Of a stretch of 32,619 nt of DNA, positions 1 to 32,619 are shown piece by piece. The stretch spans positions 1 to 32,619 of the forward strand of contig JAHBAR020000027.1 in the NCBI GenBank assembly GCA_018500015.2, read 5' to 3'. Numbering within the stretch: the first letter of the stretch is position 1; each line of letters opens with the position of its first letter. Source of the DNA: Candidatus Kerfeldbacteria bacterium. GTDB taxonomy: Bacteria; Patescibacteriota; Patescibacteriia; UBA9570; XYC2-FULL-38-9. The notes beneath the pieces are model-generated. The model saw only the letters and a list, made by a program, of their open reading frames with translations, made no database searches and was not told the DNA's origin. The translations under genes and the position numbers were made by a program.

Positions 1-1
1 A

Positions 2-109
2 GAAGCTGATTACAGCCCTTCTTCTCAACTCTTCTACTGCACTGAAAGATCCAAGACGCTCTCAGTAGTCTCTGTAGGTGATATGGGGAGCTATATGCCA
101 ATTTTTTGA
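2..109 (+). CDS. 3' end of an unknown gene (partial)
   Basis: An open frame enters from the left edge and ends at TGA 107-109, leaving 35 residues ending in GDMGSYMPIF. The composition is protein-like, but I recognise no family, and a 35-codon open frame at a window edge can occur by chance. The GGGCTGCCC hairpins that follow on the same strand would suit a transcription terminator for it. Confidence 0.3.
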   Translation, partial: EADYSPSSQLFYCTERSKTLSVVSVGDMGSYMPIF

Positions 110-166
110 CCAGAGGTGGTGGACGATATCTCTATTCTATAGACATCAAAAAGAAAAGGCTAGTAA

Positions 167-256
167 GGGCTGCCCCAAAAAGGGCTGCCCTTGAGTAAAA
201 AACCTAAAAAAGTGTCGATTTCTAGTTAACATTAGCTAAAATTAAAAGGGCTGCCC
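167..256. repeat. Three copies of GGGCTGCCC between two 3' ends
   Basis: GGGCTGCCC occurs at 167-175, 182-190 and 248-256. The first two can pair with each other across a short A-rich loop, and the third sits inside an A/T-flanked hairpin. They lie between the end of the partial left-edge gene and the end of rnhB, so a termination role is the simple reading. Confidence 0.6.
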
Positions 257-265
257 TTTTAATTT
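239..265 (-). terminator. Hairpin terminator at the end of rnhB
   Basis: About 12 base pairs form between 239-250 and 254-265 around a CTG loop. The stem is GGG/CCC flanked by A-runs and T-runs on both sides, so it could terminate transcription from either direction. It overlaps the rnhB stop codon. Confidence 0.6.
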
Positions 266-875
266 ATTCCATTCCACGCATTGGCTGAAAAGATTTGCGA
301 TGTTCGCGCGTAATGCCGTATTGATCCAATGCTTGTTTGTGCAGCTGTGTGCCGTAGCCTTTGTTCACATCAAAACCATACTCGGGATACTGCACTGCAA
401 TCTGCTGCATGCGTGCGTCACGGTCAACCTTTGCGATGATCGAAGCGCACGCGATGGAATAAATCGTTGCGTCGCCGTGCGGGACCGCGGTGTACTTATA
501 TGGAAAGGCTAAAAATTTAAATGCGTCGACAAGCACAAAGTCAGGTTGCACTTTTAGCCCTTGAATCGCGCGCACCATCACGAGCTCGTTTGCGGCCGTG
601 ATCCCCATCTCGTCGATCTCGCTGGCTTCAACGTACGCGACGCACCACGCAAGCGCCGTTTCTTTAATTTCTTTTGCGAGCGCTTCTCGTTTTTTTGGCG
701 AGAGCGCTTTCGAATCTCGCGCGCCTTTCACAATCGGATGCAGTGGCATCACAACAGCGCCGGCAGCAATCGGCCCTGCCCACGTACCGCGCCCCACTTC
801 GTCGACACCCGCAACAGCGCGATATCCAGACTCCATTAGTCGCTTTTCGTTTGCGTGTGTTGGCTTATTGAACAT
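264..875 (-). CDS. rnhB: Ribonuclease HII
   Basis: RNase HII removes RNA from RNA-DNA hybrids, including single ribonucleotides left by replication. The 203-residue length is normal. The N-terminal signature GVDEVGRG (acidic pair D25-E26), the DSKALSPKKRE block, a later LVDAF aspartate and the IIAKVDRD block are all present, so the metal-binding acidic set looks complete. The ATG at 875 is preceded by a TATGAT -10 box with exactly 6 nt between, which suggests a leaderless message and supports this start. It reads towards the left edge, and the upstream side holds a structured repeat (955-1056). Confidence 0.95.
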   Translation of the reverse strand: MFNKPTHANEKRLMESGYRAVAGVDEVGRGTWAGPIAAGAVVMPLHPIVKGARDSKALSPKKREALAKEIKETALAWCVAYVEASEIDEMGITAANELVMVRAIQGLKVQPDFVLVDAFKFLAFPYKYTAVPHGDATIYSIACASIIAKVDRDARMQQIAVQYPEYGFDVNKGYGTQLHKQALDQYGITREHRKSFQPMRGME

Positions 876-881
876 GCATGC

Positions 882-887
882 ATCATA
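882..887 (-). promoter_or_regulatory. -10 box of rnhB, leaderless spacing
   Basis: TATGAT on the minus strand lies 6 nt before the rnhB ATG. The -35 region (TTTCTT at 17 nt) is weak. No Shine-Dalgarno sequence is present. Confidence 0.5.
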
Positions 888-954
888 TAAGAAGAGTACA
901 AAAAAAGAAATGGCTCATCTTGCGCCGTTGTGTTCACACAGAGAAAGATGCGCC

Positions 955-1056
955 GTCGTGGAACTCGCAAGGCGACCGAGGCGTACAGGGACGTACGTCG
1001 AGAGAGCCTGAGAGTGAACGACAAGTCCGGAGGGTCGCGAATTAAATTCGCGACAG
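955..1056 (+). repeat. Structured dispersed repeat, copy 1
   Basis: This segment matches 23580-23682. Both begin GTCGTGGA, then share GAGGCGTAC, GACGTACGTCGA-like and GAACGACAAG blocks. Here an outer stem (CTC + AGGC with GCCT + GAG) encloses a CGTAC/GTACG hairpin, and a terminal hairpin of about 10 bp (GTCGCGAATT with AATTCGCGAC) follows. In the other copy the same stems are formed by different bases. It lies just upstream of the promoter of the nucleotidyltransferase gene. Confidence 0.7.
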
Positions 1057-1066
1057 CTTTCCTGTG

Positions 1067-1095
1067 TGGACGCAACCATTATTTATCGGTATGAT
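1067..1095 (+). promoter_or_regulatory. Promoter of the RHH-nucleotidyltransferase gene
   Basis: TGGACG (1067-1072), a 17-nt spacer and TATGAT (1090-1095) are followed after 6 nt by ATG 1102. A transcript from this promoter would begin at or next to the start codon. Confidence 0.6.
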
Positions 1096-1101
1096 CTAGG
1101 C

Positions 1102-1917
1102 ATGAAAGCCCAAAGCAAAGCACGTATCACCATCACCTTGCGCAACGATCTTCTTCCACGCCTCGACAATTTCATCGACGGCGAAAATATCCGCAACCGC
1201 TCGCACGCCATTGAATTCATCCTCAACCAACAGCTTGGGGTTGGCATCGAACGCGCGGTTATTCTCGCTGGCGCTGATCACAACAACGTGGTGCACGCGC
1301 TTACACGCATCCGCAAACGCGCAACGATCGAGTACACATTTGAACTCCTCAAAAAATTTGGCATCCGCGATATTATTATCGTTATCGATCGGTATGGCGA
1401 CGAACTCAGAAGTTTTGTGGGCGATGGTTCGCAATGGGGTGTTCATGCACAGTTTGCGCAAGACGGGGAATCAATCGGCACAGCACACGCATTGCTCGCA
1501 GTGAAATCGCAACTCAAGAGTTCGTTTATGGTGATCTACTCCGACACACTCGTAAACCTCAACCTTGGCGATATGGTTGAACATCACGAACAAAACAACT
1601 TAAACGCAACAGTCGCACTCACCTATCGCAGATCTCCAGAAGAACGCTACGGTGTTGCGCGCATGGAAGGCAATAAAGTGCTCGAGTACTCCGAGAAACC
1701 GGGCAAAGAAGGTAAGCACGGCTTGGTAAACGCCGGCGTCTACATTTTCGAACCAAACATTTTTGATTATATCAGCAACGATACACAGTCAATCGAAAAA
1801 GAAGTACTCCCTCAACTCGCCGAACAAAAGCAACTCACGGGTTACCCGTTTCAAGGCAAGTGGTTCGATATCGCTCGCGACAACGATCGCAAGGCTGCCG
1901 AAAACGAATGGCGCTAG
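1102..1917 (+). CDS. Sugar-phosphate nucleotidyltransferase with N-terminal ribbon-helix-helix domain
   Basis: Residues 7-47 (RITITLRNDLLPRLDNF, then a helix pair) look like a CopG/MetJ-type ribbon-helix-helix DNA-binding domain. Residues 51-271 are an NTP_transferase domain of the glucose-1-phosphate thymidylyl/uridylyltransferase type, with GTAHAL, YSDTL (D148), EKPG and NAGVYIF blocks. The nucleotide-binding loop, normally LAGGxGTRLxPLT, reads LAGADHNNVVHALT, so the glycine-rich loop and its arginine are lost. Either catalysis is altered or the domain now senses a nucleotide sugar for the DNA-binding part. An in-frame start at 1066 exists, but ATG 1102 follows a good promoter by 6 nt and is preferred. 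Regulatory function is inferred. Confidence 0.85.
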   Translation: MKAQSKARITITLRNDLLPRLDNFIDGENIRNRSHAIEFILNQQLGVGIERAVILAGADHNNVVHALTRIRKRATIEYTFELLKKFGIRDIIIVIDRYGDELRSFVGDGSQWGVHAQFAQDGESIGTAHALLAVKSQLKSSFMVIYSDTLVNLNLGDMVEHHEQNNLNATVALTYRRSPEERYGVARMEGNKVLEYSEKPGKEGKHGLVNAGVYIFEPNIFDYISNDTQSIEKEVLPQLAEQKQLTGYPFQGKWFDIARDNDRKAAENEWR

Positions 1918-1927
1918 CCTCAACGTA

Positions 1928-3379
1928 TCAGATCACATACTCTCCCTGCCATTGCAGCTGACTGATCATCTGCACTTCTTCATCAGTAGGGGTATACGCC
2001 GTGCTCTCGTAATCACCTGGTGACTTACGGTATTTGTCATAGAGGCCTGCTTTACGATACCGCTCATTCACCGCATTCGCTATATAGTCTGGCGTAATCC
2101 CAAGCGCCCCGGCGTAAATACGTGCCCAATACTCAGTAAAAAATAATCGAAAATTTTTCCATCGCTCTCTGTCTTCGGTCGACACATCTTGAGCTGCAGC
2201 CAGGGTTGGCCGTTGCAACAGATCGTATGTGTTTGCTACTTCGATACAAAGTGCGCGCACATCTTGGACGCTCGCATCTTTTTCGCGCGGCAAGTACCAT
2301 GCAATGCCCTCAAAGTACGGTCCATAATTTGGATCTTCCCAACGATTCAAGAGTGGGTACTCACGTGGTCGGTATCGTTTGAGCGTTGCATCAATGGCAA
2401 AGTAAAGCAGGTCGGCGACACTCGGGCCTTCATATCCGTCTTTACCTAAACACGTTTCAATAAACGCATGAAATGCTTCGTGAATAATACTGCTCCGGGT
2501 CAAGCCATGCTCACTCAGGTTTTCTGCAAACTTTTTCTCAATATATGAGATGAGCAGATGCCCGTCGCGCTCAAGAATCTGATCAGAAATATCTGCAAGA
2601 GAGCATGGTGTCTGAAGTGCCTGCTCATACCACTGTTCAACCTGTGCTTTTTTTTGGATATAACGAGAGTCTTTTCTGGCTTTGTCTCCAAGAACTCTTC
2701 GCAACTCGTGATACCGCTCTGCTTTTTGTTGATACTCCTCACTTGATCGCTCATTTTTTTCTTCTGCGCTCCGAAGCCATGCGCGTAATTCATCAAACTC
2801 TGCGTACTCGGGCAGATCTTTTTCTAACTTTGAATGCAAATCATACAACTCTCCTTCGCGAGCAAATCGCTCGAGACGCAGAGCCTCAGCCCATACTCCT
2901 TGCTCTATGCGCTCTCTTTTGGCTGCTTGGTTAGGCTCTTGGTTAAAAAAGAGCGCGCCGTTTTCGTGAAATGCGCCAACATCTATTCCAATAACCTCTG
3001 CAAACTCATCAACAATAAACACATTGAAGTGACCAGGCACTCGAGCGATCGCCCCTTCCGCAATAGCGCGTTGCATGTTTTCCTCTAATCTATCATCACC
3101 AGCCCATCGAGAGGGCTCATACGTGGGGATGTGCTGCACGTCAATTGGAGTGTGCGCTAAAAAAGGAAGTGCGCGAAGCTCTGATCGAATCTCCTGAGGA
3201 GAGAGTCGTGTTTTCGTTTCAACCGCTTTATCCACGATACGTCGCAGCTCACGACGCATGCGTTCAGGTGTTCGCTCTGCAGCCTCTCCAACTTCAGGGA
3301 TGCCGCCCGCAAATACCGCAGCGGCGCTGCCGAGCGCTGTTTTGAGAAACTCCCTTCTGTCGATGCGTCTACCTTCCAT
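1928..3379 (-). CDS. Tat-exported HExxH metalloprotease-like protein
   Basis: The 483-residue protein starts MEGRRIDRREFLK, a clear twin-arginine signal (RRxFLK) followed by a hydrophobic alanine/glycine stretch to about residue 26, so export folded through Tat is expected. A zinc-protease motif HEAFH lies at 300-304, with a candidate third ligand E357 in FEGIAWY, as in gluzincins. Residues 155-255 are charged and helical. No named family was recognised. The longer start at 3496 lies inside the preceding gene, and ATG 3379 leaves a 14-nt gap after the dehydrogenase stop and puts the Tat motif at the N-terminus. It is the last gene of a minus-strand run after aminotransferase and glutamate dehydrogenase. 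Substrate unknown. Confidence 0.8.
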   Translation of the reverse strand: MEGRRIDRREFLKTALGSAAAVFAGGIPEVGEAAERTPERMRRELRRIVDKAVETKTRLSPQEIRSELRALPFLAHTPIDVQHIPTYEPSRWAGDDRLEENMQRAIAEGAIARVPGHFNVFIVDEFAEVIGIDVGAFHENGALFFNQEPNQAAKRERIEQGVWAEALRLERFAREGELYDLHSKLEKDLPEYAEFDELRAWLRSAEEKNERSSEEYQQKAERYHELRRVLGDKARKDSRYIQKKAQVEQWYEQALQTPCSLADISDQILERDGHLLISYIEKKFAENLSEHGLTRSSIIHEAFHAFIETCLGKDGYEGPSVADLLYFAIDATLKRYRPREYPLLNRWEDPNYGPYFEGIAWYLPREKDASVQDVRALCIEVANTYDLLQRPTLAAAQDVSTEDRERWKNFRLFFTEYWARIYAGALGITPDYIANAVNERYRKAGLYDKYRKSPGDYESTAYTPTDEEVQMISQLQWQGEYVI

Positions 3380-3393
3380 AGAGGTTGTGTGCG

Positions 3394-4626
3394 TTAGATG
3401 CGTCCGCGTGATTTCATTGAAGCGACAATGCGGCCGGTTGCATGTATATACGCCCCTGTCCTCAAATCTGTTTTGTGTTGTTGCGCTTGCTGCCACACAT
3501 CTTCTGTAGCACGTTCCATGATCGGCGTGAGTTTATTGAGCACCTCTTCCTCTGTCCAATAATAGTTTGCCAAATTTTGCACCCACTCAAAATACGAAGT
3601 GGTGACTCCACCTGCGTTGGCCAAAATGTCTGGCGCAAGTGTGATGTTATTTTGAAACAAAATTTTGTCGGCTTCAGGAAGTGTCGGGCCGTTGGCGAGC
3701 TCAACAACGAGTTTGGCGCGAATTGTTTTGGCAACCTCAGGAGTGATGACACCTTCGAGCGCTGCGGGAACTACGATGTCACAATCGAGCGCGAACAACT
3801 CTTCGTTGGACACAGCCTGCGCACAAGGGAAGCCCACAACGCTGCGTGTGGATTGTTTGTGTTTGGTGACTGCGTCAACATCCAAACCATCTGCGTTGTA
3901 AATGCCGCCTTTGGAATCTGAGAGCGCGACAACTTTCCATCCTTTTTTGAAACACATCTGAGCGTATGTTGCGCCAGCATTACCAAAGCCTTGCACTGCA
4001 ACGCGTGGATTTTTCAAACCCAATTTTTTGCTCACCGCTTCAGTCACGACCATGCCGCCGAATGCTGTTGCGATGCCGCGACCTTGAGAGCCGCCGACAT
4101 CGAGAGGTTTGCCGGTGATCACCGCTGGCGAGTAGACGCCAACTGCTTGTGAATACTCATCCATCATCCATGCCATGATTTGCGGAGTGGTGTACACGTC
4201 TGGTGCGGGGATGTCGGTGTGCGGACCGATGAATTTGCTCATTGCACGAGCCCAACCACGAGAGAGCTGTTCGAGTTCGCGCTCCGACAAACTTTTTGGA
4301 TCCACAGTCATGCCACCTTTTGCGCCGCCATACGGAATGCCAACGGTTGCGCATTTAAACGTCATCCAAAATGCGAGCGCGCGCACTTCGTGAATATCAG
4401 TTTGCGGATGAAAACGGATACCGCCTTTAAAGGGACCACGTGAGTCATCGTATTGCACGCGATACCCTTCGAACACCTTGAGGCTGCCGTCGTCCATGCG
4501 CACAGGAATTGACACATGCAATTCGCGCATCGGTTTTTGAAGTCGCGCGAGTGCGTTGGTGTCGATGCCGATGTATCCTGCTGCGGTGTCGAGTTGCTGG
4601 AGTGCTGCTTCAAATGGATTTGCCAT
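3394..4626 (-). CDS. gdhA: Glutamate dehydrogenase (Glu/Leu/Phe/Val family)
   Basis: It interconverts glutamate and 2-oxoglutarate plus ammonia with NAD(P). The 410-residue length is normal. Visible blocks are GPFKGGIRFHP (64-74), the catalytic-lysine segment PYGGAKGGM (K103), PAPDVYT and the Rossmann motif GFGNAGATYA. The start MANPFEAA overlaps the end of the aminotransferase gene by 17 bp, so the two are translationally close and probably one transcript. Together they would link transamination to ammonia. Coenzyme preference cannot be told from the sequence, and leucine or phenylalanine dehydrogenase activity is less likely but not excluded. Confidence 0.93.
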   Translation of the reverse strand: MANPFEAALQQLDTAAGYIGIDTNALARLQKPMRELHVSIPVRMDDGSLKVFEGYRVQYDDSRGPFKGGIRFHPQTDIHEVRALAFWMTFKCATVGIPYGGAKGGMTVDPKSLSERELEQLSRGWARAMSKFIGPHTDIPAPDVYTTPQIMAWMMDEYSQAVGVYSPAVITGKPLDVGGSQGRGIATAFGGMVVTEAVSKKLGLKNPRVAVQGFGNAGATYAQMCFKKGWKVVALSDSKGGIYNADGLDVDAVTKHKQSTRSVVGFPCAQAVSNEELFALDCDIVVPAALEGVITPEVAKTIRAKLVVELANGPTLPEADKILFQNNITLAPDILANAGGVTTSYFEWVQNLANYYWTEEEVLNKLTPIMERATEDVWQQAQQHKTDLRTGAYIHATGRIVASMKSRGRI

Positions 4627-5809
4627 ATGGATATGCCTTAAGTGCTAAATGAATTAAGTGGATAGCTCTTGTTAAACTTTCAATCTGTAGTACGCACGCG
4701 ATACGAATTTCATTGCGCCCCTTTCCTGGGGTTGCATAAAAACCAGCGGCTGGCGCGACGAGAACGGTTTCATTGTTGTCCGCAAATTCTTCGATCGTCC
4801 ACTTGCAAAAATCTTCTGCAGATTCCACAGGTAAACCAATGATCATGTAAAAAGCGCCTTCTGGCTTGTGTAGAGTAACACCGGGAATACTGCCAAGCAA
4901 CTCGTACGCAGTGTCGAGGCGTGCGCGATATTCCGCGACAACCGATGGAAGCGTTTGTGCGAATCCATCGATCACTGGAATCAATGCGAGCTGCTCCACA
5001 GATGGCGATGCAAGGCGCGACATCGCGAGCTTCACTACGGCTTGCATCACATCCATGTTGCGCGACACCAACGTGCCGACGCGCGCACCACACAAGTTGA
5101 AGCGCTTCGAAGCGCTGTCGACAACAATCAAACGATCGGCGATGTCAGTGTGCGTCAAAAAAGTTTTTGGTAATCCTTCAAACACAAACTCACGGTACAC
5201 TTCGTCAGCGATAATAAAAAGATCGTGCGCTTTAGCCATATCGGCAATCATCTGCAACTCATCTTCGCTCATCACGGTGCCTGTTGGATTAGAAGGATTG
5301 CACACAAGAATTGCGCGCGTGCGAGGAGTGATCGCCGCTTCCACCACTTCGCGCGACGGTAAATGAAAACCGTTTGCGATGTCGAGCGTGACTGGCACGA
5401 GTTTAGTTCCAGCAACTGTCGAGAAAGCGTTGTAGTTAGTATAGAAAGGCTCAAATACAATTACCTCGTCGCCAGAATCTGCAACAACGTTGAATGCAAA
5501 CTGCAACGCTTCGGAGCCGCCGGTAGTAATTACGATTTCTTTTTCAGAAAGCTCAACACTCAGTGTTGCGTAGTAGCGTTGCCATGCGGCGATCGTTTCT
5601 TTTTTTCCTTGTGACTGCGAATATGCGATCGGATTTTCAGAAAGCGTTTTCAGTGTTTCAAAAAAACTATCGGGCGTTTTCAAATCTGGTTGCCCAATAT
5701 TGAGATGAAAAACCCGAACGCCTTTTGTCTTCCTCTCCTCAGCAGCACCCGCGAGTTTGCGCAAAGGCGATGCTTGTAACTGACTCGCTCGTGTTGAAAT
5801 CTGTAGCAT
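4610..5809 (-). CDS. Class I/II PLP-dependent aminotransferase
   Basis: This is a 399-residue fold-type I aminotransferase of the aspartate/aromatic subgroup. NPSNPTG lies at 171-177, the PLP-ring contact region ADEVY at 201-205, and the Schiff-base lysine is K235 in DSASKRFNLCGARVG. GGSEALQ (97-103) fits the phosphate-binding turn. Substrate specificity cannot be assigned. It is the first gene of the minus-strand run aminotransferase-gdhA-Tat protein, so a pairing with glutamate dehydrogenase for amino-acid use or synthesis is reasonable. Upstream lies the inverted-repeat element at 5837-5948. Confidence 0.92.
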   Translation of the reverse strand: MLQISTRASQLQASPLRKLAGAAEERKTKGVRVFHLNIGQPDLKTPDSFFETLKTLSENPIAYSQSQGKKETIAAWQRYYATLSVELSEKEIVITTGGSEALQFAFNVVADSGDEVIVFEPFYTNYNAFSTVAGTKLVPVTLDIANGFHLPSREVVEAAITPRTRAILVCNPSNPTGTVMSEDELQMIADMAKAHDLFIIADEVYREFVFEGLPKTFLTHTDIADRLIVVDSASKRFNLCGARVGTLVSRNMDVMQAVVKLAMSRLASPSVEQLALIPVIDGFAQTLPSVVAEYRARLDTAYELLGSIPGVTLHKPEGAFYMIIGLPVESAEDFCKWTIEEFADNNETVLVAPAAGFYATPGKGRNEIRIACVLQIESLTRAIHLIHLALKAYPYGKSI

Positions 5810-5836
5810 ATTCTATAGATAATTAAATGAAACTTA

Positions 5837-5948
5837 CAACAAGATTGCTTCGTCGTGCCTTAAGGCACTTCTCGCAATGACAAACCTTCTTTATGTGCAC
5901 TGTGCTTTATTCATGTCATTGCGAGGAACGTGAGTGACGAAGCAATCT
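5837..5948. repeat. Small inverted-repeat element (MITE-like), copy A
   Basis: The ends AGATTGCTTCGTC (5842-5854) and GACGAAGCAATCT (5936-5948) are perfect inverted repeats, with inner TCGCAATGAC/GTCATTGCGA arms. The left end ACAACAAGATTGC also matches the terminal repeat of the element at 30773-30880. It is non-coding and lies between trxB and the aminotransferase gene. Confidence 0.75.
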
Positions 5949-5972
5949 CGGCTGTTCCTTCATGACCGCGCC

Positions 5973-6929
5973 CTACCCGTGTTTCCAATCGACGGCAACA
6001 GCGGGCTTGCCAATTTGCTTTTGAATATACGCGTACGCACTTAAGGCCGCTTTTGCTCCATCGCCCGCCGACACCACAACTTGCTTGTCGCGGAGTGGCG
6101 TGACATCCCCTGCTGCAAACAACCCTTCAGTCTTGGTGCGGTTTTCTGGGTCCACAATAATCGAACGCTTCTTGTCGAGCTCAACCAAATCACCTACCCA
6201 CGATGAATCAATCTTATGTCCTTTTTCAACAAACACTCCTGCGCATTCCACTTCCCTCTTCTCGTGTGTGTTCACATCTTCGACCTCCACCTTGCGCACA
6301 ACTGTATCACCCATAACTGCAGTGACCCTGCTTTCGAGCGCGAGTGTCACCAGAGGGCTTGCTTTCACTTGCTCAAACAAATTTGTGTATGCAGGATAAT
6401 CTTTCTTTTCGTGCACGAGCGTGACTTTGGAATTGAGTTTTGCGAGAAGAAGAGCAGCGTCGAGCGCTTCGTATGTGCTGCCCACAACGACCGTTGTTTT
6501 ATTTTTGTAGAGCGGCGCGTCGCATGTTGCGCAATACGTCACACCTTTGCCTTGAAATTCAATTTCACCAGGAACATCGAGGTTGCGCGGTGTAAGACCA
6601 AAAGCAAGAATCACAGCTCTGGCTGTCCGCGTTGCATTGTGCGTGGCAACAGTGAACACATTGTTTTCTTTTTTGAGCGATGTAACAGTTTCATAGGCAA
6701 ACTCAGCGCCATACGATGCTGCGTGCGCTTGAAATTGCATCATCAAATCGATGCCAGATATTTTCTGCGTACCCGGATAATTTTCGATGCTCGGAGTGAG
6801 CGCTGCTTGGCCTCCAATCGACTTGGTGATGACAAGCGTTTTGAGCGCTCTGCGCGATGCATACAAAGCAGCGGTGAGACCCGCAGCCGCACCGCCGACA
6901 ATGATGACGTCATATTGAGCGTCACTCAT
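5973..6929 (-). CDS. trxB: Thioredoxin reductase-like flavoprotein
   Basis: The 318-residue protein has the FAD motif IIVGGAAAGLTAA (9-21), the redox pair CATC at 133-136 and the second FAD block GLFAAGDV. It should reduce thioredoxin, and trxA lies 4 nt upstream in the same direction. The NAD(P)H domain is unusual: the GxGxxA turn reads VGSTYEA (149-155), and the HRRxxxR segment that normally holds the NADPH 2'-phosphate is replaced by HEKKDYPA. This leaves the electron donor open: NADH, or a reductant such as ferredoxin as in flavin-type reductases that lack these motifs. Confidence 0.92.
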   Translation of the reverse strand: MSDAQYDVIIVGGAAAGLTAALYASRRALKTLVITKSIGGQAALTPSIENYPGTQKISGIDLMMQFQAHAASYGAEFAYETVTSLKKENNVFTVATHNATRTARAVILAFGLTPRNLDVPGEIEFQGKGVTYCATCDAPLYKNKTTVVVGSTYEALDAALLLAKLNSKVTLVHEKKDYPAYTNLFEQVKASPLVTLALESRVTAVMGDTVVRKVEVEDVNTHEKREVECAGVFVEKGHKIDSSWVGDLVELDKKRSIIVDPENRTKTEGLFAAGDVTPLRDKQVVVSAGDGAKAALSAYAYIQKQIGKPAVAVDWKHG

Positions 6930-6933
6930 ATGA

Positions 6934-7254
6934 CTACATTACTTCGTTGAGTTTTTGTTGCAGCACGTTTTTGTCTTGCACACCAACCATCTGGTCAACC
7001 GGTCGACCGCCTTTGAAAATCATGAGCGTTGGGATGCTCATCACACCATATTGAGATGGCACATCTGGATTTTCGTCGATGTTCATTTTCACAATCTTCA
7101 CTGCCTTGCCTTCGTTGTCTTTTGCGAGCTCTTCAACAATTGGGCCAAGCACGCGGCACGGACCACACCATGGAGCCCAGAAATCAACGAGTACGGGGGT
7201 ACTGGATTTAAGTACATCTTGATCAAAACTTGCATCTGTGACTTCGACTGCCAT
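6934..7254 (-). CDS. trxA: Thioredoxin
   Basis: This is a 106-residue single-domain thioredoxin with the active site WAPWCGPC, the buried aspartate in VDFWAP and the cis-proline loop SIPTL. It is a cytosolic disulfide reductant and is expected to be recharged by the adjacent trxB product; trxB follows after 4 nt, so they form an operon. A candidate promoter (TTGAAC at 7312-7317, TACACT at 7290-7295, 16-nt spacer, minus strand) lies upstream. No strong Shine-Dalgarno sequence is visible. Confidence 0.97.
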
Positions 7255-7327
7255 ATGTTTTGGTACATTAAAAGATAAAGGTACGCTCTAGTGTACTCTT
7301 TTTTTCGCAATGTTCAACCCACGCTTC

Positions 7328-7462
7328 GCAGCCTACCTGCTCATGGGTACAGATCTGCGCCTTCCTAGCCGGGTGCAGCCTTCCCTCTCAGGATTTTTAG
7401 TGATACTTCGTATCACACCAAGCTAAAAATCCTTCCGAGAGCCCCATGACAGGTAGGGCTGC
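7328..7462. ncRNA. Candidate structured RNA or fold-back element
   Basis: Three helices nest in this gap. The outer stem pairs 7328-7347 with 7443-7462 (GCAGCC, TACCTG and CATGGG with their complements, small bulges). Hairpin A pairs CTGCGCC (7355-7361) with GGTGCAG. Hairpin B pairs CTCTC and an 11-bp AGGATTTTTAG arm (7385-7400) with 7423-7441, with a TGATAC/GTATCA hairpin at its tip. This is a three-way junction. No protein-coding frame fits. Strand and expression are unknown, and a fold-back transposon relic is an alternative. Confidence 0.55.
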
Positions 7463-7493
7463 TGCGCTATGAGAAAAACAACTGAGATGCACT

Positions 7494-7892
7494 CTACTGA
7501 AATGTCGCCAAAAACTCAGCTACGCGAGGCGCAAGTTCTGGGTATTTGATATGGGGCGCACGATTATCTGCACGGTAATCGTTCAAAATTGCCTCAAGAC
7601 CTTCGGCCAAAATCTCCTGACTGAGCGCGTCTGATGGCTTGATGTGTGGGAGTTCAATAGGCGAAGCAAGCTGTATGGATAATCGGGCATGTGCCCGATG
7701 GATACGCTCTTGCGTCTCTTGTGCGCGAGCTGCCGCTTGATCTTGGTGCGATCCTACTACATCTTCTGTATCAGCGTCCTCGTCGGGATCGTCAATAATC
7801 TCAACAGTATATCGAGGCTTTTCCGATGGTGGTGTTTGCCGGCGCAGAGGAACTTGATGACGTTCAAGAGAACTGCCAGGTCGTATGGTCAT
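7494..7892 (-). CDS. Hypothetical acidic small protein
   Basis: No family was recognised. From ATG 7892 it has 132 residues, with a proline-rich N-terminus, an acidic segment (IIDDPDEDADTED), a charged helical middle rich in Q, A and R, and a C-terminal helical part ending VAEFLATFQ. No signal peptide or membrane segment is seen. The longer start at 7928 would lie inside the -35 box of a good promoter, so ATG 7892, 7 nt after the -10 box, is chosen. Confidence 0.65.
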   Translation of the reverse strand: MTIRPGSSLERHQVPLRRQTPPSEKPRYTVEIIDDPDEDADTEDVVGSHQDQAAARAQETQERIHRAHARLSIQLASPIELPHIKPSDALSQEILAEGLEAILNDYRADNRAPHIKYPELAPRVAEFLATFQ

Positions 7893-7928
7893 ATAGTATA
7901 TACTATCATTTTTTACACACACTGTCAA
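7893..7928 (-). promoter_or_regulatory. Promoter with overlapping 14-bp palindrome
   Basis: On the minus strand, TTGACA (7923-7928), a 17-nt spacer and TAGTAT (7900-7905) precede ATG 7892 by 7 nt. A perfect palindrome ATAGTATATACTAT (7893-7906) covers the -10 box and the presumed start of transcription. It could be an operator. Confidence 0.6.
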
Positions 7929-7934
7929 ACAGCT

Positions 7935-7950
7935 TTGCTAATATTAGCAA
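7935..7950. promoter_or_regulatory. 16-bp perfect palindrome
   Basis: TTGCTAAT is followed directly by its reverse complement, then a T-run on the plus strand. It lies upstream of the -35 box of the 7494-7892 gene. It could be a protein-binding site or a weak hairpin, and no partner is known. Confidence 0.4.
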
Positions 7951-7983
7951 TTTTTTATATGTATTTCGGTTTTATTTCGGGTA

Positions 7984-8012
7984 TTGTATTTTTCTATTTC
8001 CTATCGTATACT
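7984..8012 (+). promoter_or_regulatory. Promoter of tRNA-Ala(GGC)
   Basis: TTGTAT (7984-7989), a 17-nt spacer and TATACT (8007-8012) end 11 nt before the first base of the tRNA. Confidence 0.6.
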
Positions 8013-8023
8013 GTGCTCACTTT

Positions 8024-8096
8024 GGGCCATTAGCTCACTTGGTAGAGCGCATCCATGGCATGGATGAGGCAACCGGTTCGAATCCGGTATGGTCCA
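8024..8096 (+). tRNA. tRNA-Ala(GGC)
   Basis: A 73-nt cloverleaf. The acceptor GGGCCAT pairs with ATGGTCC, giving the alanine identity pair G3-U70. The anticodon loop ATGGCAT sits in a CATCC/GGATG stem, and the T-arm is CCGG-TTCGAAT-CCGG-like. The discriminator is A. CCA is not encoded. Confidence 0.95.
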
Positions 8097-8097
8097 C

Positions 8098-8185
8098 TTG
8101 AGATGGTGCAGAGCATATGCCCTGCGGCATATGCGTCCGGCTCAAGGGGCGAGCCTTATCGACGCAGTCGATGGCGAGGCAGTAC
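8098..8185 (+). repeat. Left copy of an inverted repeat flanking the NUDIX gene
   Basis: The segment 8098-8159 matches the reverse complement of the right copy at about 57 of 62 positions. It holds an outer TTGAG/CTCAA stem, a GCATATGCC-CTGC-GGCATATGC hairpin, and a second hairpin ATCGAC-GCA-GTCGAT (8158-8172). It begins 2 nt after the tRNA. Confidence 0.8.
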
Positions 8186-8189
8186 AGTA

Positions 8190-8207
8190 ATGTTCCACAT
8201 GGAACAT
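8190..8207. promoter_or_regulatory. Inverted repeat resembling parS
   Basis: ATGTTCC and GGAACAT face each other around ACAT. The core TGTTCCACATGGAACA differs from the parS consensus TGTTTCACGTGAAACA at three positions, one of them in the central CG. There are no parA/parB genes in the window, so the assignment is weak. Confidence 0.25.
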
Positions 8208-8305
8208 GTGGAAAGCTGAACTATAACATTGACACCTATTTTTCATCCGTTTCAACCCTGTGGGAAACTCTGTGGACAGAATGTATAGCTTGCATACAAT
8301 GCAAC

Positions 8306-8330
8306 AAAACCTCAGCAAAGTGAGGTTTTT
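8306..8330 (+). terminator. Intrinsic terminator
   Basis: AACCTCA (8308-8314) and TGAGGTT (8321-8327) pair around GCAAAG, followed by a T-run. It would end plus-strand transcription from the tRNA region, 15 nt before the end of the convergent NUDIX gene. Confidence 0.7.
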
Positions 8331-8344
8331 ATGTTGTGAGTTGT

Positions 8345-8716
8345 TCACAGCTTTCCGACCATCTCTCTGACAACCACTGAAGTGTTCTGTGGCAAATTGT
8401 CTTTATCAAACCAACCTATATTGGTAAACTTTTCCGGCTCACCAATCTTTTCGTTACCCAAGTATGCAGTTGTTTTAAATTGTACGGTAACAAAGTGTGC
8501 ATTCATTTCGGGAATCAGATGGGTGTAGTGACCGATAAGTTCTAAATTTTGAATCTGCAGCCCACACTCTTCGAATGTTTCGCGTCTAATCGCATCTTCA
8601 ACCTTCTCGCCAAACTCGACTAAACCGCCAGGGATTCCCCACATGCGTTTATCATTCCCCGCTTTGTCAGAACGCAAGAGCATTAAAAACTTTCCTTCTT
8701 CGTTCATTATATACAC
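8345..8716 (-). CDS. NUDIX hydrolase (main frame; 5' end frameshifted)
   Basis: NUDIX enzymes hydrolyse nucleoside diphosphates linked to another group. The full box GX5EX7REUXEEXGU is present (GLVEFGEKVEDAIRRETFEE, then CGL). In-frame translation can start at GTG 8716, but homologous-looking sequence continues upstream in two frames: this frame reads RLPVIACGVYIMNEEG, while the next frame reads MEKNLTPGVDY from ATG 8766, which has its own promoter. One missing base near 8733-8736 would join them into MEKNLTPGVDYPVIACGVYI, a typical NUDIX N-terminus. The gene is either broken, mis-sequenced or frameshifted. It sits between inverted copies of a structured repeat. Confidence 0.88.
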   Translation of the reverse strand: MYIMNEEGKFLMLLRSDKAGNDKRMWGIPGGLVEFGEKVEDAIRRETFEECGLQIQNLELIGHYTHLIPEMNAHFVTVQFKTTAYLGNEKIGEPEKFTNIGWFDKDNLPQNTSVVVREMVGKL

Positions 8717-8733
8717 TCCGCATGCAATAACAG

Positions 8734-8766
8734 GTAGTCGACTCCTGGTGTTAAGTTCTTTTCCAT
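8734..8766 (-). pseudogene. Displaced N-terminus of the NUDIX gene
   Basis: ATG 8766 opens MEKNLTPGVDY, typical of the start of NUDIX proteins (PGVDY precedes the first strand), then the frame fails to join the NUDIX body. The shift is about 30 nt from the start codon. The promoter and operator-like palindrome directly upstream belong to this start. Confidence 0.55.
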
Positions 8767-8772
8767 AGTTAC

Positions 8773-8804
8773 AGTATATATGATTTGTTCTACGTAGAAC
8801 AAAT
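8773..8804 (-). promoter_or_regulatory. NUDIX promoter with 22-bp perfect palindrome
   Basis: On the minus strand, TTGTTC (8797-8802), an 18-nt spacer and TATACT (8773-8778) lie 6 nt before ATG 8766. The -35 box is inside a perfect 22-bp palindrome at 8783-8804 (half-site ATTTGTTCTAC). Its position suggests repression by a dimeric regulator. Confidence 0.65.
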
Positions 8805-8807
8805 TAA

Positions 8808-8896
8808 GGAACTGCTTCGCGATTGCCTACGGCAATAACGCTCACCCCTTGAGTCGGACGCATATGCCGCAGGGCATATGCTCTACACCGTCTCAA
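8808..8896 (-). repeat. Right copy of the inverted repeat flanking the NUDIX gene
   Basis: This is the reverse-strand partner of 8098-8185. The first hairpin is identical, while the second is ATTGCC-GTA-GGCAAT (8822-8836) instead of ATCGAC-GCA-GTCGAT. The stem is kept although its bases differ. It abuts the NUDIX operator palindrome on one side and the end of the TrmB gene on the other. Confidence 0.8.
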
Positions 8897-8900
8897 CGAC

Positions 8901-9683
8901 TCAAATACCCGAAAGAAAACCGAATAGCTCATTACTCCACAACGCCTCCATCACCGCACGATAGTTTGCAGCAACGAGAGTATCCTCTATTTCAATAAGA
9001 TAGCGATTACGTTCCTTGGTCACTATCATACATACAAAATCTCCCATCACCCATGTTGTTGCGGTGAATGGACTCTTTCCTTTCCAAAATTTCATGTGGC
9101 GTCGCGGATACTTTTTCTTTCGCATCGCTTCTTCAACAGGTGCGGCGTTTGTAAATAAATACAATTCAATATTTTTTGGGGATTGCTTCCAATACCAATC
9201 AATCCACTCTTGATAGGTTTCAACGAGCTTGTGATCTTGATAGCCCCAGTAGGCGGTTTTTGTTTTTTGCATCGACGCGTTCCATAGGGGTGTGCGCTCA
9301 TACAAATGCGCTTCAATTTTTTCTGCAGGCACATACATCACTTTTGGTGTAAAACGCGCTTCGTTGCTTGCAACATCTTGCAGCTCTTCGACAATCCGTT
9401 GAGCGAGCTTGCGCTTCTTCACAAGCGCTCGTTCTTCTTGATCAATAAGCGTCAAAAAATCTACTGCTTTGCGTGCAACAAACGTTTTTTGGTGTCGTCC
9501 CAAATCTTCCACAAGCACTCCTTTGGAAACAAGCTCGGCACAAACACTGTAGACTGTTGGTCGCTGTAACTTTGTCATGCGCGCAAGCTCAGCAGGAGTC
9601 ATCCGACCCGACTGCAGAAGCGCGAGATATACTTTAATTTCCTTATCAGATAATCCAAACTCTTTGAGAAGTTGCGTATTCAT
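8901..9683 (-). CDS. TrmB-family transcriptional regulator
   Basis: The 260-residue protein has an N-terminal winged helix typical of TrmB (LKEFGLSDKEIKVYLALLQ, then ELARMTKLQRPTVYSVCAEL, residues 5-70), a helical linker, and a C-terminal effector domain (about 110-255) with AYWGY, a YQEWIDWYWK helix, a WVMGDFVCMI strand and a final helix AVMEALWSNELF. TrmB proteins bind sugars or other solutes and control transporters. This one is divergent from an ABC importer starting at 9840, so the importer is the likely target. TTGACA-17-TATGGT lies 6 nt before the ATG. The ligand is unknown. Confidence 0.88.
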   Translation of the reverse strand: MNTQLLKEFGLSDKEIKVYLALLQSGRMTPAELARMTKLQRPTVYSVCAELVSKGVLVEDLGRHQKTFVARKAVDFLTLIDQEERALVKKRKLAQRIVEELQDVASNEARFTPKVMYVPAEKIEAHLYERTPLWNASMQKTKTAYWGYQDHKLVETYQEWIDWYWKQSPKNIELYLFTNAAPVEEAMRKKKYPRRHMKFWKGKSPFTATTWVMGDFVCMIVTKERNRYLIEIEDTLVAANYRAVMEALWSNELFGFLSGI

Positions 9684-9689
9684 AAATTC

Positions 9690-9718
9690 ACCATAGAAAA
9701 AAAGCGTACTGTTGTCAA
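9690..9718 (-). promoter_or_regulatory. Promoter of the TrmB regulator
   Basis: TTGACA (9713-9718), a 17-nt spacer and TATGGT (9690-9695) on the minus strand end 6 nt before ATG 9683, leaving no room for a ribosome-binding site. Confidence 0.65.
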
Positions 9719-9735
9719 TACTCTTTCAACACATA

Positions 9736-9749
9736 AAATACCAGTATTT
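9736..9749. promoter_or_regulatory. Candidate operator between TrmB and ABC genes
   Basis: AAATAC-CA-GTATTT is an inverted repeat in the divergent intergenic region; a further AGTATTTG half-site lies near 9764-9771. The position suits control of both genes by the TrmB protein. Confidence 0.4.
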
Positions 9750-9781
9750 ACAATATAATATATAGTATTTGTTTATACATT

Positions 9782-9810
9782 TTGACCACTTTTTATATCA
9801 AATGTATTCT
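9782..9810 (+). promoter_or_regulatory. Promoter of the ABC importer operon
   Basis: TTGACC (9782-9787), a 17-nt spacer and TATTCT (9805-9810). The start codon is about 30 nt downstream, so this message, unlike many here, would have a leader. Confidence 0.55.
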
Positions 9811-9839
9811 AGCCACCTCATCCTTATACATTCTTTTTT

Positions 9840-10670
9840 ATGCACAAAGTGTATCGCTATGTTCTTGGTCTGTGTGTTGTAGGAATTATTGTACTTAGCG
9901 TGAATGCACTGACACATCGCACTCAAAGCACAGAGGATCTGTCTGACACAATCATCAAATCAGGGACGTTGCGCGTCGGATACATGGTGTACCCGCCGTT
10001 GCTAATGAAAGATACAAGCACCGGAGCGCTCTCCGGAATTTCGTACGACATTCTTGAAGCTGCGGCAAAAAAACTGAGTCTCAAAACCGAGTGGGTGGAA
10101 GAGGTTGGTTGGGGAGCGGCAATCGAGGGTGTGAAAACAGGGCGCTACGATATCGTCGGCACGCAAATGTGGCGCAACTCAGCGCGCGCTCGTGAAGGTG
10201 CGTTTACAGATTCACCAATGGACAGCGTTGTGTACACCTATGTACGCCCAGGCGACACGCGCTTTGATGTGACGCTCGACATTCTCAATTCCGACCAATA
10301 CACGATCAGCACGCTCGACGGAGAAATGTCAACGTTCATCGCGCAAGAAGATTTTCCGCACGCGCACACCGCATCACTTCCTCAGCTTTCATCATTTGCC
10401 GAAGTGTTGCTCAATGTCGTGAACAACAAAGCTGACGTCGCGTTTGTGGAGCCCTCTGTTGCAAAAGATTTTTTGACAACACATCCTGGCGCACTTGAAC
10501 GCGTCTCAGATACACCTGTGCGTCAATTTGGAAACAGCTTTGTGTTTGCGCGCAGAGAGAACAGTATGGTCGCGATGTTTAACATTGCACTCGAAGAACT
10601 CAAAAATAACGGCACGATCAACACCATTCTCGAGAGCTACAATGCATCCGACGTGTACATCGTCCGCTAA
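9840..10670 (+). CDS. ABC transporter substrate-binding protein (SBP_bac_3, amino-acid type)
   Basis: The 276-residue protein has an N-terminal hydrophobic segment (about 6-24) without a lipobox cysteine, so it is probably anchored by an uncleaved or cleaved signal helix. The mature part starts IIKSGTLRVGYMVYPPLL, the usual opening of family 3 binding proteins, followed by LSGISYDILEAAAKKLSL and VKTGRYDIVGTQMW. It captures a polar amino acid or related small solute outside the cell. It is the first gene of the importer, followed by permease (20-nt gap) and ATPase. Confidence 0.9.
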   Translation: MHKVYRYVLGLCVVGIIVLSVNALTHRTQSTEDLSDTIIKSGTLRVGYMVYPPLLMKDTSTGALSGISYDILEAAAKKLSLKTEWVEEVGWGAAIEGVKTGRYDIVGTQMWRNSARAREGAFTDSPMDSVVYTYVRPGDTRFDVTLDILNSDQYTISTLDGEMSTFIAQEDFPHAHTASLPQLSSFAEVLLNVVNNKADVAFVEPSVAKDFLTTHPGALERVSDTPVRQFGNSFVFARRENSMVAMFNIALEELKNNGTINTILESYNASDVYIVR

Positions 10671-10690
10671 GATTCTAAACAGACACACCT

Positions 10691-11341
10691 ATGCTGCACA
10701 TTTTGCTGCAGTATCACACCACACTGCTTCATGGATGCTTTGTGACACTCGAACTTCTCGGCATCATCATGTGCGTCGGCATTCCACTTGGCGTGCTCTG
10801 TGGCATTGCAGCAGGAATGCATCATGAGCTTTTGCGCGTGGTACGCAGCCTGCATTTTGTGAGCCAAGTGATTCCAGTGCTCGTTATTCTCTTTTGGTTT
10901 CACTATCCGCTGCAAGCATTGCTCCAAGTTAGTATCAATCCGTTTTGGACAAGCGTAGTGGCGCTCGGGGGAGTGAACGCGGTTAGTGTTGCCGCAATTG
11001 TGAGCAACGAACTTGCGCGCATTCCACGTGCGTACATTGAATCCGCACACACGCTTGGCCTAAAGCGCCTACACATCGCGCGATACATCGAGTTACCGCT
11101 ATTGCTCCGGGCGAGTTTGCCGCACATCATCACGCAACAAGCGGCGATGCTCGAATACACGCTGCTCACGAGCCTCATCTCTGTGCAAGAACTCTTTCGC
11201 ACTGCACAAACACTCAATGCTCAACTGTATCAACCAGTGGAAATTTATTCGCTGCTCATTATTTTTTTCTTTTTGATTCTGACTCCAATTCACTTAGGGA
11301 GCAGAATGCTGCGCAAAAAATATTTCGTTTCGTATGTTTGA
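10691..11341 (+). CDS. ABC transporter permease (polar amino-acid type)
   Basis: A 216-residue membrane protein with about five hydrophobic helices and the cytoplasmic coupling motif of importers (ESAHTLGLKRLHIARYIELP, matching EAAxxxGx9IxLP). It is short but complete for the HisM/GlnP class. The start ATG 10691 has no Shine-Dalgarno sequence. Its last 8 bases overlap the ATPase start, indicating coupled translation. Only one permease is present, so it probably forms a homodimer. Confidence 0.9.
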   Translation: MLHILLQYHTTLLHGCFVTLELLGIIMCVGIPLGVLCGIAAGMHHELLRVVRSLHFVSQVIPVLVILFWFHYPLQALLQVSINPFWTSVVALGGVNAVSVAAIVSNELARIPRAYIESAHTLGLKRLHIARYIELPLLLRASLPHIITQQAAMLEYTLLTSLISVQELFRTAQTLNAQLYQPVEIYSLLIIFFFLILTPIHLGSRMLRKKYFVSYV

Positions 11342-12461
11342 GTTGAAACAGGTCACAAAAACATACACCGGAAAAAATGCTGGCGGCGTGCGCGACGTGT
11401 CACTCAGCGTACGCGCTGGCGAAGTAGTGTGCGTGCTTGGAAAAAGCGGATCAGGAAAGTCGACGCTTCTGCGCGTCATGGCTGAGCTTGAACACGCACA
11501 ACAGGGAACGATGAAGCGCGAGGGCGGCGTGCGTACAGCATATGTGTCTCAAGAGTACGCGCTGTGGCCGCATCTCAACGTACTGCAAAACATTATTTTG
11601 GCGCCAACAGTCACGTCGCAAAAAGCACACGGCGACGCAGAGCAAGAAGCGCTCGCGTTACTCAAACGTTTTGGTTTGCGTGAGTACGTAGGAGCATATC
11701 CGCATCAACTCTCGGGCGGACAACGTCAACGCATCGCACTCATTCGCGCGATCATCACCAGGCCCAACATTCTGTTGCTCGATGAAATTACGTCAGCGCT
11801 CGACCCGATGCTCACCAAAAGCGTGCTCGATGTCATGCGTGCGCTCGCAAAAGATGGCTATACGATGGTGATCGTCACGCATCACATGTCGTTCGCGCTG
11901 TCTGTTGCCGATAGAATTGTGTTTATGGAAGAGGGGAAAATTATTCGCGATGAACCTGCTGTGCGTTTTTTCTCAGACCACTCTGACGCACACATCAACG
12001 CGTTCGTGCAAAACATTAGCAAGCACGACGCAGAGATCGAGGTGTTTTCTGGCGCCGAACAATTTCAAGCGTATCATCTGCGCTTGCTCAAACGCCTGCC
12101 TGAGGGTTCGACGATTTATGTTGCCGGCAGCGTTGGTGACGCGTGGTATGAGCCGATGGGTGAGATGTATGAGGCGTACGAACGCTTGCGCATCGCGAAA
12201 AAAATTTCCTGGCACATGGTGTCATACACACAAGGCGACAACGATCGCAGGTTACTTCGACAGCATCCAGAACTCAATCAATTTCGCCCCATGCCACGCG
12301 CGATGCAAAACCCTGCTAACTACAATGTGTTTGGCGACACAGTCATCACACAAATTTTTACCAAAGAGCCAACAATCATCGAAATTAAAAATCCGCATAT
12401 CGCAACAGCCTACATGCGCTTCTTTGAAGAGTTGTGGGAGACCTCAAGGTCAAGAGCTTAG
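11334..12461 (+). CDS. ABC ATPase with C-terminal TrmB-like effector domain
   Basis: Residues 1-225 are a complete amino-acid-importer ATPase: Walker A GKSGSGKST (36-44), signature LSGGQRQR (126-133), Walker B ILLLDE (146-151) and H-loop VTHH (181-184). Residues 233-370 are not usual for this family. They follow the pattern of the TrmB effector domain seen in the window's two TrmB regulators: EVFSGAEQFQAY, then a STIYVAG strand, YERLRIAKKI, a PANYNVFGDTVITQIF strand pair, and the closing helix AYMRFFEELWE (compare VQFFEGEKGMREAY, DYFIRRAKLRI, PEVKIYNNKMLIASW and AIFELLWESL in 16172-16927). A ligand-sensing domain that gates transport is the inference; a role in binding the neighbouring TrmB protein is the alternative. 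Confidence 0.9.
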   Translation: MFELKQVTKTYTGKNAGGVRDVSLSVRAGEVVCVLGKSGSGKSTLLRVMAELEHAQQGTMKREGGVRTAYVSQEYALWPHLNVLQNIILAPTVTSQKAHGDAEQEALALLKRFGLREYVGAYPHQLSGGQRQRIALIRAIITRPNILLLDEITSALDPMLTKSVLDVMRALAKDGYTMVIVTHHMSFALSVADRIVFMEEGKIIRDEPAVRFFSDHSDAHINAFVQNISKHDAEIEVFSGAEQFQAYHLRLLKRLPEGSTIYVAGSVGDAWYEPMGEMYEAYERLRIAKKISWHMVSYTQGDNDRRLLRQHPELNQFRPMPRAMQNPANYNVFGDTVITQIFTKEPTIIEIKNPHIATAYMRFFEELWETSRSRA

Positions 12462-12465
12462 GGAA

Positions 12466-12493
12466 TTGCTTTTTTCTCTTACATCTATATACT
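12466..12493 (+). promoter_or_regulatory. Promoter of tRNA-Val
   Basis: TTGCTT (12466-12471), a 16-nt spacer and TATACT (12488-12493) end 11 nt before the tRNA. Confidence 0.55.
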
Positions 12494-12504
12494 GATGGAA
12501 CTTT

Positions 12505-12581
12505 GGGCGACTAGCTCAGCTGGTTAGAGCGCACGATTCACATTCGTGAGGTCACAAGTTCGATTCTTGTGTCGCCCACCA
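12505..12581 (+). tRNA. tRNA-Val(CAC)
   Basis: The acceptor GGGCGAC pairs with GTCGCCC. The anticodon stem CACGA/TCGTG holds the loop TTCACAT, and the T-arm is ACAAG-TTCGATT-CTTGT. Discriminator A and an encoded CCA close the 77-nt gene; the two alanine tRNAs in the window lack CCA. Confidence 0.95.
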
Positions 12582-12591
12582 CTTCGCTTCA

Positions 12592-12620
12592 TTTCGATAT
12601 AGAGAATTTTAAGCTACAAT
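12592..12620 (+). promoter_or_regulatory. Promoter of the OmdA-like gene
   Basis: TTTCGA (12592-12597), a 17-nt spacer and TACAAT (12615-12620) end 6 nt before ATG 12627. Confidence 0.5.
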
Positions 12621-12626
12621 AGAAGG

Positions 12627-12938
12627 ATGAGCACACAAACAATTTCCGCGGGCACAGCACACACGCTGCCTGATGACCTCAAAAAAGCGTTGTCTTCAAA
12701 TAAAGCAGCGCTGGCAAAATGGGAAAGTCTCACGCCGCTTGCGCGCAATGAATGGATTTGTTGGACTACTTTTCCAAAGCAAGCAACAACACGAGCTGAA
12801 CACGTGAAGCGTGTCGTGAGCGAACTCAACGAAGGCATGCGTCGTCCGTGTTGCTGGATCGGATGCATTCACCGTAAAGATAAAAAAATGAGTAAGTCGG
12901 TGCAGTGGGTCTTAAGTAAACAAAAGAGAAAACCGTAA
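12627..12938 (+). CDS. YdeI/OmpD-associated (OmdA) domain protein
   Basis: This 103-residue protein has the pattern of the bacteriocin-protection/OmdA family: TLPDDLKKAL, AALAKWESLTPLARNEWICW, ATTRAEHVKRVVSELNEG. The molecular function of the family is poorly known. A cysteine-rich patch (RPCCWIGCIHR) near 75-85 is distinctive. Its last base overlaps the start of the GrpB-like gene, so the two are probably cotranscribed. It follows tRNA-Val and has its own leaderless-type promoter. Confidence 0.8.
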   Translation: MSTQTISAGTAHTLPDDLKKALSSNKAALAKWESLTPLARNEWICWTTFPKQATTRAEHVKRVVSELNEGMRRPCCWIGCIHRKDKKMSKSVQWVLSKQKRKP

Positions 12939-13933
12939 TGCCATTTTCGCGCGACTCCCAGCGACCATACACATTTCGCGATTACGATCCGAAATGGGTG
13001 GAAGAATTTCAAACGCTTCGTGATTTTTTGTCATCGGTTTTTATTGGCGGGCGTATTGAACATGTTGGAAGCACGTCTATCAAAGGCATGAGCGCAAAGC
13101 CAATCATCGATGTGCTTATTCTGGTGCCTAAGATGCAACCGTACGAAAAAGAAATTGTACAGATGCACGCTAAAGGGTTTGATTATGCGCGCGACTACAT
13201 AGCTCCTCGCACGCTCAACTTTTACCAACTCAACGCAGAGGGAGGTAAGCTTAACAATGTTCATGTGTGCGAAGAGGGGAGCGCAAAAGCAAAACAGTTT
13301 TTAGATATTCGCGACTACTTGCGAGCGCATCCAGATAAAGCACAACTGTATGCAGAAGAAAAGCACAAAAACTTTCTCGCACACAAAGACGATTATATCG
13401 GCTACCGCGAATCCAAAAAAGAGTTCCTCGACGAGATAGAGAAGGAAGCGTACGCGTGGACGGCGACTCTCTCTATAACTCTACAGCCAAAAAAGTATAC
13501 ATTAGCATTGTATATGCTCCTTTCTGCAATGCTTATGCTTGGTGGCATCATGATGATACAGGACGGTGATGTGCTTGGCTGGGGCGTGGCTGGTTTTTTT
13601 GGTATAGGCATATTGTTTTTTATGGTGAGTATGCTACCTAGCGCATCATACCTTCGGCTTTCAAGCGAGGGGTTTGAAGTGTGCTCACTGTTTCGTGCGC
13701 ACCTTACCCGTTGGCGCGATGTCGACAGTTTTACCTACGGCAAATTACACCGACGCGCAGTCGTGATGTTCAATTACAGCAAGTATCACAAAGAATCAGA
13801 AGTTCTAAAAAAAGTAGCGCGGTCACTCGCCTCAACAGAAGGCATGCTTCCAGATACTTATGGAAAAAAAGCAGAAGAGCTCGCCGCTCTTATGAATGAG
13901 TGGAGAGAGCGCTGTGTGAAAAATCAAGCATAA
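12938..13933 (+). CDS. GrpB-like domain fused to STM3941-like membrane domain
   Basis: Residues 11-172 are a GrpB/UPF0157 domain, a nucleotidyltransferase-fold family (YDPKWVEEF, EHVGSTSIKGMSAKPIIDVLI, then FLDIRDYLRAHP). Residues 178-328 resemble the STM3941 family: a short basic stretch, two membrane helices (about 188-207 and 213-232), the LRLSSEGFEVCSLFRAHLTRW region and a closing LPDTYGKKAEELAALMNEWR. The GrpB part should therefore face the cytosol, tethered to the membrane. The reaction of GrpB proteins is not settled. The frame is continuous, with no sign of an assembly join. Confidence 0.85.
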   Translation: MPFSRDSQRPYTFRDYDPKWVEEFQTLRDFLSSVFIGGRIEHVGSTSIKGMSAKPIIDVLILVPKMQPYEKEIVQMHAKGFDYARDYIAPRTLNFYQLNAEGGKLNNVHVCEEGSAKAKQFLDIRDYLRAHPDKAQLYAEEKHKNFLAHKDDYIGYRESKKEFLDEIEKEAYAWTATLSITLQPKKYTLALYMLLSAMLMLGGIMMIQDGDVLGWGVAGFFGIGILFFMVSMLPSASYLRLSSEGFEVCSLFRAHLTRWRDVDSFTYGKLHRRAVVMFNYSKYHKESEVLKKVARSLASTEGMLPDTYGKKAEELAALMNEWRERCVKNQA

Positions 13934-14025
13934 TACTCTAACTTAACCTTGGTCATGAATTTTTTCGCTAACTCTAGAGTATTTAATCTAAAAATGACTT
14001 TTTTGCACGCTAATACAATTTAGTC

Positions 14026-14053
14026 TTGACTTTTTTGTATTATACTGTAATAT
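14026..14053 (+). promoter_or_regulatory. Promoter of the AAA-DUF4143 gene
   Basis: TTGACT (14026-14031), a 16-nt spacer and TAATAT (14048-14053) end 8 nt before ATG 14062. Confidence 0.55.
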
Positions 14054-14061
14054 AGTCATAT

Positions 14062-15219
14062 ATGAAGCGTCTTCAATACGATGCAATTTTGAAAGATTTG
14101 CCTAAAAAAATGGTTTTTTTGGTTGGGCCACGCCAAGCTGGTAAAACATGGCTTGCTAAAGAAATTGCCAAATCTTTTAAGCACTCTGTATACCTTAACT
14201 ACGACCGACTAGAGGATCGCGAAATTATCAAAAACGAATCATGGCTCGACTCCACAGATTTTCTTGTTCTCGATGAGCTGCATAAAATGCCAAACTGGAA
14301 ACAGTATATTAAAGGAGTATTTGACACAAAGCTCGATCATCTTTGCATCCTCATTACAGGCAGCGCTCGCTTAGACACATTTCATTCTGCAGGAGACTCG
14401 CTCGCCGGTCGATATTTTGTGCACCACTTACTTCCATTTTCTCCGGCAGAGTTATCTGAAACAGAGCACACACAAAATATTGATCGACTCATGGAACGTG
14501 GGGGATTTCCAGAACCATTTTTAATGCAAGCATCAGAAGATGCGGATCGTTGGCGCAAACAATACACCAATGGACTCATTCGTGAAGACATACTTGATTT
14601 TGAACGCATCTACGATCTGCGCGCTATAGAGCTTATCCTCAACCTGTTGCGAACGCGTGTGGGCTCACCTGTTTCATATAGCTCTATTGCACGAGACGTT
14701 AGTATATCTCCAACAACAGCAAAAAAGTATATTGAAATTCTCGAAGCGTTGTACATCGTATTTCGTGTTACCCCTTTCACTCACAACATTGCGCGCTCTT
14801 TACTCAAAGAACCAAAAATTTATTTTTTCGATACAGCGATGGTAGAAAACGAGATCGGTAAACGGTATGAAAACATGGTTGCCGTTTCGCTGCTTAAGTA
14901 TGTGTATGAACGCAACGACTATTTAGGGCACAGAGCATCGCTCAACTACCTGCGCACGAAAGAAGGAAAAGAGGTTGATTTTTGTATCACTCAGCACACA
15001 TCCATTGAACAACTTATCGAAGCGAAGCATGGTGAACGCACTATTGATCCTTCCCTTGCGCATTTCTCAAAAAAATATAACGTGCCAGGAATACAGCTTG
15101 TTAAAGAGATAAAAAATGAATTTATAGAAAACGACAATAGCACCGTATGTCGTGCGCAGGAATTTTTAGAGAGACTGTCTATACTCAGAGCACAGAAAAA
15201 TCACGAGGGTCGCTCGTGA
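14062..15219 (+). CDS. AAA ATPase with DUF4143 domain
   Basis: A 385-residue protein of the AAA_14-DUF4143 type, with Walker A VGPRQAGKTW (21-30), Walker B FLVLDELHK, sensor-like LITGSARLD and the LAGRYFVHHLLPFSPAEL motif. It continues with a helical DNA-binding-like middle (SYSSIARDVSISPTTAKKYIEILEALYIVFRV) and a nuclease-fold-like C-terminus (LRTKEGKEVDFCI). Function is unproven; the family is common in mobile or defence-adjacent settings and in CPR genomes. It stands alone with its own promoter, and its stop codon lies in a terminator hairpin. Confidence 0.9.
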   Translation: MKRLQYDAILKDLPKKMVFLVGPRQAGKTWLAKEIAKSFKHSVYLNYDRLEDREIIKNESWLDSTDFLVLDELHKMPNWKQYIKGVFDTKLDHLCILITGSARLDTFHSAGDSLAGRYFVHHLLPFSPAELSETEHTQNIDRLMERGGFPEPFLMQASEDADRWRKQYTNGLIREDILDFERIYDLRAIELILNLLRTRVGSPVSYSSIARDVSISPTTAKKYIEILEALYIVFRVTPFTHNIARSLLKEPKIYFFDTAMVENEIGKRYENMVAVSLLKYVYERNDYLGHRASLNYLRTKEGKEVDFCITQHTSIEQLIEAKHGERTIDPSLAHFSKKYNVPGIQLVKEIKNEFIENDNSTVCRAQEFLERLSILRAQKNHEGRS

Positions 15220-15225
15220 TTTTTA
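15196..15225. terminator. Bidirectional terminator between convergent genes
   Basis: ATCACGAG (15200-15207) and CTCGTGAT (15213-15220) pair around GGTCG, with an A-run before and a T-run after. It overlaps the stop codon of the AAA gene and abuts the end of the convergent methyltransferase gene. Confidence 0.85.
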
Positions 15226-16095
15226 TTTCTTCGTTGCGATGATGTCCCAATCCCACGTAGTATTTTTCAGAATCGGAATTTTGCGGATGACGTTGTCGAT
15301 AGCTTGAAGCGGCTTTGTGATCCATGCTGCGGGTTCAAAGTTCTTTTTTAACAATTTGCTTTTGAGCACAACGTATTGCAAGTAGACCTTCTCTATATAT
15401 TGTACGGGCACGAGCTCAACATCAGTAAATGTGTCAGAAAAAAGTTCAAACACTTTGGCGCGCGTGAAGCCGTGCGTTTCGTCGTCGGCGTGCGAGATGT
15501 GGTTGTGATTACGAGAACGCAACACGTGACGCAGAATGTCATAGAACCAACCAAACGCGGAATACTGCCACGATGCTGGTTCGCGAAGTAGTACCACTTT
15601 GCCGCCAGGTTTGAGCACACGTTTGAATTCTAAGAGAGCGCGTTTCACATCAGGCAGATGATGAAATGTTGCGACCATCATGACAGCATCAACAGACTCA
15701 TCGCGAAACGGAAGATCTTCGGCATCAATCACTGCATACTCTCCTTGCAATCCGTTTTTCTCGGCAACTTCTTTGACGCGCTCAACAGTACCTGGAGCAA
15801 TATCCGACTCCACAACACGAAAACCTTCGCGCATGAGTTGAAAACCAAACCGTCCGTCGCCACCACCAAGCTCCACCACTACAGCGCCTTTCGGAAGCGT
15901 GCGCATTGGCGAAAGCGAGGCGTGCTCTTGCTTTGGCAGTTGCATCATGTGCGCTTCGGCAAACTCATCGGCACGATGTGAATACGTTTCCATCTCAACC
16001 TTCTTTATTTCGTGATGTGCCGACTCCTCAGACACGCAATAATACATCCCGTTCGGGCGTTTTTCGTATGTTGTTTTAAACAGCGTTTCAATCAT
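15223..16095 (-). CDS. Class I SAM-dependent methyltransferase
   Basis: This 290-residue protein has a Methyltransf_11 core: motif I VVELGGGDGRFG (73-84), an acidic end of strand 2 in VVESDIAP, DAEDLPF, and the DAVMMVATFHHLPD and VLKPGGKVVLLREP blocks. A C-terminal extension of about 90 residues (WYDILRHVLRSRNHNH onward) is of unknown role and may hold the acceptor. The substrate is unknown. A TATTAC box lies 6 nt before ATG 16095. It is convergent with the AAA gene. Confidence 0.9.
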   Translation of the reverse strand: MIETLFKTTYEKRPNGMYYCVSEESAHHEIKKVEMETYSHRADEFAEAHMMQLPKQEHASLSPMRTLPKGAVVVELGGGDGRFGFQLMREGFRVVESDIAPGTVERVKEVAEKNGLQGEYAVIDAEDLPFRDESVDAVMMVATFHHLPDVKRALLEFKRVLKPGGKVVLLREPASWQYSAFGWFYDILRHVLRSRNHNHISHADDETHGFTRAKVFELFSDTFTDVELVPVQYIEKVYLQYVVLKSKLLKKNFEPAAWITKPLQAIDNVIRKIPILKNTTWDWDIIATKK

Positions 16096-16101
16096 AAGGG
16101 T

Positions 16102-16107
16102 GTAATA
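16102..16107 (-). promoter_or_regulatory. -10 box of the methyltransferase gene
   Basis: TATTAC on the minus strand lies 6 nt before ATG 16095; the -35 match (TTGTGA at 15 nt) is poor. Confidence 0.4.
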
Positions 16108-16171
16108 ATCAGCAGCAGTGTATCACAAATAAAATGAAGTGTAACTACAGACTCCTTGCCATCTCGGTGTT

Positions 16172-16927
16172 TTATAACGATTCCCACAACAACTCAAATA
16201 TAGCTCTTTGCAACGTAATTGTTTCTGCAGACTCAACAATAACGCTCACTGTTTCAGACCAAGAGGCAATCAACATTTTGTTATTATATATTTTTACTTC
16301 AGGAGAAAAAACAATACCTTTGGGGAAAAAACGTGTTTGGCGTAACTCTTCCCGATCGTTCTCAGCGCGAAATCTAGATTCATTATTATCAACAAAAATA
16401 GCTTTTATAGGGATACGTAACTTTGCGCGACGAATAAAATAATCTGGGAAAAAATGTGGTAATTTCTCTATCATTGTCGCAACATTTGTGTACGCATATA
16501 TCATGCCTTGAGCGGTTAAGGTGTCCTCGTACGCCTCTCTCATGCCTTTTTCTCCTTCAAAAAACTGAACCTTAGGATGACCAACACTGCTAGCAAACAA
16601 CGATAAAAAAGCCGGCATGTACTCTTGCAGAGATCGTTGCTGTACATCTATGCGATGTATACTTTCTTCTTTTTCTCTTTCCAAATAATTATGCAGGCGT
16701 TCCGGACGCAGGGCCTGAAATACAGTAACACCCTGGTATGCATACTTACTCACCAAACCCTTTTGAACCAAAGTCAAAAGCACGTCATAGACTGTGGTAC
16801 GGTTAATGCCCGTAAGAGATGCAAGCGTAGCTGCTGTCATAGCATCATGCTCAAGCAGCACACAGTACAATACAGACTCTTTCTGAGTAAAACCAAGACT
16901 TTGTAAAAAGGAGTGCGGATATTTCAT
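16172..16927 (-). CDS. TrmB-family transcriptional regulator
   Basis: The 251-residue protein has the TrmB winged helix (SLGFTQKESVLYCVLLE, then LASLTGINRTTVYDVLLTLVQKGL, residues 8-60), a coiled linker (EKEESIHRIDVQQRS) and an effector domain from about 118 to 250 (VQFFEGEKGMREAYED, MIYAYTN, DYFIRRAKLRIPIKAI, EVKIYNNKMLIASW, AIFELLWESL). It is divergent from the radical SAM gene, with matching inverted sites in the 117-bp gap, so it probably controls that gene and itself. The ligand is unknown. Codons are more AT-rich than in the core genes. Confidence 0.88.
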   Translation of the reverse strand: MKYPHSFLQSLGFTQKESVLYCVLLEHDAMTAATLASLTGINRTTVYDVLLTLVQKGLVSKYAYQGVTVFQALRPERLHNYLEREKEESIHRIDVQQRSLQEYMPAFLSLFASSVGHPKVQFFEGEKGMREAYEDTLTAQGMIYAYTNVATMIEKLPHFFPDYFIRRAKLRIPIKAIFVDNNESRFRAENDREELRQTRFFPKGIVFSPEVKIYNNKMLIASWSETVSVIVESAETITLQRAIFELLWESL

Positions 16928-16935
16928 AGTGTGGA

Positions 16936-17037
16936 AAATATTTCGACAATAAATATACCTAATTTTAGTAAAAAAAACAAAAGAATAGCCAACAAGCTAA
17001 ATATACTGTCGACAATATATGTGCTCCACATTACATT
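16936..17037. promoter_or_regulatory. Divergent promoter/operator region, TrmB and radical SAM genes
   Basis: A near-perfect 20-bp palindrome at 17001-17020 (ATATA-TGTCGACA-TATAT core, one mismatched pair) overlaps the -35 box of the radical SAM promoter (TCGACA 17009-17014, 17-nt spacer, TACATT 17032-17037, 7 nt to ATG). A related sequence with TTTCGACAAT lies near 16941-16950, just upstream of the TATTTT box of the TrmB gene. The two sites are in opposite orientation and each is preceded by GTGGA. Confidence 0.6.
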
Positions 17038-17044
17038 TTAGACC

Positions 17045-18454
17045 ATGTTGTCACAAAAGCTATTAGATCAAGTTGAAAAAATCTACGCGCAATTAAACAT
17101 TGACGGGCAATTATTATCTTTGCGTGCGGTGGGTATACGTAAAACACAGAGCTTGCTTGGAGGGAGCCATTCAGTTGTCACGTACCCACCGCTTGATGCT
17201 CTAAGAGCATTATCTGCAGAGGATATTTTTCCCAACAATGCCAAAACACAGAATATTAACTTGTATATACATATCCCATTTTGCGAAACGCTCTGTACAT
17301 TTTGTCACTATGTTACCGGCCTATACAGCGGAGCAAAAGATACTCCTGATAATCAGCAAGCTGTAACAAGGTACATAGATTTGCTCTGTCGAGAGCTGCG
17401 TATGTACAGCACAGCTCTTCAACATCCAACGATTGACTCCCTATACATTGGTGGAGGTACTCCATGCATCCTATCCACCAGCCAACTAGAGCACATTCTG
17501 AATGAAGCGCGCTCAGCATTTTCATTTACAGACGAGACAGAAGTTTGTGTGGAAGGAAGCCCAAAAACAATAATGGCGGCAGACGGAGAGCATAAACTTG
17601 CAACACTTGCCTCTCTTGGCGTGACTCGATTGAGCTTTGGAATTCAATCTTTTGATGCAGAAGTATTACGTTTGGCAGGGCGTGCATATGCTCCGGACGT
17701 AGCTCTCGGCGCATGTAAACGTACCGCACGTTTCTTTGGTAATTACAATATTGATCTTATACAAAACTTATACCACGGGTCACATAATGAAATTCTTCTA
17801 AACCTTGAGTGCATTGCTCAATGCTTACCACCTCATGTTACATGGTACAATGCACGATTTTCTGAAAAAAGACCACAAGGGATATGGATGAAAAATAAAA
17901 AAATGGCGGTGAATTTTGCGTCAGAAGAAAATATTATTTTTGGTCGATTACTTATTTGGGAGGGGATGAAGCAACTTGGTTACAAGCAATATGATGGTAA
18001 TCGATTCGTACGTGACACCGGAACAGAAGATCCATTTAAAAAAATACGCACTTCTGTTACACGTACGCTTATAGGCTGTGGCGTATCAGCCTATTCTCAC
18101 AATGAATCGCACTTTTATCGCAACACTATTTCTACCAAAGAATACTCAGAACACATATTAAACGGAAAATTCCCAATCACTCATGGTATGACGCTTACTC
18201 AAGACGAAAAACTTGCCGCCTCGTATGTGGTAGGCCTACGAACTGCGTATGCTCCAAAAATAATTCAAGGCACAACACTCGACTCTATATATAAACAAAA
18301 AATAGAGCATTGCGTAAAACTTGGTTTAATAGAAAAAAATGCACAAAATCGCTGGGCACTTACTACTCTCGGACGGTTATTTGAAGATGAAACGCTGCTG
18401 TATTTTTACAGCCCTCAAGTATCAGAGCGTTTACATACAAAAACAATGGTCTAA
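17045..18454 (+). CDS. HemN/HemW-like radical SAM protein
   Basis: The 469-residue protein has the 4Fe-4S/SAM motif CETLCTFC (C80, C84, C87), preceded by LYIHIPFC as in coproporphyrinogen dehydrogenase relatives. GGGTPCILS, the SFGIQSF block and a C-terminal HemN-like part with LTQDEKLAASYVVGLR follow. The family includes true HemN, the heme chaperone HemW and enzymes with other substrates such as HutW/ChuW; no other heme genes are in the window, so a heme role is not assumed. It has an N-terminal extension of about 70 residues. Divergent control by the TrmB protein is likely. It is AT-rich compared with the core genes. Confidence 0.9.
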   Translation: MLSQKLLDQVEKIYAQLNIDGQLLSLRAVGIRKTQSLLGGSHSVVTYPPLDALRALSAEDIFPNNAKTQNINLYIHIPFCETLCTFCHYVTGLYSGAKDTPDNQQAVTRYIDLLCRELRMYSTALQHPTIDSLYIGGGTPCILSTSQLEHILNEARSAFSFTDETEVCVEGSPKTIMAADGEHKLATLASLGVTRLSFGIQSFDAEVLRLAGRAYAPDVALGACKRTARFFGNYNIDLIQNLYHGSHNEILLNLECIAQCLPPHVTWYNARFSEKRPQGIWMKNKKMAVNFASEENIIFGRLLIWEGMKQLGYKQYDGNRFVRDTGTEDPFKKIRTSVTRTLIGCGVSAYSHNESHFYRNTISTKEYSEHILNGKFPITHGMTLTQDEKLAASYVVGLRTAYAPKIIQGTTLDSIYKQKIEHCVKLGLIEKNAQNRWALTTLGRLFEDETLLYFYSPQVSERLHTKTMV

Positions 18455-18481
18455 AATAATTGGTATTTTTCTGATCACTTC

Positions 18482-18516
18482 CCGGCGCTTTCGTAGCTGT
18501 CCGGGTCGCGTTTTTT
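18482..18516 (+). terminator. Possible terminator after the radical SAM gene
   Basis: CCCGG and CCGGG form a 5-bp stem around about 14 nt, followed after GTCGCG by a T-run. The stem is short and the loop large, so the call is weak. Confidence 0.3.
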
Positions 18517-18649
18517 ATAGCACCATCTTTTGAATCGTGTTCCAGTTGCGAGTGGTGAGCTCTGGCCCGCACATCTTATTGAGCGCTGGCATTGCCACAC
18601 GCTTGTGGGGTCCCACGTTGATACCAAGAAGGAATGCTGCGTAGGTCAT
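18515..18649 (-). pseudogene. DUF1697 remnant with internal deletion
   Basis: A 44-codon open frame reads MTYAAFLLGINVGPHKRVAM, the N-terminus of DUF1697 proteins, and then jumps to ELTTRNWNTIQKMVL, their C-terminal signature. The whole middle of the roughly 170-residue family is missing, in frame. It cannot fold as a normal DUF1697 protein. It marks decay or rearrangement between the radical SAM and citrate-synthase-like genes. Confidence 0.75.
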
Positions 18650-18671
18650 ATAAATACTTTAAACAAAAAAT

Positions 18672-19706
18672 ATGAAATCGAGAAGTAATATAGTGTGGAA
18701 GTCAATAGTTATTGATACGTACCGAAAAATAGTGGATATGCTCGCAGCACATTCTGTATTAGAAGACCCGATTATCCATGAATTGCATATACGGATTATT
18801 GACTTAGTAAATAGCAATCACAACCAACAACTCTTTAATGAGCGAGCAAAAGAGATTAATCGGCAACTCAAAGAGCGCTTATGTAGTCTTGGCAACATAA
18901 GACTATCTCAAGAGATAACCGGTGTCATCGTTTCTTCTCGAGAGCTCATACAGGGGACAAATTCACACAACACAAGACCTGTAGAATTTGCTCAAAGCAG
19001 AGTACAGGACGGCTCTATTAGCTTGGGTGGTCTTGTGATGCGAGAATTTGTTAGAGAGAATGATTACTACGTCGCAACGTTGCTGTTGATGAACGAAAAC
19101 TCACCTGACGCACTAACTGCAGCGAAGAAGGCCTATAGTGAAGGCTCTCAATTAAATGCAAAAGAGGTAGAAATTATTGAACGTGCACAGCGTGACCGTT
19201 GGGCAATACCAGAAACGCTCACAACAATGCTTGTTGAACAACAAGTGCGCGGCAGGTTTCCCAGTGTGCAAGAGTACGAACATTTACCAGGGCTATCGCC
19301 AATTGAAAACCAACGCAGGAAACTTGGAGCTGTACGAGATGCGTATTTTTTAATAGGCAAACTATTTTCTTCAATTGCACTTTTTTCATACGAAGGAAAA
19401 TATGATACAGCGCGGGTGTCAAAAAATGCAGACCCAATTACCGCATTGCTCCAAGCCGCGGGCAAAGAATGCACGGCTGCACAAATTCACGCCGTACACA
19501 CAATTGCTCTTGCACATAGTTCTCATGGTTTGAACTCAGGAGAACTCACCGCGCAACTCGCTGGCTCAGTACGCGCGACATTCCCGCGGGCGTTGATAGC
19601 GGCATTCAATATTCGCAGCGGAGTTCTACACTCTGGCGCAATTCGAGAATGCATGCAGCAAACCTCTACATATTTACGCTCGGGAAAAGAACTGCGGAAT
19701 ATCTAG
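18672..19706 (+). CDS. Citrate-synthase-like protein, 5' part (frameshifted gene)
   Basis: The frame gives 344 residues and stops at TAG 19704. After an N-terminal region of about 110 residues with no recognised motif, it follows citrate synthase: a helical large domain, then AHSSHGLNSGE (H285) and SGVLHSGA (H320), the two catalytic-histidine sites. The rest of the fold continues in the -1 frame from the GGGAAAA run at 19682-19688, which sits in the exact phase of a slippery heptamer (G GGA AAA). A slip there would give about 477 residues. Enzyme type (citrate, methylcitrate or a lyase-like relative) is open. Neighbours are AT-rich metabolic genes of unclear purpose. Confidence 0.8.
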   Translation: MKSRSNIVWKSIVIDTYRKIVDMLAAHSVLEDPIIHELHIRIIDLVNSNHNQQLFNERAKEINRQLKERLCSLGNIRLSQEITGVIVSSRELIQGTNSHNTRPVEFAQSRVQDGSISLGGLVMREFVRENDYYVATLLLMNENSPDALTAAKKAYSEGSQLNAKEVEIIERAQRDRWAIPETLTTMLVEQQVRGRFPSVQEYEHLPGLSPIENQRRKLGAVRDAYFLIGKLFSSIALFSYEGKYDTARVSKNADPITALLQAAGKECTAAQIHAVHTIALAHSSHGLNSGELTAQLAGSVRATFPRALIAAFNIRSGVLHSGAIRECMQQTSTYLRSGKELRNI

Positions 19707-20104
19707 ACAATCTTTCTAAGCACGATGTAAGATTATTTGGTTTTGGGCACCGTATTCATAAAACCGGTGAAGTGGATGGAGAAGAAATGTTAGGGAAAGA
19801 TCCTCGAGTGTCATTATACATTCAAGCAACTCAAGAAGCGTTTCCTGAGAAACAAGTTGACATTGAACGACTTATCGCATATGCAAAGGGAATACGGCGC
19901 ATGCGTCCAAGCCTTGGAGCAAACACCGATTTTGGTGCGGCGGTGTTATTTCACGCGCTAGAACTCCCACCAGACGCAGCGGAAGGATTTTTTGCCGCAT
20001 TCAGAACAGCTGGTATGTGCGCTCGTATTGTGAATGAGTTGATTGTAAAAGGTAACTCGCGCCGCCCACCATTTCCTCCAGTGCTACCGTACCCAACGCA
20101 GTAA
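19682..20104 (+). CDS. Citrate-synthase-like protein, 3' part (-1 frame)
   Basis: This frame carries the C-terminal third of the citrate synthase fold: GFGHRIHK with a following GKDPR, then SLGANTDFGAAVLF, where the aspartate fits the third catalytic residue, and FRTAGMCARIVNE near the end. An ATG at 19649 opens the frame but has no start signals and lies inside the 5' part, so independent translation is unlikely. It is either reached by -1 frameshifting or separated by a 1-base indel. Its last 21 bases overlap the end of the convergent HAD gene. Confidence 0.8.
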   Translation, partial: GKRTAEYLDNLSKHDVRLFGFGHRIHKTGEVDGEEMLGKDPRVSLYIQATQEAFPEKQVDIERLIAYAKGIRRMRPSLGANTDFGAAVLFHALELPPDAAEGFFAAFRTAGMCARIVNELIVKGNSRRPPFPPVLPYPTQ

Positions 20105-20668
20105 ATCGTCTGGTTTTGTGTAATGGATATATGTATGTTGTGGATATAATCGGGATGCGGCATCAAGGTAACTCATGTTATCATCAATATATACAATAGG
20201 GTGCTCAAGTCTTTGTGCGTGATCAAAGACAGCAGAAAACATGTGTTCACTAGGTTTTTTGTGGCCAACGTACCCAGATGTGTAAAACTGTGTAAAAAAA
20301 TTTTGCAGATGACACATCGCAACCCGCTCATCCATCCATTCTTTTGGGCTGTTGTTACAGCTCATAAGAATATTGTATTGAGAAAGCCTAGGTAATAATG
20401 CAACAGACGCGCTAATCGGTGTCACATAGGATCGGTATGCTTTTGCATATTGAGCCGCGCCCCATGTGCTATGACAGTATTCCTGAACACTCAGCCAATA
20501 TTCATCCTCGGATATTTTCCCACAATAAAATTGTTTTTTTTGAAGCTCTAACGCCTCCAAAAAGAATGCTTGAGAGCAGCCAATTGCATCTGCCATCTCA
20601 GCAATCCCACGCATGCGCCACTCAGGGCTAAAAAATATACCGCCAATATCAAGTATCAGTGTATGCAT
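20084..20668 (-). CDS. HAD-family phosphatase
   Basis: From ATG 20668 the protein has 194 residues. It opens MHTLILDIGGIFF, the HAD motif I of the subgroup with DxGG, followed by motif II in LMSCNNS, the lysine in GHKKPSEHMF and motif IV IVYIDDN. The cap is helical (FLEALELQKKQFYCGKI). It fits sugar-phosphate or nucleotide phosphatases of the YihX-like type; the substrate is unknown. A longer in-frame start at 20716 lies inside the NeuA-like gene; ATG 20668 is 2 nt after that gene's stop, which makes a tight two-gene operon. Confidence 0.85.
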   Translation of the reverse strand: MHTLILDIGGIFFSPEWRMRGIAEMADAIGCSQAFFLEALELQKKQFYCGKISEDEYWLSVQEYCHSTWGAAQYAKAYRSYVTPISASVALLPRLSQYNILMSCNNSPKEWMDERVAMCHLQNFFTQFYTSGYVGHKKPSEHMFSAVFDHAQRLEHPIVYIDDNMSYLDAASRLYPQHTYIHYTKPDDLLRWVR

Positions 20669-20670
20669 AG

Positions 20671-21327
20671 TTATGACTGCCTTTCTCGCGCAGCACGGAG
20701 TAATGCGGCGGCGCAAATAAAATCGACTTCATCATTAATATTAATGGAACGTTCCTTTGGCATAATGTATCCGCGCGAATCACGACCAAATAGACTACCA
20801 CCAAGAATAATCGGTGTCCTCGTCACGTACACTGCGCCATTCCTGCGATACACAAGGGGTAAATCTTGACGGACGATTGGCGCATCTTCCTCACCAAGGT
20901 GTATTGGTATGATTCGCAAATCAGGACCAACCTGTTTAAGACGCATAGGATGGCCAGTCGGATCAGCAACAAGACTCACAACAGAATCTGCGTTTGTATC
21001 TAACAACTGTTGGATTGCACCTGAAATATCTTCTGCATGACGTAACGGGGTTGTCGCGCGCATTGTTGTAACCAACTCAAATAAATCTCCCGCATTGATA
21101 AGGGCGCGGGTAACGTATTGGATCACTGGAAAGGTCGGTTTGCCATCATTAGAAAATTCTGCAGGATGACGAAAAACCTCAGCGCCAAATTCCTTGGCGA
21201 CAGATTCAATAGCGTAAGCAATAAGTGGCTTTCCTTCTAGTATGCGTAAATTTTTACCTTCCAAACCTTTTGATCCACCGCGGGTTGGAATAAGTCCAAG
21301 AATTTCTCGACGCTTTGGTACACTCAT
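20671..21327 (-). CDS. NeuA-like cytidylyltransferase with internal gap
   Basis: The N-terminal signature LGLIPTRGGSKGLEGKNLR and GKPLIAYAIES match acylneuraminate/KDN cytidylyltransferases, which activate nonulosonic-type sugars with CTP. TTPLR, DSVVSL, YRRNGAVYVT and a closing IND segment are also present. Between AIES and VAKEFGAEV the family normally has about 25 residues with the IVSTDD strand; here they are absent in frame, so activity is doubtful. ATG 21327 is chosen over the GTG at 21336. The HAD phosphatase follows 2 nt later, a usual partner in sugar-activation pathways. Confidence 0.85.
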   Translation of the reverse strand: MSVPKRREILGLIPTRGGSKGLEGKNLRILEGKPLIAYAIESVAKEFGAEVFRHPAEFSNDGKPTFPVIQYVTRALINAGDLFELVTTMRATTPLRHAEDISGAIQQLLDTNADSVVSLVADPTGHPMRLKQVGPDLRIIPIHLGEEDAPIVRQDLPLVYRRNGAVYVTRTPIILGGSLFGRDSRGYIMPKERSININDEVDFICAAALLRAARERQS

Positions 21328-21396
21328 AGACCTCACGATAGCACATTCACTGAGAGAGCCAAAATGTGTACATTATGAAATCGAGAAGGTAGGTGG

Positions 21397-21402
21397 TAAA
21401 AT
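21397..21402 (+). promoter_or_regulatory. -10 box of the VOC gene
   Basis: TAAAAT lies 6 nt before ATG 21409. The -35 region is weak. Confidence 0.45.
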
Positions 21403-21408
21403 AGATTC

Positions 21409-21831
21409 ATGCCAACACTCAACCCTCATATTCTTTTTAACGGCAACGCAGAAGAAGCGATGCACTTTTATCAATCTGTTTTTGGTGGTGAATTTACCAA
21501 TATTATTCAGTTTAAAGATTTGCCAGCGAGCCCAGATATGAAGCTTGATGAAGCTGAGGCAAACAAATACTTAAACATCGCGCTCAGTGTCGGCGGCACA
21601 ATTCTCCTCTCAGCAAACGACGTTCCATCAATGATGGGTAAAGTGAACGAAAACGAAAACCGAAGCAAGATCGCTGTGACTGCTGCAAGCAAGGATGAGG
21701 CGGACAAGCTCTTCAACGGCCTCTCAGTAGGCGGACAAGTTGAAATGCCGATGGGAGAATCTCCATGGGGCACATACTTCGCGATGTTCCGAGACAAATT
21801 CGGCATCGAATGGACCATTGCATTCCAGTAA
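21409..21831 (+). CDS. VOC-family (PhnB/glyoxalase-like) protein
   Basis: A 140-residue PhnB-type vicinal oxygen chelate protein: NPHILFNGNAEEAMHFYQSVFGGEF at the start (usual opening of the family), KIAVTAASKDEADKLFNGLS in the middle and a closing WGTYFAMFRDKFGIEWTIAF. The family is mainly of unknown function, with similarity to glyoxalase and resistance proteins. It is full length. Its last 30 or so bases are duplicated after the next gene (22850-22881). Confidence 0.92.
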   Translation: MPTLNPHILFNGNAEEAMHFYQSVFGGEFTNIIQFKDLPASPDMKLDEAEANKYLNIALSVGGTILLSANDVPSMMGKVNENENRSKIAVTAASKDEADKLFNGLSVGGQVEMPMGESPWGTYFAMFRDKFGIEWTIAFQ

Positions 21832-21866
21832 AAAGCCTAACAACTGGATAGATCAAAAATCTAGAA

Positions 21867-21906
21867 CTTTATAAAGTTTGCATTTCTTTATAAAGTTTGA
21901 TAATGT
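21867..21906 (+). promoter_or_regulatory. Fic-gene promoter with two CTTTATAAAGTTTG boxes
   Basis: The 14-bp box occurs at 21867-21880 and 21886-21899, 19 nt apart, each with a 10-bp palindrome CTTTATAAAG. TTGCAT (21878-21883), a 17-nt spacer and TAATGT (21901-21906) overlap them, and ATG 21913 follows 6 nt later. The gene's own HTH domain is a candidate binder. Confidence 0.65.
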
Positions 21907-21912
21907 GACTCG

Positions 21913-22854
21913 ATGAATACTGTTCAAAAATTACAGCGACTCCTTGCGACCACACAGAAAACGCAAACGGAATTGGCGTCACTGCTCGGCGTCAGTTTTG
22001 CCACTCTCAATAGTTGGGTAAACGGAAAAAGTATCCCGCGTAAAAATGCGCAGGAACGTATTGACACGTTGTATCAAGAATACACCGGTTATTTGGTTAT
22101 TGAAAATTCAATACTACAAAAGAAAAAAGGGCGTATTCTAGAGTATCAAAAAGAGTTTCCAAATCCACTGAAAGTTATTTTGTCTCGAAGAGACACCTAT
22201 GATGCCTATATTCTCGAGCTTACGTATCACACTAATAGTATCGAGGGTAGTACATTCACAGAGCCGGAAGTGAGAGCAGTGTTGTTTGACAATGTTACCA
22301 TTCCAGACAAAACACTTATTGAGCACCAAGAGGCGAAAAATCATCAGGCCGCACTCGGACAATTATTTCAATGGTTGCAAAAAAATTCCAAAACGGAGAC
22401 ACTGACCGAAGAGCGTATCCAAAAACTACACGCTATTCTCATGAACGGAATTCGAAGTGATGCTGGGATGTACCGACGGCACGGAGTGCGAATTGTTGGT
22501 TCACATGTTGCAACGGCAAACTACCTTAAGGTGCCAGATCGAATCTTTCAGTTTATACAGAATATAAAACAAAAACCTCACACCGACCTCTTTGCACACA
22601 TGGCAAGAACGCATGCGGAATTTGAACAGATTCATCCATTTGCAGACGGAAACGGTAGAGTGGGTCGCTTGATTATGCATGCACAAGCACTGCAACATCA
22701 TTTGCCGCCAGTGTTGATTCAACAAGAAAAAAAACAGGCTTACTACACTTATTTGCAACATGCTCAACTGGAAGAACGATACATGTTTTTAGAATCATTT
22801 ATTTGTGATGGAATTTTGGAGTCATACCGCTTGCTTGATGACAACCGAAATTGA
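21913..22854 (+). CDS. HTH-Fic protein
   Basis: Residues 3-55 hold an XRE-type helix-turn-helix (QTELASLLGVSFATLNSWVNG). Residues 90-300 are a Fic domain with the catalytic loop HPFADGNGRVGR (H241-R252), complete for AMP or other nucleotide transfer. An inhibitory-helix motif TNSIEG (T107, E111, G112) lies N-terminal to the Fic core, which suggests self-inhibition. Targets are unknown. Repeated palindromes on its promoter suggest autoregulation through the HTH. The gene lies between a VOC gene and a remnant of a second VOC 3' end, consistent with insertion or local duplication. Confidence 0.93.
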   Translation: MNTVQKLQRLLATTQKTQTELASLLGVSFATLNSWVNGKSIPRKNAQERIDTLYQEYTGYLVIENSILQKKKGRILEYQKEFPNPLKVILSRRDTYDAYILELTYHTNSIEGSTFTEPEVRAVLFDNVTIPDKTLIEHQEAKNHQAALGQLFQWLQKNSKTETLTEERIQKLHAILMNGIRSDAGMYRRHGVRIVGSHVATANYLKVPDRIFQFIQNIKQKPHTDLFAHMARTHAEFEQIHPFADGNGRVGRLIMHAQALQHHLPPVLIQQEKKQAYYTYLQHAQLEERYMFLESFICDGILESYRLLDDNRN

Positions 22855-22888
22855 GTGGACAATTGCATTCCAAGAAAAAGCGGTATAA
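22838..22888 (+). pseudogene. VOC/PhnB 3'-end remnant
   Basis: A 16-codon frame reads MTTEIEWTIAFQEKAV. The EIEWTIAFQ part equals the end of the VOC protein (GIEWTIAFQ), and 22850-22881 matches 21805-21836 at 27 of 32 bases. It overlaps the 3' end of the Fic gene. It is best read as the scar of a second VOC copy. Confidence 0.65.
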
Positions 22889-22900
22889 CCTACCGCACAT

Positions 22901-22971
22901 GGGCCTATAGTAAAGTGGTATTACATAGCATTCGCATTGCTGAGGCGGGAGTTCGATTCTCCCTAGGTCCA
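22901..22971 (+). tRNA. tRNA-Ala(CGC)
   Basis: The acceptor GGGCCTA pairs with TAGGTCC, again with G3-U70. The anticodon loop TTCGCAT lies in a TAGCA/TGCTG stem, and the T-arm is GGGAG-TTCGATT-CTCCC. The length is 71 nt with a small D-arm (GTAA/TTAC). CCA is not encoded. Confidence 0.93.
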
Positions 22972-22972
22972 C

Positions 22973-23137
22973 AAACGAAGTGCAGTGGCCTAAGCAAGCC
23001 AATAGTTTGGCTTGCGGGCGAGAATCGAACGCCGGAGCGCTGTCGAGCGACCATGTGGGGAGCGAGACCGCGAGGCGGTGGCTAGCCCGAGCGTTCGGAA
23101 GAACGCGAGAGGCGAAGCCGATTCTCCCTAGGTCCAC
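22973..23137. repeat. Hairpin-rich element ending in a duplicated tRNA 3' end
   Basis: The last 19 bases (23119-23137, CGATTCTCCCTAGGTCCAC) repeat exactly the tRNA-Ala 3' end at 22954-22972. Between them are several hairpins: GCAAGCCA/TGGCTTGC, CGCT/AGCG, ACCGC/GCGGT and GCGTTC/GAACGC. An inverted T-arm-like stretch (GAGAATCGAACGCC) lies near the left side. The direct repeat resembles an integration-site duplication, but no integrase is near. Confidence 0.7.
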
Positions 23138-23233
23138 TATGAAACTTATCAAGCAACGTGACCTCTACTTTTTGCAGAATGTGTTAAAATAAGTTGCAAA
23201 ACGCATTCGGCTAGTATATTCTCTTCCATATAT

Positions 23234-23404
23234 ATGTCTCACCACACTATCACCGCCCCATACCTGAAAAAAGATCTGATCTTGATCGCTGTTCTTGTTG
23301 TCATCATCGCAGCTGTGATCATGGGAATTTGGTACGCGGATTACCGTACTGGAATGTTTAACAGCTGGGCTGCATCGTTCTACAACTTCATCATGAGGCG
23401 GTAG
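23234..23404 (+). CDS. Small single-span membrane protein
   Basis: An open frame of 56 residues: short polar N-terminus (MSHHTITAPYLKKD), one strongly hydrophobic helix (about 15-33, LILIAVLVVIIAAVIMGIW) and a polar aromatic tail ending FIMRR. The positive-to-hydrophobic order suggests an N-in orientation. It lies 12 nt before tRNA-Arg. No family name is known to me. The clean membrane helix and codon use make it a probable real gene. Confidence 0.6.
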   Translation: MSHHTITAPYLKKDLILIAVLVVIIAAVIMGIWYADYRTGMFNSWAASFYNFIMRR

Positions 23405-23416
23405 AGACACCTTTTC

Positions 23417-23488
23417 GCCCACGTAGTTCAATGGATAGAACAAGGCACTCCTAACGCCTAGATGGTGGTTCAACTCCTCCCGAGGGCA
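23417..23488 (+). tRNA. tRNA-Arg(CCT), with weak pairs
   Basis: A cloverleaf with the anticodon loop CTCCTAA in an AGGCA/CGCCT stem and a TTCAACT T-loop. Three pairs are mismatched: position 5-68 in the acceptor (A-A), one at the base of the anticodon loop (A-C) and one in the T-stem (T-T). It may be a real, loosely paired tRNA or a decaying one. Confidence 0.75.
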
Positions 23489-23502
23489 CATGATTTTTCT
23501 TC

Positions 23503-23533
23503 AAAATACACTTTGACAAGAGTGTATTTTTTT
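23503..23533 (+). terminator. Terminator after tRNA-Arg
   Basis: AAAATACACT (23503-23512) pairs with AGTGTATTTT (23521-23530) around TTGACAAG and is followed by more T. Confidence 0.75.
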
Positions 23534-23579
23534 CGTACGCTGCCATCAAACGCGAGTTCAGAAATGGATGCAATGCGAA

Positions 23580-23682
23580 GTCGTGGAGCTTGAGCGCTCC
23601 TGAGGCGTACTGGAACGTACGTCGAAGGAGTCGCAAAAGCGAACGACAAGCCCGAAGGGTCGACCGGCTCTGCCGGCGACAG
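23580..23682 (+). repeat. Structured dispersed repeat, copy 2
   Basis: This is the partner of 955-1056. The outer stem is GCGCTCCT with AGGAG-T-CGC around the CGTAC/GTACG hairpin, and the terminal hairpin is GTCG-A-CCGGC with GCCGG-CGAC. It lies upstream of the bactofilin gene. Confidence 0.7.
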
Positions 23683-23732
23683 GGCGCCATTTATGAAATC
23701 GCGTACGAGACACTCTAAATCTACGTATAACT

Positions 23733-24107
23733 ATGGCAGGCATGTTTTCAAAATCGGAGGAGGCAACACACATGACATCAAGCGAAGGTTCACACACCGT
23801 CATCGGCACGACCGTTCACATTGAAGGCACACTCAAAAGCGACGAAGATATCGAAATCGCAGGCTCGCTCAACGGCACACTCACGACAAGCAAAAACATC
23901 TCGATCCACTCTGGCGCAAAAGTTGAAGGCGACGTTCACGCGCACGATGTGCTGATTTCTGGCCAAGTGACTGGCGACATCACTGCAGCAGGAACTGCAA
24001 CGCTTACCAAAACAGCTCGCGTCACTGGCGACGTGGTTGCCGGCAATATCGCAATCGAACACGGCGCACAACTCAAAGGCCAGATGACAACGCAGTCGGC
24101 ACAATAA
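23733..24107 (+). CDS. Bactofilin (polymer-forming cytoskeletal protein)
   Basis: The 124-residue protein is mostly a right-handed beta-helix of short repeats (TTVHIEGTLKSDEDIEIAGSL, then GTLTTSKNISIHSGAKVEGDV and so on), typical of bactofilins. These self-assemble into filaments at the membrane and often position wall-modifying enzymes. The N-terminal 20 residues are polar and disordered-looking; the C-terminal tail is short. The DAG-kinase-like gene follows after 19 nt and could be cotranscribed. Confidence 0.93.
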   Translation: MAGMFSKSEEATHMTSSEGSHTVIGTTVHIEGTLKSDEDIEIAGSLNGTLTTSKNISIHSGAKVEGDVHAHDVLISGQVTGDITAAGTATLTKTARVTGDVVAGNIAIEHGAQLKGQMTTQSAQ

Positions 24108-24126
24108 AAAAGGCTGACTGGGGGAT

Positions 24127-24858
24127 ATGTACGTCTACTTGTACGACAAAGCCACCAAAGATCCTCATTACGAGTCGATGCTAGCCGCAATCGAAACGCG
24201 CCTCATTGAATTTGGGATGAACGGCAAAGTGGAACGCCTCACTGTCTACAAAGATCTCGACCGCGTCATCGAGCAGCATGTCAAAAAAGGTGCGCGCACC
24301 GTGGTTGCTGTTGGCGACGACGCAACGCTGCGTGGCGCGATGCAAGCGTGTTGGAATCATGATGTCACCATTGGTTTTATTCCGCTCAAAAAAACAGTGT
24401 GGGCAGATCGTCTGCGTTTGCCTGTTGGTGTTGAAGCAGTCGACGTACTTTCCAAGCGTCTCACACGCTCACTCAGCGTTGGTCTCACGAAAAACTTTCC
24501 TATATTAGAAGAGTGCGATTTCACCGCAACTGCGGACGCATGGGTGCGTTGTGATGACGAATTCACCATCACGTTCACACAAGATTCTTTGTGCCGCATC
24601 ATTAACGAGAGCACGCAAGACATCGACAACGAAGAACACGCGCGCATGTTTCGCATCGTTGTCACGCCGCTCAAAAATTCTCGCTTCAAAAAAAAGAAGC
24701 ACACCGAGTCCACTTTTTTTACGCGCTCATGCATGGTGAGTACATCCACCAACGCGATTCCGCTCAGCATCGACGGCGTCCACGAAATTCAATCGCCAGC
24801 CGAGCTTACCTTATATAGAAAGCATCTCGACATTGTTGTCGGAAAGAGCGCTGTCTAA
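24127..24858 (+). CDS. Degenerate diacylglycerol-kinase-like protein
   Basis: The 243-residue protein follows the DAG kinase catalytic fold: an N-terminal alpha/beta part, then RTVVAVGDDATLRGAMQ where active members have VGGDGTLNEVVN, then IGFIPLKKTVWADRLRLP where they have GIIPLGTGNDFAR-LGIP. Both key glycine motifs are changed (VGDDATL at 62-68; PLKKT for PLGT), so phosphoryl transfer is doubtful. A binding or regulatory role, or distant activity, is possible. Its stop codon lies in a terminator. It sits behind bactofilin. Confidence 0.7.
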   Translation: MYVYLYDKATKDPHYESMLAAIETRLIEFGMNGKVERLTVYKDLDRVIEQHVKKGARTVVAVGDDATLRGAMQACWNHDVTIGFIPLKKTVWADRLRLPVGVEAVDVLSKRLTRSLSVGLTKNFPILEECDFTATADAWVRCDDEFTITFTQDSLCRIINESTQDIDNEEHARMFRIVVTPLKNSRFKKKKHTESTFFTRSCMVSTSTNAIPLSIDGVHEIQSPAELTLYRKHLDIVVGKSAV

Positions 24859-24870
24859 GCGCTCTTTTTT
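24843..24870. terminator. Bidirectional terminator
   Basis: AAAGAGCGCT (24843-24852) pairs with AGCGCTCTTT (24858-24867) around GTCTA, followed by more T. It covers the stop codons of the two convergent genes. Confidence 0.85.
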
Positions 24871-25760
24871 TGTGCAACTTTGAGATAGGTACCGTACAAA
24901 ACACTACTCCATACACTAGCATCAAAACCATCCCTTGCGCGCATACGTTGAATCAACCGATTACATGCCAAAGGAGCTCGCACCGCTTCCAAGCCGCTCG
25001 CGCCTGCAGTGCGCACAAAAGATCTTGCCCATGCGTGCCGCTCTACTACGTTGTCATACAGCATAGGCACTCGACCACTAGACTGCATCACATATCCTTC
25101 TGAGCGAAGATGAGACAAAATATAATGACGACCAGTGTCACCATTTGGATCATCAAGTGCATTTGAACCCATCGACGCTTTCTGGTAAAAAATGTCGAAA
25201 GGTATGTCGCGGTCTTTTTGAAAAAAATCCCACGATTCTTCGTAATAGACAATGCGTCTCTTTTTTCCACCGTATGAAAACACAATTTCCACACCATCCT
25301 CATTCATACGCGCTGCGCACACATCTTCAGGAGCAGCGCCAAGCCGTACAAGTTCGTTGCATACCATAAGAGCGCGTTGTCTATTATCTGGTGCTGCATA
25401 AAATCCTTTGTTCCGTCGTAGTTCAATAAAGCTCTGCGGCATCTGGTGATCACGCCACGACAAATTGTTCACCCCCTCAATCTCGTCATCATTCCAAACT
25501 GTTGGATCCACGCCGATAATCTCTGTCGCGTCGGTTGCGAGCAGCGGGGTCACAATATCCGGCCCCATATGCGAGTAGAGCACGGTCTTCGGTTTGCCTT
25601 CGGGGTTCACCACATCGCGCCAACCAAGATAGTACGCGGCCTCTATTGAAGAGAGAAGACAGGTGCGCACAACCTCAAGCCGAGCAGCACGATCAAGCAA
25701 TCGTTTTTCTTCACCAACGGGTTGGCGCTCTTTTATATGTCTGAATACTCTCTCATTCAT
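24855..25760 (-). CDS. Hypothetical protein, possible Rossmann-like fold
   Basis: No family was recognised in this 301-residue protein. A segment TVLYSHMGPDIVTPLLATDATEIIGVDPTVW (about 59-89) has the layout of a nucleotide- or SAM-binding strand-helix-strand ending in an acidic residue, so a methyltransferase-like fold is possible, but the glycine motif is absent. No signal peptide or membrane helix is seen. The 3' end lies in the shared terminator. Its upstream region faces the infB promoter, a divergent arrangement. Confidence 0.7.
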   Translation of the reverse strand: MNERVFRHIKERQPVGEEKRLLDRAARLEVVRTCLLSSIEAAYYLGWRDVVNPEGKPKTVLYSHMGPDIVTPLLATDATEIIGVDPTVWNDDEIEGVNNLSWRDHQMPQSFIELRRNKGFYAAPDNRQRALMVCNELVRLGAAPEDVCAARMNEDGVEIVFSYGGKKRRIVYYEESWDFFQKDRDIPFDIFYQKASMGSNALDDPNGDTGRHYILSHLRSEGYVMQSSGRVPMLYDNVVERHAWARSFVRTAGASGLEAVRAPLACNRLIQRMRARDGFDASVWSSVLYGTYLKVAQKKSA

Positions 25761-25802
25761 ATTCGCACCCTAAACAAAAACGGTTGAAAAAGCAAGGATT
25801 CT

Positions 25803-25831
25803 TTGACGCGGGACTTGATGCATGATAGATT
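25803..25831 (+). promoter_or_regulatory. Promoter of infB
   Basis: TTGACG (25803-25808), a 17-nt spacer and TAGATT (25826-25831) lie 9 nt before ATG 25841. Confidence 0.5.
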
Positions 25832-25840
25832 CCTTTGCGT

Positions 25841-27817
25841 ATGAATGTCTCCGAAATGTACCGCGAACTGAAGATGACGAAGGACGAATTCTTCACACTG
25901 GTGAAAGAAATCGGTTTTGACATTGGCGAACGCGCAATCAAAGTCGACGATCGCGTCGCACTCAAAATCATCCAAGAAATCAAAGCGCGCAAAAAAGCGC
26001 AGCACAAGCAACGCATCTTTGCTCAAGAAAACACCGCAGCAAAAGAAGAGAGCAAAAAATCAGGCGGACGCGATTTGAAAATCCCAGACAAAATCACGGT
26101 CAAACAACTCGCTGAAAAAGCTGACAAGCGCGTGGCTGACATGATCGCGATTTTGATGCGCAACGGCATCATGGCGACCATCAATGAAACACTCGACTAC
26201 GAAACTGCGGCAATCATCGCCGAAGACATGGGCTTCACGCCGTCACTCTCTTTAGAAGAAGCAGACATCGACAATCCAGACGAACGCGCTGAGATGGTGA
26301 AGGAAGTCATCGACAAAGAAAAAAGTTTGCAAAGCAGACCTCCGGTGATCGTCATCATGGGTCACGTTGATCATGGCAAAACCACATTGCTCGACACCAT
26401 TCGCCAAGCCAACGTTGCGGGCGGGGAATCGGGCGGCATCACCCAGCACATCGGCGCATACCAAGTCGTGCACAACGACCGCCACATCACATTCATCGAT
26501 ACTCCGGGCCACGAAGCATTCACCACCATGCGTTCTCGCGGCGCACGCATTGCTGACCTCGCGATCCTTGTTGTTGCTGCAGACGACGGCGTGAAACCAC
26601 AAACTATCGAGGCGATTGAAATTTTGCAAAAAGCAGAACTTCCGTTTATCGTCGCCATCAACAAAATCGACAAACAAGGCGCTGACATCGAGCGTGTGAA
26701 ACGCGAGCTTGCTGAACTCAACGTCGTGCCAGAAGATTACGGCGGCAAAGTCGTGTGCGTGCCAATTTCTGCAAAACAAAAATTGCACATCGACGATCTC
26801 CTCGAAACCGTTTTGCTCGTTGCCGACCTCGACAAAGAACACATTCAAGCAAATCCAGAAGGCGAAACTGTCGCTTCCATTATCGAATCACACGTCGACA
26901 AACATGCCGGCCCTGTTGCAACCGTGCTCGTACAGAACGGCACACTTCGCATGGGCGACATTATTTTGATCGGCAACATTCCTGGTCGCGTACGTTCAAT
27001 GCGCGATTGGAATATGAAAGAAGTCAAAACGGCAACACCATCCATGCCTGTGCAAGTGCTCGGCCTCAAAAAAGCTCCAATCGTTGGCGACGTGCTCAAA
27101 GTGGTCACCGATAAAAAAGTACTCAAGCAACAAGTCAAAACGTTTGATAGCTTCTCCTTCCTTACGAGTCAAAAGAAAAAATCCGACGAAGTCGACAAGA
27201 GCAAATTCACCATTATTTTGCGCGCCGACAAACTCGGCTCACTTGAAGCTATTGTCCAATCACTCCAAGGCATTCAACACGACGAAGTACGCATCGACAT
27301 TTTGCAAAAAGGTTTAGGCAACATTACCGAAAACGACATTGCTCTTGCACGCAGCACACACGCAGTCATCGTCGGGTTCCACGTCGGCATTACTCCTGCT
27401 GCAGAAAAATTTGCAGTGAGCGAAGGTGTGAAGTTTGAAATTTTTGAAATCATCTACAAGCTCATTGACATGGCAAAAGACGAGATGAGCAAGCTCCTTT
27501 CCAAAGAAGTCATCTACACCAAAATCGGTTCGCTCAAAGTGCTTGCTGTGTTCAAAGCAGGACAGAAGTCAGTCATCTTCGGCGGTCGCGTAGAAGACGG
27601 AGTGTTCCGCACACAAGCTCCAGTCAAAATTCTACGCGCTGGCAAAATGATCGGTGAAGGCACCATCGCACAACTACAGAAGAACAAGAAGAACGTCAGC
27701 GAAGCAAACTCCGGCAGCGAATGCGGTATGCGCGTTGAAGGCGATGGCGATGTCCAAGCAGGCGACATTATCGAGTGTTACGAATCAAAAGAAATCGATC
27801 GTACCATTGCACATTAG
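25841..27817 (+). CDS. infB: Translation initiation factor IF-2
   Basis: IF-2 is the GTPase that brings initiator tRNA to the ribosome. The 658-residue protein lacks the long N-terminal extension of many bacteria, as in other compact genomes. It has a short N-terminal IF2_N-like part (NVSEMYRELKM), a second one (DKITVKQLAEKADKRVADMI), the GTPase motifs GHVDHGKTTLLD, DTPGHEAFT and NKIDK, then domains II, III and IV ending in GDIIECYESKEI. ATG 25841 is preferred over TTG 25835. It heads the conserved order infB-rbfA-nrnA. Confidence 0.98.
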   Translation: MNVSEMYRELKMTKDEFFTLVKEIGFDIGERAIKVDDRVALKIIQEIKARKKAQHKQRIFAQENTAAKEESKKSGGRDLKIPDKITVKQLAEKADKRVADMIAILMRNGIMATINETLDYETAAIIAEDMGFTPSLSLEEADIDNPDERAEMVKEVIDKEKSLQSRPPVIVIMGHVDHGKTTLLDTIRQANVAGGESGGITQHIGAYQVVHNDRHITFIDTPGHEAFTTMRSRGARIADLAILVVAADDGVKPQTIEAIEILQKAELPFIVAINKIDKQGADIERVKRELAELNVVPEDYGGKVVCVPISAKQKLHIDDLLETVLLVADLDKEHIQANPEGETVASIIESHVDKHAGPVATVLVQNGTLRMGDIILIGNIPGRVRSMRDWNMKEVKTATPSMPVQVLGLKKAPIVGDVLKVVTDKKVLKQQVKTFDSFSFLTSQKKKSDEVDKSKFTIILRADKLGSLEAIVQSLQGIQHDEVRIDILQKGLGNITENDIALARSTHAVIVGFHVGITPAAEKFAVSEGVKFEIFEIIYKLIDMAKDEMSKLLSKEVIYTKIGSLKVLAVFKAGQKSVIFGGRVEDGVFRTQAPVKILRAGKMIGEGTIAQLQKNKKNVSEANSGSECGMRVEGDGDVQAGDIIECYESKEIDRTIAH

Positions 27818-27828
27818 ACCGTCTATAT

Positions 27829-28173
27829 ATGGCAGCTGACAGAGTACGACAAGTCAACGAACTTCTGCATCGTGCAATCGCAGAAATTATCCAAAAGGAA
27901 ATTGAGCTTCCACTTGGCTCTTTTATTACCATCACCGGTGTCAGCACCGCACCAGATTTAAAATACGCGACCATCTTCGTCACCATTCTCCCAAACCACT
28001 TGCGCGGCAGTACTTTTGAGTTCCTTGGTCGCAAAACTATATTTATCCAAAATCATCTTGCTGGAAAAGTGAAACTCCAGTTCGTTCCGCGTCTCACATT
28101 CGAACTCGATGAAGGCGAAATACGCGCTCAACGCATCTACGAACTTCTCGACACACCAGAAGACAAGGATTGA
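27829..28173 (+). CDS. rbfA: Ribosome-binding factor A
   Basis: RbfA helps mature the 30S subunit. From ATG 27829 it has 114 residues: MAADRVRQVNELLHRAIAEI is the usual start, followed by ITGVSTAPDLKYATIFV, the KH-like strand region, and VPRLTFELDEGE with a short tail. A longer start at 27775 would overlap infB and lacks family sequence. It begins 11 nt after infB. Confidence 0.95.
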   Translation: MAADRVRQVNELLHRAIAEIIQKEIELPLGSFITITGVSTAPDLKYATIFVTILPNHLRGSTFEFLGRKTIFIQNHLAGKVKLQFVPRLTFELDEGEIRAQRIYELLDTPEDKD

Positions 28174-28229
28174 CAAATCAACACATTCCTGTTATGTTCA
28201 CCGGTCTTGTTTTTTGCAAGGCTTGTTTT

Positions 28230-29315
28230 ATGAATGCCTATTCCGAAACACACGAAGCCCATCCTGAGCTACTCGACACCTACCGAGATATTTTTGCTGC
28301 GGTCGAAAAATCTTCTCACATCATGCTTGTGATGCACAAAAAGCCAGACGGTGATACTTCTGGCTCTACTCTTGCATTCTCGCATTACCTCGACCTTATT
28401 CAAAAGCCGCACACCGTATTTTGCTTGGACACACTTCCGTCTTCGCTCCGCTTTCTTCCTGGCGCACACAAGCTCACCACAAGCCCGCATGTGTGGAACC
28501 CTGATGCAGCCACTTTTGATTTAATGATCGTCTTTGACTCTGGCGACCTTGGATACAACGGCATCAAACCATACGTTGAAAAACTAACACACCAATTTTC
28601 AATCATCAACATCGACCACCATATCACCAACACCAACTACGGGCACCTGAACCTCGTGGTGCAAGCATCATCCACATGCGAAGTGGTGAGCGATTTGCTT
28701 TCTTACAAAAATGCGATGAACCGCGAAATCGCAACGTGCTTGATGACCGGACTTATCACCGACACTGGCGGCTTTAGCAACCTAGCAACTACAGCATCTT
28801 CTATTCACACAGCGTCGAGCTTGCTCAAAAAAGGCGTGAATCTCAAGAGCATTACAACCAACGCACTGCAGCATCGCTCAGTCAACTCATTGAAGCTCTG
28901 GGGTCGCGCACTCGAAAGAATGCTCGTGCACCCAAGCGGCGTGCTCACCACAGCGATCACGCAAAAAGATTTTGAAGAGTGTGGTGCCGATCACACACAG
29001 GTTGAGGGTGTTTCGAATTTCTTGAACACGATCGACAACACCACTGAGTGTAGCGTCATTTGTGTCTTCACCGAAATGCCAAACGGTCTCGTGCGCGGAA
29101 GTTTGCGCACCACACACCCATTGATTGATGTCGCAAAATTTGCTACACTATTGGGCGGCGGCGGCCATAAAAAGGCAGCTGGATTCACTCTTTCTGGTCG
29201 TCTTCACAAACACGACGACGGTTGGGTGGTTATCGACGACGCGCAAGCGTTGGCCCATAAACTATTCATCACTCCAACATGGACACTTACAACGAGCACC
29301 TTATCCCAACAGTGA
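28230..29315 (+). CDS. nrnA: DHH/DHHA1 phosphoesterase, NrnA-like
   Basis: NrnA-type enzymes degrade short oligonucleotides and/or pAp. From ATG 28230 it has 361 residues with [11 protein letters not shown] (motif I), FDSGD, NIDHH (the DHH motif) and, in the DHHA1 part, [13 protein letters not shown], so the metal and substrate motifs are complete. Earlier starts at 28170 (TTG) and 28194 add a cysteine-rich stretch unlike the family. Following rbfA agrees with the common infB-rbfA-nrnA order. The last 37 bases overlap clpP. Confidence 0.93.
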
Positions 29316-29869
29316 TTGAAAAATCACAATACGGTGAACGTGCTTACGACATTTATTCGCGCTTATTAAAAGAGCGTATTATTTTTCTTGGCACACCAAT
29401 CAACGACTCGGTTGCCAACGCTGTCGTAGCACAACTCCTTTTCTTGGCCGCACAAGACGAAAACAAAGAGATCAAAATGTACATCAACTCTCCGGGCGGC
29501 TCAGTCAGCGCTGGTATGGCAATCTACGACACCATGCAACATATCAAGCCCGATGTGTCGACAATCTGCGTCGGCATCGCGGCTTCGATGGCCGCAACGC
29601 TCCTCGCTGCGGGCACTTCCGGCAAACGCTTTGCTCTTCCAAACTCTGAAGTGATGATCCACCAAGTTATGGGCGGCGCTGAAGGTCAGGCTTCTGATAT
29701 AAAAATTGCTGCGGAACATATCTTGCGCATTAAAGATCGCCTCAACCGCGTGCTCTCAAAGCACACAGGTCAGCCTCTTGATGTGATTGATCGAGATACG
29801 GATCGCGACAATTTTATGTCCGCTGAAGAGGCGCGCAAGTATGGTCTTATTGATAAGATTATCAAATAA
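29279..29869 (+). CDS. clpP: ATP-dependent Clp protease proteolytic subunit
   Basis: A 196-residue ClpP with catalytic S103 (GIAASMAA), H128 (EVMIHQ) and D177 ([13 protein letters not shown]). It forms tetradecameric rings that degrade proteins fed by Clp ATPases, which are not in this window. The start [16 protein letters not shown] is typical. It overlaps the nrnA 3' end by 37 bp. Confidence 0.98.
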
Positions 29870-29887
29870 TATTCACTTTTGATCGGT

Positions 29888-30733
29888 ATGGAAACCACCC
29901 ATCTCCCAATTACGTACATCACTGACTGCCGCGATGACAACACGCAAGGTCGTCTCGAAGCACGCGTCGCAACCTACTTTCCAGGCAGCAACATTGTCTT
30001 CATTGGCGTGAACAGCAACCTCGAAAGCGGTTCAGCTGACATGGAAGCAGCGATCAACTTGGTCGACATCATCGATGCCTACGATGGCCACCCAGGCATC
30101 ATCCTCGCCAACGTCGCGCCTCGTCACGGCAAAGCAAAACAATGGCCAAACGGCACACCATTCGGTTGGGTGAAAGTCGGCAACATCGACATTTTCTCTA
30201 CAGTCGATGGCTACGTACTCAGCCTTGTGCAACGCCTCACAAAGAAAAAACTTACCGTCAAAGTCTACGACATTCCATCTGTTGTTCCTCACATGGAGCT
30301 CGACAAAAAGACGCAAGAGCGCATCATCAAAACGCAATTCCGCTCTCTTGACTACTTACCACGCCTCGCTGCAGCTCTCATGGCTGGCAAAGAACTTCCG
30401 TACGAAAACTTCCGCGGCATTCCTGAAATGCCAAAAGCAATCTGCTGGGTCGATTCATTCGGCAACCTCAAAACCAACATGCTTCCAGAAGATGTCGGCT
30501 TCAAGGTCGGCAAAAAAGCAGTCATCCGCGTCAGCAAAAACAAGCAGTTCCGCCTCGCATGCTACGCTCGCCTCAAAGACATCCCAGATAACGAAATCGG
30601 TTTTGTGGTGGGAAGTTCGGGCATGGGCGACAATCGCTTCCTCGAAATCATGCTTCAAGGTAAACCAGCCAACGTCGTCCTCGGCGTGAATGGTCCAACA
30701 ACCGTCGAAGTCGTTCCAGACAAGACGAAATAA
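29888..30733 (+). CDS. SAM hydroxide adenosyltransferase-like protein (DUF62 family)
   Basis: The 281-residue protein (from ATG 29888) resembles the family that splits SAM to adenosine and methionine: opening ITYITDCRDDNTQGRLEARV, VDIIDAYDGHPGIILANVAP, GWVKVGNIDIFSTVDGYVLSL, and a C-terminal beta domain with WVDSFGNLKTNM and VVGSSG. The N-terminal acidic pattern fits the SAM site, though spacing differs from the classic TDFGxxD motif. A related halogenase is less likely. It is close behind clpP (18 nt) and ends before a terminator. Confidence 0.8.
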   Translation: METTHLPITYITDCRDDNTQGRLEARVATYFPGSNIVFIGVNSNLESGSADMEAAINLVDIIDAYDGHPGIILANVAPRHGKAKQWPNGTPFGWVKVGNIDIFSTVDGYVLSLVQRLTKKKLTVKVYDIPSVVPHMELDKKTQERIIKTQFRSLDYLPRLAAALMAGKELPYENFRGIPEMPKAICWVDSFGNLKTNMLPEDVGFKVGKKAVIRVSKNKQFRLACYARLKDIPDNEIGFVVGSSGMGDNRFLEIMLQGKPANVVLGVNGPTTVEVVPDKTK

Positions 30734-30741
30734 CATGAATG

Positions 30742-30769
30742 AAGAGCCCTTCCAATAGGGCTCTTTTTT
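30742..30769 (+). terminator. Terminator of the infB-clpP-DUF62 run
   Basis: AAGAGCCC (30742-30749) pairs with GGGCTCTT (30758-30765) around TTCCAATA, followed by T. Confidence 0.85.
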
Positions 30770-30772
30770 ATT

Positions 30773-30880
30773 AAACAACAAGATTGCTTCGCTGCGCTCG
30801 CAACGACATACTCTCCGCGTGTCATTGCGAGGAGACACGTCGCTCGCGAGCGACGTGTCGACGCGGCAATCTTGTTGTTT
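30773..30880. repeat. Small inverted-repeat element (MITE-like), copy B
   Basis: Perfect 15-bp terminal inverted repeats AAACAACAAGATTGC / GCAATCTTGTTGTTT enclose about 78 bp with an inner GACGTGTCG-rich hairpin and a GTCATTGCGAGG arm shared with the copy at 5837-5948. It has no coding capacity. Between it and rny (30881-31047) nothing else was found. Confidence 0.8.
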
Positions 30881-31047
30881 GCCTTGGGCTGCAACCTACG
30901 CTAAACTGTACATACTAATTCAGTTGGTTGTCAGGCTTTCTGTTGTACGCAATTCCTTACTTTGTCTCTTCGTCATTTTTTCTCTGAAATTCGCAGAATA
31001 TTGCTTTGTGTATAGCACACACAGTCTGAAGGCCGTTATTCATTTTT

Positions 31048-32568
31048 ATGTTTGAATCACTTATTGTTGGCGTTATTGCAGTATGCGTGGGCGTTGCCGG
31101 TGGCTATGCCATACGTCAGCTCAAAGCCAACAGCGATGAAACGTCATCGGCAAAAAAGGCTGCGCAGCTCGTGCAGGATGCCAAAAACAAGCAGCAAGAA
31201 ATTCTGCTTGAAGCAAAAGACAAAGCATTGAAGGTTATCGAAGACGCAAAAAAAGAAGAACAAGAACGTCGTCTTGATCTTCAAAAAACTCAGGAGCGCG
31301 TCGAAAAGCGCGAGAGTCTTTTTGACCAAAAATTGCTCGACCTTGAACACAAGAAAGAAGAGCTCGGAAAAAAGGAAGAAGAGGTTCAAAAAAGCAAAGC
31401 AGAAATTCAAGAGATCAAAAAGCAACAGCTCCAAAAGTTAGAAAAAGTGGGCGAGCTTTCTGTTGAGCAAGCGCGCGAAGTGGTGATGAAGTATGTAGAG
31501 AAAGACCAAGCCGACGCGCTCGCTTCTCGCGTGCGTAAGTTGCAAGAAGAGGGGAGCGAAGTGTACGACACACAAGCACGCAAACTGCTCACCGAAGCCA
31601 TTCAGCGCTGCGGTATGTCACATGCTGCAGAAACCACTTCAACAGTGATGCATTTACCATCTGACGAAATGAAAGGTCGTATTATTGGCAGAGAAGGTCG
31701 TAATATCAAACGCATTGAAGAGCTTACTGGCGCAGAGATCATCGTCGACGACACTCCTGAATCTATTCTCATTTCGGCATTCTCTCCTGTGCGTCGTCAC
31801 GTTGCAAAACGCGCGCTCGACAAACTGATCGCTGACGGTCGCATTCACCCAACCAAAATCGAAGACGCAGTCGAAGCAGCGAAAAAAGAAATCGCGGGTG
31901 AAGTCAAAAAAGCGGGTGAAGAAGCGCTCTACGAAATGGGCATCACCGGCATTGATCCAAAGCTCGTACAGATTCTTGGTCGTCTTCGCTATCGCACAAG
32001 CTACGGACAAAACGTATTGCGCCATTCCATCGAGGTTGGTGCTCTCTCAGGCCTCATCGCCGAAGAGCTTGGCGCAGATGTTGCGATGTCCAAAAAAGCT
32101 GGCTTGTTTCACGACATCGGTAAAGCGCTCGACCACGACATTCAAGGCACACATCCAGAAATCGGTCGCGACATCGGTCGCAAATTTGGCTTCTCGAAAG
32201 AGCTTTCTGACGCTGCGTTCTGCCACCACGACGACTACCCACCAACAATGGAAGGTGTGATCGTCAAAGTCGCCGACTGCATTTCCGGCTCACGACCTGG
32301 CGCGCGCAAAGATTCCTACGAGCAATATATCCAACGCTTGGAAGAACTCGAGAACACAGCGCTCGCATTCGATGGCGTGCAAAAAGTGTACGCGATACAA
32401 GCCGGTCGCGAGATCCGCGTGTTCGTTGAACCAGACAAAGTCGACGACTACTCAGCACAAAAGATGGCACGCGATATCGCGAAGAAGATCGAAGAAGAGT
32501 TGAAGTATCCGGGCGAGATTAAAGTCAATGTGATTCGCGAAACCCGCATCGTTGAGTACGCGAGATAA
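31048..32568 (+). CDS. rny: Ribonuclease Y
   Basis: RNase Y is the membrane-bound endoribonuclease that starts mRNA decay in many bacteria. The 506-residue protein has an N-terminal membrane helix (about 4-22), a long charged coiled coil (about 35-145), a KH domain with GRIIGREGRN (210-219), and an HD domain with the metal-binding H355-D356 in GLFHDIGKALDH. All usual parts are present. It stands alone; a -10-like TATTCA lies 5 nt before ATG. A 26-bp palindrome follows at the window edge. Confidence 0.97.
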   Translation: MFESLIVGVIAVCVGVAGGYAIRQLKANSDETSSAKKAAQLVQDAKNKQQEILLEAKDKALKVIEDAKKEEQERRLDLQKTQERVEKRESLFDQKLLDLEHKKEELGKKEEEVQKSKAEIQEIKKQQLQKLEKVGELSVEQAREVVMKYVEKDQADALASRVRKLQEEGSEVYDTQARKLLTEAIQRCGMSHAAETTSTVMHLPSDEMKGRIIGREGRNIKRIEELTGAEIIVDDTPESILISAFSPVRRHVAKRALDKLIADGRIHPTKIEDAVEAAKKEIAGEVKKAGEEALYEMGITGIDPKLVQILGRLRYRTSYGQNVLRHSIEVGALSGLIAEELGADVAMSKKAGLFHDIGKALDHDIQGTHPEIGRDIGRKFGFSKELSDAAFCHHDDYPPTMEGVIVKVADCISGSRPGARKDSYEQYIQRLEELENTALAFDGVQKVYAIQAGREIRVFVEPDKVDDYSAQKMARDIAKKIEEELKYPGEIKVNVIRETRIVEYAR

Positions 32569-32593
32569 TTTCACCGATTAAGACGCAGGTCCT

Positions 32594-32619
32594 GCCATGT
32601 CGTTCGCGAACGACATGGC
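32594..32619. repeat. 26-bp perfect palindrome at the window edge
   Basis: GCCATGTCGTTCG is followed directly by its reverse complement. It may be the terminator arm of rny or the start of a further structured repeat (it contains GAACGACA, also in the 955/23580 family). The window ends inside the region. Confidence 0.5.

Follow-up and report, generated by a model that had tools for sequence, protein, structure and literature searches.

The window, a 32,619-nucleotide stretch of DNA, holds two copies of a structured repeat that probably belongs to a new family of mobile, non-autonomous hairpins dispersed in Patescibacteria genomes. The first-pass annotation had placed two structured repeats at 955-1056 and 23580-23682 and had proposed that their stems keep pairing with altered letters. 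Both copies lie at these positions, with a mean identity of 79% between them in sequence comparison, and the stems that were named pair in each. Related sequences in the same genome far exceed chance: blastn with a 122-nt query taken from one copy gives 23 matches, and a covariance model finds 37-38 dispersed copies, at or between genes, in 1.07 Mb. The boundaries first given captured the core but were too short, missing a closing outer stem of ~20 bp (Table 1). The two window copies share the blocks GTCGTGGA, GAGGCGTAC, ACGTACGTCGA, and GAACGACAAG, and have folding z-scores of -2.8 and -4.8.

Table 1. Coordinates of the two hairpin copies, their parts, and the genes beside them in the window.
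Feature	Position	Strand	Pairing or detail	Basis
Element copy 1, entire hairpin with outer stem	927..1076	+	covariance model match 929-1074, 118 bits, E 2.4e-31	covariance model, fold
Copy 1 outer stem P1, 5' arm	927..947	+	partner 1057-1076	sequence, fold; P1 covaries in other copies
Copy 1 core	955..1022	+	GA-containing internal loops	fold, covariation
Copy 1 core helices P2, P3	P2 955-959/1018-1022; P3 963-966/1012-1015	+		fold, covariation
Copy 1 core helices P4, P5	P4 970-973/1006-1009; P5 980-986/993-999	+		fold, covariation
Copy 1 optional side arm P7	1034..1054	+	1034-1043/1045-1054	sequence
Copy 1 outer stem P1, 3' arm	1057..1076	+	faces gene starting at 1102	sequence, fold
Element copy 2, entire hairpin with outer stem	23550..23704	+	covariance model match 23554-23700, 153.6 bits, E 7.9e-42	covariance model
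Copy 2 outer stem P1, 5' arm	23550..23570	+	partner 23685-23704	sequence, fold, covariation
Copy 2 core	23580..23647	+	P2 23580-23584/23643-23647; inner helices; P5 23604-23610/23617-23623	fold, covariation
Copy 2 side arm P7	23659..23680	+	GTCG-A-CCGGC / GCCGG-CGAC	sequence, fold, covariation
Ribonuclease HII gene, 5' side of copy 1	264..875	-		PF01351, E 4.1e-34
Nucleotidyltransferase gene, 3' side of copy 1	1102..1917	+	ATG at 1102	PF00483, E 2.4e-28
tRNA-Arg(CCT), 5' side of copy 2	23417..23489	+		
Bactofilin gene, 3' side of copy 2	23733..24107	+	ATG at 23733	PF04519, E 2.8e-25

Each unit is a single hairpin of ~118 nt, extending to ~180 nt where a side arm is present. From the outside inward it comprises the outer stem P1 (~20 bp with 1-2 mismatches or bulges), a 3-bp step (TGC/GCA), the 5-bp helix P2, an internal loop (GGA/GA), a ~14-bp helix that is often split, a second internal loop (GA/GA), and the 7-bp helix P5 with its short loop. 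Optional side arms, CCCGAAGGG and GTCG-stem-CGAC, are positioned between P2 and the 3' half of P1; four copies in the window's genome (C32, C31a, C33, and C7) are missing the side arm. Side arms excluded, core length is nearly constant across the phylum, at ~115-120 nt. Pairing of the arms is mostly 65-96% as far as ~3 nt past the ends of the model, beyond which it drops over a few bases to background, giving the outer stem a roughly defined length. This closing stem varies in sequence and nearly always keeps its pairing, and the paired arms lack sequence conservation across copies; no terminal inverted repeat is conserved in all of them. In some copies the first side arm holds a nested palindrome. 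Three copies in the window's genome (C36:15316, C39:4236-4412, and C31:4862-5038) have the near-perfect palindrome GATACGTCGTTCGCGAACGACGTATC nested in the CCCGAAGGG arm, as if a second mobile palindrome had inserted there. Non-Watson-Crick positions are also conserved: an A-C mismatch in the outer stem recurs in 74 of 111 copies (alignment columns 18/255), and G-U pairs are frequent at the foot of P5 (alignment columns 77-78/98-99).

Selection on structure, as proposed from the first two copies, is borne out by further copies, both in the same genome and in others, which keep the stems. We aligned 15 copies from the window's genome and took the structure from individual folds. Pairing holds in 94.5% of paired cells, with both partners changed at 26 of 45 pairs, against 33-42% of cells and 5-8 such pairs in slid controls whose partners were moved by 1-3 columns. 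The covariation score, 0.401 compared with 0.04-0.07 for slid partners, is reached by none of 500 column shuffles, and covariation is strongest in P1. The structure was derived from the same 15 sequences, which favours it over its slid versions; 112 copies from other genomes, unused in the derivation, also keep it in an alignment fitted to the model. The check that had been suggested, gathering genome copies into a covariance model and examining covariation and gene placement, thus ended with the stems retained.

The variable pairs also tell which strand folds. On the model strand, G-U outnumbers A-C by 98 to 23 (p 3e-12), and by 50 to 10 in the outer stem, with related copies counted as independent; on the same counting, the ratio is 30:8 where the element is antisense to the neighbouring gene and 20:2 where it lies in sense orientation upstream of a tRNA. 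A duplex cruciform would give G-U and A-C in equal numbers, and selection on the opposite strand would reverse the ratio, so the excess of G-U, antisense copies included, argues that one strand of the element is selected to fold alone rather than as a symmetric cruciform. The selected folded form is RNA or single-stranded DNA of the element itself, and the data fit both. The first proposal, RNA or cruciform DNA, therefore survives as to a folded single strand and not as to a symmetric duplex. In one genome (G155), four copies have cores 99-100% identical and identical 3' arms, and their 5' arms differ only by wobble-preserving transitions. Conservation of structure over sequence, single-strand folding, and positions after stop codons would also suit recombination sites like integron attC, or duplex cruciform DNA; such an identity is hardly credible, however, given that the neighbours of the examined copies are fixed housekeeping genes instead of cassette arrays, that the G-U excess disfavours a symmetric cruciform, and that direct target-site duplications are formed.

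Copy number is all-or-none, with 11-49 copies in the bearing genomes counted (49 in G312, 34 in G155, 29 in G377, 17 in G335, and 16 in G301) and zero in four genomes of the same family and four of the same order, in each of which every candidate was scored. The element is borne by at least 55 of 381 genomes sampled in the class (model R1) and at least 40 of 380 sampled in the phylum (model R2), figures that are lower bounds because few candidates were scored per genome. An exact core pattern matches 23 stretches in 84,980 species genomes; the named hosts are all Patescibacteria (Uhrbacteria, Kerfeldbacteria, and others), and the remainder are bacterial MAGs. Near-identical units occur at unrelated sites, with cores 99-100% identical at four loci (L204, L205, L209, and L210) and 93% identity over 184 bp at two others (L083 and L084). 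A search for viral carriage in IMG/VR with two exact patterns returned 0 matches, and Rfam, queried with the whole window at gathering score and with copy 1 at E up to 10, gave no match to a known family. In the literature searched, we found no account of repeats like these from CPR/Patescibacteria, and TIGR-Tas arrays looked different.

The element is polar with respect to gene edges. With gene calls from simple ORF heuristics and ARAGORN, a gene edge lies within ~10 nt of the 3' side in 56 of 104 cases and of the 5' side in 5 of 96 in other genomes; the polarity is the same in the window's genome (18 of 28 against 3 of 29). The edges most commonly met by the 3' arm are stop codons, found at -3 to +8 nt in 24 of 50 cases, and tRNA starts, with tRNA 5' ends at 4-10 nt in 21 of 23; tRNA 3' ends lie at 4-8 nt in 6 of 7. 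The annotated position upstream of plus-strand genes is correct for both window copies, whose 3' arms aim at the start region of such a gene from 25-30 nt away, but does not generalise, since the 3' arm adjoins gene edges of any kind. Beyond the gene that follows copy 1, and convergent with it, a 522-aa ORF (1928-3496, minus strand) has no Pfam match. No promoter of the element's own was found at fixed spacing in the 5' flank, and a terminator function was set aside by eye, there being no T-run past the hairpin. The polarity is what retroposition starting at the element's 3' end would produce; alternatively, target-site preference combined with selection against gene-breaking insertions might account for it.

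Certain tRNAs carry an element on each side, and alternating pairs occur between tRNAs. The 3' end of 23S is occupied in G054, G301, G335, G377, and G287, judging from flanking sequence, and the same sites (the rpsG-fusA spacer, the 23S 3' end, and the rplK 3' end) are occupied repeatedly in different genera or families. The rpsG-fusA spacer of the str operon is filled in three families of genomes (L052, L077, and L089), with three copies in one. Repeated occupancy of this kind could mean a conserved function, which would count against mobility. One such explanation is a functional RNA that stays in place, its hairpin processing or stabilising adjacent transcripts, spread by duplication and retained for that task. 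In agreement with this, the element sits on either side of tRNAs at a distance of 4-10 nt, just past stop codons and, in five genomes, at the 23S 3' end, and its compensatory evolution is strong. We consider it unlikely because the element is in sense orientation at tRNA 5' ends and antisense at gene 3' ends, yet the same strand has the G-U excess in both, so that no single role in the neighbouring transcript fits; moreover, no same-family genome contains the element, and the inspected sites lack it. The result on the sites came from 12 gene queries in G001-G008, where the orthologous sites inspected have no element past the stop codon.

Filled and empty sites can be compared within one genus, where the rplK-rplA spacer is filled in three species and empty in a fourth. 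In the G155/G377/G312 subfamily, 8 copies are bracketed at one common offset by 4-bp direct repeats, against 0.33 expected from shuffles, and direct repeats of 5-7 bp are also exemplified. Of all 183 copies, 42 are accompanied by a repeat of at least 4 nt, where shuffling gives 21.8 on average; most copies thus show no target-site duplication, and no clear signal was found in the window's genome. A G377 copy before a start codon reads TATG-unit-TATG, while the empty site in G155, a sister genome, has a single TATG and no pre-existing dyad, so the arms there belong to the element. The direct repeats and this empty site show that the whole hairpin, variable outer arms included, inserts in the G155/G377 subfamily; outer arms copied from the target, or formed by a dyad already present in it, are ruled out there by the conserved GAGAC..GTCTC ends and the dyad-free empty site. 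In the window's genome, the arms are almost wholly different even where the cores are 92% identical, which may reflect fast divergence or replacement; there, the arms may also be copied from the target or formed by a dyad present in it. The ends vary in other ways as well. One subfamily has TATGGACATCACATTA ends with constant spacing, and the loci examined hold no long autonomous version of the subfamily with terminal inverted repeats, only copies of constant size. At L083, L084, L096, L196, L200, L201, L215, and L311, extended palindromic ends like TATGGACATCACATTATGA occur with a constant spacing of ~159 nt and TA flanks, and resemble an IS630-type MITE. At L063, L097, and L099, in one family of genomes, the extended arms contain GTTAAC, and their outermost bases vary between copies yet pair.

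No transposase, reverse transcriptase (RT), or other gene is consistently linked to the element, which is present at 2 of 36 RAYT/RT loci, and two genomes with several copies (G125 and G371) have neither RVT_1 nor Y1_Tnp. Were the element a SINE-like retroposon, with its RNA reverse transcribed from the 3' end onto a 3'-OH that faces outward from a gene edge, exactly the polarity seen on either side of genes would follow, and the strand-specific tolerance of G-U would fit. RVT_1 is also found in 12 of 16 element-bearing genomes and 4 of 16 element-free ones (p 0.012, confounded by lineage). We judge this origin quite unlikely: RT is not detectable in four bearing genomes (G125, G357, G371, and G057), no series of 5'-truncated copies was seen, and the target-site duplications are short and of near-constant length, as is more typical of DDE transposition. 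The window's genome does encode an RT of ~333 aa (L280:1001-2002, contig C45), by eye of the diversity-generating retroelement type. Y1_Tnp is not enriched, occurring in 11 of 16 bearing and 8 of 16 element-free genomes. The window's genome has five Y1 (RAYT-like) transposase genes (L101-L105, on C28, C4, C13, C41, and C5), several of them flanked by differing palindromes such as GGGGCAGCCCTTAAAAGGGCTGCCCC or an CAAATCGGATTTGG-type repeat. These genes, the hairpins themselves, and BIME-like alternating pairs between tRNAs would accord with REP/REPIN-like repeats moved by RAYT transposases. That origin is very improbable: the palindromes beside the Y1 genes are unrelated to the element, no copy lies within ~1.5 kb of them, no RAYT gene flanked by the same repeat emerged from the tests made, Y1_Tnp is missing in 5 of the 16 bearing genomes, and a multi-loop fold of ~118 nt differs from REPs of 20-40 bp (PMC3733652).

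We favour a mobile hairpin acted upon in trans. An enzyme would recognise the folded single strand of the element, whether RNA or single-stranded DNA, which would account for the retention of pairing in a drifting sequence, and the 3' arm would settle facing a gene edge upon insertion. More tentatively, Patescibacteria may possess a mobility system whose substrate is this folded strand, as a SINE-like RNA or a single-stranded DNA hairpin transposon, with the 3' end joined to gene edges regardless of the direction of transcription. Where small hairpin repeats are usually identified through their conserved sequence, this family keeps its pairing as the letters change, and its dozens of copies per genome supply natural data on covariation. 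Both the strand-specific fold and the polarity make testable predictions about the mobilising enzyme. Annotation of reduced Patescibacteria genomes is affected too, as copies overlap stop codons of core genes, occupy the 23S 3' end, and come within 4-10 nt of tRNA genes.

Several known systems share part of this behaviour, although we know of none that explains either the strand-specific fold or the polarity of the 3' arm to gene edges. Integron attC sites are folded single strands conserved in structure and not in sequence, often located after a stop codon, and in these respects they resemble the element; the element differs in that the copies examined adjoin housekeeping and tRNA genes and lie in no cassette arrays, and in the short target duplications of one subfamily. 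HEARO and the omega RNAs of IS200/IS605-type elements are structured non-coding RNAs with many dispersed, partly stand-alone copies. The element is likewise structured and dispersed, but, in a comparison made through Rfam only, has no match, and it is closed by palindromic arms and has direct target-site duplications in one subfamily. Like REP/REPIN sequences with their RAYTs, it is an extragenic imperfect palindrome found at times in alternating pairs, but its fold is far longer and it has no linked Y1 gene. By how it works rather than by sequence, it could loosely be filed with the hairpin-forming MITE-like repeats of the ERIC, YPAL, RUP, and nemis class: the 38 copies in the window's genome are short, dispersed, intergenic, non-coding, and hairpin-forming, and target-site duplications with an empty site occur in G155/G377/G312, though not in the window's genome. 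YPAL and ERIC are intergenic, hairpin-forming mobile repeats of ~100-200 bp, and YPAL makes target-site duplications that vary in size and may affect how stable the RNA of the genes upstream of it is (PMC2229807). Unlike either, the element has helices that all covary between copies, one strand selected to fold, a 3' arm set at gene edges, and hosts found among Patescibacteria, and where YPAL has a target dyad, the empty site of the element has none.
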